Positions 1-62,096 of a DNA stretch of 62,096 nucleotides are shown one piece after another. Source of the stretch: Prochlorococcus sp. AG-459-E08 (GTDB lineage: Bacteria; Cyanobacteriota; Cyanobacteriia; PCC-6307; Cyanobiaceae). Each line of letters starts with the position of its first letter. Position 1 is the stretch's first letter. The DNA is taken from contig QCRB01000005.1 of assembly GCA_003209425.1 (NCBI GenBank), forward strand, positions 1 through 62,096, given 5' to 3'. Under the pieces are notes generated by a model. It made no database searches. It was not told where the DNA came from and saw nothing but the letters and a program-made list of their open reading frames with translations. The position numbers and the translations under genes are program-made.

Positions 1-655
1 CAAAGCCCAATTCGGCCGCTGTAAAATTCCTATCAATTTTTATTTTTGTTCCAGCTAATGCTGCAGCTCCCAATGGAGAGATATTGACTCTAGATCTTAC
101 TTCTTTAAAACGTGCGCGGTCTCTTTGGAACATTTCTAAATAAGCCAATAAATGATGAGCTAAAGATAATGGTTGCGCTCTTTGCATATGCGTATATCCA
201 GGAATTAAGGTATAAATATTTGATTTTGCAAGGTTAAAGAGAGATTTTTGCAAATCAGTTATTAAAATTTCAAGATTATCAATCTCCTTTCGTAACCATA
301 ATCTTATATCTGTCCCAACTTGATCATTTCTACTTCTACCTGTATGTAATTTTTTTCCAGTTTCACCAATTAAACCAATTAGTTTTTCTTCAATACAATA
401 ATGAATATCTTCCGAAGGAAAACTCGGAGAAAATTTACCCTCCAAGTACTCAACTTTTATTGTCTCTAAACCATCTATAATTGATGAAGTTTCTGAAGAG
501 GTTAAAACTTGAGTTTTACCAAGCATTTTTGCATGAGCAATTGAGCAATCTAAATCTTCCAAAATAAGTTTTTTATCAAAATCAATTGAAGCATTGAACT
601 TTTCAATGAAAGGATTAAGTGTATTATCAAATCTTTTACTCCAAACTTTTGCCAT
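1..655 (-). CDS. argH: Argininosuccinate lyase, N-terminal part (gene cut by window edge)
   Basis: Argininosuccinate lyase splits argininosuccinate into arginine and fumarate, the last step of arginine synthesis in the cytoplasm. About 218 N-terminal residues can be read, starting at the ATG at 655 (MAKVWSKRF). The family segment [13 protein letters not shown], part of the substrate-binding region, is clear, followed by the [10 protein letters not shown] segment. The C-terminal half with the catalytic serine loop lies outside the window. It follows the phosphatase gene on the same strand with a 61-base gap. argG, the preceding pathway step, is elsewhere in the window (26969-28183), so the arginine genes are not an operon. 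Identification is firm; completeness cannot be judged. Confidence 0.95.
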
Positions 656-716
656 ATAAATAATTAACGTTAGATATCTCTAATAAAGCATTTTTTTATA
701 TAAGTGACAAAAAAAT

Positions 717-2060
717 CTATTTCAATTGAAAAATAACAATAGATGCATCATCTTCCAAATGTCTATTTTGTCCAGTGAAATCATCTAATTTTTTGAAAAT
801 TTTATTTAAAATTTCTTGTGATGTATGGGACTGTTTACATAATTTTGTAAGAGTTTTAATTAATCTTTCTTCATCAAACCTATCACCTGTGGAATTTGTA
901 GTATCTATTACTCCATCAGTGTAATAGAGCACTAGATCATTTTTATTTAACTTGATTGCACCACAATGATATTCAGCATCTTTTTGTAGTCCGAGCACAA
1001 ATCCCTCTGCATCTAATTTTATGATTTTCTGATCTGAATTTTTCCAAAGTAAAGGGGGATTATGCGCTGCATTTGCAAATCTCATTTTTCTAGTTCTAGG
1101 ATCATAATCTGAATAAAACAATGTCACAAATCTATGTGATTGATCTAAATCATTTATGGCTAATTGATTCAAATCATGCAAAATCCTATCGGGAGGCAAA
1201 CCAGTAAGAACCTCTGCACGTAACATGCCTCTAAGCATAGACATAAGAAGACCTGCCGGAATCCCTTTACCCATGACATCACCAACAACTAATGCCCATC
1301 TAGATTTTTCTTTTCTTTTATCTGAAATATTCGTCTTTAAACACATAAAATCATAGTAATCACCTCCTAACTGGAGTGCAGGTCTGCAATGTGCTGCGAG
1401 GTCTATGCCATAAATTGTTGGGCAATAATCTGGGAGTAATTGAGATTGGATCTCAGCTCCTGTCGCAATTTCTCTATCTACGTTCTCATGTTTTTTCTTT
1501 GTTTTAATTAAACAGTAATTTTCTAAGCCTACGGCAAGATTATTAAGGATAAAGTTAAAATTACTATCCTCAGTAATTGGTTGACTAGATATATCGTTGC
1601 TAAAAATATAAATAAATCCTCTGCACTTACCTCTGGATAAAATTTTTTCTGTTTCAATTGTGTATTCTTTAAAATTATTTTTTAGAGATTTTTCAAACAT
1701 CAAAATCTCTTTTGTTTTAAAACTTTTTGAAAAATTAAAATTATTAAAAAAAGTATTTATTTTTTCTTTAATATTTAAATATTGATTACTCGCAGAAATG
1801 TTTATGTTGTCATACCATATTTCTCCCTCATAATTTAAAGGAATAATTAAAATTATTTTTTCATTAAAAATATGTTTAAAAATTAAGCATATATAATCTA
1901 GAAATTTATTTATGTTGGAAAAAGACTTCAAATAATATGCCAAAGAGGGGGCAATTTCAGCAAATTTGTATTGGTTTTTTTTAGATACTGTAGATTGGTT
2001 TTCTAAATATTTTTGAATAAATTTGTTTGAAAATAATTTTTCTTTTTGATTATTTTTCAC
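717..2060 (-). CDS. PP2C/SpoIIE-family serine phosphatase (RsbU-like)
   Basis: This is a 447-residue protein whose C-terminal half (about 195-447) is a PPM/SpoIIE phosphatase domain. Visible motifs are DREIATGAEIQSQLLP at about 195-210, GGDYYDF at 232-238, GDVMGKG at 260-266 and LVLYYTDGVIDT near 380. The aspartates in these motifs are the usual Mn/Mg ligands. The N-terminal 190 residues resemble a divergent GAF-like sensory region but carry no motif I recognise. Relatives (RsbU, SpoIIE) dephosphorylate anti-sigma-factor antagonists in partner-switching systems. No STAS-domain antagonist or anti-sigma kinase gene is visible in this window, so the substrate is unknown. It lies between ftsY and argH on the same strand. 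Confidence 0.88.
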   Translation of the reverse strand: MKNNQKEKLFSNKFIQKYLENQSTVSKKNQYKFAEIAPSLAYYLKSFSNINKFLDYICLIFKHIFNEKIILIIPLNYEGEIWYDNINISASNQYLNIKEKINTFFNNFNFSKSFKTKEILMFEKSLKNNFKEYTIETEKILSRGKCRGFIYIFSNDISSQPITEDSNFNFILNNLAVGLENYCLIKTKKKHENVDREIATGAEIQSQLLPDYCPTIYGIDLAAHCRPALQLGGDYYDFMCLKTNISDKRKEKSRWALVVGDVMGKGIPAGLLMSMLRGMLRAEVLTGLPPDRILHDLNQLAINDLDQSHRFVTLFYSDYDPRTRKMRFANAAHNPPLLWKNSDQKIIKLDAEGFVLGLQKDAEYHCGAIKLNKNDLVLYYTDGVIDTTNSTGDRFDEERLIKTLTKLCKQSHTSQEILNKIFKKLDDFTGQNRHLEDDASIVIFQLK

Positions 2061-2127
2061 AACAAATTTAATAGATAAATAAGTTTTAACATTAAATTTT
2101 AGTTTTTAAAAAAATTTAATTAAATAT

Positions 2128-3357
2128 TTATTTATCTGCAAGCATAGCCTCAACAAATTCATAGCTATTAAAAGGCCTTAAATCTTTTATACCCTCTCCA
2201 GCCCCAATAAATCTAATAGGTAAATTAACTTCATCTGAGACAGCTAAAGAGACTCCGCCCCTCGAAGTTCCATCTAATTTAGTAATAATTGCACCACTTA
2301 AATTTGCTGATTTAGCAAAACTTTTTGCTTGTTTTAAGCCATTTTGACCTTGACTAGCATCTAAAACTAGTAATGATTCGACATTTGCATCTGGAACCTT
2401 CTTATCAATAATTTTTTTTATTTTTGCTAGTTCATCCATTAAATTATTTTTTGTTTGCAATCTACCTGCTGTATCAACAAGTAACAAATCAACATTTCTT
2501 TTTTTTGCAGAATTAATTGCATCAAAAACTACAGCAGCCGGATCAGCATTTTTTGATTGATTAGATATAACATCAACATTACTCCTCTCACCCCATACTT
2601 TTAATTGTTCTACAGCAGCAGCTCTAAAAGTATCAGCTGCAGCTATCAAGGTTTTATAATTACTTCTTGAAGACAAATATGCTAATTTCCCTAAAGTAGT
2701 TGTCTTACCAACACCATTAACTCCTACTAGTAACCAAACATTTAACTTACCCTTTTGTGGTACTAAAAGATCAGTTCCAGAATTTTTTATTGGCTTATCG
2801 ATAATTATTTTTAATTGATTTTTTAAGAATTTTATTCCTGCTTCTCCCCCAACGACTTCTTCATTTAATTTTTTTCTGAGAGAGCTTATAACTTTATCAG
2901 TTGAACCAATCCCAACATCAGCTCTTATTAAAAGAGTTTCTAAATCATCAAGAGATTCAGGCGTAAGTGGATCATCTCCCAATTTATCCAATAATTCAGT
3001 AACAAATCCCTTGCGTGTTTCTTCTAATCCTCTTCTTAATTTGGTTAACCAATTAATTTCATCTATCGATATTTGATTTATGTTTTTCCCTTGAGCCGCC
3101 AAAACCATTGCTGACCAAGTGAAGTTGTCATCAAATTCTCCTAATTCTGGTTCAACAATAGTTTTAGTCTGTTCAGGGGGATTTTCTGTCCTTGTGATAT
3201 TAGTTAAACCTTGTTTTTGCTCTTCTTGTTTCTGTAATTCTTGTTTTTGCTCTTCTTGTTTCTGTAATTCTTGTTTTTGCTCTTCTTGACGCTTTTTTAA
3301 CAGGGCATAAGCCTGTGCTGCCCATTCTCGAGAATTATCAGAATCAGTTTTTGTCAT
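2128..3357 (-). CDS. ftsY: Signal recognition particle receptor FtsY
   Basis: FtsY is the SRP receptor GTPase that docks ribosome-nascent chain-SRP complexes at the membrane. The 409 residues comprise a charged low-complexity N-terminus (1-75), the helical N domain (about 80-195) and the G domain. The P-loop GVNGVGKT is at 212-219, followed by DTFRAAAVEQL, DTAGRLQT, TKLDGTSRGG and the family-specific GEGIKDLRPF near the C-terminus. No membrane segment is present, as expected for a peripheral receptor. Residues 24-51 contain a repeated 10-residue Gln/Glu/Lys unit encoded by an exact 30-bp tandem repeat (separate entry). It lies 58 bases downstream of nusB on the same strand. Confidence 0.97.
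   Translation of the reverse strand: MTKTDSDNSREWAAQAYALLKKRQEEQKQELQKQEEQKQELQKQEEQKQGLTNITRTENPPEQTKTIVEPELGEFDDNFTWSAMVLAAQGKNINQISIDEINWLTKLRRGLEETRKGFVTELLDKLGDDPLTPESLDDLETLLIRADVGIGSTDKVISSLRKKLNEEVVGGEAGIKFLKNQLKIIIDKPIKNSGTDLLVPQKGKLNVWLLVGVNGVGKTTTLGKLAYLSSRSNYKTLIAAADTFRAAAVEQLKVWGERSNVDVISNQSKNADPAAVVFDAINSAKKRNVDLLLVDTAGRLQTKNNLMDELAKIKKIIDKKVPDANVESLLVLDASQGQNGLKQAKSFAKSANLSGAIITKLDGTSRGGVSLAVSDEVNLPIRFIGAGEGIKDLRPFNSYEFVEAMLADK
3211..3288 (-). repeat. Perfect 30-bp tandem repeat (2.6 copies) inside ftsY
   Basis: Bases 3211-3240 and 3241-3270 are identical 30-mers, and 3271-3288 repeats the first 18 bases of the unit. In the ftsY frame each unit encodes QEEQKQELQK, giving residues 24-33, 34-43 and the start of a third copy at 44-49. 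Exact nucleotide identity implies recent slippage or unequal exchange, or selection at DNA level. The unit length is a multiple of three, so copy-number change would keep the frame. Confidence 0.97.
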
Positions 3358-3415
3358 TGATATAAGTGAGTCGTATTTTTTGAATTTTAAAATACTATTT
3401 ATTTATATCAAATAA

Positions 3416-4045
3416 TCATTGCAATTTTACTGTTTGTAATCTCCTTAAAACTCCATTAATAAATTTTCGTCCTTGCATATCGCTATATTTATTAGCTAAA
3501 TTAACAGCCTCATCACAAGCGACCGCAATAGGTGTACCCAAGAAATTAATATCTACATAGGCTAAACGCAAAATATCCCGGTCAACCCTAGGTAATCTTT
3601 TTAATCTCCAACCATCCATTGCTTGATCAATAACAGAATCAATGTTTGAAAGATTATTTATGATTTTACTAATCCTTTGATTAACATCCTCTCTAATATC
3701 GATTTGACCACTTGAAACTATCAAGATTGGAAAATCTAAAGTTACTGAAAGTGTATTCATTACTGTTTCAATTTTATTTAGAGATTGTTTTAACTCTTCT
3801 CTAACGTTCGAGAAAGAGGAATCAACCCCTTCTTGCAATTCACTTTCTAATATTTTTTGTGAAGCATTTTCCAACTCTGATTCACAATTATCTAATTCAT
3901 CTCTGCAATGATTTATTAGAACCTCCAGAGCAGATTCAACAATTTCTTCTATCTGAAATTTATTTAATTTCAAGTCACCTTTATCTTTTATTAAGCCAAT
4001 AGAAAGTAAAGATAATTCTCTAGATAGGGTTCTATTATTATGCAT
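3416..4045 (-). CDS. nusB: Transcription antitermination factor NusB
   Basis: NusB works with NusE (S10) and boxA RNA in rRNA antitermination. The C-terminal 80 residues are characteristic: a LPRVDRDILRLAY segment, then TPIAVACDEAVNLANKYSD and GRKFINGVLRRL. At about 209 residues it is longer than the E. coli protein (about 139 residues). The extra length is N-terminal and central and includes an acidic helical insert around residues 45-95, common in cyanobacterial NusB as I recall. A TTG at 4048 precedes the ATG at 4045; I use the ATG. The DUF502 gene upstream ends at 4049, so the two genes abut and are probably translationally coupled. Confidence 0.93.
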   Translation of the reverse strand: MHNNRTLSRELSLLSIGLIKDKGDLKLNKFQIEEIVESALEVLINHCRDELDNCESELENASQKILESELQEGVDSSFSNVREELKQSLNKIETVMNTLSVTLDFPILIVSSGQIDIREDVNQRISKIINNLSNIDSVIDQAMDGWRLKRLPRVDRDILRLAYVDINFLGTPIAVACDEAVNLANKYSDMQGRKFINGVLRRLQTVKLQ

Positions 4046-4048
4046 CAA

Positions 4049-4783
4049 TTAAGAAGAAGTATTAGAAGAAGCACGTAATTGAGAAAATAATTTTGAAAAG
4101 GTTGGATTTGTAGTGTTATTTTTCTCATCTGGATTAACTATCCCAGCTGAAATTATTGTTTTAAAAGCATCTTCAACAGAAATATTCAACTCCTTTACAG
4201 AAGACTCAGGAACTAAGGTATACCACCCAGTAGTTGGGTTTGGTGCTGTAGGGATAAAAACACTTAGTAACTTTTCTTCCAATTCTTGCTGCAAAGAGGG
4301 GCCAACATCTCCAGTTACGAAACCCACGCTATATAGTCCCTCGCGTGGATATTCAACTAAAACTACTCTTCTAAATCGATTGGATTTATTACTTAAGAAA
4401 GTTTCGAGTAATTGTTTAAGAGTTTTATAAACTGCCCCAGCTACGGGAATTTTTGATAAAGTACCCTCTCCAAATTCTAACAACCATCTGCCTACAAAGT
4501 TTCTCGCCATTAAGCCTATGAGTAAGATGGCTAGTAAGGGAACAGTTAAACCCAAAGTCAGGTTTATCAAATCTTGTAATAAAGGATTTAAATTAATAAA
4601 AGGATTTAATTGCTTAGGAACAGAAGTAACTAATGTTAAAACAAATTTACTAACTAATGATGATAACCATATAGTTGTTGCTAAAGGTATTACAACCAAT
4701 AATCCTGCTATAAGATCATTTTTTAGATCCTGTTGGAGCCTAGATCCTAGGTTCGAATCTTGATTTTGATTAGATTCAACCAA
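4049..4783 (-). CDS. DUF502 (COV-family) inner membrane protein
   Basis: This 244-residue protein belongs to the DUF502 family, related to plant COV proteins, whose biochemical role is unknown. Two hydrophobic segments are visible, at about 25-47 (DLIAGLLVVIPLATTIWLSS region) and about 75-93, followed by a soluble domain with the family features GRWLLEFGEGTLSKIPVAG and VVLVEYPREGLYSVGFVTG. The only start I find is TTG at 4783; no in-frame ATG precedes the first membrane segment. It is probably the first gene of the run DUF502 - nusB - ftsY - phosphatase - argH. The 145-base gap to divergent queG should hold both promoters, but I see no convincing boxes there. Confidence 0.85.
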   Translation of the reverse strand: MVESNQNQDSNLGSRLQQDLKNDLIAGLLVVIPLATTIWLSSLVSKFVLTLVTSVPKQLNPFINLNPLLQDLINLTLGLTVPLLAILLIGLMARNFVGRWLLEFGEGTLSKIPVAGAVYKTLKQLLETFLSNKSNRFRRVVLVEYPREGLYSVGFVTGDVGPSLQQELEEKLLSVFIPTAPNPTTGWYTLVPESSVKELNISVEDAFKTIISAGIVNPDEKNNTTNPTFSKLFSQLRASSNTSS

Positions 4784-4928
4784 AATAACGTTTTTAACTA
4801 TATTAACTTTACTAATAATTTAACTGTTTTTACTTAGTTAGGATATATTTTCTTTTAATAAATTTAAATTATTTATTAGTTTCTTCTCCAAAATAACTTT
4901 TACGAGAAATCATGTACATAATAAAGAA

Positions 4929-5882
4929 ATGATCTATACCGTTGAAAACAAGAAGGAAATAAGTAAAAAATTGAAGGGAAAAGCTATTTTAGAAGGTTTT
5001 GCAATGGCTGGAATAGCTGCAATACCAGGCAGTTCGCGAATAAAGTTAAGAACTAAAGCATTAGAGAGATGGTTATCAAATAACCACCATGCTGAAATGA
5101 AATGGATGGAAGCAGAAAGAAGGAAAAACATAAGCTCACTTCTTAAGGGTGCAAAAAGTGTTCTATGTGTTGCATTTACTTACATTAGTTCGCACAACAA
5201 AAACAACAACAACAACTTCTTCAAAGTAGGTAAATTTAGTCAAGGAGAAGATTACCATAAAGTAATTTATAAAAAATTAAAAAATATTGGGAAATGGATT
5301 AACCAAGAAATTCCAGATTGCAAATGGAAAATTTGTGTTGATACGTCCCCTCTTCTTGAAAAAGCATGGGCTGAAGAATCAGGTCTTGGTTGGATAGGTA
5401 AAAATAGTAATTTGATAAGCAAAAACAATGGTTCATGGTTTACTTTAGGTTTTATGATCCTTACAAAAGATTTAATACCTGATAATCCTCATCAATCACT
5501 TTGCGGAAAATGTGAAATTTGCATTGAACATTGCCCAACAAAGGCAATAGTAGAACCCTTTGTCATACAATCAGACCTATGCATTGCTTATCACACAATA
5601 GAAAGTAGAGAAAAAACTATTCCAAAAAAAATAGAAGAAAATTTAAATGGATGGGTTGCAGGATGTGATATATGCCAAGATGTATGCCCATGGAATAAAT
5701 CAGTGCCTCACAACAATACATCTGAGACTACACCAAAAGAATGGATTAAAAATCTTAATATTGATTCTTTAAAATGGGATGATAAAACTTGGGAAGAAAA
5801 TCTTAAAAGAACCACATTAAAAAGAATTAAACCATGGATGTGGAAAAGGAACATTGAAGCAAGTTTAAAGAATAAGAAATAA
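4929..5882 (+). CDS. queG: Epoxyqueuosine reductase QueG
   Basis: QueG reduces epoxyqueuosine to queuosine at position 34 of tRNAs, using cobalamin and two [4Fe-4S] clusters. The 317 residues have the N-terminal DUF1730 domain with VDTSPLLEKAWAEESG; Asp138 there matches the proposed proton donor. A ferredoxin-like part follows, with the first cluster CGKCEICIEHCP (C192, C195, C198, C202) and a second set including C218, C246, C249 and C253 (CDICQDVCPWN). Length is slightly below the E. coli enzyme (about 380 residues). A run of asparagines at about 90-96 (AAC repeat in DNA) is a low-complexity loop. queC and queE lie at 46921-48279, so the pathway is split. It reads into the TPR gene four bases later. 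Confidence 0.95.
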   Translation: MIYTVENKKEISKKLKGKAILEGFAMAGIAAIPGSSRIKLRTKALERWLSNNHHAEMKWMEAERRKNISSLLKGAKSVLCVAFTYISSHNKNNNNNFFKVGKFSQGEDYHKVIYKKLKNIGKWINQEIPDCKWKICVDTSPLLEKAWAEESGLGWIGKNSNLISKNNGSWFTLGFMILTKDLIPDNPHQSLCGKCEICIEHCPTKAIVEPFVIQSDLCIAYHTIESREKTIPKKIEENLNGWVAGCDICQDVCPWNKSVPHNNTSETTPKEWIKNLNIDSLKWDDKTWEENLKRTTLKRIKPWMWKRNIEASLKNKK

Positions 5883-5886
5883 AAAA

Positions 5887-6750
5887 ATGAAAAATTTTTT
5901 AAAAAAGATAGTATGTTTTTGTTTAGTCGGTTTTTACTTTTTTACGGTAGAAAAAGTTCATGCAATAATTCCATATTATTATTTCCCATCAATAAAAAAT
6001 TTACAAAAAGAGAGTTTATCTATAGGCAAAAATGCATATCAACTTCTATATTTTGGACAATATAAAGACAGCCTTAACTTAGCAAAATTAGCTGTAAAAA
6101 TAAATTCAACAGATGTCAAACTATGGTTAATTTTGTCTGAAACTCAAGTAGCAAATAAACAATACAAAAACGCCATAAACTCTCTAAGAAAAGCAGAAAA
6201 AATCAATTCAGAAATTAGTGATATTTACTTTGCTAAAAGTAATATTTATCTTCAAACTTCACAAATTAAAAATGCAAAGATTGCTTTAGAAACTGGATTA
6301 AAGATTGATCCAAATAATCATAAAGCTATTTTTCAATTAGGAAATATTTTTTTGATGGAAAAAAATTACTCGGAAGCCATCAAAATATTTGATAAATCTG
6401 TAAAAATTAAGCCTGATTTCTGGCAAGCAATCAATAATCAAGGTTTAGCTTATTTCGAAAAAAACAACATAAATTTATCAATTAAATTTTTTGAAAAAGC
6501 ATTATCAATTGATGAGAATGCAGAAACATTACTAGCACTTGCTTCGTGTTTGAGGAATAAAGATATTGAATTAGCACTTAAACTTGCAAAAAAAGCTTTA
6601 ATTAAAGATCCTAACTATGTTAAAGATGATTTCAGAAAAGAACAGTTATGGGGAGAGAAATTGCAAACTTCAACAAAAATCCTATTACAAAATGATCAAC
6701 TACAAACAGACGTAATATTGGCAAAATCTAAAATACTTGCCTCTTCTTAA
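5887..6750 (+). CDS. Exported TPR-repeat protein
   Basis: This 287-residue protein starts with a likely signal peptide: MKNFLKK, then a hydrophobic stretch to about residue 21, ending in KVHA before IIPYYY. Tandem 34-residue tetratricopeptide repeats follow. Units begin near residues 45, 79, 113, 147 and 181, with the usual pattern of small residues at positions 8 and 20 and a Pro near position 32 (KIDPNNHKAIFQLGNIF is one example). TPR arrays bind proteins; the partner is unknown. It is placed four bases after queG and 77 bases before the topoisomerase gene. In other Prochlorococcus the same position is held by a TPR protein, as I recall. Confidence 0.82.
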   Translation: MKNFLKKIVCFCLVGFYFFTVEKVHAIIPYYYFPSIKNLQKESLSIGKNAYQLLYFGQYKDSLNLAKLAVKINSTDVKLWLILSETQVANKQYKNAINSLRKAEKINSEISDIYFAKSNIYLQTSQIKNAKIALETGLKIDPNNHKAIFQLGNIFLMEKNYSEAIKIFDKSVKIKPDFWQAINNQGLAYFEKNNINLSIKFFEKALSIDENAETLLALASCLRNKDIELALKLAKKALIKDPNYVKDDFRKEQLWGEKLQTSTKILLQNDQLQTDVILAKSKILASS

Positions 6751-6827
6751 TTTTCAATACTGGTAAATATTTGTTTACCTATTAGTCTTAATTTAGTAAA
6801 TAAAAACATATTTAATTTTGCTTTCTG

Positions 6828-9269
6828 ATGGATAAGAAAAAATTTACTTCTATCTCTCTCCAAGAAGAAATGCAACGTTCCTATTTGGAATATGCGATGA
6901 GTGTAATAGTTGGTCGTGCTCTTCCTGATGCGAGAGACGGACTTAAGCCTGTCCAAAGAAGAATCCTATTTGCAATGTATGAATTAGGTTTAACGCCAGA
7001 CAAGCCATTCAGAAAGTGTGCGAGGGTTGTTGGAGATGTCCTTGGAAAGTACCACCCTCATGGAGATCAAGCAGTATATGACGCATTAGTGAGGCTAGTA
7101 CAAAATTTTTCGACTAAATATCCTACTCTAGATGGTCATGGGAATTTTGGTTCTGTAGATAATGATCCACCCGCAGCAATGAGATACACTGAGACCAGAT
7201 TAGCCCCGATAGCTCACAAAGGATTTCTTGAAGAGATTGGATCAGAAACAGTAAATTTCTCAAATAATTTTGATGGCTCACAAAAAGAACCAGATATTCT
7301 TCCTGCCCAACTTCCATTTTTATTATTAAACGGATCATCAGGAATTGCTGTTGGAATGGCAACAAACATTCCCCCTCACAACCTCGGAGAAATTGTAGAT
7401 GGTTTGATAGCAGTAGTAAAAAATAAAGATATAAGCAATAAAAAACTTTCTAATATTATTAAGGGACCAGATTTTCCTACAGGCGGAGAATTGATTCATA
7501 GTAGAGCAATAGAAGAACTCTATGAAACAGGAAAAGGATCTATTACGATTCGGGGAGTCATAAATACTGAAGAAATAAATTTAGGCAAAGGTAAGCATAA
7601 AAAAAATGCATTAATTATCACTGAACTTCCTTATCAAATAAGCAAAGCTGGATGGATTGAAAAATTAGCGGAACTAGTTAATACAAGCAAAATCAATGGG
7701 ATCTCTGATATCAGGGATGAAAGCGATAGAGATGGAATGAGAATTGTAATTGAACTAAAAAAAGACTCTAATCCTGAACTTATAATTTCTAATTTATATA
7801 AAAAAACAACTCTCCAAACCAATTTTGGTGCAATATTTTTAGCTTTAATTAAAGGCAAGCCTGTCCAATTAAACTTAAGGCAATATCTCAACTTTTTTCT
7901 TGAGTTTCGAGAAGAAACAATTAGAAAAAGAACTAACTATTTTCTAAAAAACACACTTGAAAAACTTCAAATATTAGAAGGTTTATCTAAGGCAACAAAA
8001 GATATTAAAAAAGTTATCGAAATTATTGAAAATTCAGAAAATTCTACAGAAGCCAAATCAAAATTAATTGATAATTTTTTTATAAGTGAAAAACAAGCAA
8101 ATTCTGTTTTAGATATGCCCCTAAAAAAATTAACAAATCTAGAAAGAAATCAAATAGCTGATGATATAAAGAATTTGCAAGAAAAAAATAATTATCTTCA
8201 AAAATTACTAAACGAAAGAAAATTATTACTAGAATTGCTAATAGATGAATTATTATTTTTAAAGAAAAATTATAGTGTCAAAAGAAAAACCAAACTTCTT
8301 AAAAATATAGATCAAAATGAAGAATTAGAAACAATTAATAATCAAATATTAGAAGAATTTATAAATAAAAAAACCAAGTTAAATATTGACAATAGAATGT
8401 ATTTAAGGAAAATAGTTTTCAATAATTATAAAAAATCATTTGAAGAAGTTAATAAAATTATAGATAATAAAAATATTCAAAAATTTATATGTAATATTGA
8501 TAGAAATTTAAAATTGATTGGTATCACTTATACCGGAAAAGTTTTTCACATAGATTGGGAGTCGAATATTAATAATGACTATAAATTAGATAATAAATGC
8601 CTTGGAAATATTGACCCAAATGAAATAATAAATTTCCATTCAATTAAAAAAGGAATTAAAAACTATTTATGTATCTTAAATTCTGATGGAAGATTTAAAA
8701 AAGTTTTATTTGATAAGGATATGATTAAAAGTAATAGATCCTTCGCAATAGTAAAATTAAAAAATAATATAAAAACAATTGATTCATTTATTTTTAATGA
8801 AGAAAAACATTTAATAATATTAACTTCAATAGGAAGAATATTTAAATTTGACTTATCTGATAAATCTTTAATTCCTACTACTAAACAATCTCAGGGATTA
8901 ATGCTTATAAAACTTTTGCCAACTGAAATGATTGTTTCTTGTTGCCCATATCAAAATGGAGAAAATATTTATTTAGTTTCTAAACAAGGGAAAGTCTTTT
9001 GCATAAATGCAAAAGAAATTTATTTCGCGAGTGAATACAGTTTAGGGTACCTAAATGAAAGAACCCAGCTTAAAAACGATTACTTCCTAAAAGTTTTACC
9101 AAGCAACCATTGCCTTGATATTGAAACTAATAAAAATAAATCTGCTAGGTTTAACTTTGATAAATTAAATTTCAAATCTAATAAAACCAATTTTTTAATT
9201 GACTTTTTAAAGTTAGAGAAGGGTGAACATCTTGAAAATTGTTTTCGACTCAAAAACCTTCTCGACTAA
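6828..9269 (+). CDS. Type II DNA topoisomerase, A subunit (GyrA/ParC family)
   Basis: This is the breakage-rejoining subunit of DNA gyrase or topoisomerase IV. The N-terminal domain is well conserved: the quinolone-region motif [21 protein letters not shown] (here residues 69-89) and the active-site Tyr120 in [11 protein letters not shown] are visible. Residues about 360-490 form the coiled-coil arm. The C-terminal domain (about 520-813) is highly diverged and Asn/Lys/Ile rich. I cannot find the GyrA box (QRRGGKG-like) that gives gyrase its wrapping activity, so a ParC-type decatenase or relaxase is possible; I leave the symbol empty. Its stop codon overlaps that of convergent purF (bases 9266-9269). 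The 813-residue length is intermediate between E. coli ParC (752) and GyrA (875). Confidence 0.9.
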
Positions 9270-10726
9270 GATTGGTACTCATTTTCAACCCAATTTAAGT
9301 ATTCTTGATTTACTGTTCCTGTTACATAAGAACCAGTAAAGCAACTCATCTCCAAATTTTGGATAGGAGAATCACTTATTATAGATTTACGCAAATTTTC
9401 AACACTTTGATAAACAAGGTTATCAATTTCAAGTTTATCAGCGATTTCACTTATTGTCCTATTATGAGCTATTAATTCATCTCTATTAGGCATATTAATT
9501 CCATAAACGTGAGGATAACGAACAGGAGGAGCTGCGGATGTAAAAAAAACTTTATTTGCTCCTGCATCTTTAGCCATCTGGACAATTTCTTTTGAAGTAG
9601 TACCTCTTACTATCGAGTCATCAACAATTAATACATTTTTATTTTTAAACTCTGCACTCATGGCATTTAATTTTTGCCTTACAGATTTCTTACGTTTCTG
9701 TTGACCAGGCATTATGAATGTTCTGCCAACATATCGATTTTTAAAAAAACCTTCCCTATATTCTATCCCTAACTGTCTTGCAACTTGCATTGCCGCGGGT
9801 CGAGAAGAATCAGGAATAGGCATAACCACATCAATATCTCCAGAATTGATTGTTTCTTTTATTGTTTCTGCTAAGTAATCTCCCATCTTTAAACGCGCTT
9901 TATAAACTGAAATTCCATTCATAATTGAATCTGGCCTAGCTAGATAAACATATTCAAAAGCACAGGGAAATAACATTGGATTTTCAGAACATTGCTTAGA
10001 GAAAAACTCCCCATCAAGATTTATAAAAACAGCTTCTCCTGGATCTACATCTCTCACTACTTCATAATCATTATTCTCAAGTACTAAAGATTCGCTTGCA
10101 ACCATCCATTCTTCTTTTTTTGTGGTTAATGAAAGTCTTTTCCCTATGACTAAAGGCCTAATACCAAAAGGATCTCTAAATGCTAATAAACCATGTCCTG
10201 AAATCAACGCAATTGAAGCATATGACCCCTGAATTCTTTTATGTAAAGATTTAACCGCATTAAAAATAATATCAGGTTCTAATTCTTGATTATTAATTTG
10301 TTCTTGTAATTCTGTCGCAAATACATTTAACAACATTTCAGTATCACTTGAAGAATTTGTATGACGCTTGTCGACATTAAATAACTGTTTTTCTAAATCT
10401 CTTGTATTAGTCAAATTTCCATTATGTATCAAAACAATTCCATAGGGAGCATTAACATAAAAAGGTTGTGCTTCTTCTACACTTTCTGCTGATCCCTTTG
10501 TTGCATACCTAACATGACCCAATCCAATTTTGCCAATTAAATTCCTCATATCTCTAGTTCTATAAGCAGTATTAACCTGACCTTTAACCTTATGTATATG
10601 AAAAACAGTATTTTCCATTGTTGCTATGCCTGTTGAGTCTTGACCTCTATGCTGCAAAAGCAAAAGACTATCGTAAATTTGTTGATTTACATCATTTGAA
10701 GAAACGATTCCAACTATTCCGCACAT
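9266..10726 (-). CDS. purF: Amidophosphoribosyltransferase PurF
   Basis: PurF makes 5-phosphoribosylamine from PRPP and glutamine, the first committed step of purine synthesis. The 486-residue protein starts MCGIVGIV, with the glutaminase nucleophile Cys2 directly after the initiator Met, so there is no long propeptide. The N-terminal Ntn glutaminase domain spans about 1-240. The phosphoribosyltransferase domain has the PRPP loop [13 protein letters not shown] near residue 360. It is the last gene of the dnaN - PRC - purL - purF run, 47 bases after purL. Confidence 0.97.
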
Positions 10727-10773
10727 AGCTTAGTATCTTAAAATAATTAATAGTTGAGAAATGTTTTTCATAT

Positions 10774-13113
10774 TTAAAAGTAATCTGAAATACTATTATT
10801 AAATTTTTCGGTTAATTCCTCAACCCTAATATTGCAAATATTTTTTTCGTTGATTTTTATCTTCAGCATGTCACTAGATACGTATCCTATTTTTTTTACA
10901 TAAACACTTGATGGGAAATTTATTTGATTTTGTTTTAAATAATTCAACCATTCATTTTGTTTCATTTTACTAATTGAAAAAATAATTCTTGACCCCCCTT
11001 CGGCAAATAATAAATTATCAACTCTATTTAAATCTTTCTCTAATTCTATAGTTGCACCCCTTGCGGACAAAATACAAGACTCTGCTAAAGCTATAGCTAA
11101 ACCTCCGTCGCTTATATCGTGAGAAGAAACTACAAAACTGTTTAAAATCGCATTTCTTAAAAAACTCTGGCAAAACTTTTCATCCAACAAATCTATTTTT
11201 GGGGGCCGACCTGTAATTTCTCCATGAAAATATTCCAGATAAGAACTAGCTGCAATTTTTATTTCTGATTTGGAAGAACCAATTAACCAGATTTGATCTT
11301 CAATATTTTTCCATTCACTACTTATAGCTTTTTCGACATTATCAATCTTTCCAACCATTCCAATAACAGGAGTAGGATTGATAGGAGCAATTAGATTATC
11401 TTTATTTTTAGATTCATTATATAAAGATACATTACCTCCTGTAACAGGAGTTTCTAAAGCTTTACAGGCTTCAGCAATTCCATTACATGAAGATGATAGT
11501 TGCCAATATCCTATTTCATTCTCAGGAGAAGAAAAATTTAAATTGTTTGTAATTGCTACTGGTTCAGCACCAACACAACTAACGTTTCTAGCGGACTCTG
11601 CAACGGCAGCTATAGATCCTCTAAAAGGATCAAGCGCAACCCATCTACTATTGCAATCAACTGAAGCTGCGACACCAGAAAAAACTTTACTTTTATTTTT
11701 TTTATTTTGTTCTCTTAGTCTTACAACGGCTGCATCTGATTTTCCAGGTTTAAAAACTGTATTTGTCTGAACTTGAGAGTCATATTGTTTATAAATCCAT
11801 CGTTTAGAAGCTATTGATGGATTAGAGAGTAGTTTTAAAATAATTTCTGAAAAAGAAAAATTCTTATTTTCCCTCAATGAAAATATTTTTTGCTCATGAA
11901 TTTCTGGTAAATTATTTTCTTTCCATTCCCATTTATTTAGAAGATCATCGGGTGGATTATTAATCACATTGTGAAAATTTACAGGGGTATCATCAGACAA
12001 TGCAGAAGTAGGTATTTGGGCCACAATTTTACCTTTATGAGAAATAATTACCTCATTAGTTCCTATCACTTCACCAATAACACTGGCATATAATCCCCAT
12101 TTATTGAATTTTTCAATAAGATCATTAATTTTTTTTTCTTTAACGACAAACAACATTCTTTCTTGCGATTCAGATAATAAATATTGATATGAAGACATAT
12201 CATCTTCTCTAGAAGGAACCAAATCTAAATCAATAGATATCCCTAAATTTCCATTTGCGGCCATTTCTGCGCTACTGCATGTTAAACCTGCAGCACCCAT
12301 ATCTTGAGCTGCAATTACATCCCCTGTCTTGAAAGCATCCAAACAAGCTTCAATAAGACTTTTTTCAACAAATGGATCACCTACCTGAACTGCAGGTCTA
12401 TCATCCAATGAAGTTGAAGTTAATTCTGAACTAGCAAAACTAGCACCACCGACACCATCTCTGCCGGTTGTATTACCAACGTATAACACTGGTGATCCTA
12501 CATTTTTAGCTCCAGAACAAACGATTTCCTCTGTCTCTAAAAGTCCTAAAGCCATAACATTCACTAGAGGATTTCCAGAGTAACTATCATCGAAATCAAT
12601 TTCACCTCCAACAGTCGGAACACCTACGCAATTTCCATAATGTGCAATACCGGATACAACCCCTCGTAGTAGATCAACATTTGATGATTTATCAAGGTTG
12701 CCGAATCTCAATGAATTCAAGACTGCAATTGGCCTTGCACCCATTGTAAATATATCTCTTAAAATTCCTCCTACCCCTGTTGCTGCGCCTTGAAAAGGTT
12801 CAATAGCAGAAGGATGATTATGACTTTCTATTTTAAAAACAAGTTTTTGATTATTTCCGACATCAATAACACCAGCATTTTCTCCAGGTCCAACTAAAAC
12901 ATTTTTACCTTTAGTGGGAAACTTGGATAGCAGAGGTTTTGAATTTCTATAACAACAATGTTCGGACCACATAACGCCAAACATGCCTAATTCCGTTCTG
13001 TTAGGTTTTCTCTTTAATCTTTTGCAAATTTCTTCGTAATCATTAAGTGTTAAATTTTCAACTTGCAGTGCTTCATTAAGATCATATAGATCATTATTTT
13101 CTGGATTTATCAT
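10774..13113 (-). CDS. purL: Phosphoribosylformylglycinamidine synthase, PurL subunit (short form)
   Basis: PurL converts FGAR to FGAM with ATP and ammonia. At 779 residues this is the short form without the C-terminal glutaminase domain, so it should work with separate PurQ and PurS, which are not in this window. Motifs include [20 protein letters not shown] near residues 43-62, the ATP-binding [21 protein letters not shown] near 92, and the second repeat with [16 protein letters not shown]-like sequence near 665. The initiator ATG is four bases past the stop of the PRC-barrel gene, indicating co-transcription from dnaN. Confidence 0.97.
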
Positions 13114-13116
13114 TAT

Positions 13117-13824
13117 TTATATCCAAGGGTCATCTTCTTTTTTTTCACTAAACGGTATAGATGCTCTGTCATTATTATAAAAACTTTTTTGTTTAAAATC
13201 TAAGTTTTGGTTAATATCTTCATCTTCTTCAAGCCAATCCTCAAATCTATTAGAAGCTATGTTTTTCATATCATCAAATCTATTAAATATTTTTTTTCCT
13301 TTTTGTATGAATTCATTTTTTATACTTGATTTTATTAAAGATAAATCATCTAAAGAATTTTTGTCACAAAATACCAAACCTGGTTGTTGATCATTAATAT
13401 TGTCAATATTTAATTGCCATCTACTAGAACCTGGAATCTTAGGATTTGATCGAGAAACTAAATAATATTTAATGTCGCCCGTTTTCAAATTAAATAAAAA
13501 ATCTGCAATAAAACCAATTTTTAAACCATTTATATTTATCAAATTAGCTTCTATTAAAGTTGGAAATCTATTTAAAGTTGCTAAATCAGAAATAGCTGGA
13601 TCTCCTTTGACATAAACTTCATTATCTATGATTTGTCTAATTTGATTTAAGCGCCAAACATTTCGTTTTAAATCAAAATTTGAAGGACGAGAGTACCATC
13701 CTAAAATTCTATGAACCGGAGGATGCATCCAAACATTTTCACCTTTTCCATAGTTAAGAACCTTATTACCCTTAACACTAAAATTTAGTAAGTCACTTAA
13801 TAATATTTCTTTAGGTAATTTCAA
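13117..13824 (-). CDS. PRC-barrel domain protein next to dnaN
   Basis: This is a 235-residue soluble protein. Two beta-rich PRC-barrel-like halves can be seen: residues about 52-85 (VWRLNQIRQIIDNEVYVKG) and about 90-130 (LIEANLININGLKIGFIADF, then TGDIKYYLVSRSNP). The last 70 residues are acidic and low complexity. PRC barrels occur in RimM and in photosynthetic reaction-centre H subunits, and often bind RNA or protein; a specific role cannot be assigned. It lies one base after dnaN and four bases before purL, so it should be co-expressed with the sliding clamp. I recall the same neighbour of dnaN in other marine picocyanobacteria, which suggests a conserved unit. Confidence 0.8.
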   Translation of the reverse strand: MKLPKEILLSDLLNFSVKGNKVLNYGKGENVWMHPPVHRILGWYSRPSNFDLKRNVWRLNQIRQIIDNEVYVKGDPAISDLATLNRFPTLIEANLININGLKIGFIADFLFNLKTGDIKYYLVSRSNPKIPGSSRWQLNIDNINDQQPGLVFCDKNSLDDLSLIKSSIKNEFIQKGKKIFNRFDDMKNIASNRFEDWLEEDEDINQNLDFKQKSFYNNDRASIPFSEKKEDDPWI

Positions 13825-13825
13825 G

Positions 13826-14983
13826 TTAAGTACGAACCTGAACAGGCATGACTAAATATGTAAAAGAATTAAAATTATCTTCAGGCACTAAGATAGCTGG
13901 GGTAGTTGCGAGATTACACTTCAAGAGAACATTATCAGAAGCAATAACTTTTAAACCTTCTAAAAGATATCTAACGTTAAATGCAATATCAAAATTTTCT
14001 GCAGAATTTGAAACAGGAATTAATTCATTAGCGTTTCCTATATCTTGCGCATCTGCACTTATTGAAGCTAAATCTGTATTATCTAATTTAATCTTAACAA
14101 CGCTACTCTGCTGATCAGCTAAAACAGCAATTCTTTCTAATGCATCAATTAATTTTTGAGTATTAAAATTAAAAATCTTAGAAAAAGTATCAGGTATTAA
14201 TTGTGAATAATTTGGATAATTACCTTCAAGGGTTCTTGTTGTAATTATTTGATTTGAAGAAATAAAAACAACCTGACCCTTGTCATAAAATAATTTTATT
14301 GCATTTTCTGAGCTTCTTAAAGATACTAATTTTTCAATTTCTCTCAATGATCTAGTTGGAATAGTTACTGACAAATCACTTTCATTTATAGGTAAGTTAT
14401 CTGTATTTTCTATATGTTTTTCCTTACCAATCAATGCAACTGCCAATCTATGCCCATCTGTAGAGGCTGACTCTAAATAATTTTTTTTAAAAGTAAAGTT
14501 AACACCTGTAAGTAATTGCTTTGATTCATCATTACTACTAGCAAAAATGGTAGATTTCAAAGCTTTTAAAAAAGCACTAGGATCAATAGTTAACGAGGTT
14601 CCACTTTCAACAAATGGCAAATTAGGATATTCATCAGATGGTATGCCTTTTAGGTTAAATAATCCTCTATCACTTTTTATTAAAATATTATCTGAGGTCT
14701 CATCTACTTTTAAAGAAATTGGAGTTTCATGAGGTAATTTATTTACTATTTCAGATAAAAGTTTTGAAGGTATAGTAATAGCTCCACTATTTTTAACCGT
14801 TCCATCAAAAGAAGTTTGAATTCCTAAATTAAGGTCGAATCCTGTTAAGCTAATTTTATCAGTGCTTTGATCAGCTGTTAAAAGTATATTGGCAAGAATT
14901 GGATGAGTTGGTCTTGATGCAACTGCTTTGCTTACTAATTGTATAGCATTATTAAAATCATTTTGATTACAAATAATTTCCAT
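13826..14983 (-). CDS. dnaN: DNA polymerase III beta subunit (sliding clamp)
   Basis: DnaN is the ring-shaped clamp that tethers the replicative polymerase. The 385-residue length fits the family (366 in E. coli). It has the three-domain pattern, with SRPTHPILANILL near residue 23, STDGHRLAVALI near 178 and the C-terminal YLVMPVQVRT, close to the consensus MPMRL ending. The ATG at 14983 is followed upstream by the AT-rich gap with DnaA boxes. dnaN heads an apparent dnaN - PRC - purL - purF operon. dnaA is not adjacent, as is usual in cyanobacteria. Confidence 0.98.
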   Translation of the reverse strand: MEIICNQNDFNNAIQLVSKAVASRPTHPILANILLTADQSTDKISLTGFDLNLGIQTSFDGTVKNSGAITIPSKLLSEIVNKLPHETPISLKVDETSDNILIKSDRGLFNLKGIPSDEYPNLPFVESGTSLTIDPSAFLKALKSTIFASSNDESKQLLTGVNFTFKKNYLESASTDGHRLAVALIGKEKHIENTDNLPINESDLSVTIPTRSLREIEKLVSLRSSENAIKLFYDKGQVVFISSNQIITTRTLEGNYPNYSQLIPDTFSKIFNFNTQKLIDALERIAVLADQQSSVVKIKLDNTDLASISADAQDIGNANELIPVSNSAENFDIAFNVRYLLEGLKVIASDNVLLKCNLATTPAILVPEDNFNSFTYLVMPVQVRT

Positions 14984-15087
14984 CAGAATTTGGAACTTTT
15001 ATACAATATACTTTTTTCGTTAATTAAATTCAATAAGTTGATTTATTACTTTTTCTTTCTAAATAAATACTTAAAAAAATAAAAATT

Positions 15088-15099
15088 TAGTAGTAGTAG
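15088..15099 (+). promoter_or_regulatory. Candidate DnaA-trio array, (TAG)4
   Basis: Four exact TAG triplets sit four bases from a tandem DnaA-box pair. Read from the boxes outward, the plus strand is 3'-GAT-5' repeated four times, which is the reported orientation of DnaA-trios. These are single-strand DnaA-binding elements that begin strand opening. The run passes directly into an A/T-only stretch. Function is inferred from arrangement. Confidence 0.6.
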
Positions 15100-15103
15100 T
15101 TAT

Positions 15104-15121
15104 TGTGGAAACTGTGGAAAA
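15104..15121 (-). promoter_or_regulatory. Two abutting DnaA boxes
   Basis: TGTGGAAAC (15104-15112) is followed with no gap by TGTGGAAAA (15113-15121). Their reverse complements are GTTTCCACA and TTTTCCACA; the latter is the usual cyanobacterial DnaA box. Two boxes at 9-bp spacing lie head to tail on the same side of the helix series. Confidence 0.8.
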
Positions 15122-15166
15122 TTTAATTTAGATTATTATTTACTTATTATTTGGATCATTTAAGTA

Positions 15167-15175
15167 TGTGGAAAA
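15167..15175 (-). promoter_or_regulatory. DnaA box
   Basis: TGTGGAAAA is a second exact match to the reverse complement of TTTTCCACA. It has the same orientation as the abutting pair 46 bases away. Confidence 0.75.
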
Positions 15176-15255
15176 AAATCTTTACTTGTTGAATAAATTT
15201 AAATCTTTCAAATAAACAAAAAAACTTTCAACATATTGGATTACTTCTTATTTGT

Positions 15256-15294
15256 TTTTCAACAATCAAACTTTAATTTTAATTGATTTCCACA
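15256..15294 (+). promoter_or_regulatory. Two weaker DnaA-box-like 9-mers in opposite orientation
   Basis: TTTTCAACA (15256-15264) and ATTTCCACA (15286-15294) each differ by one base from TTTTCCACA. They lie on the plus strand, facing the left-hand cluster. Confidence 0.5.
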
Positions 15295-15315
15295 GACACT
15301 AATTTCTTTGTCTAT

Positions 15316-16416
15316 TTAATATCCTAATATTTTGGTTATGTTTGTTAATGAAGGTTCAATATTTTTCCTAAAAACAGCATCATTATTTTTAATAGCGCAA
15401 TCAGGATCTTTTAATCCATTACCAGTAAGAACGCAAACAATAGTGGATTCTTTTTGAATTCTATTTTTATTTTTAATTAATCCAGCAACTGATGCTGCAC
15501 TGGCAGGTTCACAAAAAACACCTTCTTTTGCCAAGATTTTATAAGCGTTGATTATTTCTTCATCTGTAACTGACTGAAAGTCTCCTTTACTCTCTTTTTT
15601 TACATTTTTTGCTTTTTCTCTATTAACAGGATTTCCAATTCTTATTGCAGTTGCAATTGTTTCTGGATTTTTTACTATTATATTTTTAACGAGTGGAGCT
15701 GAGCCTTCAGATTGAAAACCCATCATAATTGGTAATTTTAAATTTCTATTCATTTTTGAATATTCCTTGAACCCCAGCCAGTAAGCAGTTATATTTCCTG
15801 CATTTCCCATAGGAATACAAAGCCAATCAGGTGCAATACCTAAATCGTCAACAATTTCAAAAGCTGCTGTTTTTTGCCCTTGTATTCGATACGGATTAAC
15901 AGAATTTACAAGTTCTATTGGATGTTTTGCTGACAAATCTCTAACAATTTCAAGGGCTTTATCAAAGTTTCCATTGATCGATATTATTTCAGCTCCATAC
16001 ATTAAAGCTTGTGCAAGTTTTCCTTGTGCAACAAATCCTTCTGGAATTAAAACATAAGGTTTTAATCCTCCTCTTGAAGCATATGCTGCAGCTGCGGCAG
16101 AGGTATTTCCCGTGCTGGCACAAATTACTGCCTCACGGCCTTCTTCTTTTGCTTTACTTATTGCCATAGTCATACCACGATCTTTAAAAGATCCTGTTGG
16201 ATTTAGACCATCATATTTTAAAAAAACTTTGGTTCCATTTCCAATTAAATTGCTAATTGCTTGACTAAGAATAAGTGGTGTATTCCCTTCATTTAAAGAG
16301 ATAATAGGTGTCTTATTCGTAACCGGAAGATATTGTTTGTAGGCTTCGATTAAACCAGGCCATCTATTTTTTTTGTAATAAAGATTTAATTTATTTCTGA
16401 TTTTATTGAATAACAT
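15316..16416 (-). CDS. thrC: Threonine synthase
   Basis: This PLP enzyme converts O-phosphohomoserine to threonine. The 366 residues are the short bacterial-type form. The PLP lysine is Lys78 in [11 protein letters not shown], and the phosphate-binding loop [19 protein letters not shown] follows at about 100-117. The C-terminal part has [11 protein letters not shown] and [11 protein letters not shown]. It is downstream of the DUF1400-like gene by nine bases on the same strand and ends next to the putative origin. Confidence 0.96.
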
Positions 16417-16425
16417 AATAGCTCT

Positions 16426-16998
16426 TTAATTTGTTTTAATTTTTTTCAGGGGAGAGTTTTTAAAAAAGTCTAATAATTCTGAAATTGATTCTACTTTATT
16501 CATAACTTTGCTCAAAGCGTTGACGTCTAAAATAACAGTTTTAGTTGGATAACCCTCAAAAAATTTTATCAGGTCTATTTTCCCATTTCCTTTTTTAATT
16601 CCTTGAATAACACTTGCTCTAAGGGCTAACATACCTGTCCTTTCGTCTTTTGCTCTGTTCGGGTGGATAATTAATGAAAGTCTAGTTAAAAAAACATTTC
16701 CTATTTCTGAATATATTAATTTGCTTGCGATTGTAATAGGGATTTCAAAATCTTTATTTAGTATTGTTCTTACTTCTTTATTAGGAGTACCAGTTGCATT
16801 TAAAATTCTTTGTAACTTTTTTGTTGAATCACCTTTTTCAGCAAATTTTTTTAATGAATCTACTTTAATTGTTCTAGAAAAGATGCTGTATATGATTTTA
16901 ATTTCTTCAGCAGCATTAGCATTTGAAACATTAAAAAGTAATTGAAAACTTATTAAAATAAAAAAAGTTTTAATTGTTAAAAATCTACCAAATTTCAT
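16426..16998 (-). CDS. Exported DUF1400-like protein
   Basis: This 190-residue protein has a likely signal peptide: MKFGRFLTIKTFFILISFQLLF, with cleavage after the NANA region. Mature residues follow the DUF1400 pattern seen at the N-terminus of cyanobacterial alpha/beta hydrolases: EEIKIIYSIFSRTIKVDSLKKFAEKG, then a TGMLALRASVIQG-like segment. The hydrolase domain itself is absent, so this is a stand-alone version. I use the ATG at 16998, one base past the stop region of the upstream kinase gene; a longer reading from 17031 would overlap that gene. Function unknown; periplasmic or thylakoid lumen location inferred. Confidence 0.72.
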   Translation of the reverse strand: MKFGRFLTIKTFFILISFQLLFNVSNANAAEEIKIIYSIFSRTIKVDSLKKFAEKGDSTKKLQRILNATGTPNKEVRTILNKDFEIPITIASKLIYSEIGNVFLTRLSLIIHPNRAKDERTGMLALRASVIQGIKKGNGKIDLIKFFEGYPTKTVILDVNALSKVMNKVESISELLDFFKNSPLKKIKTN

Positions 16999-16999
16999 T

Positions 17000-18856
17000 C
17001 TAGATTTTTGTGCCTGCGGCAATTTTGACAAGTCTAACCATTCCCTTTTCAGTTACTTTTTTTGCAATTTGCATACCCATTTCTTTTGTATAAGGCTCAT
17101 TTAAAAGTCGAGGAATTCTTTTAAGAAAAATATCAGTGGAGTATCCTGGGACTTTTTCTAGAATCTTTAAAAAGTTTCTTAGTGGCTCTACGTACATAAT
17201 TAGCTCATTTAAATTGTTACTTTCCTTATTTATTTTTAATTTAATTGGGCTTGGAAGGTAGTTATTCAAATTCTTTAATATTTCTAGATTAATTGAATCT
17301 ATTTGATTTGTTAGGCCTTCAATTATTTCATCTCGAAGAAATCCTCCCTTAGGAGAAAAAAGAAGATTTATTACTTCATCTAAAAGTTTTTCTAAGTCAA
17401 GATTTGTTTGTTTTGCAGCGTTAGAGAGTAAATCCTCTAGACGTTTCCACTTAAATTTTTTATTATCAAAAAGCATCTCTTTTAAACTTTCCCTTAATTG
17501 GGGATCAGGATCTTCCATTAATCTTCTTGCAAAATACGGATAAGCAGCACCTAATATTTTAAAGTTTGGGTCTACACTTAAAGCAATACCTTCTAATGTA
17601 AGTAGTGACCTTATTATAAGTGCGTAATATGGAGGTAACCTGAAAGGAAATTTATACATTACACCAGACATATCGTCTGTGACGCTTTTAAAATCCATCT
17701 TTGACACTCCTTGTTCAACAGCAGTAATAAAAACATCTTGAAATGCTGGAACTATTGGCTCTAAATTAACTTCTTTTGATAAAAACCCTAACTTAACAAA
17801 ATCTTGAGATAATTTATCGAAATTTTTATTTACTAAATGTACAACTGCTTGTATTAGACCAGACCTAGAATCTCTTGAAACTTCGCTCATCATTCCAAAA
17901 TCTAGATAACATAATCTGCCATCTTTTAATGCTAATAGATTGCCTGGGTGTGGATCAGCGTGAAAAAAACCATGTTCTAAAAGCTGTTCCAAACTACATT
18001 GAACTCCTATATCGATCATTTTGTCAGGATCAATACCTAATTGTTTTACATTTTCTAAATTGGTTAACTTTGTACCGTCGATCCATTCCATTGTTAAGAC
18101 TCTTCTTGATGTTAGTTCTTTGTAGATTTTTGGTACAGCAATCATTTTGTTATGTTTATGCAAAGTTCTAAATTTTTCCGCATTTTCGGCCTCGTTTAGA
18201 TAATCCATTTCTTCAAAAACTCTTTTGCCTAACTCATCAATCAAAGCTACGAGATCACTTCTTATTAATCCAATATTATTTTTTAGCCAATAAGCAATAT
18301 TTCTAACTATGTAGAGATCTAAAGTTATTTGTTCTCTTAATCCAGGTCTTTGAACTTTAACTGCAACAATTTCTTTATTAAGTAATATAGCCTTGTGCAC
18401 TTGTCCTAAAGAGGCAGCAGAAATAGGGTCTTTTTCGATTTCTAAAAAAATTTCATTTATTTTGGATCCTAAATCTTCCTCTATCAAGTCCATAGCTTTA
18501 TCTCCATCAAAGCCTGGTAGTTGATCCTGTAATTCAGATAATTCTTCGAGCAGAATTACTGGAATAATATCTGGTCTTGTGGATAAAGCTTGACCTGCTT
18601 TTACAAATGCTGGCCCTAATTCCACTAATAAATTTGTTAGTTCCTTTGCTCTAAATCGTGCTTGCTCTTTATTTTTTAATCTACCAGTTAATTTATCCCA
18701 CCCTAAGGAGAATATATAGGCAAAGATAGGAATGAGAGTTTGCCAAAGTCTTTTTAAAAGTCTCTGCGGATTTTTTTTATAAATTTTAGAAATTGTTTCC
18801 GGATCATAATTCAATAGTCCAGACACTTCTATAAAATCAGTAAAATCTTCTTTCAT
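17000..18856 (-). CDS. ABC1/UbiB-family atypical kinase
   Basis: This 618-residue member of the ABC1 (ADCK/UbiB) family is linked in other organisms to quinone synthesis and thylakoid lipid homeostasis. The family signature KAGQALSTRPD lies near residue 87, and the Ala-rich P-loop substitute SAASLGQVHKA near 147. A Lys in the VAVKVQRPG motif follows at about 168, with HADPHPGNL near 300 and metal-binding LDFGMMS near 318. The C-terminal 120 residues include hydrophobic helices of the usual extension. It is the first gene of a run with the DUF1400-like gene and thrC. The substrate is unknown and several paralogues are usual in cyanobacteria. Confidence 0.9.
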   Translation of the reverse strand: MKEDFTDFIEVSGLLNYDPETISKIYKKNPQRLLKRLWQTLIPIFAYIFSLGWDKLTGRLKNKEQARFRAKELTNLLVELGPAFVKAGQALSTRPDIIPVILLEELSELQDQLPGFDGDKAMDLIEEDLGSKINEIFLEIEKDPISAASLGQVHKAILLNKEIVAVKVQRPGLREQITLDLYIVRNIAYWLKNNIGLIRSDLVALIDELGKRVFEEMDYLNEAENAEKFRTLHKHNKMIAVPKIYKELTSRRVLTMEWIDGTKLTNLENVKQLGIDPDKMIDIGVQCSLEQLLEHGFFHADPHPGNLLALKDGRLCYLDFGMMSEVSRDSRSGLIQAVVHLVNKNFDKLSQDFVKLGFLSKEVNLEPIVPAFQDVFITAVEQGVSKMDFKSVTDDMSGVMYKFPFRLPPYYALIIRSLLTLEGIALSVDPNFKILGAAYPYFARRLMEDPDPQLRESLKEMLFDNKKFKWKRLEDLLSNAAKQTNLDLEKLLDEVINLLFSPKGGFLRDEIIEGLTNQIDSINLEILKNLNNYLPSPIKLKINKESNNLNELIMYVEPLRNFLKILEKVPGYSTDIFLKRIPRLLNEPYTKEMGMQIAKKVTEKGMVRLVKIAAGTKI

Positions 18857-18924
18857 AACTTTATATATTAAAAGCCTTTATTTTTTTTAAAAAGAAGTTA
18901 ATTTTTTTATATAGAAGATTTATC

Positions 18925-20604
18925 ATGTTAATACATCTAAAGATAGAGAATTTAGCCTTAATAGAAATTATAGAAATTAATTTTGAAAAAGGTTTGAATA
19001 TCATTACTGGAGATTCAGGTTCTGGAAAATCTTTAATTTTAGATTCCTTAAATGTTTTATTTGGTGGAACTAATATAACCTCAAATCATTTGATCCGTCC
19101 AGGAAAAGATTATTGCGTTATCGAGGCAAAATTCTCTTCATCTTCAAAAATTAATAATTGGTTAATAAGTAATGGTTTTGAAGCAAATTGGTCAGAACTT
19201 AGAATCAAGAGAAAAACATTAAAAAAAAATAATAAAATCATATCTAAATATAGCCTTAATAATTTATCAATAAATAAAAAAGTATTAAAAGAACTTGGAC
19301 AGTTTTTAATAGATTTTGCATGTCAATCAGATACTTTTATCTTTGATTCTCAGGATAAGAGAAGATTAATTATTGATGATTTATGTTCGCAAGTATTAAA
19401 AGACACCAATGCAAAGATAAGATATATGTGGCAACAAATTCAGGCTTTAAAAGAATTAGTAAATGAAAAAATAGACTCTTCTAGGAAACATGAAGCAAAT
19501 AACTTAGTAATTAAACAAATGTTGAAGAGTTTAGAGGAAGCTAACTTAAAATCCAGTGAGGAAATTTTGGAATTAGAGTCCCTAGAAAATAAATTTGTAA
19601 ATAACCTCGAAATAAATAATTCAATTAGATTATCTTTAGATAATTTAAACAATGCCAGTCATCATGAACCATCAGTTTCTTCTTTGATAGATCAATCAAT
19701 TAAAAATTTCAATAAAACAGCTGATTTTGATTTAGAGATTCAAAAATTTAGGGAAAAGTTATTACATATACAAATTGATGTTGAAGATTTGATTTTTTCT
19801 TTAACTTCATATATTCAGGAGATTGAAAATCATGAATCTAATCTTTCAGAAATACAAAAAAGATTATTTTTTTTGAAAAATTTAGAGAGAACTTTTTCAT
19901 TGGATTTGCCTCAATTAATTGAAAAACGAGAACAACTAAGAACATATTTTCAAAAAGAAGATCAAGATAATGAGATTCTTAATATGGAAGATAAAATCAA
20001 ACAATTACAAATTAACTTAAATTCTTTATTTCTTATACAATCTACTGAAAGAAAAAAAATTGCAAAACATTTACAAGATTTAGTAACCTCTATTTTAAAA
20101 AATCTAGGATTAGAAAACGCAATTTTTTCAATTCAATTTTCTGAATGTATGCCCTCTGGCGATGGAATTGATAATATAAATTTTTTGTTTTCGGCGAATC
20201 CTGATCAGAAGCTTGCTCCGCTTTCAAATGTTATTTCTGGTGGAGAAATGTCGAGATTTCTATTGGCAATTAAATCTAGTATTTCTAGAAAAGCAAATAC
20301 TTTTTTCTTGGATGAAATTGATAACGGTTTAAGTGGTAAATCTTTATTTTCTTTAGTTGAGTTAATAAAAGATATTTCTCAAGATCAACAGGTTATTTGT
20401 ATTACACATCAGCCTTTCTTAGCTGCTGGAGGATTAGTGCACTTCAAAGTTAATAAAAAAGTAATTAATGGAATAACTTATACTTCAATATCAAAATTAA
20501 CTACTCAAAAAGAAAGAAAAAATGAATTGATCGAACTTATTGGTGGAGTTTCAGACGAAGCAAATGATTACGCTTCAAGACTTCTTGAAAAGGCAGCTGC
20601 GTAA
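18925..20604 (+). CDS. recN: DNA repair protein RecN
   Basis: RecN is an SMC-like ATPase that acts on double-strand breaks. The 559 residues show Walker A GDSGSGKS at 29-36, a long coiled-coil centre (about 160-410), the ABC signature VISGGEMSRFLLAIKS near 440 and Walker B TFFLDEIDNGLSGKS near 462. It is of about normal family length. It starts divergently from the ABC1 kinase across 68 bases and is followed by uvrA after 53 bases, forming a small DNA-repair pair. Confidence 0.95.
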   Translation: MLIHLKIENLALIEIIEINFEKGLNIITGDSGSGKSLILDSLNVLFGGTNITSNHLIRPGKDYCVIEAKFSSSSKINNWLISNGFEANWSELRIKRKTLKKNNKIISKYSLNNLSINKKVLKELGQFLIDFACQSDTFIFDSQDKRRLIIDDLCSQVLKDTNAKIRYMWQQIQALKELVNEKIDSSRKHEANNLVIKQMLKSLEEANLKSSEEILELESLENKFVNNLEINNSIRLSLDNLNNASHHEPSVSSLIDQSIKNFNKTADFDLEIQKFREKLLHIQIDVEDLIFSLTSYIQEIENHESNLSEIQKRLFFLKNLERTFSLDLPQLIEKREQLRTYFQKEDQDNEILNMEDKIKQLQINLNSLFLIQSTERKKIAKHLQDLVTSILKNLGLENAIFSIQFSECMPSGDGIDNINFLFSANPDQKLAPLSNVISGGEMSRFLLAIKSSISRKANTFFLDEIDNGLSGKSLFSLVELIKDISQDQQVICITHQPFLAAGGLVHFKVNKKVINGITYTSISKLTTQKERKNELIELIGGVSDEANDYASRLLEKAAA

Positions 20605-20621
20605 AACATAAAAAATTACAC

Positions 20622-20627
20622 TATAAT
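20622..20627 (+). promoter_or_regulatory. Candidate -10 element for uvrA
   Basis: A perfect TATAAT lies 30 bases before the uvrA ATG in the short recN-uvrA gap. No clear -35 hexamer is seen, as is common in Prochlorococcus. Confidence 0.4.
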
Positions 20628-20657
20628 AAATCTTCTTAATCATAATTTGACTTCAAC

Positions 20658-23552
20658 ATGGTTAATAAAGGTTTTGAAGAAGATAATTCAATAAATATTA
20701 GGGGGGCTCGTCAACATAATTTAAAAAATATTGACCTTTCATTACCTAGGAATAAATTTATAGTTTTTACTGGTGTAAGTGGAAGCGGTAAAAGTTCTTT
20801 AGCCTTTGATACTATTTTTGCTGAAGGACAAAGAAGATATGTTGAGAGTCTTTCCGCATACGCAAGGCAATTTTTAGGTCAAGTAGATAAACCAGATGTC
20901 GACAATATTGAGGGCTTATCGCCTGCTATTTCAATTGATCAAAAATCTACAAGTCACAATCCTCGTTCAACAGTAGGAACAGTAACAGAAATCCAAGATT
21001 ATCTAAGATTATTGTTTGGTCGTGCTGGTGAGCCGCATTGTCATCACTGCGGTATCCCAATTGCTCCTCAAACAATTGATGAAATGGTCGATCAAATTCT
21101 TCTATTGCCAGAAGGAACTAGGTATCAATTGTTGGCTCCTGTTGTAAGAGGGAAGAAAGGAACGCATACAAAATTAATAAGTGGACTAGCTGCTGAGGGC
21201 TTCGCTAGGGTAAGAATTAATGGCGAGGTAAGAGAACTTGCGGATAGTATTGAACTAGATAAAAATCAAATTCATAATATTGAGGTTGTTGTTGATAGAT
21301 TAATTGCAAGAGAAGGTATACAAGAAAGATTAAATGATTCTCTACAAACTTGTCTCAAAAGAGGAGATGGTTTGGCAATAGTAGAAGTTGTTCCAAAAAA
21401 AGGAGAGAATTTACCTCCTAATTTAGATAGAGAAAAACTTTACTCAGAAAATTATGCATGTCCTGTACATGGATCTATTGTTGAAGAACTTTCTCCTAGA
21501 CTATTTTCCTTTAACAGCCCATATGGTGCCTGCCCAGACTGTCATGGGATTGGTTATTTAAAAAAATTTACCGCCGATAGAGTCATACCAGATAAAACAT
21601 TACCTGTATATGCTGCGATAGCGCCTTGGAGTGAAAAAGATAATACTTATTACTTTTCTTTACTTTATTCAGTAGGACAAGCGTACGGTTTTGAATTAAA
21701 AACTCCTTGGAAAGATTTAAGTGATTTGCAAAAAAAAGTTCTACTTTTGGGATCAGATAAACCAATATTAATCCAAGCTGATAGTCGTTTTAAAACTTCT
21801 AGTGGTTTTGAAAGACCTTTTGAAGGCATTTTACCAATATTAGAAAGGCAACTGAATGAAGCTAATGGAGAGTCAGTTAAACAAAAATTAGAAAAATACC
21901 TAGAATTGGTCCCTTGTAAGACTTGCTCTGGAAAAAGATTAAGACCTGAGGCTTTGGCTGTTAAAATTGGTAAGTACAATATTACTGACTTAACTTCTAT
22001 AAGCGTATCTGAAACCTTAACTCATATCGAACTCATAATGGGGTTAGATAAAACTAAGAAGGAAAATATCTCTTTATCAGAAAAACAAAAGCAGATAGGT
22101 GAACTAGTTCTTAAAGAGATTCGGTTACGTTTAAAGTTTTTAATTAATGTTGGTCTAGATTATTTAACTTTAGATAGACCAGCTATGACTTTGTCCGGCG
22201 GAGAAGCTCAGCGTATTAGATTAGCTACGCAGATAGGTGCAGGCCTTACTGGTGTTTTATATGTATTAGATGAGCCAAGTATTGGTTTACATCAGAGAGA
22301 TAATGACAGATTACTAGAAACATTAAAAAGTTTAAGAGACCTTGGAAACACTTTAGTTGTTGTTGAACACGACGAAGATACTATGAAAGCGGCAGATTAT
22401 TTAGTAGATATTGGTCCAGGAGCAGGTGTTTATGGTGGAGAAATTATTGCTAAGGGATCATATCAAGATGTTCTTAAATCAGAGAGGTCATTAACAGGGG
22501 CTTATCTTAGTGGTAGGAAGTCGATCCCTACTCCAAAAGAACGTAGATCATCTGTTAAAAAAAGTTTAATTTTAAACAATTGTTCTAAAAATAATTTAAA
22601 GAATATATCTGTAGAATTTCCTCTAGGAAGATTAGTTTCTGTCACAGGTGTTAGCGGTAGTGGGAAAAGTACTTTGATAAATGAATTACTTCACCCTGCC
22701 TTGTGTCATTCTCTAGGGTTAAAAGTTCCTTTTCCTCAAGGGGTAGAAGAGTTAAAGGGTATAAAGGCAATTGATAAAGTTATTGTTATTGATCAATCTC
22801 CAATAGGGAGAACACCAAGATCAAACCCTGCCACCTACACAGGTGCTTTTGATCCTATAAGGCAGATATTTACAGCTACTGTGGAAGCCAAAGCAAGAGG
22901 TTATCAGGCTGGTCAGTTTAGTTTTAATGTCAAAGGAGGTAGATGTGAAGCGTGTAAAGGTCAGGGAGTTAATATTATTGAAATGAATTTTTTACCTGAT
23001 GTATATGTCCAATGTGAAGTATGCAAAGGAGCTCGATTTAATAGGGAAACTCTTCAAGTTAAATACAAAGGTTTTAATATATCAGATGTTTTAGAGATGA
23101 CTGTTGAACAAGCTGCAGAAACTTTTTCTGCTATACCTCAAGCAGCTGATAGATTATCTACATTAGTAGATGTTGGCTTAGGATATGTAAAATTAGGCCA
23201 ACCAGCTCCCACCTTATCTGGAGGGGAAGCTCAAAGAGTTAAATTGGCTACTGAATTATCTAAAAGGGCTACTGGAAAAACTTTATATTTGATTGATGAA
23301 CCAACTACGGGTTTAAGTTTTTATGATGTTCATAAATTAATGGATGTGATACAACGTTTAGTAGATAAAGGTAATTCGGTAATTGTTATTGAACATAATT
23401 TAGATGTCATTAGATGTTCGGATTGGATTGTTGATTTAGGACCTGATGGCGGTGATAAAGGCGGTGAAATCATAGTAGAGGGTGTCCCTGAGGATGTAGC
23501 TAAACATCCCACAAGCCACACAGCAAAATATCTTAAAAAGGTTCTCAAATAA
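20658..23552 (+). CDS. uvrA: Excinuclease ABC subunit A
   Basis: UvrA is the damage-sensing ATPase of nucleotide excision repair. At 964 residues it is close to the family length (940 in E. coli). Two ABC modules are present: Walker A GVSGSGKS at 39-46 and GVSGSGKST near 664, each with a later LSGGEAQR signature. Zinc-finger cysteines are visible in EPHCHHCGIPI, YGACPDCHGIGY and CEACKGQG...QCEVCKGARF. It may be transcribed from its own promoter (TATAAT at 20622). Confidence 0.98.
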   Translation: MVNKGFEEDNSINIRGARQHNLKNIDLSLPRNKFIVFTGVSGSGKSSLAFDTIFAEGQRRYVESLSAYARQFLGQVDKPDVDNIEGLSPAISIDQKSTSHNPRSTVGTVTEIQDYLRLLFGRAGEPHCHHCGIPIAPQTIDEMVDQILLLPEGTRYQLLAPVVRGKKGTHTKLISGLAAEGFARVRINGEVRELADSIELDKNQIHNIEVVVDRLIAREGIQERLNDSLQTCLKRGDGLAIVEVVPKKGENLPPNLDREKLYSENYACPVHGSIVEELSPRLFSFNSPYGACPDCHGIGYLKKFTADRVIPDKTLPVYAAIAPWSEKDNTYYFSLLYSVGQAYGFELKTPWKDLSDLQKKVLLLGSDKPILIQADSRFKTSSGFERPFEGILPILERQLNEANGESVKQKLEKYLELVPCKTCSGKRLRPEALAVKIGKYNITDLTSISVSETLTHIELIMGLDKTKKENISLSEKQKQIGELVLKEIRLRLKFLINVGLDYLTLDRPAMTLSGGEAQRIRLATQIGAGLTGVLYVLDEPSIGLHQRDNDRLLETLKSLRDLGNTLVVVEHDEDTMKAADYLVDIGPGAGVYGGEIIAKGSYQDVLKSERSLTGAYLSGRKSIPTPKERRSSVKKSLILNNCSKNNLKNISVEFPLGRLVSVTGVSGSGKSTLINELLHPALCHSLGLKVPFPQGVEELKGIKAIDKVIVIDQSPIGRTPRSNPATYTGAFDPIRQIFTATVEAKARGYQAGQFSFNVKGGRCEACKGQGVNIIEMNFLPDVYVQCEVCKGARFNRETLQVKYKGFNISDVLEMTVEQAAETFSAIPQAADRLSTLVDVGLGYVKLGQPAPTLSGGEAQRVKLATELSKRATGKTLYLIDEPTTGLSFYDVHKLMDVIQRLVDKGNSVIVIEHNLDVIRCSDWIVDLGPDGGDKGGEIIVEGVPEDVAKHPTSHTAKYLKKVLK

Positions 23553-23746
23553 AATTCTTTGTTGTATTTCTTTGTATTTTCAATATTCTAAGCAGGAGAA
23601 GTTTTTCTTTAAAGTCGTATAAACTTGTTCTCTAACTGGTTTTTATAAAACTTATGAACTTAAATATTTTAAAATCATAATGCTTTCTTAATATTTCAAC
23701 TAGAAATTCAGCTTATTTGTATTAGAAAGGTTTGAGGACTTGCTGA

Positions 23747-25156
23747 ATGAAGTTTAAATTTTTACATTTACATTTACATGGTCTTATACGCTCTAAAAAT
23801 CTTGAATTAGGAAGGGACGCAGATACAGGAGGGCAGACACAATACGTTTTAGAATTAGTTAAAAGTTTGGCTAATACTGCAGAAGTTGATCAAGTAGATT
23901 TAGTCACGCGTTTAATCGAAGACCCTAAAGTATCTGATGAATATTCACAAGAAGAAGAATTTGTAGAACCTGGAGCTAGAATTTTAAGATTTAAGTTTGG
24001 ACCTAATAAATATCTAAAAAAGGAATTGCTTTGGTCTTATTTAGATCATTTAATTGAAAGCCTTATCTCTTACTATAAAAAAAATAAAAAGCCCAATTTT
24101 ATTCATGCCCATTATGCAGATGCTGGATATGTGGGCGTTAAACTAAGTAAAGCCTTGGACATCCCACTTATTTTTACAGGACATTCCTTAGGAAGAGAAA
24201 AAAAGAGGAAATTGCTTGATACTGGTTTGAAACCTGATCAAATAGAAAAGCTTTATTCGATAAGTAGGAGAATTGAGGCAGAAGAAGAAGTGTTAAAGTC
24301 TGCAGATATTGTTGTAACAAGCACTAAACAAGAGTCAGTTTATCAATATTCCCAATATTCTTCTTTTTCACCGAACAAAGCTAAAGTGATTCCGCCTGGT
24401 GTTGATCATAATAAGTTTCACCATGTTCACTCAACAACAGAGACAGCTGAAATTGACAATATGATGCAGCCTTTTTTGAAGGATTCTACAAAACCTCCAT
24501 TATTGGCTATTTCTAGAGCTGTGCGAAGAAAAAATATTCCTTCTTTGATTGAGGCATATGGAAAATCTGAAAAATTAAAAAGAAAAACCAATTTAATTTT
24601 GATTTTGGGTTGTAGAGATAGTACTTCAAAACTTGATCCTCAACAAAAAGATGTATTCCATAACATTTTTGAAATGATTGATAAATATAATTTGTATGGA
24701 AAGGTAGCTTATCCAAAAAAGCATCTTCCAAGTCAGATACCTGCTTTATATCGATGGGCTGCCAGCAGAGGGGGGGTATTTGTTAATCCTGCTCTGACAG
24801 AACCTTTTGGTTTAACACTTCTTGAAGCTTCTTCCTGTGGATTACCAATAATATCAACTAATGATGGAGGACCAAAAGAGATTCATTCAAAATGTGAAAA
24901 TGGACTGCTAGTAGATGTTACTGATATTAATAAGTTAAAAGTTGTTCTTGAAAAAGGAATTTCTAGTAACCATCAGTGGAAATTATGGAGCAGAAATGGA
25001 GTGGAGGGAGTTAACAGGCATTTTAGCTGGAACACTCATGTACGGAATTATTTATCAATACTTACTGAAGAGTTTTTAAGGTTAAACAATTACTCTTCAT
25101 CTGATATTAAACAGAGTTGTTTAAAAGGAAGTTCTTCACTTATAAAACCCCATTGA
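23747..25156 (+). CDS. sps: Sucrose-phosphate synthase, minimal glycosyltransferase form
   Basis: This family-4 glycosyltransferase makes sucrose-6-phosphate from UDP- or ADP-glucose and fructose-6-phosphate; sucrose is a compatible solute in picocyanobacteria. The 469 residues contain only the GT-B catalytic part. N-terminal GRDADTGGQTQYVLEL (near 23), GHSLGREKKRKL (near 144) and PPGVDHNKFH (near 218) are visible. The E-x7-E donor motif lies in EPFGLTLLEASSCGLPII (near 348). The phosphatase-like C-terminal domain of longer SPS proteins is missing. A GAGG Shine-Dalgarno-like sequence at 23734-23737 lies nine bases before the ATG. The 3' end overlaps a small gene on the other strand by 67 bases. 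Confidence 0.88.
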   Translation: MKFKFLHLHLHGLIRSKNLELGRDADTGGQTQYVLELVKSLANTAEVDQVDLVTRLIEDPKVSDEYSQEEEFVEPGARILRFKFGPNKYLKKELLWSYLDHLIESLISYYKKNKKPNFIHAHYADAGYVGVKLSKALDIPLIFTGHSLGREKKRKLLDTGLKPDQIEKLYSISRRIEAEEEVLKSADIVVTSTKQESVYQYSQYSSFSPNKAKVIPPGVDHNKFHHVHSTTETAEIDNMMQPFLKDSTKPPLLAISRAVRRKNIPSLIEAYGKSEKLKRKTNLILILGCRDSTSKLDPQQKDVFHNIFEMIDKYNLYGKVAYPKKHLPSQIPALYRWAASRGGVFVNPALTEPFGLTLLEASSCGLPIISTNDGGPKEIHSKCENGLLVDVTDINKLKVVLEKGISSNHQWKLWSRNGVEGVNRHFSWNTHVRNYLSILTEEFLRLNNYSSSDIKQSCLKGSSSLIKPH

Positions 25157-25335
25157 TCAAATACTTCAGGATCAGGGTGAAGTATTAGTTGATTGTTATG
25201 TGTTTTCTTTAGTTTAAACCCTTTTTTTGATAGTTTTTTCATTAAATTAGCTGTTTCTTCAAATCTCGATGCCATTGCATCAAGACTTGAACAGTCACTT
25301 GTTAAGCCATTATCTTTCCATGTAAAAAAACTCAT
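25090..25335 (-). CDS. Small conserved-looking protein, overlaps sps 3' end
   Basis: This is an 81-residue soluble protein, starting MSFFTWKDNG. It begins 11 bases after the mraY stop on the same strand. It has a helix-like region (SLDAMASRFEETANLMKKL) and a basic strand region (GFKLKKTHNNQLILHPDPEVF), with no cysteines beyond two. The composition is balanced, unlike shadow frames, which supports a real gene. I do not recognise the family. Its last 67 bases overlap the end of sps convergently. It would be co-transcribed after mraY. Confidence 0.65.
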   Translation of the reverse strand: MSFFTWKDNGLTSDCSSLDAMASRFEETANLMKKLSKKGFKLKKTHNNQLILHPDPEVFDQWGFISEELPFKQLCLISDEE

Positions 25336-25345
25336 AATAAATTCT

Positions 25346-26422
25346 TTAAAGAAGGATTTTTAAAACTATACCTAAAATTACAAGTAAAATGTTGATTTTC
25401 CAAAAATTTTCAACTATTGTTTTTTCCTTAACTCCCTTAAGTTCAAAATGATGGTGTAGTGGTGCCATTAAAAATATGCGTTTTCCGTTGTTAAATAATT
25501 TTTTTGAAATTTTAAAAAACCCTACTTGAACCATTACTGATAAAGATTCAATAATGAAGATTCCAGAAAAAATAGACAATGTAAAAATGCTATTGGTTAG
25601 TAATGCTATAGAACCTAAAATTGCACCGATACTTAAAGATCCTGTATCGCCCATAAATATTTTTGCAGGATAACTATTGTATTTCAGAAATCCTAAACAT
25701 ATTCCAGACATTGAATAACATAAAATACTAAAAACAATAAGTTCTTGCTGTTCTTTCATTAATATTTCTGTACCTAATCCATAAAAGACAATTCCACTAC
25801 ATCCAGCTGCTAATCCATCAAGTCCATCAGTCAAATTTACTGAATTACTTATTCCAACTAATACAATAAATGAAATAGGTAATATGAAATAATTCATATT
25901 TATTTCCCAAGATTCAGAGACTGTGATTAATGGATTAATTAAATCTTTTTCATAAGCAAAAAATATAAAAATTATTGAGATTATACTTTGCATGAAAAAT
26001 TTTTCTTTTGTTTTTAAACCTGTATTTTCTTTGTTTTTAATACTTAAATAATCATCTAAAAAACCTGTAATAAAGAATCCAAAAATAGACAGTAATAAAA
26101 GGGATAATTTTTGTGAACCTGAATTTATATTTATTATCAAAAGAAAAATTAAAAAGGGGATTATCATAAAAATTCCACCCATTGTTGGGGTTTCATTTTT
26201 TTTAAAGTGATTAGCAGGACCTTCAGCCCTAATATTTTGAAATAGATTTAATTTTTCGATAATTTTTAAACCATTCTTTGTTGTGAATAAGGAAATAAAA
26301 AAAAATAGTATATAAACTCCAATAAAAATAAAATTTTTAAATATACAGGAGGTAACTATTAATGAAAAAGTATTTAGTACTAATAATGATTTAAAGTTGA
26401 ACTTTTTAATCTTCCCAATCAT
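25346..26422 (-). CDS. mraY: Phospho-N-acetylmuramoyl-pentapeptide transferase
   Basis: MraY makes lipid I from UDP-MurNAc-pentapeptide and undecaprenyl phosphate at the inner membrane. The 358 residues have about ten hydrophobic segments. Family motifs are GFLDDYLSIK (near 140), NLTDGLDGLAAG (near 197), FMGDTGSLSIGA (near 256) and APLHHHFELKG (near 320), which contain the catalytic aspartates and the histidine cluster. The start overlaps the end of the DUF3134 gene by 17 bases, so coupled translation is likely. Confidence 0.96.
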   Translation of the reverse strand: MIGKIKKFNFKSLLVLNTFSLIVTSCIFKNFIFIGVYILFFFISLFTTKNGLKIIEKLNLFQNIRAEGPANHFKKNETPTMGGIFMIIPFLIFLLIININSGSQKLSLLLLSIFGFFITGFLDDYLSIKNKENTGLKTKEKFFMQSIISIIFIFFAYEKDLINPLITVSESWEINMNYFILPISFIVLVGISNSVNLTDGLDGLAAGCSGIVFYGLGTEILMKEQQELIVFSILCYSMSGICLGFLKYNSYPAKIFMGDTGSLSIGAILGSIALLTNSIFTLSIFSGIFIIESLSVMVQVGFFKISKKLFNNGKRIFLMAPLHHHFELKGVKEKTIVENFWKINILLVILGIVLKILL

Positions 26423-26684
26423 CTTCTGAAGAATCTTCTTCAGTTTTATAATCTTCTTTTTCTCCCATAAGTGCTGAGAGCTCTTCTTCTTCTATTGTGC
26501 TAATTTCTTGTGACTCTCCATCTTTTTCTGCTACAAGCCTTCCTGTATTTTCAAGCCAAGAGAGCAGATCGGGTTCATCTCTTAATGGCAAAACAGGGGC
26601 AGGGTCATTTCTGTGGTAGCAAGTTAAAGCTGGATTAACTTCAGAAATATCGTCTAATCTAATTTTTAGTTTATTTGAATCCAT
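26406..26684 (-). CDS. DUF3134 family protein
   Basis: This is a cyanobacterial DUF3134 protein of about 92 residues. The family core reads CYHRNDPAPVLPLRDEPDLLSWLENTGRL, shown here only in part: PAPVLPL and DLLSWLENTGRL are the recognisable pieces. The C-terminal third is strongly acidic (EEEELSALMGEKEDYK to EDDWED). I prefer the ATG at 26684 (MDSNKLKIRL) over an upstream start at 26717, because the extra 11 residues are not part of the family. Function unknown. It is the gene before mraY. Confidence 0.82.
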   Translation of the reverse strand: MDSNKLKIRLDDISEVNPALTCYHRNDPAPVLPLRDEPDLLSWLENTGRLVAEKDGESQEISTIEEEELSALMGEKEDYKTEEDSSEDDWED

Positions 26685-26737
26685 TAAAGGTAATGCTCTA
26701 CATATAAGATAATACATAAAGACGCATTCGAAAAACT

Positions 26738-26932
26738 TTGTTTAATAAAGGAAATTTAAAATTCTTTTTTATTTGGCTTATTTCAGTGTTATTGTCGGCT
26801 TTATTAAAACTTATTGGATACTTAAATCCTGATCTTTTATTAATTAATAACTTTCTTCTCTTATTACTAGTTTTTGGTCCAGCTCTTTTAGTTACAATAA
26901 TAATAGTTTTTAATAAGTTTTCAAATTCTTAA
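26738..26932 (+). CDS. Small two-helix membrane protein
   Basis: This is a possible 64-residue protein with two hydrophobic segments (about 9-28 and 38-57) and a short basic N-terminus. The only start is TTG at 26738, with AAAGG-like sequence inside the reading frame rather than before it, so initiation support is weak. It ends 36 bases before argG on the same strand. I do not recognise the family. It could be a real small membrane protein or a chance AT-rich frame. Confidence 0.45.
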   Translation: MFNKGNLKFFFIWLISVLLSALLKLIGYLNPDLLLINNFLLLLLVFGPALLVTIIIVFNKFSNS

Positions 26933-26968
26933 TTACGTTAAAAATTTAAATTTATGGAGCAAATTTGA

Positions 26969-28183
26969 ATGCAGCATATTAAAAAAGTTGTACTAGCTTA
27001 TTCTGGTGGTGTTGATACGAGCGTTTGTATTCCATATTTAAAGAATGAATATGGAATTACAGAAGTTGTTACTTATGTGGCTGATCTTGGACAAGGCGAA
27101 GATTTGGAACTTATCAGGCAAAAAGCTTTAAATTCTGGTGCATCTCAATCAATCGTTGGTGATTTAGTTAACAGTTTTGTTGAGAGATACGCTTTTCCAG
27201 CTATTAGAGCAAATGCGTTATATTTAGATAAATATCCCTTGTCCACAGCTCTTGCAAGGCCTTTAATTGCTGAAAATCTTGTAAATACTGCGAGAGAGAT
27301 TAATGCTGATGCAGTAGCTCATGGATGCACTGGAAAAGGAAATGATCAAGTTCGATTTGATCTAGCAATAAATGCCTTAGGACCTGATTTGAAAATAATT
27401 ACTCCTGCACGAGAGTGGAATATGAGTAGGGAAGAGGCAATATTATATGGAGAAAAATTTGGTATTCCTGCACCAGTATCTAAAAAATCACCATATTCAA
27501 TTGATGTTAATCTCCTTGGACGGAGTATTGAGGCCGGGATATTAGAAGACCCAATGCAAGAAGCACCTGAAGATATTTTTGAAATGACCGCATCAATTGA
27601 TAATTCACCTAACCACCCTCAAGATATTGAAATTGTTTTTAGAAATGGTTTTCCAGTTGGAATTAATAATGAATTTTTAAACCCAGTTGAGCTTATTAAA
27701 AAAGTTAATGATCTTGCAGGTGAGCATGGGTTTGGAAGAATAGATATGATTGAAGATCGAGTGGTAGGAATCAAAAGTCGAGAAATTTACGAAACACCTG
27801 GTCTCTTACTTTTAATCAAAGCTCATAAGGAATTAGAAAGCATAACATTAAACCCAGATGTTGTGGATTTTAAGGGAATTGTGGAAAAAAAATGGGGTCA
27901 ATTAGTCTATCAAGGTTTTTGGTTTGGACCTCTCAAAGAGAGTTTAGATGCATTTATATCATCAACTCAAACTTCAGTTAATGGAATAGTAAAGATTAGA
28001 TTGTATAAGGGGAACGCAATAGTAGTTGGAAGAATGTCAGAAAATAATTCGCTTTATAGGGAGGATTTAGCAACTTATAGTAAAGACGATGTTTTTAATC
28101 ATTCCTTAGCAGAAGGTTTTATTTATATGTGGGGTATGTCTAATAAGATATGGGCTGAGTTAAATTCAAAATCAAAAGATTAA
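26969..28183 (+). CDS. argG: Argininosuccinate synthase
   Basis: ArgG joins citrulline and aspartate with ATP. The 404 residues begin with the PP-loop [15 protein letters not shown] (residues 9-23). [14 protein letters not shown] near 113-126 and [21 protein letters not shown] near 173 are also family hallmarks. Length matches the family. The pathway partner argH is at 1-655. The gene is convergent with rpsF, separated by three bases. Confidence 0.97.
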
Positions 28184-28186
28184 TAT

Positions 28187-28651
28187 TCAAGATTCTATAT
28201 TTTCTTTGGTTTCAGTATTAACTTTGTCCGAAGTTGGAGCATCAGCAATTGCTACTAGTTGTTTTTCTTTAGATTCTTTATTTGCATCAGGATTATCTTT
28301 ATTATCTGATTGAGATGTATTCTTATTTGAAGGCCTTGGGCTTGGTAAAGGACCTTGTTGTTTGACGGTCATGTATCTAATTACATCTTCACTAAGTCTC
28401 ATTGCTTTTTCAATTTTAAAAACATGTTGCCCATCACCTTGATGACTCAATTGAACGTAAATACCTTCTCTATGTTTTGCTATTGGATAAGCTAATCTTC
28501 TCTTACCTCTCATTTGACTATCAAGGATAGTACCGCCAGATTCTTTTAAAAGTTTATTGTAATTGTCAATGTGATCGGATACTTCATCTTCCGCAATATC
28601 TGGGCGGAGAATGTACATCGTTTCGTAATAAGATTGTTGATCATTCATAGG
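28187..28651 (-). CDS. rpsF: 30S ribosomal protein S6 with C-terminal extension
   Basis: S6 is a 30S platform protein that binds S18. The core domain is clear: [12 protein letters not shown], then [22 protein letters not shown] and [15 protein letters not shown] choose the ATG at 28651 ([11 protein letters not shown]); a longer reading from 28702 adds 17 residues outside the family. The C-terminal 55 residues (after [11 protein letters not shown]) are low complexity, rich in Asn, Ser, Lys, Asp and Glu, and go beyond the typical S6 end. It lies close to aroE on the same strand. Confidence 0.93.
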
Positions 28652-28752
28652 TTCAGACAAGGTCTTTGGCTCATAATAATGACGTGATGAGCGTCTGTTC
28701 ATTATTTACGATACATTACGATGGGCAGTTTCTTAAAAAAAGGATCAATTTT

Positions 28753-29613
28753 TTAAAGATATTTTTTTAGTGAGTCATTCATTACATCAAAAGGCACTTC
28801 TAAACCATCTGTCCAAAATGATATTGATTGCATTCCTTGAGCAATAAGCATTTCTAAACCATTAATAGTGATGCATCCTTTTGAGGTACTAAATTTCAAT
28901 AAAGGGGTTGGGGAAGGGTTATATATTATATCGTAAACAATCGTTTGCGATTTAAGTGATTTCCAAAAAGCCTCGCCATATGGCAATACATTATTTTCAT
29001 ATTTATTAGTTTTCATCCCTACTGGCGTTGTATTTACAATTAAATCTGCTTCCTCAATTAAATTTTGGGTTTGATTATCACTATTTAATAAACCCTGCAG
29101 TTGAATTTGATTTTCAAAATTTTTTATTAATTCATCTAATTTGAATTTGTTACGTGAAACTACTGAAATTGTTGAAAAATTTAAATTTATTAAACCTTGA
29201 ATAACAGATCTTGCTGCACCTCCGGAACCAAGAACTATCGATTGTTTCTTTGCTAAGTTAAATTTTTTTAATGGATAAATAAATCCATCTACATCGGTAT
29301 TTGTTGCTCTCCATTCTTTTTCAGAATTTAATTTCATGGTATTAATTGCTTTAAGTTTGTAAGCAATAGGAGAGATTTCACTACAAAGGTCAAATACTTT
29401 TTCTTTGTGTGGAATTGTTATGTTTAAGCCTTTGCAATTAATTTTTTTAAAAGAATTCAGAACTAATTCTAAATCTTCAACCTTACAAGGTATAGCAATA
29501 TAAATTAAATCTAAGCCTAAATATTGAAAGGCAGCATTTTGCATAATTGGAGACAAAGAATGTCTTACTGGATTGCCAATTAATGCTATAAAAGATGTCT
29601 TACTTGAAATCAT
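28753..29613 (-). CDS. aroE: Shikimate dehydrogenase
   Basis: AroE reduces 3-dehydroshikimate with NADPH in the aromatic pathway. The 286 residues show the substrate motif GNPVRHSLSPIMQN at 13-26, catalytic Lys70 in NITIPHKE and Asp107 in NTDVDG. The nucleotide-binding VLGSGGAARSV lies near 127. It is divergent from dnaK across 116 bases. DAHP synthase, the first step of the same pathway, is at 37669. Confidence 0.95.
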   Translation of the reverse strand: MISSKTSFIALIGNPVRHSLSPIMQNAAFQYLGLDLIYIAIPCKVEDLELVLNSFKKINCKGLNITIPHKEKVFDLCSEISPIAYKLKAINTMKLNSEKEWRATNTDVDGFIYPLKKFNLAKKQSIVLGSGGAARSVIQGLINLNFSTISVVSRNKFKLDELIKNFENQIQLQGLLNSDNQTQNLIEEADLIVNTTPVGMKTNKYENNVLPYGEAFWKSLKSQTIVYDIIYNPSPTPLLKFSTSKGCITINGLEMLIAQGMQSISFWTDGLEVPFDVMNDSLKKYL

Positions 29614-29729
29614 GTTAAGAATTTTTCCTTAAAGTTAATGATCTGTTCGGGAACCACACCCCGTCTCTAAGTAACAATAATGACGTCGATGACCGATTAT
29701 GGAGAATATCTAATATTGAAAATTTACCC
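29614..29729. promoter_or_regulatory. aroE-dnaK divergent gap, dnaK leader
   Basis: Bases 29645-29668 are clearly richer in G and C than the surroundings. CGGG (29648-29651) can pair with CCCG (29660-29663) across an eight-base loop. I see no CIRCE element. A structured leader or promoter of dnaK is possible; nothing stronger can be said. Confidence 0.3.
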
Positions 29730-31637
29730 ATGGGTAAGGTTGTAGGAATCGATTTAGGAACAACTAATAGTTGTGTCGCTGTAATGGAGGGTGGTAAACC
29801 TACTGTAATAGCAAATGCTGAGGGTTTCAGAACTACTCCATCAGTTGTTGCATACACAAAAAATCAAGATCAGCTCGTTGGACAAATCGCAAAAAGACAG
29901 GCTGTTATGAACCCTGAAAACACCTTTTATTCTGCAAAGCGTTTTGTTGGTAGAAGAGTCGACGAGGTTAATGAAGAATCTAAAGAGGTTAGTTATTCTG
30001 TAGAAAAAGCAGGTTCTAGTGTTAAATTAAAGTGTCCTATTTTGGATAAGCAATTTTCTCCTGAAGAGGTAAGTTCTCAAGTTTTAAGAAAGTTAGCAGA
30101 TGATGCAGGTAAATATCTTGGTGAAAAAATTACACAGGCTGTAATTACAGTTCCAGCTTATTTTAATGACTCACAAAGACAGGCTACAAAAGATGCTGGA
30201 AAGATTGCAGGTTTAGAAGTTCTCAGAATTGTTAACGAACCAACTGCTGCCGCTTTAGCCTATGGTCTAGACAAAGAAAATGAAAAGATTCTTGTTTTTG
30301 ATTTAGGTGGAGGGACCTTTGATGTCTCAGTTATTGAAGCTGGTGACGGGGTAACTGAAGTTTTATCTACATCTGGTGATACACATTTAGGTGGTGACGA
30401 TTTTGACAGATGTATCGTAGATCACTTAGCTAGTACTTTTAAATCAAATGAAGGAATTGATCTGAGACAAGATAAGCAAGCTTTGCAAAGACTTACTGAA
30501 GCTGCAGAAAAAGCAAAAATCGAGCTTTCAAATGCTACCCAAAGTGAAATAAATTTACCTTTTATTACAGCGACGCCTGAAGGACCAAAACATTTGGATT
30601 TGAACTTAACTAGGGCAAAGTTTGAGGAATTAGCAGCATCTTTAATTGATAGGTGCAAGACCCCAGTTGAAAGAGCAATAAGTGACGCAAAAATCTCTAC
30701 TAGTGAAATTGATGAAGTTGTAATGGTAGGAGGCTCTTCTAGAATACCTGCTGTATTAGATTTAGTTAAAAAAATAATAGGTAAAGAACCCAATCAAACT
30801 GTTAATCCTGATGAGGTAGTAGCTGTTGGAGCTGCAATTCAGGGAGGAGTTTTAGCAGGAGAAGTTAAAGATATATTGTTACTTGACGTCACTCCACTTT
30901 CTCTAGGGGTAGAGACTTTAGGGGGAGTAATGACAAAAATGATCAATCGAAATACTACAGTGCCTACTAAGAAATCTGAAACATATTCAACCGCTGTAGA
31001 CGGACAAACCAATGTAGAAATCCATGTATTACAGGGTGAAAGAGAAATGGCATCTGACAACAAAAGTTTAGGAACTTTTAGATTAGATGGTATTCCATCA
31101 GCACCAAGAGGTGTTCCCCAAATTGAAGTGACATTTGATATTGATGCAAACGGTATCCTTAGTGTTACGGCTAAAGATAAAGGAAGTGGTAAAGAGCAAA
31201 GTATTTCTATCACTGGAGCTTCTACTTTATCTGATAATGAAGTCGAAAAAATGGTTAAAGATGCAGAATCAAATGCATCAGCAGATAAAGAAAAAAGAGA
31301 AAAAATTGACTTAAAAAACCAAGCTGAAACACTTGTCTATCAGACAGAAAAGCAACTTGGTGAATTGGGAGATAAAATTGATGCTGCAACAAAGTCTAAG
31401 GTTGAAGAAAAAAGCAATGCTTTAAAAGAAGCAACCTCAAAAGAGGACTATGAATCAATGAAAAAACTTCTCGAAGAGCTTCAGCAAGAACTCTATGCAG
31501 TTGGTTCATCTGTTTATCAGCAACCAGGTAATCAACCCCCAACATCTGGTTCAGCTAGTGGTCCTGATCAGACTGAATCAAATGATAAAGGTGGAGATGA
31601 TGTAATTGATGCAGACTTTACTGAAACAAAAGATTAG
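29730..31637 (+). CDS. dnaK: Chaperone DnaK (DnaK2-type Hsp70)
   Basis: DnaK is an Hsp70 chaperone with an N-terminal ATPase (about 1-385), a substrate-binding domain (390-505) and a helical lid. The start [22 protein letters not shown], the motifs [21 protein letters not shown] and [16 protein letters not shown], and the tail [14 protein letters not shown] are all of the canonical bacterial type. The 635-residue length matches. Cyanobacteria carry several dnaK genes; the closeness to E. coli DnaK suggests this is the major heat-shock form (DnaK2), which is an inference. dnaJ and grpE are not adjacent. Its stop codon overlaps that of the next, convergent gene. Confidence 0.97.
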
Positions 31638-32716
31638 GAAAAGTAATTTTTAATTTCATTAGCAACCCATTTAGAACAAGCTGGAGCAAGCAAAATTCCA
31701 TTTTTATAAAAACCAGTACATATAATAAGTCCACCTTCAATGTGTTTCATTATTGGCGAAGGCTCTCCATCAGGTCTTGACCTAATTCCATACCACTTTT
31801 TAGAAATTTTACCTTTCACAAGCCAACTTGGTTTTTCATGGAGAAAACTTGTGAGTTTATCGAATGTATCTTCTTCTGGCTTATTATTGTATTCGTCAGT
31901 TGAACCAATAATCAGCTTATTTTTTGATTTTGGAATTATATTTATACCATCTATATTGAATTGTTTTGGAAGTGACAATAAATCAACCTCTGCATCATTT
32001 ATATCCACTTCTATAGCTTGACCTAAAACAGGTTTTAATTTAATTTTATGAGTTAAGTTATCTATTAAATCAACCGCTTTTAAAGAATTACACAAAATAA
32101 CCATGTCAGATTTGATTTCTTCATTGTTTTTTGTTGTAGAAATCCAATGATTCTTTGACTTTCTGATTTTAAATATTTCTGCTTCTAGAAAATTTATTTT
32201 TTTATTCTTTAGATATTTATCTAATGTTTTAAGTAATGATATAGCATTTATTCTACCATCTTTTAAGGAAATCATTCCTTTTAAATTTTTTGTTTGGAAG
32301 GCTTTTTTTATGTTCTTCATGAATATTGAGTCTTCTTCTAAAATTTTTAAGCTTATATCATTATTTTCATAAATAAATTTTTCTAATTTTTTAAATTTTT
32401 CTTCATTCGTAGTTAGCTGTATTAATGGTTTTTCTAAATTTAATTCATTATTAAATTTTTGAAGGAATTTAATCCAATGTGGCCATAATTCTATGCTTTG
32501 TTTTCTGAGGTCCCAGCTTCTGCCCCTTCTTTTTTGATACATATTACCCATTAGTAAACCTAAAGCTGCATTGCTACTATTTTGGGGTTCAGCTGGATCT
32601 ATTATTGTTATTTGAAAACCTAATTCTGATAATTCTAAGGCGTTAAATTTTCCAATAATTCCCGATCCAATAATTACTATGTGTGCTTTCTGAAAATTTT
32701 CTTTTAAGCTTTTCAT
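31634..32716 (-). CDS. FAD-dependent amino-acid oxidase family protein (ThiO-like)
   Basis: This 360-residue protein of the DAO family has an N-terminal dinucleotide fold ([20 protein letters not shown] near 14-33, then [15 protein letters not shown]). At the C-terminus it reads [24 protein letters not shown]. That ending matches glycine oxidase ThiO of thiamine synthesis and D-amino acid dehydrogenases. [13 protein letters not shown] near 310 fits the substrate arginine region of the family. ThiO is my best guess, but other family members cannot be excluded. It is convergent with dnaK (four shared bases) and divergent from purU. Confidence 0.78.
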
Positions 32717-32764
32717 TGATATATTGGGTATACGTGCTTATTTGACTTAATAGTTAAAGATTTT

Positions 32765-33619
32765 TTGGAACATCCTTCAATTATATTCAAAATTGTTTGT
32801 CCCGATCGTCCTGGTCTTGTAAGTTTACTTACAAGTTGGATTTCAAATTACGGTGGCAATATAAAACATTCTGATCATCATACAGATCAAGATGCGGGTT
32901 TGTTTCTTAGTAGAATTGAATGGAATTGTAAAAATAAATTTTTTAATAGAGATGAAATTTATAATGAATTTGAAAAAATTGCAGCTGAAGTTAATGGACA
33001 ATTTAATGTAAATTATTCTGATGAGATTCCAAATGTTTCTATTTTTGTTAGCAAACAAAATCATTGTCTGATTGATTTACTCTGGCGAGTAAGAAATGGC
33101 GAACTTAAAATGAAAGTGCCATTAATAATTTCAAATCATTCTGATCTTGAAAATATTGCAAAGGACTTTAATGCAAAATTTGTCCATATTGATACCTTTA
33201 ATATAGGTAAATCTGATGTTGAAGATCAATTTTTAAATCTATTAAAAGAATATGAAATTGATTTTGTTGTATTAGCCAAATATATGCAAATTTTGAGTGA
33301 TTCTTTTTTAAAAAAGTTTTCTTCAATAATCAATATCCATCATTCTTTCTTACCTGCATTTAAGGGAGCACAACCATATCATCGAGCATGGAAGAGGGGT
33401 GTCAAATTAATCGGTGCTACTGCTCATTATGTCACTGAAGACCTTGATGAAGGCCCGATAATAGAGCAATGCACAGTTAATGTTAGTCATAGGGACGAGG
33501 TTGAAGATCTGATAAGAAAAGGAAGAGATATCGAAAGAATTGCTTTAGCAAGAGCGGTTAGATTACATCTAAATCATCAAGTATTCGTTTATAACAGTAA
33601 AACTGCTGTTTTTGATTGA
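32765..33619 (+). CDS. purU: Formyltetrahydrofolate deformylase PurU
   Basis: PurU hydrolyses 10-formyl-THF to THF and formate, balancing one-carbon pools. The 284 residues have an N-terminal ACT domain (about 5-85, starting IIFKIVCPDRPGLVSLLTSW). A formyltransferase domain follows, with NIHHSFLP (Asn190, His192) and DLDEGPIIEQ carrying the catalytic Asp. The only usable start is TTG at 32765; no in-frame ATG precedes the ACT domain. GcvT, which also feeds one-carbon units, is at 51836. Confidence 0.94.
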   Translation: MEHPSIIFKIVCPDRPGLVSLLTSWISNYGGNIKHSDHHTDQDAGLFLSRIEWNCKNKFFNRDEIYNEFEKIAAEVNGQFNVNYSDEIPNVSIFVSKQNHCLIDLLWRVRNGELKMKVPLIISNHSDLENIAKDFNAKFVHIDTFNIGKSDVEDQFLNLLKEYEIDFVVLAKYMQILSDSFLKKFSSIINIHHSFLPAFKGAQPYHRAWKRGVKLIGATAHYVTEDLDEGPIIEQCTVNVSHRDEVEDLIRKGRDIERIALARAVRLHLNHQVFVYNSKTAVFD

Positions 33620-33629
33620 AAATAATTTC

Positions 33630-34988
33630 CTAGTCTTCTAATTCTATTTGTATTTGTCTTTCATAAATAGATTCTTCATTAAAAGCTCTTGCTATCAAGA
33701 AACTGGCAATGCAGCTGATTAAGACAGGTTTCATTATTAATAAATTTTTTGTCAAGGCAAAAGCTAAAAACATTGCTGTTATTGGGGTTCTCGAACATCC
33801 TGCTACGAAAGCTCCCATTCCCGCAAAAATGTATGTACTAGGTGCATGTCCTGTCGCAACTTCTACCCAACTCCCTATTATTAGTCCGATTGACCCTCCT
33901 AAAGTAAGCATAGGATAGAACAATCCTCCAGGAGCTCCAGATGCTGCAGCTAAACCTGTCGTTATAAATAATACTAAAACTGCTAACAGGGCAATTTCAA
34001 TACTTGTATTTTGCTCAGCTATTATTTTCTGTAATTCATCTAAATTATGAAATGTACTGGGTAAAAAAGAATAGATACTACCTAAAATTAATCCACAGAT
34101 ACTCATTTTTAAAACAAATTTATTTTTATACCACTTTTTTCCAAGATTTTGCATTAACAAAACGTATCTGCTGTACAATTCTGCAAAGATCCCAATAATT
34201 ATTCCTAGTAAAACTAGGTATATAAAATCTATAGGTAAGAAAAAAACTGATGGATCATATTCTTTTTGAATCAAAAATCCGAGGTTAAAATCAAAGCCTC
34301 CTGCTTTAGGATCTAGACCCATGGCTTGAATAATATCAGCAGATGAATCTGCAATGAAAGTTGTAATTACTACTAATAGCAAAATTACTGGTCTAGCAGA
34401 GTTTAATAGCTCCTCTATTGCATAAACAAACCCTCCTAATGGAGCGCTAAATACTGCAGCAATTCCAGCTCCACCACCTGCTGCTACTATTACTCTTCTA
34501 AAAGCTGTTGGAGCTTTCAGCCATTTGGCCATTTGCCATGCAACTGATCCTCCCATTTGAACCGATGGGCCCTCTGGACCTAAGGGGAATCCACTACCAA
34601 TAGCGATAATTCCTGATATGAGCTTTACTAATCCTACTTTTATATTCATTGGCACTTTTTTATGCCTTAAGAAACCCATTATTTGACTCACACCCGAACC
34701 TTTTGCTGCAGGTGCAATATTTTTAATCAAATACCCCGCTATTGCTCCTCCTACAGCTCCAAAAATTGGCAATACTGCAAGAGATGGCAATTGGTCTAAA
34801 AGGGTTAATCTCCAATTATTTATAAAGTAGATTCCAGTTTTAAAAAATATGCTTGTAATTGAAGCTCCTAAGCCTGTTAATAAGAGCGACAATGCAACGA
34901 CGAGAGATCTCTGTCTTAATAATTTTTTGATGCTACGAGAGGAATTATTACTGGTTTTTTGAATATTTTCTTTTATAAGGTTGGGCAT
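33630..34988 (-). CDS. ClC-family chloride/proton antiporter
   Basis: This 452-residue polytopic membrane protein is of the ClC family. The selectivity motifs are visible: GSGVS at 97-101, GPEGP at 137-141 and GGLFYPMLTLGGSIG near 355. Glu139 corresponds to the gating glutamate (E148 of ClC-ec1), and Glu193 in AIEELL to the internal proton glutamate (E203). Exchange rather than channel activity is therefore likely. The usual Arg/Lys of the G(R/K)EGP motif is Pro here. It sits between purU (convergent) and acnB (same strand, upstream by nine bases). Role in halide, acid or ion balance is inferred. Confidence 0.88.
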   Translation of the reverse strand: MPNLIKENIQKTSNNSSRSIKKLLRQRSLVVALSLLLTGLGASITSIFFKTGIYFINNWRLTLLDQLPSLAVLPIFGAVGGAIAGYLIKNIAPAAKGSGVSQIMGFLRHKKVPMNIKVGLVKLISGIIAIGSGFPLGPEGPSVQMGGSVAWQMAKWLKAPTAFRRVIVAAGGGAGIAAVFSAPLGGFVYAIEELLNSARPVILLLVVITTFIADSSADIIQAMGLDPKAGGFDFNLGFLIQKEYDPSVFFLPIDFIYLVLLGIIIGIFAELYSRYVLLMQNLGKKWYKNKFVLKMSICGLILGSIYSFLPSTFHNLDELQKIIAEQNTSIEIALLAVLVLFITTGLAAASGAPGGLFYPMLTLGGSIGLIIGSWVEVATGHAPSTYIFAGMGAFVAGCSRTPITAMFLAFALTKNLLIMKPVLISCIASFLIARAFNEESIYERQIQIELED

Positions 34989-34997
34989 AATCCATGA

Positions 34998-37571
34998 TCA
35001 TTTTGACAAACTGAAATCGTGTATTTCATCAAATTGAAGATAACGATAAAGTTCATCAGAATATGGATTAATTTTATTTTTAGTAATATCCTGATATTCT
35101 TCTACTTCAGGTATTCTCCCAAGAAGTGCGCAAACTGCTGCTAATTCAGCACTTCCTAAAAATACTTGCGCATTTTTACCAAGTCTATTGTCAAAATTTC
35201 TTGTACTTGTAGAAAATACTACAGATCCTTCGTCAACTCTGGCTTGATTTCCCATACATAAAGAGCAGCCTGGCAACTCTAGTCTTGCACCACAATTTTC
35301 AAATACTTTATAATAACCTTCAGCTTTTAGAGTTTCTTCATCCATTTTTGTAGGCGGACAAATCCATAATTTAGCTTTTAAATTTTGAATACCTTCAAGA
35401 ACTTTTGCAGCTGCTCTATAATGACCAATATTTGTCATGCAAGAACCTATAAAAACTTCATCAATATTTGTATTGGCAACATCTTTAATTTCCTTTACGT
35501 TGTCTGGATCGTTAGGGCAAGCAACAATAGGTTGTGTTACTGTTGCTAAATCAATTTCGATAATTTTTTCATACTGAGCGTTTGTATCTGGATGAATTAA
35601 TGATGGTTTTTTTAACCAATTTTTCATATCATCTATTCTCCTTGAAATCGATTTTGAGTCTTCATAGTTGCTCTCAATCATTTTTTCTAATAGCGCAATA
35701 TTGCTTCTTAAGTATTCTTGAACAGTTTTTTGGGATAAAAGTATTGTGCTACCAGCGCACGAGCGTTCTGCAGTAGCATCAGTGAGTTCAAAAGCTTGTT
35801 CAAGTTTTAAGTTAGGTAATCCCTCAATTTCCATAATTTTTCCGTTAAATATATTTTTTTTATTTGCTTTCTCAACAGTTAAGAGTCCTTTTTTAATTGC
35901 GAAAAGAGGGATTGCATTTACTAAATCTCTTAAAGTAATTCCCGGTAATAATTCTCCTTTGAATTTAACCAGCACAGATGCAGGCATATTTAATGGCATT
36001 GATCCTATTGCAGCTGCAAAGGCAACAATGCCCGAGCCTCCAGGAAATGAAATGCCAAGAGGAAATCTTGTATGACTATCTCCACCAGTGCCAACAGTAT
36101 CAGGGAGAAGCATTCTGTTAAGCCAGCTATGAATTATGCCATCTCCAGGCTTAAGAGCCACTCCACCTCTTTGTGATATAAAATCAGGTAATTCTTTATG
36201 GGTAACTAGATCTACTGGTTTAGGATATGCAGCTGTATGACAAAAACTTTGCATGACTAGATCTGCAGTGAATCCTAAACAAGCGAGTTCTTTTAGTTCA
36301 TCTCTAGTCATTGGCCCAGTGGTATCTTGACTGCCAACTGTGGTCATAATTGGCTCACAGGTCGTTCCTGGCCTAACACCATCTAAACCGCATGCTTTGC
36401 CTACGATTTTTTGAGCTTGAGTGAAGCCGGCATTACTTTCGGTTGGATTTTGTGGTCGGATGAATATTTCACTCGGTTGATAATCTAATTTATTTCTAAT
36501 TTTGTCAGTCAGAGATCTTCCAATCATAAGATTAATTCTGCCGCCAGCTTGAATTTCATCAGTAAGAGTTGATGGATACAAGTCGAATTTGCTTATTAAT
36601 TTTTCTCTATTTGAATCTTTTTCAATTTTTTTAATAATGCCTTCATAAGGATATATTTTAATAACATCTCCTGTTTTCATATCAGATACGTCAGCTTCTA
36701 TAGGTAAAGCCCCTGAATCTTGTGCCGTATTAAAGAAAATAGGTGCTATTTTGCTTCCAATTATTACTCCACCTGTTTTTTTGTTTGGAACAAAAGCGAT
36801 ATCTTCGCCTATATGCCAAATAAGTGAATTAATAGCAGATTTTCTAGAACTCCCTGTTCCAACAACATCTCCAACATAAGCTATTGGTAAATTTTGTTTT
36901 TTTAAATTATCCAGAATCTCTAGTCCATCTGGTTTTTTAAATTCCAACATAGCCAATGCGTGCATTGGAATATCAGGTCGAGTTGTTGCATGTACAGCAG
37001 GAGATAAGTCATCTGTGTTTGTCTCCCCATCAACTTTAAATACTAAACAAGTAATCTCTTTCTCTAGAACTTTTTTATTTTTGAACCATTCCGCATTTGC
37101 CCAACTATTTATAACCTCTTTTGCATAAATATTATTTTGAGATAATTCAAAAATTTCATTAGCTGAGTCATAAACAAGAATAATATTTTTTAAAACTTCT
37201 GCCGCTTTTTTAGCAAGTAAATTATTTTTTCCTTTTAGTATTTCAACCAGAGAATTTACATTATATCCTCCTATCATTGTTCCTAGAATTTCAATTGCTT
37301 TTTCAGGATTAATTGATTTGCAATATTTTTCGGAATTAATAATAGCTGTAAGCCAGCTTGCTTTTACATAAGCAGCCTCATCAACACCTGGTGGTACTCT
37401 ATTTATAAGTAAATCTATTAGATCAAATGAATCGTAAGTACTATCTTGTTCTAGTAATTTTGTAACACAATTTGTTTGTTCAGCATTTAAAGGTAAAGGA
37501 GGTATACCTTTGGTAGCTCTTTCAGCTACGTGATCTGAATAATCTTTTAGCAATGTTTCCAAATTCTTCAT
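34998..37571 (-). CDS. acnB: Bifunctional aconitate hydratase 2 / 2-methylisocitrate dehydratase
   Basis: AcnB isomerises citrate to isocitrate and supplies 2-oxoglutarate for nitrogen assimilation in cyanobacteria. At 857 residues it matches AcnB (865 in E. coli). The N-terminal HEAT-like domain (1-165) and the swivel domain (ETNTDDLSPAVHA near 185) precede the catalytic part. The [4Fe-4S] ligands are in PVVGSCMTN-like sequence (IGSCMTNIGHYR) and CSLCMGNQARVDEGS near 780. It begins 97 bases from divergent DAHP synthase. Confidence 0.97.
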   Translation of the reverse strand: MKNLETLLKDYSDHVAERATKGIPPLPLNAEQTNCVTKLLEQDSTYDSFDLIDLLINRVPPGVDEAAYVKASWLTAIINSEKYCKSINPEKAIEILGTMIGGYNVNSLVEILKGKNNLLAKKAAEVLKNIILVYDSANEIFELSQNNIYAKEVINSWANAEWFKNKKVLEKEITCLVFKVDGETNTDDLSPAVHATTRPDIPMHALAMLEFKKPDGLEILDNLKKQNLPIAYVGDVVGTGSSRKSAINSLIWHIGEDIAFVPNKKTGGVIIGSKIAPIFFNTAQDSGALPIEADVSDMKTGDVIKIYPYEGIIKKIEKDSNREKLISKFDLYPSTLTDEIQAGGRINLMIGRSLTDKIRNKLDYQPSEIFIRPQNPTESNAGFTQAQKIVGKACGLDGVRPGTTCEPIMTTVGSQDTTGPMTRDELKELACLGFTADLVMQSFCHTAAYPKPVDLVTHKELPDFISQRGGVALKPGDGIIHSWLNRMLLPDTVGTGGDSHTRFPLGISFPGGSGIVAFAAAIGSMPLNMPASVLVKFKGELLPGITLRDLVNAIPLFAIKKGLLTVEKANKKNIFNGKIMEIEGLPNLKLEQAFELTDATAERSCAGSTILLSQKTVQEYLRSNIALLEKMIESNYEDSKSISRRIDDMKNWLKKPSLIHPDTNAQYEKIIEIDLATVTQPIVACPNDPDNVKEIKDVANTNIDEVFIGSCMTNIGHYRAAAKVLEGIQNLKAKLWICPPTKMDEETLKAEGYYKVFENCGARLELPGCSLCMGNQARVDEGSVVFSTSTRNFDNRLGKNAQVFLGSAELAAVCALLGRIPEVEEYQDITKNKINPYSDELYRYLQFDEIHDFSLSK

Positions 37572-37668
37572 TAGTAAGGTTTAATGCCTAATCTATTGTT
37601 ATTTTTAATATTGAAAAGGAGAGTATTCATAAATGCTTTTTTAAATATTCAAACTTCTTAATTAATCA

Positions 37669-38736
37669 ATGACGACATCATCAAATAATTCAGCTTTAGA
37701 AAAGACATCAGATTTACATGTTGTTGAAACACGTCCATTAATTCCTCCAAGCAGATTACATAATGATATACCTTTAGATCATGCCTCTGCTAATACAGTA
37801 TCTAAAACAAGAAGATCGATACAAAATATTTTGCATCATGATGATAAAAAACTTTTAGTCATTGTTGGACCATGTTCAATTCATGATATTGAGGCGGCAA
37901 AGGAATATTCAAAATATATTCAAAACTTTCGAGAAATTTATAAAGATAAATTAGAAATAATCATGAGAGTATATTTTGAGAAGCCAAGAACAACTATTGG
38001 TTGGAAGGGATTGATAAATGATCCTCATCTAGATGATTCTTATGATATTAATACTGGTTTAAGAAGGGCAAGAAATTTGCTTTCTTTTCTAGCAATTAAT
38101 GGAATACCTTCTGCAACAGAATTACTAGATCCAATTGTTCCTCAATATATTGCAGATTTAATAAGTTGGACAGCCATAGGTGCGAGGACTACTGAAAGTC
38201 AAACTCATAGGGAAATGGCATCAGGATTATCAATGCCTATAGGTTTTAAAAATGGAACGGATGGTTCTTTTACTACTGCAATAAATGCAATGCAGTCAGC
38301 TTCAAAATCCCATCATTTCCTAGGTGTAAATGAAAATGGAATGGCATCTATTGTTAATACTACAGGTAATCCAGATGGACATATAGTTTTAAGAGGAGGC
38401 TCAAAAGGCCCAAATTTTGAAAATGAGCATGTTCAAAGAATTTCAGCTGAATTAAAGCGATGTAATCTTCCTCATAGAGTGATGATTGATTGTAGTCATG
38501 GAAATTCCAACAAAGACTTCCGTAAACAATCTGAAGTGCTAAAAAATATAGCTTCTCAAATTAGTAATGGTGAAAAAAATATTTTAGGAGTTATGCTTGA
38601 AAGTCATTTAAAAGAAGGTAATCAGAAACTTTTAAAAAACGAGGATCTTGAGTTTGGCAGAAGTATTACAGATGCATGCATAGATATAGAAACAACAAAA
38701 GAATTACTTGCTATTTTGTATAGTTCAGTTAATTAG
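37669..38736 (+). CDS. 3-deoxy-7-phosphoheptulonate synthase (DAHP synthase, class I)
   Basis: This enzyme joins PEP and erythrose-4-phosphate at the start of aromatic synthesis. The 355 residues are of the AroF/G/H type: VIVGPCSIHDIEAA-like sequence near 66, MRVYFEKPRTTIGWKG near 100, GARTTESQTHREMASG near 172 and HRVMIDCSHGNSNKD near 268. Which feedback type it is cannot be read safely. The final eight bases overlap the end of the next, convergent gene. aroE is at 28753. Confidence 0.95.
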   Translation: MTTSSNNSALEKTSDLHVVETRPLIPPSRLHNDIPLDHASANTVSKTRRSIQNILHHDDKKLLVIVGPCSIHDIEAAKEYSKYIQNFREIYKDKLEIIMRVYFEKPRTTIGWKGLINDPHLDDSYDINTGLRRARNLLSFLAINGIPSATELLDPIVPQYIADLISWTAIGARTTESQTHREMASGLSMPIGFKNGTDGSFTTAINAMQSASKSHHFLGVNENGMASIVNTTGNPDGHIVLRGGSKGPNFENEHVQRISAELKRCNLPHRVMIDCSHGNSNKDFRKQSEVLKNIASQISNGEKNILGVMLESHLKEGNQKLLKNEDLEFGRSITDACIDIETTKELLAILYSSVN

Positions 38737-39370
38737 TTATAAAAAAATTAAAATATAATGCTGATAAGATAGGGACAATGAAGTTATCTATTCCTAAAAC
38801 ACTAAATTGTTCAAGAATAGTAGCCAAAAAAGCAATTGCGAAATAATTTAAATTAGAACTATTTTGTTGAGCGTATCCTATTGAGAAAACTATTATCAAG
38901 CTTGTTAAAAACATTGTCAAAGTACCATATAATGACTTTTTTTGTTTAAAAATAATCCAACTTTTTGAATTAAAGCTTTTGCCTATTAAACCAGCTAATC
39001 CATCTCCAAATGTCATTAAAAAAAATCCAGCAATTAAAGCATAGGGATCTTTGTCCCAGAAAAGCCAAATTAAAATAAATAAACTTAGACAATAGAATAT
39101 TGTTCCAAAACTTTTTCTTTCAATATCTTCTATTGTGGGAAATAACTTATAGGTGTAATTTATTAGAACCATTAATGAGATAATACCTGTAAAATATAGA
39201 GCAGAATTTTGACCAATTTTTAAAAATTGCGCAATTGGTATTAAAGGTCCTATCCCAATATGTATAATTTTTCTGACTATTTCTCGGCTATCCTCATTAA
39301 ATTTTTTAAATACTATTGATATTAAAAAAATTGAAAATAAATATAATAAAATTATCGCAAATTTTATCAA
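38729..39370 (-). CDS. VTE5-like phytol kinase / CTP-dependent polyprenol kinase family membrane protein
   Basis: This 213-residue protein has about seven hydrophobic segments. The family signature is the stretch REIVRKIIHIGIGPLIP (residues 30-46) and the loop FGDGLAGLIGKSF (near 120-132), followed by KSLYGTLTMF. This pattern is shared by plant VTE5 phytol kinase, farnesol kinase and dolichol kinase. Recycling of phytol from chlorophyll for tocopherol or chlorophyll is a reasonable role, but the substrate is inferred. It follows the sigma-factor gene by five bases on the same strand. Confidence 0.8.
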   Translation of the reverse strand: MIKFAIILLYLFSIFLISIVFKKFNEDSREIVRKIIHIGIGPLIPIAQFLKIGQNSALYFTGIISLMVLINYTYKLFPTIEDIERKSFGTIFYCLSLFILIWLFWDKDPYALIAGFFLMTFGDGLAGLIGKSFNSKSWIIFKQKKSLYGTLTMFLTSLIIVFSIGYAQQNSSNLNYFAIAFLATILEQFSVLGIDNFIVPILSALYFNFFITN

Positions 39371-39375
39371 CTTGT

Positions 39376-40395
39376 TTATGCTGCTTTTTGATGAGTTGTC
39401 ATCACTCTAAGTTTTAATATTGCTTTAGCTTCTAATTGTCTTACTCTTTCTCGTGAAACATTAATTTGCCTTCCTATTTCTGCGAGTGTTAATGGTTCTT
39501 CACCATCTAAGCCAAATCTTAGCTTCATGATTTTTTGTTCTCTTTCATTTAATTGAGAAAGCCAAGTTCCTAAATGTTCTTTTTGAATATTTCTATCCAT
39601 TCCCTCCATAGGTTCCTCACAGTTTGGATCAGGTATAAGTTCGCCTAAAGTACTTCGGTCTTCTTCGCCTCTTGCATGAGCATCAAGAGAGGCGCAAGGA
39701 GCACTTTGAGAAATTAAATCTTCTAAATCTTTTTGTTCAATTCCCATCTCAGTTGCCATTTCCAATCTTGTAGGTTGTCTTCCAAATTTATGTGATAATT
39801 CTCTAGAAACTCGTCTCATTTTGGATAGTTTTTCACTTATATGAATAGGCAAACGAATTGTTCTGGCACTGTTATCAATAGCCCTAGTCATTCCTTGCCT
39901 AATCCACCAGTAAGCATAAGTGGAGAATTTGTATCCCATAGCAGGATCAAATTTATCTACAGCTCTTTCTAAGCCAATAGCTCCTTCTTGGACAAGGTCT
40001 AGTAACTCTAGTCCTTGGTTTTGGTATTTTTTTGCAACAGAAACAACTAGTCTTAGATTAGCTGCCATCATTCTATCTCTAGCTCTTTTGCCAATTTTAA
40101 TTTGGTAAAGATTCCTTTGCGTTCTATCAGTTTCAGGAATTTGTAGCAACTTTTTCATGTTCTGAACATGATGAGCCAACTCTATTTCCTCCGCTGGAGT
40201 CAAAAGAGGTACTCTGCCAATGCTACTTAAGTAATAGCCAATAGAATCTGAAGCGAGTCTGCCAGATTTTTTTTGGCTTTGTTTTGCAGTAAGACTGGAT
40301 TTCGATTTGCGAGACTTGCCCGCAGTGTTTGGTAATCTTGGCTCATCAAAATTTTTATCTGAAGAGCTTTTCGCAGATTCCAGAGGGATCCCCAT
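39376..40395 (-). CDS. Sigma-70 family RNA polymerase sigma factor (group 2)
   Basis: This 339-residue sigma factor has region 1.2 (DSIGYYLSSIGRVPLLTPAEE, near 52-72), region 2 (GYKFSTYAYWWIRQGMTRAI, near 155), region 3 and the region 4.2 helix-turn-helix (LTLAEIGRQINVSRERVRQLE, near 300). It lacks the long region 1.1 and acidic insert of the principal RpoD, so it is a group 2 alternative factor of the cyanobacterial SigB/C/D/E kind. An AGGAGG sequence (complement of 40404-40409) lies eight bases before the ATG at 40395, which decides the start over the GTG at 40398. The preceding gap to ppk is 205 bases, A/T rich, with no gene. Confidence 0.93.
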   Translation of the reverse strand: MGIPLESAKSSSDKNFDEPRLPNTAGKSRKSKSSLTAKQSQKKSGRLASDSIGYYLSSIGRVPLLTPAEEIELAHHVQNMKKLLQIPETDRTQRNLYQIKIGKRARDRMMAANLRLVVSVAKKYQNQGLELLDLVQEGAIGLERAVDKFDPAMGYKFSTYAYWWIRQGMTRAIDNSARTIRLPIHISEKLSKMRRVSRELSHKFGRQPTRLEMATEMGIEQKDLEDLISQSAPCASLDAHARGEEDRSTLGELIPDPNCEEPMEGMDRNIQKEHLGTWLSQLNEREQKIMKLRFGLDGEEPLTLAEIGRQINVSRERVRQLEAKAILKLRVMTTHQKAA

Positions 40396-40403
40396 CACCC
40401 TGG

Positions 40404-40409
40404 CCTCCT
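40404..40409 (-). promoter_or_regulatory. Strong Shine-Dalgarno of the sigma-factor gene
   Basis: A perfect AGGAGG on the minus strand is spaced eight bases from the ATG at 40395. Most genes in the window show little or no Shine-Dalgarno sequence, so this one stands out. Confidence 0.75.
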
Positions 40410-40603
40410 AAATAATGGATTTTTTAAAAAGCTAGCACTGAAATTGGAATAAAAACTACTTTTGCGTTGAAATTTTAAAGACAAAAATTTTTTTTTAAAT
40501 GCTTATTTCTTGAAATCCCTTGATATTAAAGGATTTTTTAAAAATTAAAAAAATTTTAAAATTTTAAGTATTTTTTAAAATGTTGTAAAAATCAATATTA
40601 ATT

Positions 40604-42682
40604 TCATTTTTCTATTAGGTCAATTTGCGAACGATTATCTGAGGAATCTAATTCATATTTCGAATAAGAACCATCTTCTTTCATTATCCAAGAAAAGTAA
40701 TCATCTTTAATGTAGGTTTGCAAAAGTGAGTATATTTTACATTTCAATTCATAATCCTCTATTGGAGTAACAGCTTCTATTCTTCTATCAAGATTTCTTC
40801 TCATCCAATCAGCACTCCCAATAAAAACCTCATTATTACCATTGTTACAAAACCAAAAAATTCGTGAGTGTTCAAGAAAGTGACCAATAATGCTTATGAC
40901 TTTAATATTTTCACTTAAATTTTTTCTTTGTGGATATAAGCAACAAATACCTCTTATGATGAGGTTAATTTTTACACCCGAGTCTGAAGCTAAATAAAGA
41001 AGTTTAATTATTTCTGGATCTACTAAAGAATTCATTTTTGCAATTATTTCCGCTTTTTTGCCTTCCTTTGCATTTTTAATTTCTCTCTTTATTAGAAATA
41101 TAAATTTCTCTCTCATCGATGAGGGAGAAACTAATAACTTTTGATAAATTTTTTGTTTAGAAAAACCTGATAAGTAGTTAAATAACTCAAGTAAATCTGA
41201 TGCAATATCAGGATCAGTTGAAAGTAATCCTAAATCTGTATAAAACATTGAAGTATTAGAGTTATAATTTCCAGTTCCAATATGGAAATAATTCCTTAAT
41301 CGTCCTTTTTCTTTTCTTACTATTAAAGCTATTTTTGTATGTGTTTTAAATCCTATGATTCCATATACAACATGAATTCCAGCTTGTTCAAGTTGTTTCG
41401 CCCATTGAATATTATTGTCTTCATCAAATCTTGCTTTTAGTTCAACAAGAGTCATTACTTCTTTCCCGTTCTCTGCAGCTCTCATTAAAGCTGCAATGAT
41501 CGGCGAATCCTTGGAAACTCGATATAAAGTAATTTTTATAGCCATGACAAGTGGATCATCAGCTGCTTTGTTTATAAATTCTTCAACTGAAGTTTTAAAT
41601 AAGTCGTATGGATGATGAAGCAGAATATTTTTTTTTCTAAGTATATTAAAAATAGAATTAAGGTTTTTGTTTGCAGGTAAGTCTAAATTTTTTAATTTCG
41701 GGTGAGTTTTCCCAATTAGTAGATTTTCTTTTAAATCATCTCTTTTAATTTTTGTAAGCTGATTAAAATCGTCAAGGCCTAAAAAACTTTTGCAAAAGTA
41801 GATATACTCTTTTTGTATTGAGATACTTTCAATGAGTAATTTCAGAATATTTTCTGGCATATCCGATTCAACTTCTAATCTAACTACGTCTCCACCTAAT
41901 CTTCTCTTTTGCAAACTTTGTTCAACTGCTAAAAGAAGATCATCAGCTTCAAGTTCTTTTAATTCTAAATCTGCATCCCTTGTCACTCTAAAAAAAGAGT
42001 AATTTATACATTCCATTCCGTTAAATAAGGTATTTATATTATTCCCAATTAAATCTTCAACACTTATGAAAAAATATGTACTTTCATCACCGGGTTGAAT
42101 AATTTCATTGGGAATTTGTATAAATCTATTTATATTTTTTGTTGGTATTTTTACTCTAACAAACTGATTTTTAGAATCTTCCCCATTTCTTATTAAAGCT
42201 GCCAAATTTAGACTTAAATTACTGATAAAAGGAAATGGATGTGCTGGATCAACAACTAATGGAGTTAATAAAGGAAAAATAGATGAAATAAAATAGTTAT
42301 TGCTCCAATTTCTTTGATTTTCACTTAGATCCTTATATTTTTTTAAAATTACACCTTTTTCTTTTAATTCATTATTTAGTTCATTATTTATATAGTTTTC
42401 TTGTAGGGTAGTTAATTTCTTTACTTCATTATTTATTTTTGTTAATTGCTCTTTAGGGGTAAGTCCATCAACACTTTTTTTTGTAATGCCTGCTTCAACT
42501 TGAGCTTTTAATGAAGCTACCCTTACCATAAAAAATTCATCTAGATTATTACTAAAAATTGAACAAAATTTTACTTTATCTAGGATTTTGTAATCCTTTT
42601 CCATTCCAGTTAGGAGTACTCTTTTATTGAATTCAATCCAACTTAATTCTCTATTAATAAAAACATCAGCCTGGCTTTTCAT
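40604..42682 (-). CDS. ppk: Polyphosphate kinase 1
   Basis: Ppk1 makes polyphosphate from ATP reversibly. The 692 residues contain the N-terminal FINRELSWIEFNKRVL (near 7), the middle domain with IQWAKQLEQAGIHVVYG and the catalytic histidine in GFKTHTKIALIVRKE, and the C-terminal DRRIEAVTPIED. Length matches E. coli Ppk (688). It overlaps the upstream MFS gene by four bases (stop-start ATGA type), so the pair is coupled. Phosphate storage is relevant for an oligotrophic cell; regulation by phosphate cannot be seen here. Confidence 0.96.
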   Translation of the reverse strand: MKSQADVFINRELSWIEFNKRVLLTGMEKDYKILDKVKFCSIFSNNLDEFFMVRVASLKAQVEAGITKKSVDGLTPKEQLTKINNEVKKLTTLQENYINNELNNELKEKGVILKKYKDLSENQRNWSNNYFISSIFPLLTPLVVDPAHPFPFISNLSLNLAALIRNGEDSKNQFVRVKIPTKNINRFIQIPNEIIQPGDESTYFFISVEDLIGNNINTLFNGMECINYSFFRVTRDADLELKELEADDLLLAVEQSLQKRRLGGDVVRLEVESDMPENILKLLIESISIQKEYIYFCKSFLGLDDFNQLTKIKRDDLKENLLIGKTHPKLKNLDLPANKNLNSIFNILRKKNILLHHPYDLFKTSVEEFINKAADDPLVMAIKITLYRVSKDSPIIAALMRAAENGKEVMTLVELKARFDEDNNIQWAKQLEQAGIHVVYGIIGFKTHTKIALIVRKEKGRLRNYFHIGTGNYNSNTSMFYTDLGLLSTDPDIASDLLELFNYLSGFSKQKIYQKLLVSPSSMREKFIFLIKREIKNAKEGKKAEIIAKMNSLVDPEIIKLLYLASDSGVKINLIIRGICCLYPQRKNLSENIKVISIIGHFLEHSRIFWFCNNGNNEVFIGSADWMRRNLDRRIEAVTPIEDYELKCKIYSLLQTYIKDDYFSWIMKEDGSYSKYELDSSDNRSQIDLIEK

Positions 42683-43965
42683 TTCAATACTTTTGATTTT
42701 TGATTATTAAAAGAATTATTACTTTTACCCTCTGCAATAAGATATATCATGAAAAGTAAGATAACGGAACCAGCTATAAAAGGTGATTTAGGACCAAAAC
42801 TATCATAAACCCTTCCTGCCATTGCAATTCCTAAAACCCCCCCAAGACTCTGTAGACCTTGAAGATTACTTAAAATTGATCCTTGTTTATCAACATCTAA
42901 TTTCTTTGATATTAGTGCTCTTAAGGTGGGCGTAATTAATCCTGCTCCAACGGCTAAAAATGATACAGCTGAATAAATATTAATTGACGCATTTTCTTTT
43001 GGAGCAGTTATTAAAAGAGCACATGCTACAAGAATGAAGCCTGATCCGATAAGTGTTAATCGCATTTCTCCAAATTGCTTTACAAGAGGCCCAATTAGTC
43101 CTCCCTGAACGATTATTGCAATTATTCCTACTACAACAAGAGTTCCACTTGATGCTTTGGTCGTCCAGTTTAAAGATTCTTGAAGGAAAAATATAAGTAT
43201 ATTGGTCAATCCAGTAAAAGCAATAAAGTAAATAAAAAAAGCTAATGATAACTTTTTAATCTTTTCTTCTTTGAAAACTGTAAATAGGTTTTTTAAAGGG
43301 TTTTTTATAATAGGTTTTGATTTATTTGAGTCACTATTAGGTTTGGTTTCTGGTAGGTAAAAAAATACAAGGAGGAAATTAATTATTGGAATTATTGAGG
43401 CTATCAAAACTGGAATAATAAAATTATTATTTGTATTTTTGGCAAAAATAACGACAAAAATATTACCTAAGAAAAAACTTAAACCAAAAGCTACACCAAT
43501 AAGACCAAATGTTTTTGCTCTTTTTTCAGGGCTTGAAATATCTGCAAGAATTGTTGTGGCAGTAGCTGCAGTCCCCCCACTTAAACCGTCAATTAGTCTT
43601 GCTAAAAATAATAAAAATAAAGGGATAGAGGCTATTGAATTTGACCAATTAAAAAGAACAGTAAAAGATAATATTGATATTCCTATTACTGAACCAGTAA
43701 TACAAAAAAGAGTAACAGGTCTTCTTCCATATCTATCACTCATAATTCCTATAAAAGGAGAAGCTGTAAATTGAGCTAATTGGTAAGTGCATGATAGTAA
43801 ACCGTATGTACTTGCTTTAGAATCAAAAAGTAAAACAAATGAGGGTAATATGGGTAACAGTATACTTTCACTTAAACGATCATTTAGAAGAGTGACAAAA
43901 GCACTAAGGAGAGTAAATTTTTTATTTGGTTTTAATAAACTTTCTTTCACAATATTTACCTTCAT
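42679..43965 (-). CDS. Major facilitator superfamily transporter
   Basis: This 428-residue protein has about twelve hydrophobic helices. The MFS loop 2-3 motif appears as GIMSDRYGRRPVTLFC (near 77-92), and a DHA1/TetA-like LSGGTAATATTILADISS segment follows helix 4 (near 130). This fits the TetA-like drug:H+ antiporter branch. Substrate unknown; linkage to ppk by a four-base overlap suggests common control rather than common substrate. It is divergent from cobA across about 30 bases. Confidence 0.85.
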   Translation of the reverse strand: MKVNIVKESLLKPNKKFTLLSAFVTLLNDRLSESILLPILPSFVLLFDSKASTYGLLSCTYQLAQFTASPFIGIMSDRYGRRPVTLFCITGSVIGISILSFTVLFNWSNSIASIPLFLLFLARLIDGLSGGTAATATTILADISSPEKRAKTFGLIGVAFGLSFFLGNIFVVIFAKNTNNNFIIPVLIASIIPIINFLLVFFYLPETKPNSDSNKSKPIIKNPLKNLFTVFKEEKIKKLSLAFFIYFIAFTGLTNILIFFLQESLNWTTKASSGTLVVVGIIAIIVQGGLIGPLVKQFGEMRLTLIGSGFILVACALLITAPKENASINIYSAVSFLAVGAGLITPTLRALISKKLDVDKQGSILSNLQGLQSLGGVLGIAMAGRVYDSFGPKSPFIAGSVILLFMIYLIAEGKSNNSFNNQKSKVLK

Positions 43966-43995
43966 GACTATTAACTTCTACTACCATACTTGTTA

Positions 43996-44811
43996 ATGGA
44001 GATTATTGTGCCAGGCATTGTTTATTTAGTTGGAGCAGGTCCTGGCGACCCTGAGCTTTTAACTTTAAAAGCTTTACGCTTAATAAAAAATTGTGATGCA
44101 TTAGTTCATGATGCTTTAATCCCGGATGAAATAACAAAAGAGGCAGGAGAACATACAGAAATTTTCCATGTAGGTAAAAGAGCTGGAAAGTGTTCTGTAC
44201 CTCAGGCTGAAACTAATGCTCTTATTTTGAAATTAGCAAAAGAAGGTAAAAATGTCGTAAGGCTTAAAGGGGGAGATCCATTCGTTTTTTCTAGAGGTGG
44301 TGAAGAGGTATCGATTTTAGAAAAAAATGGAATTTCAGTTGAAATCGTTCCTGGTATTACTTCTGGGATAGCTGCTCCCACATATTTTGGTATTCCACTA
44401 ACCCATAGAGATGCTGCGAGTTCCGTAACTTTCGTCACTGGACATGAGCGTGTAGATAAGGAAAAAAAGACAGTTAATTGGAGAGATTTAGCTAAATCTT
44501 CAGATAGCTTAGTAATTTTTATGGGTATTAAAAATATTGAATTTATTGTGGAAGAATTAATTTTAGGCGGCTTATGTAAGGAGACAAAATGCGCTGTTAT
44601 TCAAGAAGCTACTTTAAAAAATCAAAAATGTTTTATAGAGAAATTAGATAAACTTCCAGATAAAATTAAAGATAAAGAATTTTTAGCTCCATCAATTATC
44701 ATTATTGGAAAAATTGTTGAATTTAAGGTTAATAATAATATAACTAAAGTGTCTGATGTCTATTTACCAGATATTAATAAAGTTCAACTATATAATAAAT
44801 CCCAAAAGTAA
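43996..44811 (+). CDS. cobA: Uroporphyrinogen-III C-methyltransferase
   Basis: This enzyme adds two methyl groups from SAM to uroporphyrinogen III, giving precorrin-2 for siroheme and (pseudo)cobalamin. The roughly 271 residues show VYLVGAGPGDPELLTLKA near the start, VRLKGGDPFVFSRGGEE near 88 and GIAAPTYFGIPLTHRD near 123. It has no CysG dehydrogenase/ferrochelatase domain. I use the ATG at 43996; a TTG at 43990 would add two residues. The 3' end overlaps convergent pabC by 28 bases. Confidence 0.94.
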   Translation: MEIIVPGIVYLVGAGPGDPELLTLKALRLIKNCDALVHDALIPDEITKEAGEHTEIFHVGKRAGKCSVPQAETNALILKLAKEGKNVVRLKGGDPFVFSRGGEEVSILEKNGISVEIVPGITSGIAAPTYFGIPLTHRDAASSVTFVTGHERVDKEKKTVNWRDLAKSSDSLVIFMGIKNIEFIVEELILGGLCKETKCAVIQEATLKNQKCFIEKLDKLPDKIKDKEFLAPSIIIIGKIVEFKVNNNITKVSDVYLPDINKVQLYNKSQK

Positions 44812-45611
44812 ATTGGATCGAATTTAGGTTTTAGCTTTAAATCATTAACTTGATAAATTTGTCTGCAAGATAAGCTATTAATTGCAATTATTATGTCATT
44901 ATTTTGAAATTCTGGAGGAATTAATTCTTCTTTTACAATATTTAATTTCAAAGCCTTGGCAACCATTATCCCCTCTAAACACCCGCTCTCTTTTCTAGGA
45001 GTTATCCATTGATTATTTCTCTTAATAAGAAGATTAAATGTACTTCCACAACAAAGTTCACCTGACGTATTCAGAAGTATAGAATCATCAAATGATTTTT
45101 TATTAGCTTCTGTCAAAACTTGTATTGCCTGATTATATGAAAATGTTTTGCATTTACTTATAAGACTGAATTCATTTATTTTTTCCGTTTGACTAATGCA
45201 AACGCTTATCGGATTAAAATTTGGTTTGATTCTATAGAACTCAAGCCATAAATTATCCAAATCTTTTGTCTCTGAAGTGCTATCAATTGTTAGTGCTCGA
45301 CCTTCATTAGTTCCTCGACTATAATTTATTCTTACTGAAGCAAATTGATCATTTTTAAGCGATAACTTTCTAATTCCATCGTGAATAAGTTGTCTCAAAG
45401 TTAATTTTTTTATTTTGAGATTAATATTTAAAATCTTGCTACTTTTTTCTAACCTTTTCAGATGTTCATCAAAAAGAATAGGTTTGTTTTCTTTTATCAA
45501 AATGGTTTCAAATATACCATCAGCAAATTTTAATCCTCTATTATTTGCAGCAATAAATATTCTATCAATATCCAACCATTGATCCTTGTGCCAGGCTAAT
45601 GTTTCAATCAT
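44784..45611 (-). CDS. pabC: Class IV PLP aminotransferase / 4-amino-4-deoxychorismate lyase (PabC-like)
   Basis: This 275-residue fold-type IV PLP enzyme has DGIFETILI near 36-44. The PLP lysine is in KCKTFSYNQAIQV (near 166), and the class signature runs through DSILLNTSGELCCGSTFNLL near 183. Position directly after pabB, with a four-base overlap, argues for aminodeoxychorismate lyase in folate synthesis rather than a branched-chain transaminase. Sequence alone does not settle the substrate. Confidence 0.83.
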   Translation of the reverse strand: MIETLAWHKDQWLDIDRIFIAANNRGLKFADGIFETILIKENKPILFDEHLKRLEKSSKILNINLKIKKLTLRQLIHDGIRKLSLKNDQFASVRINYSRGTNEGRALTIDSTSETKDLDNLWLEFYRIKPNFNPISVCISQTEKINEFSLISKCKTFSYNQAIQVLTEANKKSFDDSILLNTSGELCCGSTFNLLIKRNNQWITPRKESGCLEGIMVAKALKLNIVKEELIPPEFQNNDIIIAINSLSCRQIYQVNDLKLKPKFDPIYFWDLLYS

Positions 45612-46924
45612 TTAAGTGAATCAATTAACGGTAAAAGTTTCCACTTTAGTTCATTAGTTTCCTCTTCAGGGTTTGAGTCAATAACTATTCCGCAACCAGC
45701 ATATATATTGATTTTTTTGTCTTTAATTAAAAATGATCTTATTAGTATATTGCTGTCAAATTCTCCATTCCAGTCAAGCTTCAAAAATGAGCCACAGTAT
45801 GGTCCGCGTTCACATTCTTCTAATTCAAAAAGTCTCTGGCATGATCTTAATTTAGGTGCTCCAGTTATAGAGCCCCCAGGCCAACAAGCTTTTAGTAAAT
45901 CAATCCAGTTCTTGTCTTTTTTTAATTTGCCTCTGATTACTGAAGTTAGATGATGAACTTTTAAGAAACTTTCAAGTTTTAATATTTCTGGCACCATAAT
46001 ACTTCCTGTTTCGCAAACTTTACTTAAATCATTTCTTATTAGGTCAACAATCATAATATTTTCGGCTCTATCTTTTTCGTTCGTTATTAAATCGATAGCA
46101 TTAAGTGCGTCTTGATTTAAATCCTTATCTCTGGATCTAGTTCCTTTGATAGGTCTTGATTCTACAAAATTTTTATTATCTATTTTTATAAATCTTTCTG
46201 GCGAGGTAGATAATACAGCCTCTTTATAATTATCATTATTTATTATTATTCCTCCAAAGGGAGCTCTTAATTTCCTTCTTATTTTCAAATAAATATCTAG
46301 AGGATTATAGTTTTTGGAAGATTCAATTTCGCATTTAGTTGTTAGGTTTGCTTGAAATATATCCCCTAGGGAAATAAATTTTTTCAATTTTAGAATATTT
46401 TTCTGAAATTTTTCAGCCATTTCGTCCAAATTTATTTTTGAAAAATCAAAATTCAAATTTGTTTTAATAATATTTTTTTCTTCAACATTTTTTATATTGT
46501 TGATTATGTTTTTATAACTCATCAGTTCTGATGAGTTTGTGCCTTCGATAATTATTTCTTTTTTTATTAGATTACATTTAATGATTGGATCATATGATGC
46601 AATCCATAAAGTTGCCATATTAGATTTTCGCCATGGGTTTTTGGGTTCTATGTAAACTCCAGCTTCATAACTTAACCATCCGATCCAAAATCCTTTTTCA
46701 ATATTTTTTAAATTGTTAAATGGATTATTAGTTTTGTCTAAGTTATTGATATCTCTTGATTGGATTATTTTTTTAGGGTTAATTCCTATTATTGACCATT
46801 CCCCATTTTCTTTGCCATCACTGTCTAGCCAAGCTAATCCTTTATCTCCGAATTTTTTTGTTAGATGATGTGTAATTAGTGCTGGATCCGTCCATTTTTC
46901 AAGAATTATTTTTTTTATTTTCAT
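45608..46924 (-). CDS. pabB: Aminodeoxychorismate synthase component I
   Basis: PabB converts chorismate and ammonia to 4-amino-4-deoxychorismate. The 438 residues have the chorismate-binding C-terminal half, with SRPIKGTRSRD (near 258), MIVDLIRNDLSKVCETG (near 292), WPGGSITGAPK and AGCGIVIDSNPEEETNE. The Lys in PIKGT distinguishes PabB from anthranilate synthase, which has PIAGT. The glutaminase partner (PabA/TrpG) is not in the window. It overlaps both queC upstream and pabC downstream by four bases. Confidence 0.9.
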   Translation of the reverse strand: MKIKKIILEKWTDPALITHHLTKKFGDKGLAWLDSDGKENGEWSIIGINPKKIIQSRDINNLDKTNNPFNNLKNIEKGFWIGWLSYEAGVYIEPKNPWRKSNMATLWIASYDPIIKCNLIKKEIIIEGTNSSELMSYKNIINNIKNVEEKNIIKTNLNFDFSKINLDEMAEKFQKNILKLKKFISLGDIFQANLTTKCEIESSKNYNPLDIYLKIRRKLRAPFGGIIINNDNYKEAVLSTSPERFIKIDNKNFVESRPIKGTRSRDKDLNQDALNAIDLITNEKDRAENIMIVDLIRNDLSKVCETGSIMVPEILKLESFLKVHHLTSVIRGKLKKDKNWIDLLKACWPGGSITGAPKLRSCQRLFELEECERGPYCGSFLKLDWNGEFDSNILIRSFLIKDKKINIYAGCGIVIDSNPEEETNELKWKLLPLIDSLK

Positions 46925-47595
46925 TTTTTATTATTGTTATTGTGCCATTTTTCATAAGCGGCATTTCTAATTCTGCAGCTATCACACTTACCGCATGGTT
47001 TTGAACTACCCGAATAACAACTCCATGTTTTATCCAAAGGCACATGATTATCAAAAGCTAATTTAATAATTTCCTCTTTATTTAAATCTAATAATGGTGT
47101 CCAAAGTTTTATTGGATTATTTTCTCTTCCTCTTTTATTGGCTAAATCTGCTAATTCTTGAAATTTTTCAATGTAGTCAGGTCTGCAATCTGGATAACCA
47201 GAATAATCTAGTGCATTAACTCCTAATCCTATAAAATCAGCATCTATTGCTTCGGCATAACTTAGTGCAACGGAAATAAATATAGTATTTCTCCCAGGAA
47301 CATAAGTATTAGGAATTTTATTAGTTTGTACTCCTTCTATCGGAATATTTTTTTGAGTATCAGTTAATGACGAGCCTCCCCATAAAGATAAGTCAAGCTT
47401 AATTATTTTAAATTCTTCGATATCAAAGTGTTTTGCAATTATCGATGCAGAATTTAATTCTTTTTTATGACGTTGACCGTAGTCAAATGAAAGGCCAAAA
47501 ATTTTAGCTTCGGATTTTTTTGCGATACCAGTAACTGTAGAAGAATCTAAACCTCCAGATAATAAAACTACTATCGATTTGTTTTTAAGAGTCAT
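46921..47595 (-). CDS. queC: 7-cyano-7-deazaguanine synthase QueC
   Basis: QueC turns 7-carboxy-7-deazaguanine into preQ0 with ATP and ammonia. The 224 residues start with the PP-loop VLLSGGLDSSTVTG at 11-24. The C-terminal zinc motif is CYSGSSKPCGKCDSCRIR (four cysteines near 195-210). YVPGRNTIFISVALSYAEA near 97 is also typical. It lies six bases after queE and overlaps pabB by four, so queE - queC - pabB - pabC form one tight unit. Confidence 0.95.
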   Translation of the reverse strand: MTLKNKSIVVLLSGGLDSSTVTGIAKKSEAKIFGLSFDYGQRHKKELNSASIIAKHFDIEEFKIIKLDLSLWGGSSLTDTQKNIPIEGVQTNKIPNTYVPGRNTIFISVALSYAEAIDADFIGLGVNALDYSGYPDCRPDYIEKFQELADLANKRGRENNPIKLWTPLLDLNKEEIIKLAFDNHVPLDKTWSCYSGSSKPCGKCDSCRIRNAAYEKWHNNNNKK

Positions 47596-47601
47596 ATGAT
47601 T

Positions 47602-48279
47602 TCAATTTATTTTTAAGTATTTGTGAGTTTGAAGGCTCAATTTCCAATCTGGGTTATTTTTTACGAAATCGATAGCAAGAGAAAAACCATTCGCATTGTT
47701 CCACGCTGGTTGTAAATAAAAAATTTTATCTTCTTTTTTTAAGCCATCATCGCTTTTAGAGAGTTGATATTGTTTTAAAGTTTCTTTTTTTATTTGAATA
47801 GCAAATTCAATATCTTCTATTTCATTTATGATTATTTTGATTTCATTACAGTTTTTTAAAAAATAATTTTTAGGAGGTGAGTGTCTTTTAGGAGATAAAG
47901 TAATCCAGTCATAGCTTCCTGATATCGAATTAACTCCACTTGTCTCAATATGAATCCTCATTGGCTTTTGTTCTTCTACCATCGTCATATTTTTTATGGC
48001 TTTGCAAAAATTATCCAAGTTATGTTGTAAAGGTTCTCCACCTGTAATAACGCAAAAAGATGCTCCTTTTTCTCTGGCAATTTTTATGCGATCTATTATT
48101 TTTTCAATTGATATAGAAGGGTGTTTTTTCTCGTCCCATGAATTTTTGGTATCGCACCACGAACATCCAACTTTACATCCGGCTAATCTTACAAAAAAAG
48201 CACTTTTTCCAGCGTGATAACCTTCACCTTGTAATGAATGAAATTGTTCGACTAAGGGTAAAAAATTTGTCATTTTCAT
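47602..48279 (-). CDS. queE: 7-carboxy-7-deazaguanine synthase QueE (radical SAM)
   Basis: QueE is a radical-SAM enzyme acting on 6-carboxytetrahydropterin. The 225 residues contain the cluster motif CKVGCSWCD (CxxxCxxC) near 31-38, preceded by EQFHSLQGEGYHAGKSAFFVRLAG and followed by FCVITGGEPLQH near 76. Two ATG codons (48279 and 48273) are equally possible starts. QueD and QueF are not in the window; QueG is at 4929. Confidence 0.92.
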   Translation of the reverse strand: MKMTNFLPLVEQFHSLQGEGYHAGKSAFFVRLAGCKVGCSWCDTKNSWDEKKHPSISIEKIIDRIKIAREKGASFCVITGGEPLQHNLDNFCKAIKNMTMVEEQKPMRIHIETSGVNSISGSYDWITLSPKRHSPPKNYFLKNCNEIKIIINEIEDIEFAIQIKKETLKQYQLSKSDDGLKKEDKIFYLQPAWNNANGFSLAIDFVKNNPDWKLSLQTHKYLKIN

Positions 48280-48297
48280 TCAAAAAAATAAAGAATA

Positions 48298-49908
48298 TTA
48301 ATTTGATTCAGTTAACTTATCTTGAGAGGCTTTTATTAAACCTCTAAATAAGGGATGAGGTTTGCCAGGTCGTGATAAAAACTCAGGATGATATTGACAT
48401 GCTAAGAAGTATGGATGATTTTCTAACTCAATTAACTCAACTAATCTGCCATCTGGTGATGTACCACTAATTTTGTATCCAGAATCTAAAAAACTTTGTT
48501 TGTAGTAATTATTAAATTCGTATCTATGTCGATGTCTCTCATAAATAACATCCTCATCATATAAGTTTTTTCCAGTTGTATTTTTTGTCAATCTACATGG
48601 ATAAACTCCAAGTCTCATTGTCCCACCTAAATCAACTACATCTTCCTGTTCTGGTAATAAATGTATAACTGGATTGGGAGTATTTGGGTCTAGTTCTGAA
48701 CTAGAGGCATCTGGAAGATTAGCTACATTTCTTGCCCATTCTATAACTGCACATTGCATACCAAGGCACAAACCTAAAAATGGAATTTTATTTTCTCTTG
48801 CGAATTTTATAGCCGAAATTTTTCCATTTACTCCTCTATTACCAAATCCCCCTGGTACGACAATTGCATCAACCCCATTTAAGTAAGTTTCTGATGAATT
48901 TTTTTCTATCATTTCAGCACTTACCCAATGTAAATCTAATAAAGCCTTTTGTTCAATGCATGCATGTCTTAAAGCTTCAACAACGGATAAATATGCATCT
49001 CCAAGTTCAATGTATTTACCTACTAAAGCAACTTTGATTGGAGCTCCAGGATTTCTTAGGTTGTGTATTAGTTGCTCCCAATTTTTCAAATCACATTTTT
49101 TATCTTCAAGGTCTAAATACTTCAGGGTTTCTTTGCATAAACCTTCTTTTTTTAAAGAAAGAGGTACAGAATAAATACTGTCTGCGTCTAAAGCTTCAAT
49201 TACAGAGTTGATACTGACACCGCAAAAACCACTAAGCTTCTTTTTAAGAGCTTCATTGATAGATTTATCACTTCGGCATACAAGTAAATCTGGCTGAATT
49301 CCAATTGATCTTAATTCTTTAACTGAATGTTGTGTTGGTTTAGTTTTTATTTCACCAGAAGTTTTGATGTAAGGAAGTAATGTTACGTGTATGTATGCAA
49401 CATCGTTCCTATTGACATCATTTTTGAATTCTCTTATTGCCTCTAAAAAAGGTAGAGATTCAATATCTCCAACTGTTCCACCAATTTCAGTAATTATAAT
49501 ATCTGCATTACTGTTGGAGGCTACTCTATGAATTCTTTCTCTTATTTCTCCCGTTATGTGAGGTATTACTTGCACAGTTCCACCGTCATAACTACCTCTT
49601 CTTTCTTTATTGATAACTGCTTGATAGATAGATCCCGTAGTCACACTATTTAACCTAGTCATTGCAGTATCAGTAAATCTTTCATAGTGACCTAAATCTA
49701 GATCGGTTTCAGCCCCATCTTCAGTTACAAATACTTCTCCATGTTGGAAAGGGCTCATTGTTCCTGGATCAACATTTAGATATGGATCTAGTTTTAATAT
49801 TGAAACACTATATCCTCTAGACTTTAATAATCTTCCTAAGCTTGCAGCTACAATTCCTTTACCAATGCTAGAAACTACTCCTCCGGTGACAAATACAAAT
49901 TTTGACAT
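48298..49908 (-). CDS. pyrG: CTP synthase
   Basis: PyrG aminates UTP to CTP using glutamine. The 536 residues have the N-terminal synthetase domain ([23 protein letters not shown] at 3-25) and a C-terminal class I glutaminase domain. Nucleophile Cys is in [16 protein letters not shown] (near 380), and the His/Glu pair in [19 protein letters not shown]. It is of normal length. It is followed by queE after 18 bases and preceded by aspS after 75. Confidence 0.97.
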
Positions 49909-49983
49909 TAAATATTTTTAATTAAGCACAGCCTCCTTATATTTTATTTAAACAAAAAACTTTTAGAACATCCATATATATTC

Positions 49984-51780
49984 TTATTCATCAATTGTTA
50001 TTTCAATATCTAATTCTTTTAATTGTGATTCAGAGACATTTGAAGGTGCATTTGTGAGAAGACATTTTGCTTGTTGATTTTTTGGAAAAGCAATAGTTTC
50101 TCTGATTGAATCTGCACCAATGATCAGCATGGTAATACGATCTAATCCAAACGCTATTCCACCATGAGGAGGAGCACCCATTTCTAGTGCTTCTATTAAA
50201 AATCCAAATTTTTCATCAATTTCTTTATCAGTAAGTCCTACCGTTTTCAGAACTTCTCTTTGTAAGTTCGCTTCATGAATACGTAAAGAACCACCTCCTA
50301 ACTCCAATCCATTAAGAACTAAGTCATAAGCATTTGCTGTAGAGCTCTCAATTTCTTTTTTCAAGTTTTCAGAATCTTTAGATTCTATATTTTTTGGAAA
50401 ACAAAAAGGATGATGTAAAGCTTCATATCTATTTTCCTCTTCATTTCTCTCAAACATCGGGAAGTCAGTTACCCATAAGAAATTCCATTTACTTTTATCA
50501 ATGAGATTTAAGTCTTTTGCGATATATTGTCTAATCCTATCTAATGACTGATTAACAATTTGTTTATCTCCAGCTCCTAAGAGGATTAAGTCTCCATCTT
50601 TTGCTTCTGTGATTTTTAAAATATCAGCTATATGCTCTTCACTTAAATTATTTTTAATTGCCCCAATAGTTTCAAGCTCATCACCTTTGACCCTTATAAA
50701 GGCCAAACCACCAGCTCCAGCATCTTGAGCTACTTGGAAGATGTCACCTCCTGGTTTAATTCTTACGTTGCTAATACTTGAATTACCTCCTTTGACTGTT
50801 ATGGATTTTATATAACCTCCAGACTGAATTGCCTTGGTGAAAATATTAAATCCAATATCACCTAATACTCCTCCTAAATCTTTTAATAACATTTGATATC
50901 TAGTATCTGGTCTATCAGTGCCGTAATTATCCATTGCTGCCTGCCATGACATTCTTGGAAAAGCATTATTAAAGTTAATATTTAAAACTTCTTTCCATAT
51001 TTTTTTTATGAGACTTTCATTAAAAGAAATTATTTCTTCTTCACTAATAAAGCTCATCTCAATATCTAATTGAGTAAACTCTGGCTGTCTATCTGCCCTT
51101 AAGTCTTCATCACGGAAACATTTTGCGATTTGATAATACTTGTCCAGGCCTCCAACCATTAAAAGTTGTTTAAATAGTTGTGGGGATTGAGGTAAAGCAA
51201 AAAATTCTCCATTTGAAAGACGTGCAGGAACAAGAAAATCGCGAGCGCCTTCTGGAGTTGACTTTGTAAGTAATGGGGTCTCTACTTCTGTAAATCCAAA
51301 ATTATCAAGAAATTCTCTAGCAACTTTAATAATCTTATGTCTTGTTTTTAAATTTTCTAGTAATTTTCCCCTTCTTAAATCAAGGTATCTATATTTTAAT
51401 CTGAGTTCCTCTTTTGTATTTTCATAATCATGTATAGACACTGGAAAAGGTAAGTTTTTTTTAATTTGGTTGAGAATTTGCAAATCCTTAACCTTAAGCT
51501 CTAACTCTCCAGTACTTAAATTTGCATTTATGGAATCTTTGGGCCTTTCATTAATAATTCCGCTAACCATTATTACTGTCTCATTTCTTAGAGTTTCTGC
51601 CTGTTTAAATAGATCTGCACCATCATCGGGGTTAATTGTTATTTGTAGGAATCCACTATGGTCTCTTAAATCAATAAAAATTACACCACCATGATCTCTT
51701 CTTCTATCTACCCATCCGCATAAATTAACTAATTTACCAATATCTGTATTATTGAGTTCTTCGCAAATTTTGTTTCTCAT
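49984..51780 (-). CDS. aspS: Aspartyl-tRNA synthetase
   Basis: AspRS is a class IIb enzyme. The 598 residues match the bacterial form: N-terminal OB fold ([24 protein letters not shown], near 17-40), motif 2 in [25 protein letters not shown] (near 215-239), a GAD insert around 310-400, and motif 3 GIAFGLDRI near 552. Whether it is discriminating or charges tRNA-Asn too cannot be decided from the motifs alone. Confidence 0.97.
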
Positions 51781-51835
51781 CTAAGTATGATTTATTTATC
51801 AATAACTTATAATAATTCTTTAAGGGTAAATTTAG

Positions 51836-52948
51836 TTAATAATTTTTTTTATAAAACGCTCTTTTTGTTATAACCCCTTTGAATTTTTTGCCTCTTATTA
51901 ATATTTGAACTTCATTATTTATTAAGGCATGCGAAGTATTGATGTATGCAAAAGCTATAGCTTGTTGTTTAGTTGGAGACCAACTGCCGCTTGTGATACT
52001 CCCAATATTTTCTTCACCTTTAAGAACTGCGCAACCTTTTCTTCCTATTGCTTTACCCTCTATAGAGAGACCAACTAACTTTTTTTGAATACCTAATCTT
52101 GACTGCTCTTCAAGAGATCTTCTTCCAAAGAATTCATGATTATTTTCTAGATTTACTAGCCAGCCTAACCCTGCTTCATATGGAGAAGTTTCTTCATTTA
52201 TGTCTTGACCATAAAGATGCATACCTGCTTCAAGTCTAAGAGTATCTCTAGCTCCTAAACCACAAGGTGCAATATTTTTGGAAATTGAGAAATCCCATAA
52301 ATTAATTGCTGCTTTTTTAGATAAAAGTATTTCTAGACCATTTTCTCCTGTATATCCTGTCTTTGAAAAGAAAATTTTTTCTTTAGGCGAAATATGTTCA
52401 AAAATTTTATATTCGCATCCAAAGTTAGGGATATGTGAGATCGAAGATTCAATCCATTCTTCAAATAAATCGAATGAGTTTTTTCCCTGTAGTGCTAAAA
52501 GTACTTTGTCTTTCTTAAAGTTTGTTATCGAAATTTCATATTTATTTAAATTATTTTTTATCCACTGAAAATCTTCTTCATATCTACTTGCATTAACTAT
52601 TAACAATAATTCTGATATGTCATTTTCTTGTATACCAAGGTCATAAATTATTAAGTCATCTATTATTCCTCCTTTATCATTTAGCATTACTGTATAAAGT
52701 CCCTGACCTTCAGAAAAGGAGTATAAATTAGTAGGAAAAAGTTTTTGAATATAATCCTTTGGATTGATTCCCCTAACAGATATCACACCCATGTGAGAAA
52801 TATCAAATAATCCTGCTGAAGATCTAACTGATTCATGCTCTTTAATTAATCCTGAAAATGATATGGGCATTTCCCAACCTGCAAAATCCACTAATTTTGC
52901 ATTGGATTCAACATATTTTGAATAAAGAGGACTTTTTAGTAAATCCAT
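51836..52948 (-). CDS. gcvT: Glycine cleavage system T protein (aminomethyltransferase)
   Basis: GcvT transfers the one-carbon unit from the aminomethyl-lipoyl H protein to THF, part of photorespiratory glycine use. The 370 residues begin with [23 protein letters not shown]. They show [15 protein letters not shown] near 47, and [19 protein letters not shown] near 233. gcvH and gcvP are not adjacent, and I see no glycine riboswitch in the 50-base upstream gap. Confidence 0.95.
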
Positions 52949-52998
52949 GAAATATTTAGTTTGTATTTAGTATTTTTACACTGTAGGTTAGAAATTTT

Positions 52999-53880
52999 TT
53001 ATTGCATATTTTCTAATGACAAAATTAAGCTTCTAAGTACTTTGGCTGCAACTATGCTACTAACCCCGCCTTTATCAATTTCTGGAGATAATTCCACAAT
53101 ATCTGAAGCCACAATTCTAAAGTCTTTTAAAGTTTTCAGTATTTCTTCAAAATCATTCCAAAAAAATCCTCCCGGTTCTGGAGTGCCCGTCCCTGCTAAT
53201 AAACTGGGATCAAACCAATCTAAATCTATTGTTAAATAGATTGGAGACTTAGCGTATGGTAGAAGAGCTTGTTTTAACTCATGTGCATTTCCGCCTGGAC
53301 AAAAGTTAACTAATTGGTTGTTGTTATGCATAATTTCAAATTCTTCCTTAGTCCCACTTCTAATTCCTACTTGCAAAATTTTTTTTTCAGGTAGCACTTC
53401 TAAGCATCTTTTCATAGTACAAGCATGACTATGTTCATTTCCTACATATGATTCTCTTAAATCTGCATGTGCATCAAGTTGAACCAATATCAAATCTGGA
53501 TATTTTTTTACTAATGCTTCTATAGCACCTGTTGTAATAGAGTGTTCGCCTCCAATCATAATAGGACTAAGGCGTTTACTAATTAAATAATTTGTTGCTG
53601 ATTTAACCGATTCAATAACGGACTTTGAGTCATTTTTATCAATTAGTATTGATCCAAAATCAACATACATAATATCCTCTAAGTCTTTTTTTATTTTTGG
53701 ACAATATGTTTCTAAACAAGAACTGACTTGTCTTATTGCTTCTGGACCAAATCTTGCTCCTGGTTTAAACGAACATGTCCCGTCATAATTAACTCCAAAT
53801 ATACCAATTGAGCAATTCTCAGGACTTCTTTTTGCTCCCATATAAATTGCATTTTCGTTATCAAATAAATTTTTTGTCAT
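52999..53880 (-). CDS. speB: Agmatinase / ureohydrolase family protein
   Basis: This is a 293-residue ureohydrolase. The Mn ligands are visible in MIGGEHSITTGA (near 115), LDAHADLRESYVGNEHSH (near 135) and LTIDLDWFDPSLLAGTGTPEPGG (near 218). Agmatinase yields putrescine and urea, and the adjacent speE, one base upstream and co-oriented, supports a polyamine role. Related guanidino hydrolases share these motifs, so exact substrate remains inferred. Confidence 0.9.
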   Translation of the reverse strand: MTKNLFDNENAIYMGAKRSPENCSIGIFGVNYDGTCSFKPGARFGPEAIRQVSSCLETYCPKIKKDLEDIMYVDFGSILIDKNDSKSVIESVKSATNYLISKRLSPIMIGGEHSITTGAIEALVKKYPDLILVQLDAHADLRESYVGNEHSHACTMKRCLEVLPEKKILQVGIRSGTKEEFEIMHNNNQLVNFCPGGNAHELKQALLPYAKSPIYLTIDLDWFDPSLLAGTGTPEPGGFFWNDFEEILKTLKDFRIVASDIVELSPEIDKGGVSSIVAAKVLRSLILSLENMQ

Positions 53881-53881
53881 C

Positions 53882-54733
53882 TTATGAATCTAGTTCTTTT
53901 ACAATTTTATTTGGCATCATTTTGAATGCTGCATTTTGAAAATTTAAATTCCAAATTTCGCATCCTTTTTCTATTTTTAGGGCTTCATCATAATTTTGCT
54001 TTGATAAATTTAGATCTTCTGAAGAAGCGAATGTCCAACTCCAAATCCCGCTTGGATATATAGGCACAAAGGAATACATAGTTTCAGAAACTTTAAATAT
54101 ATTTTTTAAGGTTTTCAAAATATTTATATGAATATTTTTGAAGGATTCAGGAGATTCGCTTTGCGTTGCTAATATCCCCTTTGGTGTAAGTATTCTTTTA
54201 CATTCTTCATAAAAAGAATCTGAAAATAATAAATTTGAAAATTCTGAGGGATCTGAACCATCTATAAATATAACGTCGTAAAAATTATCTCTTGTTTTTT
54301 TTACCCATTTAACACCATCATCAACATGTATTTCTAATCTTTTGTCATTCCATGCTTCGCCTCCAATTTCTTTTAGAAATTTTTTTGATATTTTGATTAC
54401 CTCCTCATCAATTTCTACTAGATCAATTTTGGATATTTGAGTATATTTAACGCATTCTCTTACAGTGCCACCGTCACCACCGCCAATAATTAGTACATTA
54501 GATTTTTCGTCAATGCTACTTAATGCAGGATGCACAAGACACTCATGATAATATTTCTCGTCTTTTAATGATGTCATCCAGCAACCATCTAACATTAAAG
54601 CTTTACCATAATATTTATTTTCAATAACAATAATTTCTTGATATTTTGAGGTTTTTTTAATTAGAATTTTCCCATTTAGGCCGAATCTTGAGCCTTTATG
54701 ATATTCATCTATCCATGTTGTAATATTTGTCAT
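53882..54733 (-). CDS. speE: Spermidine synthase
   Basis: SpeE transfers aminopropyl from decarboxylated SAM to putrescine. The 283 residues contain YYGKALMLDGCWMTSLKDEKYYHE (near 41-65), VLIIGGGDGGTVRECVKY (near 80) and the catalytic DVIFIDGSDPSEFSNLLFS (near 153). It is of the usual bacterial length. Order mazG - speE - speB on the minus strand, with gaps of six and one base. Confidence 0.96.
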   Translation of the reverse strand: MTNITTWIDEYHKGSRFGLNGKILIKKTSKYQEIIVIENKYYGKALMLDGCWMTSLKDEKYYHECLVHPALSSIDEKSNVLIIGGGDGGTVRECVKYTQISKIDLVEIDEEVIKISKKFLKEIGGEAWNDKRLEIHVDDGVKWVKKTRDNFYDVIFIDGSDPSEFSNLLFSDSFYEECKRILTPKGILATQSESPESFKNIHINILKTLKNIFKVSETMYSFVPIYPSGIWSWTFASSEDLNLSKQNYDEALKIEKGCEIWNLNFQNAAFKMMPNKIVKELDS

Positions 54734-54739
54734 TTGCTT

Positions 54740-55585
54740 TTAGAAATTTTTTCCAGCAAGTTTTTGCTTGGCTATTTGCCAAAGCCGTTGAAAGTCTTTG
54801 GGAGTTTGTTTTTTAATATTATCTCCTGCATGCTCTTCGACGATTGAAAATCTGTCTAAAAATTTTATATTAGTCTTTTGAAGAGCTGATTCAGGATTTA
54901 TTTTTAAAAAGTTTGAGAGATTCAGAAGGGTAAAGTAAATATCCCCAAATTCATTTTTTATTTCAGAATCATTTTTGCATTTAATTGCCTCTTTTAATTC
55001 ATTGATCTCTTCTTCTAACTTTTTAAAAATCTCATCAGTACTTTCCCACTTAAAACCATGTTCTTTAACAACATTTGTGATTTTATCTGTACCAATCGTT
55101 GGAGGTAAATTTTTAATTTTCAAATTTAAATTTCTACTAATTGAAGATTTCATATGAGGTGCTTCTTTTTCTAAATTTTTTATATTTCCCCAAATCTGTT
55201 GTGATTTTTTTAATGATATTTTTTCTTTTTTGTTAAAAATATATGGATGTCTATTAATAATTTTCTTATTTAGATTTTTTATAACATCATTTAGTGCAAA
55301 TTCTTTTTCCTCGTAACCGATTTCAGCATGAAGCATTACTTGTAATAAAAGATCTCCTAACTCTTCACATATGTTATCTGCATTTTTTTCATATATCGCA
55401 TCTATAAATTCATTACTTTCTTCATATAAAAATGGGACCAACGATATATGAGACTGTATTTTCTGCCATGGGCAACCCCAAGTTTTATCTTTTAATGCTT
55501 TGATATTAGATATTAAGATTTTAAAACTATTTATAGTTTCTAAATCGGAATTGTTTTCCAATTTATATCTATTGTTTGAGGACAT
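54740..55585 (-). CDS. mazG: Nucleoside triphosphate pyrophosphohydrolase MazG
   Basis: MazG hydrolyses NTPs to NMPs and is implicated in nucleotide pool cleaning. About 281 residues carry two MazG domains: CPWQKIQSHISLVPFLYEESNEF with EELGDLLLQVMLHAEI (N-terminal), and a second with EEINELKEAI and EFGDIYFTLLNLSNFL. The repeated EExxE...ExxD metal-binding pattern is visible in both. I use the ATG at 55585 (MSSNNRYKL); a TTG at 55618 would add 11 residues. Cyanophages of this host carry short single-domain MazG proteins, whereas this one is the long cellular type. Confidence 0.93.
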   Translation of the reverse strand: MSSNNRYKLENNSDLETINSFKILISNIKALKDKTWGCPWQKIQSHISLVPFLYEESNEFIDAIYEKNADNICEELGDLLLQVMLHAEIGYEEKEFALNDVIKNLNKKIINRHPYIFNKKEKISLKKSQQIWGNIKNLEKEAPHMKSSISRNLNLKIKNLPPTIGTDKITNVVKEHGFKWESTDEIFKKLEEEINELKEAIKCKNDSEIKNEFGDIYFTLLNLSNFLKINPESALQKTNIKFLDRFSIVEEHAGDNIKKQTPKDFQRLWQIAKQKLAGKNF

Positions 55586-55665
55586 AGCATATATTTTATT
55601 AATTAAATTTTGCCTCAATCATGAAATATTTAAATACTTAGTATAAATTTTTCAACTTCATCTAT

Positions 55666-55671
55666 TAGAAT
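55666..55671 (+). promoter_or_regulatory. Candidate -10 element of tRNA-Val
   Basis: TAGAAT ends 12 bases before the tRNA 5' end, at a suitable distance for a transcript with a very short leader. No -35 hexamer is evident. Confidence 0.4.
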
Positions 55672-55683
55672 GATTTATCATAA

Positions 55684-55755
<72 letters not shown>

Positions 55756-55770
55756 TTTATTATTTTTCTA

Positions 55771-56112
55771 ATGACTGAGATCGTCAATCTTTCAATCAGT
55801 CAAAGCGCTGCTTCAGAACTATCTAGGCAAGCTTCTTTTGGAGGTTCTCCTGGAGAAATGTCGATTGATTTGGTAGAGGATAAAAATTGTTCCGAAGGAT
55901 GGATGCATATTAAATTAAGGCCAGGCACATGTAATGGATCCCCTATTTCAAGAACTGAAGGGGTAACTTTATACGCCGATGTAAAAAAGTTTAATTTACT
56001 GAAAGATTTAAAATTAGATTATTACGGTGATTTGAGCGGTGGTGGATTTCTTATTTCAACACCAAAAAATGCAAAACGTTGTTCCTGTGGTTCTGGCTTC
56101 AAACTTTTGTAG
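55771..56112 (+). CDS. A-type iron-sulfur carrier protein (HesB/IscA/SufA family)
   Basis: This is a 113-residue A-type carrier that delivers Fe-S clusters to apo-proteins. The three family cysteines are present: Cys40 (KNCSEGW) and the C-terminal CSCG motif (Cys104, Cys106), after DYYGDLSGGGFLISTPKNA. The stretch RPGTCNGSPISRTEG (about 50-64) departs from typical IscA sequence. The ATG at 55771 is chosen because an upstream in-frame start at 55726 lies inside the tRNA. It begins 15 bases after tRNA-Val and is followed by valS. Confidence 0.85.
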   Translation: MTEIVNLSISQSAASELSRQASFGGSPGEMSIDLVEDKNCSEGWMHIKLRPGTCNGSPISRTEGVTLYADVKKFNLLKDLKLDYYGDLSGGGFLISTPKNAKRCSCGSGFKLL

Positions 56113-56209
56113 AATGGATTTGTCTTTTTTTGCAAACTAATATTATTTTCATTAGTTGGCTGCTCTCAAGATAAAATAAACAAAAAGTTTATTGAAATAA
56201 AATTTGCAC

Positions 56210-58966
56210 ATGACAGAGATGAATGATCAATTATCTTTAGAGAATTATTCACCTTTTGAAGTAGAGAAAAAGTGGCAAGACAAATGGGAAAGTCTAAAGG
56301 CGTTTAGTCCTAACCCTGAGGATGATGGGGAGCCTTTTTGCGTTGTTATTCCGCCACCAAATGTAACTGGATCTTTGCATATGGGACATGCATTTAATAC
56401 AGCTTTGATAGATGTTGTAGTACGTTTTCAAAGACTTTTAGGTAAGAATGTTTTGTGTTTGCCAGGCACTGATCATGCTTCAATAGCTGTTCAAACTATT
56501 CTCGAAAAACAATTAAAAAGTGAAGGCAAAACAAGTGAGGATATTGGAAGAGATGAATTTCTTAAAAGAGCATGGAACTGGAAAGAACAAAGTGGTGGAA
56601 GAATAGTTTCTCAATTAAAAAGGATAGGATATTCAGTTGACTGGGCTAGAGAAAGATTTACTCTTGATCAAAAATTAAATGAAGCAGTTATTGAAGCTTT
56701 TAATATTCTCTATAAAAAGAATTTAATTTATAGAGGCGAATATTTGGTTAATTGGTGCCCTGAATCTCAATCCGCCGTAAGTGATCTTGAAGTTGAAATG
56801 CAAGAAGTGAATGGTCATTTATGGCATTTTAAATACCCTTTAATTTCTGAAAGTGGTGAACAGTTAGATAAGTACTTAGAAGTTGCAACAACAAGACCAG
56901 AAACTCTTTTGGGTGATACTGCTGTGGCAGTTAATCCTGATGATGATAGATATAAAGAATTTATTGGTGTCAAAGTAAAAGTCCCTTTCGTTGATAGAGA
57001 AATACCTATTATCGCTGACTCGCATGTTGATAAAGATTTTGGTACAGGTTGTGTGAAGGTTACTCCAGCCCATGATCCAAATGATTTTGCAATAGGAAAA
57101 AGGCATAATTTAAAACAGATTAATGTAATGAACAAAGATGGAACTTTAAATATTAATGCAGGTATTTTTCAAAATTTAGATAGATATGAGGCTAGAAAGA
57201 AAATTATCAAAGAATTGGATAACTTAGGCCTTTTGACAAAGATAGAGGATTATAAACATACTGTTCCTTTTTCTGATAGAGGTAAGGTGCCAATTGAACC
57301 TTTATTGTCAACACAATGGTTTTTGAAAATGGATGATATATCACAAGGATGTCTTAATGAAATTGATTCAAAAAAACCATCGTTTATTCCTCCACGGTGG
57401 GAGAAAGTTTATAAGGATTGGTTAGAGAATATTAATGATTGGTGTATCAGTCGGCAATTGTGGTGGGGGCACCAAATACCAGCATGGTATGTTTTAGATG
57501 ACTCTCAAGACTCAATAGAACAAAATACTCCATATATCGTTGCAAGAAATGAAGAAGATGCCTTAATCGAAGCTAATAAAAAATTTGGATCAAATATTAA
57601 ATTGGTTCGTGATAAAGATGTTTTGGATACATGGTTTTCAAGTGGTTTATGGCCTTTCTCAACTCTTGGCTGGCCAAATACAAATGATCCTGATTTTAAA
57701 AAATGGTATCCAAATAATGTTCTTGTTACTGGTTTCGATATTATTTTCTTCTGGGTGGCCAGAATGACAATGATGGGGAATACTTTTACGAATAATATCC
57801 CTTTTAAAGATGTTTATATTCATGGTCTTGTTCGAGATGAAAATAATAAAAAAATGAGTAAAAGCTCAGGAAATGGTATTGATCCAATACTATTAATTGA
57901 TAAATATGGTTCTGATGCTTTGCGATTTGCTTTGATTCGAGAAGTTGCAGGCGCTGGACAAGATATTCGTCTTGATTTTGATCGAAAAAAAGACACATCT
58001 TCAACTGTTGAAGCCTCAAGAAATTTTGCGAATAAATTATGGAATGCAACTAAATTTGTATTAATTAATAAAACTTCTAATAATCATTATTCGCTTAATG
58101 AAAGTGATGAAACTTCTTTAGAGTTATGCGATAAGTGGATTTTATCTAAACTGAATAAGGTAAACACAAAGGTTTCTGCTTTGTTGAAAGAATATAAATT
58201 GGGAGAATCTGCGAAACTACTATATGAATTTACGTGGAATGATTTTTGTGATTGGTATGTAGAATTTGCTAAACAAAGGTTTAATAATAAAGAGACTAAA
58301 AATAGACAAATATCTGAAAAGGTTTTAATAAAAGTGCTTAATGATATTTTGGTGATGATTCATCCTTTTATGCCGCACATTACTGAAGAACTTTGGCATG
58401 TAATGCAACTTAAACCAGATAAAGAATTATTATCTCTACAAAAATGGCCAACCCAAGAAAATAAATTTGTTGATAATAAGCTTGATAATTCCTTTCAGCA
58501 ACTATTTGAAATTATTAGATTGATTAGAAATTTGAGAGCTGAATTAGGTCTCAAGCCATCAGAAAAAGTTCCTGTTTACTTAATTTCAGATAATGATGAA
58601 TTGATTGATTTTTTAAAAACTTTAGTTGATGATATTCAAACTTTAACTAAATCTTCTGAAGTATTTATTTTTAAACCCAATGCTGTTGACAAAAAAGAGT
58701 TTGCTAAATCTTTTTCTGGGATTATAAGTGATTTAGAAGTTTACTTACCTTTTCAGGATTTTGTAAATATAGATGCATTAAAGGAAAGGTTAAGTAAGGA
58801 TTTAAAAAAGGTGACTATTGAATTAGATAATTTAAATAAGAGATTATCTAATAAAAATTTTTTGGATAAGGCTCCAAAAGATATTGTTGATGAATGTAGA
58901 TTTAAATTAAACGAGGGCTCGGTACAAATGGAGAGAATCACTAAAAAACTGGAACTTTTGCATTGA
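56210..58966 (+). CDS. valS: Valyl-tRNA synthetase
   Basis: ValRS is a class Ia enzyme with an editing domain. About 918 residues: HIGH-type motif PPPNVTGSLHMGH at about 48-60, CP1 editing domain (YLEVATTRPETLLGDTAVAVNP near 223), and KMSKS at 548-552 in NNKKMSKSSGNGIDP. A C-terminal coiled coil spans about 850-918. ATG codons at 56210 and 56219 are both possible; a TTG at 56204 is less likely. The tRNA-Val gene is about 450 bases upstream. The last bases overlap the start region of the VTT gene. Confidence 0.97.
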   Translation: MTEMNDQLSLENYSPFEVEKKWQDKWESLKAFSPNPEDDGEPFCVVIPPPNVTGSLHMGHAFNTALIDVVVRFQRLLGKNVLCLPGTDHASIAVQTILEKQLKSEGKTSEDIGRDEFLKRAWNWKEQSGGRIVSQLKRIGYSVDWARERFTLDQKLNEAVIEAFNILYKKNLIYRGEYLVNWCPESQSAVSDLEVEMQEVNGHLWHFKYPLISESGEQLDKYLEVATTRPETLLGDTAVAVNPDDDRYKEFIGVKVKVPFVDREIPIIADSHVDKDFGTGCVKVTPAHDPNDFAIGKRHNLKQINVMNKDGTLNINAGIFQNLDRYEARKKIIKELDNLGLLTKIEDYKHTVPFSDRGKVPIEPLLSTQWFLKMDDISQGCLNEIDSKKPSFIPPRWEKVYKDWLENINDWCISRQLWWGHQIPAWYVLDDSQDSIEQNTPYIVARNEEDALIEANKKFGSNIKLVRDKDVLDTWFSSGLWPFSTLGWPNTNDPDFKKWYPNNVLVTGFDIIFFWVARMTMMGNTFTNNIPFKDVYIHGLVRDENNKKMSKSSGNGIDPILLIDKYGSDALRFALIREVAGAGQDIRLDFDRKKDTSSTVEASRNFANKLWNATKFVLINKTSNNHYSLNESDETSLELCDKWILSKLNKVNTKVSALLKEYKLGESAKLLYEFTWNDFCDWYVEFAKQRFNNKETKNRQISEKVLIKVLNDILVMIHPFMPHITEELWHVMQLKPDKELLSLQKWPTQENKFVDNKLDNSFQQLFEIIRLIRNLRAELGLKPSEKVPVYLISDNDELIDFLKTLVDDIQTLTKSSEVFIFKPNAVDKKEFAKSFSGIISDLEVYLPFQDFVNIDALKERLSKDLKKVTIELDNLNKRLSNKNFLDKAPKDIVDECRFKLNEGSVQMERITKKLELLH

Positions 58967-58968
58967 GA

Positions 58969-59565
58969 ATGAATATATTTCTTGAAAATATTTATAATTT
59001 GTCTTTTTTTTTTAATACTGGAATTGGGATATTTTCGTTTGTTTGTATTTATATTTTAATTGTTTTATTAATACTTCCAGCTTCTTGGTTATCTTTATTA
59101 TCAGGTTTTTTATATGGCTCATATTTAGGATCAATTATCGTTTTTATTTCAGCTTCCATAGGAGCAACAGTTGCTTTTTTTGTATCAAAAAGTTTTTTTG
59201 CAAAAAAGTTAAAAAATTTTTTAAGCCGTTATCCAAAATTGAGTGTTATGGAAAAAGTAGTAGAAAAAGGTGGACTGAAATTAATTTTTTTAGCGAGATT
59301 ATCGCCGATATTTCCCTTCAGCATTCTTAATTATTTTTATGGTTTGAATAATGTTAAATTTCGAGATTTCGCTCTTGGTCTTCTTGGAATAATTCCAGGA
59401 ACTTTTCTTTATTGCTCAATAGGTAGTTTGGCAAAAAGTATCCAGGAGCTAAAAAATGTGCAATCACCAAATAATTTTTATATGACTATTATTGGAATTA
59501 TTTCAACTTTTTTAGTTGTATATTTCTCAGCTAAATACTCTAGAGAATATTTCGAAAACTCCTAA
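58969..59565 (+). CDS. VTT-domain (TVP38/TMEM64, DedA-superfamily) membrane protein
   Basis: This roughly 198-residue integral membrane protein has about five hydrophobic segments. The VTT/SNARE-associated core is FLYGSYLGSIIVFISASIGA (near 50-70), the segment LIFLARLSPIFPFSILNYFYGL (near 105-126) and LGIIPGTFLYCSIGS. Family members act in lipid scrambling or metal/selenite tolerance in other organisms; the role here is unknown. The ATG at 58969 lies three bases after the valS stop. A TTG at 58963 would overlap it. Confidence 0.85.
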   Translation: MNIFLENIYNLSFFFNTGIGIFSFVCIYILIVLLILPASWLSLLSGFLYGSYLGSIIVFISASIGATVAFFVSKSFFAKKLKNFLSRYPKLSVMEKVVEKGGLKLIFLARLSPIFPFSILNYFYGLNNVKFRDFALGLLGIIPGTFLYCSIGSLAKSIQELKNVQSPNNFYMTIIGIISTFLVVYFSAKYSREYFENS

Positions 59566-59569
59566 GAAT

Positions 59570-59722
59570 TTACTCTTTAATTTTCCAATCTCTAATAGAT
59601 GCAATTAAGATAAACCACAAAAGCCTGAATTTACCTAGTAAAGTTTTGTTTGCTTCTAATTCTATATATTTTGCTTGTCCACAGGGTGTTTTTATGTAGT
59701 TGAAAACTGTTTTCTTTGTCAT
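59570..59722 (-). CDS. Small 50-residue basic protein, probable
   Basis: A short reading frame starts with ATG at 59722 (MTKKTVFNYIKTPCGQAKYI) and ends with TAA at 59570, four bases past the convergent VTT gene. It has an amphipathic or weakly hydrophobic helix (LLGKFRLLWFILIASIRDW) and a basic N-terminus. Composition is mixed rather than the Asn/Lys/Ile runs of random AT-rich frames. I do not recognise a family. It fills most of an otherwise empty 271-base gap. Real gene status is inferred. Confidence 0.5.
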   Translation of the reverse strand: MTKKTVFNYIKTPCGQAKYIELEANKTLLGKFRLLWFILIASIRDWKIKE

Positions 59723-59836
59723 AAGTCTTGCAAAAAGTCCTGATAATTATTCTTATATTTTACAGCTAAGATTATAAGTTTTTAATTAAAAACCACATTT
59801 TAATTGAATACTTTGTTATTTAGTATTTTTTAAAAT

Positions 59837-61165
59837 TTAAATTTTTTCTCCAGCTTTAAATCCTCTAAAGCATTTGAATCTAGGAAACCTAAGACTAAAA
59901 GCTAGAGCATCCTTGGATTTAGTTTTAGCATCAGCTCTGATTTCTACAAGTTGACCAACGAGATGATTACGTTTTGACCAATATTCTTCACGTTGGATAT
60001 CACTAAATCCGCTTCCGCAACTAAGACTGTATTCATACCCATCATCTTCTCCTTCTACTAGGATTGCTCCCAGCCTACCTTTATTGCGACCTGTACCTTC
60101 CTCAACCGATACAACTTTTAAAGTGACTTCAATGAAAGGTTTTGCTTTTAACCAACTGTGTGTTCTTTTACATTCATAAATAGCTTCAGGGTCTTTAATC
60201 ATTACTCCTTCATATCCACCTTCCACGGCAGATTTATTAAGCTCAACAAATCTTTTCTGTCCCTCAATAGTGTCGAGATCTACATTTTCCCATTCAAGTG
60301 TTTGTATATGTTTTAGAAGCATAGAATGTTTTGCTACCCATTCTTTTACTAATAAACTTCTTTTTGTTTGACTAGTGTTCCATCTCCCTTTTTGAAAGTT
60401 TTCAAGGGGACATAAGTCAAATAGGTGTAGAACTGCGTCTTTGGATTGTTTGCCATCTTTTCTATGTACCTGTTTCATTAAATCTTGAAAGTTAGCGCTC
60501 ATTACTTCACCATCAAGTACTAAGTCATAAGGTGCTGGGTCTTCTTTTAAGACGTTTTCTATTTCTGAGATAATATGACCAAAATTATGGAATTGTTTCC
60601 CATTACGAGAAAACATTTCTACTTTATTTTGTCTAATAATAGTTAAGACTCGTACACCATCTAATTTGATTTCAATTTGCTTTTTTCCTATCATTTTTTT
60701 TTCATGATTAGCACTGTCATGAGCTAGAGGACAAGAAAAAATAGGAATAGCATATTTCGGAAATTTCTTTGCTATCTTGTTGATTGTTTTTTCAGATACA
60801 CCACATCTGAGATCTTTAATTAAAACTCGTCTATAAAATCCATTCCATTCTTCTTTTGTTGCAGATTCCATAGCCTCAAGAATTGCATTACGAGCAGCGT
60901 GACCAGTAAGTTCTCTTTGAATAAGCTTATTGGCTAATTTTCTAAAATCTTCCCATATAAAATTTTGACTTTTTTCAGTCTCTTTCTCAGGAACAATTTT
61001 TACACCAAAAGTTACCAATGGATTAAGTGCCATACGGATTCCTTCAAAAAAATCATCTAGACCTTGTTCCATTGCTTCTGAGATGATTTTTTCTTTATCT
61101 AATCTACTTGGGTGTAATTCTAATTGATGTATTATTTCTTCTTTAAACAATTCTTTCTGCCTCAC
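59837..61165 (-). CDS. ATP-dependent DNA ligase, resembling phage T4 gp30
   Basis: This 442-residue polynucleotide ligase has the nucleotidyltransferase motifs in order. Motif I is KLDG (Lys167 is the AMP-accepting lysine), motif III is in DLVLDGEV (Glu220), motif IV is YEGVMIKD (318-325) and motif V is WLKAKP (Lys340, Lys342); an OB-fold end ends RFPRFKCF. The N-terminal 150 residues with ELTGHAARNAILEAM and RRVLIKDLRCGVSEKTINKI resemble the DNA-binding domain of T4 ligase as I remember it. Bacteria replicate with NAD-dependent LigA; this is an extra ligase, so a repair role or acquisition from phage is possible. A P. marinus ATP ligase has, I believe, been studied structurally, so the protein family may not be new. 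Confidence 0.9.
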   Translation of the reverse strand: MRQKELFKEEIIHQLELHPSRLDKEKIISEAMEQGLDDFFEGIRMALNPLVTFGVKIVPEKETEKSQNFIWEDFRKLANKLIQRELTGHAARNAILEAMESATKEEWNGFYRRVLIKDLRCGVSEKTINKIAKKFPKYAIPIFSCPLAHDSANHEKKMIGKKQIEIKLDGVRVLTIIRQNKVEMFSRNGKQFHNFGHIISEIENVLKEDPAPYDLVLDGEVMSANFQDLMKQVHRKDGKQSKDAVLHLFDLCPLENFQKGRWNTSQTKRSLLVKEWVAKHSMLLKHIQTLEWENVDLDTIEGQKRFVELNKSAVEGGYEGVMIKDPEAIYECKRTHSWLKAKPFIEVTLKVVSVEEGTGRNKGRLGAILVEGEDDGYEYSLSCGSGFSDIQREEYWSKRNHLVGQLVEIRADAKTKSKDALAFSLRFPRFKCFRGFKAGEKI

Positions 61166-61174
61166 AAGAAATGA

Positions 61175-61594
61175 TTAATTCACTTTAGCTATTCTGTCTA
61201 TTTTCCAATCATTATCAGTTTTTGCGAAAGTAAAATCTAAAGGGAGTTCATCTTGTTTATCTTCTGATTTTAAATTCAAAGTTATTATGATTTGATCTTC
61301 TTGGACTCTTGGTCTGCCTGATTTTAAATTTCTGTATTTATTGAGGTTTAAACTAGCTAAAAATTTAAGAAAGTCTTGACGCTTGACATGAGTTTTATAG
61401 GTTTTTGTAGTCAAACCATACGCTGCATCAATTCTGCCAGCAGCTATTTGATCAAAAAACTTTCTTACTAATGGATTAATTCCTCTCGCGCTTATAACTA
61501 ATTTGACTGCATTAAAAGTCCAAAAAGAAACTAGTACTGCTCCGCCAACTAATAATGCTTTAATTCCGATATCTTTAACTAGTGTTGCATCCAT
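61175..61594 (-). CDS. Small membrane-anchored protein with NTF2-like C-terminal region
   Basis: This 139-residue protein has one N-terminal membrane segment (about 13-34, LLVGGAVLVSFWTFNAVKLVI) followed by a soluble domain. That domain (about 40-139) has the helix-helix-sheet pattern of DUF4864/NTF2-like proteins: VRKFFDQIAAGRIDAAYGLT, then DFLKFLASLNL, and strands IIITLNLKS and DNDWKIDRI. The assignment is by pattern only. It ends nine bases before the start of the ligase gene on the same strand, so the two are probably co-transcribed. It is divergent from the SprT-like gene across 85 bases. Confidence 0.78.
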   Translation of the reverse strand: MDATLVKDIGIKALLVGGAVLVSFWTFNAVKLVISARGINPLVRKFFDQIAAGRIDAAYGLTTKTYKTHVKRQDFLKFLASLNLNKYRNLKSGRPRVQEDQIIITLNLKSEDKQDELPLDFTFAKTDNDWKIDRIAKVN

Positions 61595-61679
61595 GTTGAT
61601 TTATGTTTTTTATTACTTTAAGAAAAGAAATCGTTTTTGATGGCTTTTTTTGTCAAAATAATACTAATTTTAATCCATA

Positions 61680-62096
61680 ATGCCTGTTATTCCTCTTTTA
61701 CCTCTATATCATAAATTTAATAGCCAATATTTTGAAAATTCTCTAGCTTTTAACAATCAACCTTTAGTAAAAGTTAGATGGAGTGACAATAGATTAAAAA
61801 CAACTGCTGGTTTTTATAAAAGAAAACGAATTAATGGTCTTATAGATTCTGAAATTATCTTATCGAAACCTATTTTGAGTAAATTATCTACTAGTGAAAT
61901 AAACAGTACTTTATGTCATGAAATGATTCATGCATGGGTAGATATGATATTAAAAAAAAATGAGATACATGGCCCAAATTTCTTAGAAAAGATGAATGAA
62001 ATAAATGAGAAAGAGAAGAATTTTCAAATTTCAGTTAGGCACTCATTTCCTATTGAAAGGAGAGAATTAAAATATATAGGAACTTGTCAAAAGTGT
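61680..62096 (+). CDS. SprT-like zinc metalloprotease, N-terminal part (cut by window edge)
   Basis: The ATG at 61680 begins MPVIPLLPLYHKFN; 139 codons are visible to the end of the window with no stop. The zinc site HEMIH is at residues 80-84, with the third ligand probably His97 in HGPNFLEKM. GTCQKC (Cys136, Cys139) begins a C-terminal zinc ribbon. This is the SprT/Spartan pattern; in eukaryotes Spartan cuts DNA-protein crosslinks, and the bacterial role is little known. Divergent from the ligase-linked gene pair. Confidence 0.82.
   Translation, partial: MPVIPLLPLYHKFNSQYFENSLAFNNQPLVKVRWSDNRLKTTAGFYKRKRINGLIDSEIILSKPILSKLSTSEINSTLCHEMIHAWVDMILKKNEIHGPNFLEKMNEINEKEKNFQISVRHSFPIERRELKYIGTCQKC

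Follow-up and report, generated by a model that had tools for sequence, protein, structure and literature searches.

A basal unwinding system (BUS) has been described for the B. subtilis oriC, where DnaA boxes 6 and 7 stand beside a run of DnaA-trios (PMC6669920, PMC10721633 and PMC8287927; these and all other papers are cited from the excerpts available of them). In PMC8287927, BUS sequences are reported in 1755 of 2070 species. A BUS has one or two DnaA boxes, the better of which has no more than 2 mismatches, and at least three NAN trio units in the right orientation within 16 bp of a box. The published search rule asks for a middle A in at least three units, and the same paper suspected trios without a middle adenine. 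It also reports that unwinding by the DnaA of S. elongatus requires both boxes and trios. Given this survey and the S. elongatus result, DnaA-trios are not confined to the kin of B. subtilis, as the first-pass annotation of the DNA studied here had largely assumed.

The Prochlorococcus origin, which that annotation called poorly described, was placed between dnaN and threonine synthase in 2010 on the basis of GC skew and DnaA boxes (PMC2836286). Cyanobacterial origins adjoining dnaN and carrying TTTTCCACA boxes have also been predicted (PMC6323995), and a TTATCAACA box is listed for the linear chromosome of Cyanothece (PMC4674748). Because location, boxes and BUS activity are thus in print (PMC2836286, PMC6323995, PMC8287927), both the element and its mechanism are already known. 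The excerpts of PMC2836286, PMC6323995 and PMC4674748, unlike the present analysis, do not show a trio, a spacer or the arrangement of boxes in Prochlorococcus, and no title found in the open-licence literature deals with a trio in Prochlorococcus or with A-to-C changes in natural trios. As far as the literature searched goes, the base-level layout in Prochlorococcus, the class-wide fixed spacing and the natural alternation of A and C are new.

Layout of the dnaN-thrC gap

The window, meaning the whole 62,096-base stretch of DNA analysed, includes a 332-bp intergenic gap that is 80% A+T. The gene on one side (13826-14983) we take to be dnaN, and that on the other (15316-16416) is presumably thrC, encoding threonine synthase. 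The features are as follows.

13826-14983, minus strand: dnaN, sliding clamp, flanking the trio side (open frame, dnaN relatives, excerpt of PMC2836286)
15071-15087, no strand: A/T-only stretch beside the trio, continuing into the first TA of the trio (sequence)
15088-15099, plus strand: DnaA-trio run of four TAG units (TAGTAGTAGTAG), 3'-GAT-5' outward from the boxes (read directly)
15100-15103, plus strand: 4-nt spacer TTAT from trio to box (read directly)
15104-15112, minus strand: DnaA box 1, TGTGGAAAC on the plus strand and GTTTCCACA on the minus strand (sequence, alignment)
15113-15121, minus strand: DnaA box 2, abutting box 1, TGTGGAAAA on the plus strand and TTTTCCACA on the minus strand (sequence, alignment)
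15167-15175, minus strand: outlying DnaA box 3, TGTGGAAAA on the plus strand (sequence, alignment)
15187-15195, minus strand: box-like TGTTGA variant site TGTTGAATA, core in register in 77 of the 99 aligned genus loci
15225-15233, plus strand: inverted TGTTGA-type site CTTTCAACA, core in 76 of 99 genus loci
15256-15264, plus strand: inverted TGTTGA-type site TTTTCAACA, core in 91 of 99 genus loci
15286-15294, plus strand: inverted DnaA box ATTTCCACA near the thrC end, core in 98 of 99 genus loci
15316-16416, minus strand: thrC, threonine synthase, flanking the box side (open frame; neighbour as in the excerpt of PMC2836286)

Direct reading bore out what the first-pass annotation had described: the (TAG)4 run, the four-base spacer, the abutting boxes (15104-15121), the third box at 15167, the A/T-only stretch across the trio from the boxes and the order 5'-trio-spacer-boxes-3' on the plus strand. 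The boxes that it listed are real, but its inventory was too short, since the conserved region reaches 15294 and holds four more sites.

Box 2 is an exact TTTTCCACA match and box 1 has one mismatch, which agrees with the BUS rule for boxes. The four TAG units lie 4 bp from box 1 in the right orientation, in agreement with the rule for trios. The GC-rich spacer that is typical of a BUS but optional is absent from the window, where TTAT takes its place. With the B. subtilis BUS the site shares tandem boxes, a short spacer and, on the strand 5' of the boxes, repeated 3'-GAT-5' trios, as well as the trio-contacting residues of DnaA (PMC6669920, PMC10721633, PMC8287927). It differs in that its four TAG units are perfect and its spacer consists of A/T, the published spacer being GC-rich and 4 bp on average. 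The S. elongatus BUS, compared by description only, shows box- and trio-dependent strand separation on its own origin (PMC8287927). The position agrees with that of the predicted Prochlorococcus oriC between dnaN and threonine synthase (PMC2836286), and TTTTCCACA-type boxes likewise lie beside dnaN in the predicted cyanobacterial origins (PMC6323995).

The combination of trio, spacer and boxes is far beyond chance in the window. (TAG)4 occurs there once and in none of 100 shuffles, and a 24-mer made of the trio, N4 and TGTGGAAA has one match at up to 3 mismatches, versus 0.01 expected. The octamer TGTGGAAA alone is not rare: there are 6 copies in the window against 3.3 expected, a number equalled by 9 of the 100 shuffles. 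Four of the six fall inside the 332-bp gap, one of them on the opposite strand (15287-15294).

With high confidence, we read the site as the BUS of the Prochlorococcus oriC, and it is very likely where the chromosome first opens for copying. For DnaA binding, strand capture, melting and helicase loading we infer the following order. DnaA domain IV would dock on the two abutting boxes, and the AAA+ domains of further protomers would span the 4-nt spacer and reach the plus strand. These domains would take hold of the G and A in every TAG (3'-GAT-5') unit and pull that strand off. The A/T-only DNA to the left of the trio (15071-15087), presumably the first to melt, would then open for helicase loading. 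The sites at 15167, 15187, 15225, 15256 and 15286 probably help to load or regulate DnaA.

Conservation in Prochlorococcus

We found dnaN in 119 genomes of the genus and used 116 (all except G074, G121 and G123), which with two from the family search gave 118 loci. Three of these (L018, L047 and L189) had fewer than 100 bases upstream, leaving 115 testable. The trio, spacer and boxes occur upstream of dnaN in 114 of the 115, and 113 reach a module score met by none of 345 shuffled sequences. The three box-proximal NAN units are present in 111 and exact (TAG)4 in 92. The spacer is 4 nt long in 113 of the 114 loci carrying the module. The module lies about 105-140 bp upstream of the dnaN start in the window, and the distance is similar in most genus loci. 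The sole testable locus with no module upstream of dnaN is that of G081 (L188). The dnaN of this genome sits in a 624-aa open frame, which could represent a fusion, a rearrangement or a chimera.

An unsupervised alignment was made of the 99 genus loci with at least 300 bases, with L188 left out. Mean identity is 0.94 in the trio and box columns versus 0.79 elsewhere in the gap. The four G columns of the TAG run are 0.91-1.00 identical. The first-pass annotation had made its reading depend on the run being conserved alongside the boxes, and it is kept about as well as they are. Of 266 genus genomes, 161 contain a strict 18-base pattern, as do 65 of the 87 more complete ones, and the misses include incomplete genomes, trio variants and box variants; its reversed control was found in 7 of 266.

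The position of box 3 is kept in a degenerate form, with G at 15168 and 15170 in 99 of 99 aligned loci. The exact TGTGGAAAA seen there in the window is unusual (5 of 99), and most loci carry TGTGTAAAA, AGTGGAAAA, TGTGAAAAA or GGTGGAAAA. To the right of the module, TGTTGA/TCAACA occurs at 2.40 per 200 bp in the genus versus 0.215 in shuffles. Elsewhere in the family (0.21 versus 0.15) and in the class (0.12 versus 0.19), there is little or no enrichment. Divergent members of the genus keep the three TGTTGA sites less well (9, 10 and 14 of 21 loci) than the others do (65, 62 and 74 of 78). These sites could be low-affinity DnaA sites. The TTATCAACA box of the Cyanothece linear chromosome (PMC4674748) resembles the TCAACA sites of the window.

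The module in other cyanobacteria

The family set drew on 72 of the 103 family genomes outside the genus in which dnaN was found, and one more of the 103 came in with the class search. The class set came from the best 30 of 39 class genomes that gave loci, of which 27 lie outside the family, the 9 weakest matches being excluded. At a score attained by 0.3% of shuffles, the module is present in 62 of the 72 family loci outside the genus; for the 27 class loci outside the family, the corresponding figures are 0.7% of shuffles and 25 loci. Of the ten family loci outside the strict score, eight pass a loose score only and two fail even that. We prefer the strict family count because the loose score, passed by 70 of 72 family loci, is also passed by 12% of shuffles.

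In the class, the module takes the form TAGTAGTAG, a mostly GC-rich 4-mer and tandem boxes. Spacer GC is 18% in 114 genus loci, 74% in 70 family loci and 87% in 25 class loci, so the A/T spacer is lineage-specific. The first-pass annotation, which had noted that the usual GC-rich cluster is absent, was thus right for this genome and its genus and not for their relatives. The distance from dnaN to the module varies from about 120 to 630 bp in the class, whereas the 4-nt spacing is constant.

The surroundings of the module also differ. The mean number of box-like sites with at most 1 mismatch is 9.0 per locus in the class (26 loci), 4.0 in the family (61 loci) and 3.8 in the genus (99 loci), and that of perfect boxes is 6.3, 0.8 and 0.4, respectively. 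These counts indicate a core common to all and a surround that is much richer outside the family. A one-for-one swap of class TGTGGA sites for the TGTTGA sites of Prochlorococcus was not apparent, as the positions do not coincide cleanly.

We now turn to the middle base of the trio. Middle A is kept in all three box-proximal NAN units (units 1-3) in 44 of 70 parsed family loci. G is kept at these units in 70 of 70, an invariance to be read with the parser in mind, which anchors on TAGTAGTAG and so favours TAG and a third-position G. A lost middle A has mostly become C, and this is commoner where local GC is high (Spearman 0.78 for 70 non-independent family loci). The exceptions, three family loci and three genus loci, have T or G as the middle base of unit 3.

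Changes were counted on a dnaN tree built quickly from 91 rows (60 from the family, 25 from the class and 6 from the genus); the tree omits L092 and L096, with no dnaN frame, and L217 and L228, without the module. In one of several equally parsimonious reconstructions, the middles of units 2-4 show 15 A-to-C, 11 C-to-A, 1 A-to-G and 0 A-to-T changes, as well as single C-to-T, C-to-G and G-to-C changes. The same reconstruction gives 44 A-to-C, 56 A-to-G and 117 A-to-T changes in the 12 bases beyond the trio, which were taken at fixed offsets and not aligned. Among changes from A, the excess of C in the trio middle relative to the flank has a Fisher p of 3e-9, and of 2e-4 against A-to-G alone.

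According to PMC10721633, cytosine bears, like adenine, an amine that contacts Asn187, and it supports strand separation in B. subtilis; cytosine at the trio middle also gave better growth of B. subtilis than G or T. The pattern in the GC-rich relatives, in which the middle A is replaced almost only by C while G is kept, matches the amine-capture model of that paper. We extend this to a natural trio rule, 3'-G(A/C)(T/C)-5', together with a recoding of the outer sites to TGTTGA in Prochlorococcus that would leave a strong core with weak sites. We give this joint proposal an even chance of being correct.

Origin position, DnaA and alternative readings

The window's own assembly consists of 51 contigs and is 69% complete; GC skew was therefore taken from relatives, and was sampled in 20 blocks each in G041 and G398. 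In G041, a one-contig member of the genus (20-kb blocks, with a gap from 1,587,000 to 1,718,791), the sampled skew is V-shaped and turns at the dnaN end, as expected from the first-pass annotation, with a local minimum about 3.6 kb from the start of the record. It is negative before dnaN and positive after it, and five inner blocks oppose the trend.

In G398, a genome of the class, no module was found over 900 bases upstream of dnaN. It stands instead, complete and with many boxes, 0.5 kb downstream of dnaA and close to the start of the contig (L254, around 1500), and dnaN is 3.08 Mb away from it, within an arm. The sampled skew rises over roughly the first 2.1 Mb of the contig and then falls, which puts a turning point at the module; 4 of the 20 blocks are flat, against the trend of their own arm or nearly zero. 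Given that module and turning point both adjoin dnaA in this genome, the module marks the origin rather than dnaN. The G413 locus counts against this simple picture, having tandem boxes upstream of dnaN but no trio. At the trio position it carries the unrelated sequence CGATCGCAC (L252, near 1500), and G413 may represent a lineage that no longer uses the trio. Overall, neither the conservation nor the skew tests refuted the reading as a chromosome opening site, which these sequence comparisons support.

Five residues of B. subtilis DnaA (Asn187, Ile190, Ile193, Arg202 and Glu228) hold or flank the trio bases (PMC10721633). The DnaA fragment of the window's own genome aligns with B. subtilis DnaA and has all five. 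Their equivalents are identical in 31 of the 31 genomes examined, namely this one, one close relative, 28 other family members and G398. Of 61 genus genomes searched, 52 yielded dnaA, and it was found in 21 of the 21 with a completeness of 90% or more. In 51 of these 52 genomes the open frame measures 466-475 aa; the remaining one is the window's own draft, in which the fragment (L001, contig C34, 1432-2247, minus strand) is open at the contig end. Its frame departs from those of its relatives after residue 266 and another gene follows, DNA similarity to a relative ends near that departure, and DnaA domain IV (PF08299) has no match in this assembly. A real loss of domain IV was considered and rejected, since the relatives are intact and DNA similarity stops where the frame departs. 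As the relatives carry an intact dnaA, we read the truncation as a draft break; it is probably a break or an amplification chimera in a 69%-complete draft.

Two other genomes have unusual dnaA matches. Contig C22 of G017 has two opposite copies (4195-4992 minus and 13179-13976 plus), and this doubling on one draft contig is probably an amplification artefact. On contig C1 of G250, the DnaA ATPase domain has more than 10 weak matches, scattered along the chromosome in frames of 305 or 430 aa; these are probably transposon helper ATPases.

We weighed three other explanations of the site. The module could be a DnaA-controlled promoter or leader element of dnaN, with the origin proper elsewhere, and its similar distance of about 105-140 bp from dnaN in most genus loci would fit this. 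However, the module of G398 is absent upstream of dnaN and lies beside dnaA, where the sampled skew turns, and in the class the distance to dnaN varies (about 120 to 630 bp) while the 4-nt spacing is constant. We regard this explanation as quite improbable. That the TAG run is a chance simple-sequence repeat beside two boxes might be suggested by the A+T content of the gap (80%), and three-base repeats can arise by slippage. Such a repeat is refuted by conservation: the 4-nt distance is fixed in 113 of 114 genus loci and a modified form occurs in GC-rich relatives, in addition to the lack of (TAG)4 in all 100 shuffles. We give it next to no credence.

Finally, Prochlorococcus might, like some cyanobacteria, replicate without requiring DnaA at this site, the module being a relic; DnaA-independent replication is described for Synechocystis 6803, Nostoc 7120 and Synechococcus 7002 (excerpt of PMC7198777). 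The strong conservation of trio and boxes speaks against a relic, as do the presence of dnaA in 52 of 61 genus genomes, among them all 21 at least 90% complete, its frames of 466-475 aa in 51 of the 52, and the V-shaped sampled skew of G041. We consider a relic very improbable, and retain the reading as a BUS.

The same module recurs across most of the cyanobacteria compared, and the site is thus a further example of a known origin element and not a new kind. Its class-wide 4-nt spacing points to a module that is old in cyanobacteria and tied to the origin rather than to dnaN. The natural A-to-C swaps of the GC-rich relatives are the counterpart of the laboratory result with cytosine in place of the central adenine; on this evidence, programs that look for origins should probably allow C there. 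If the proposed trio rule is true, a search rule that asks for a middle A would miss or under-score real origins in GC-rich lineages.
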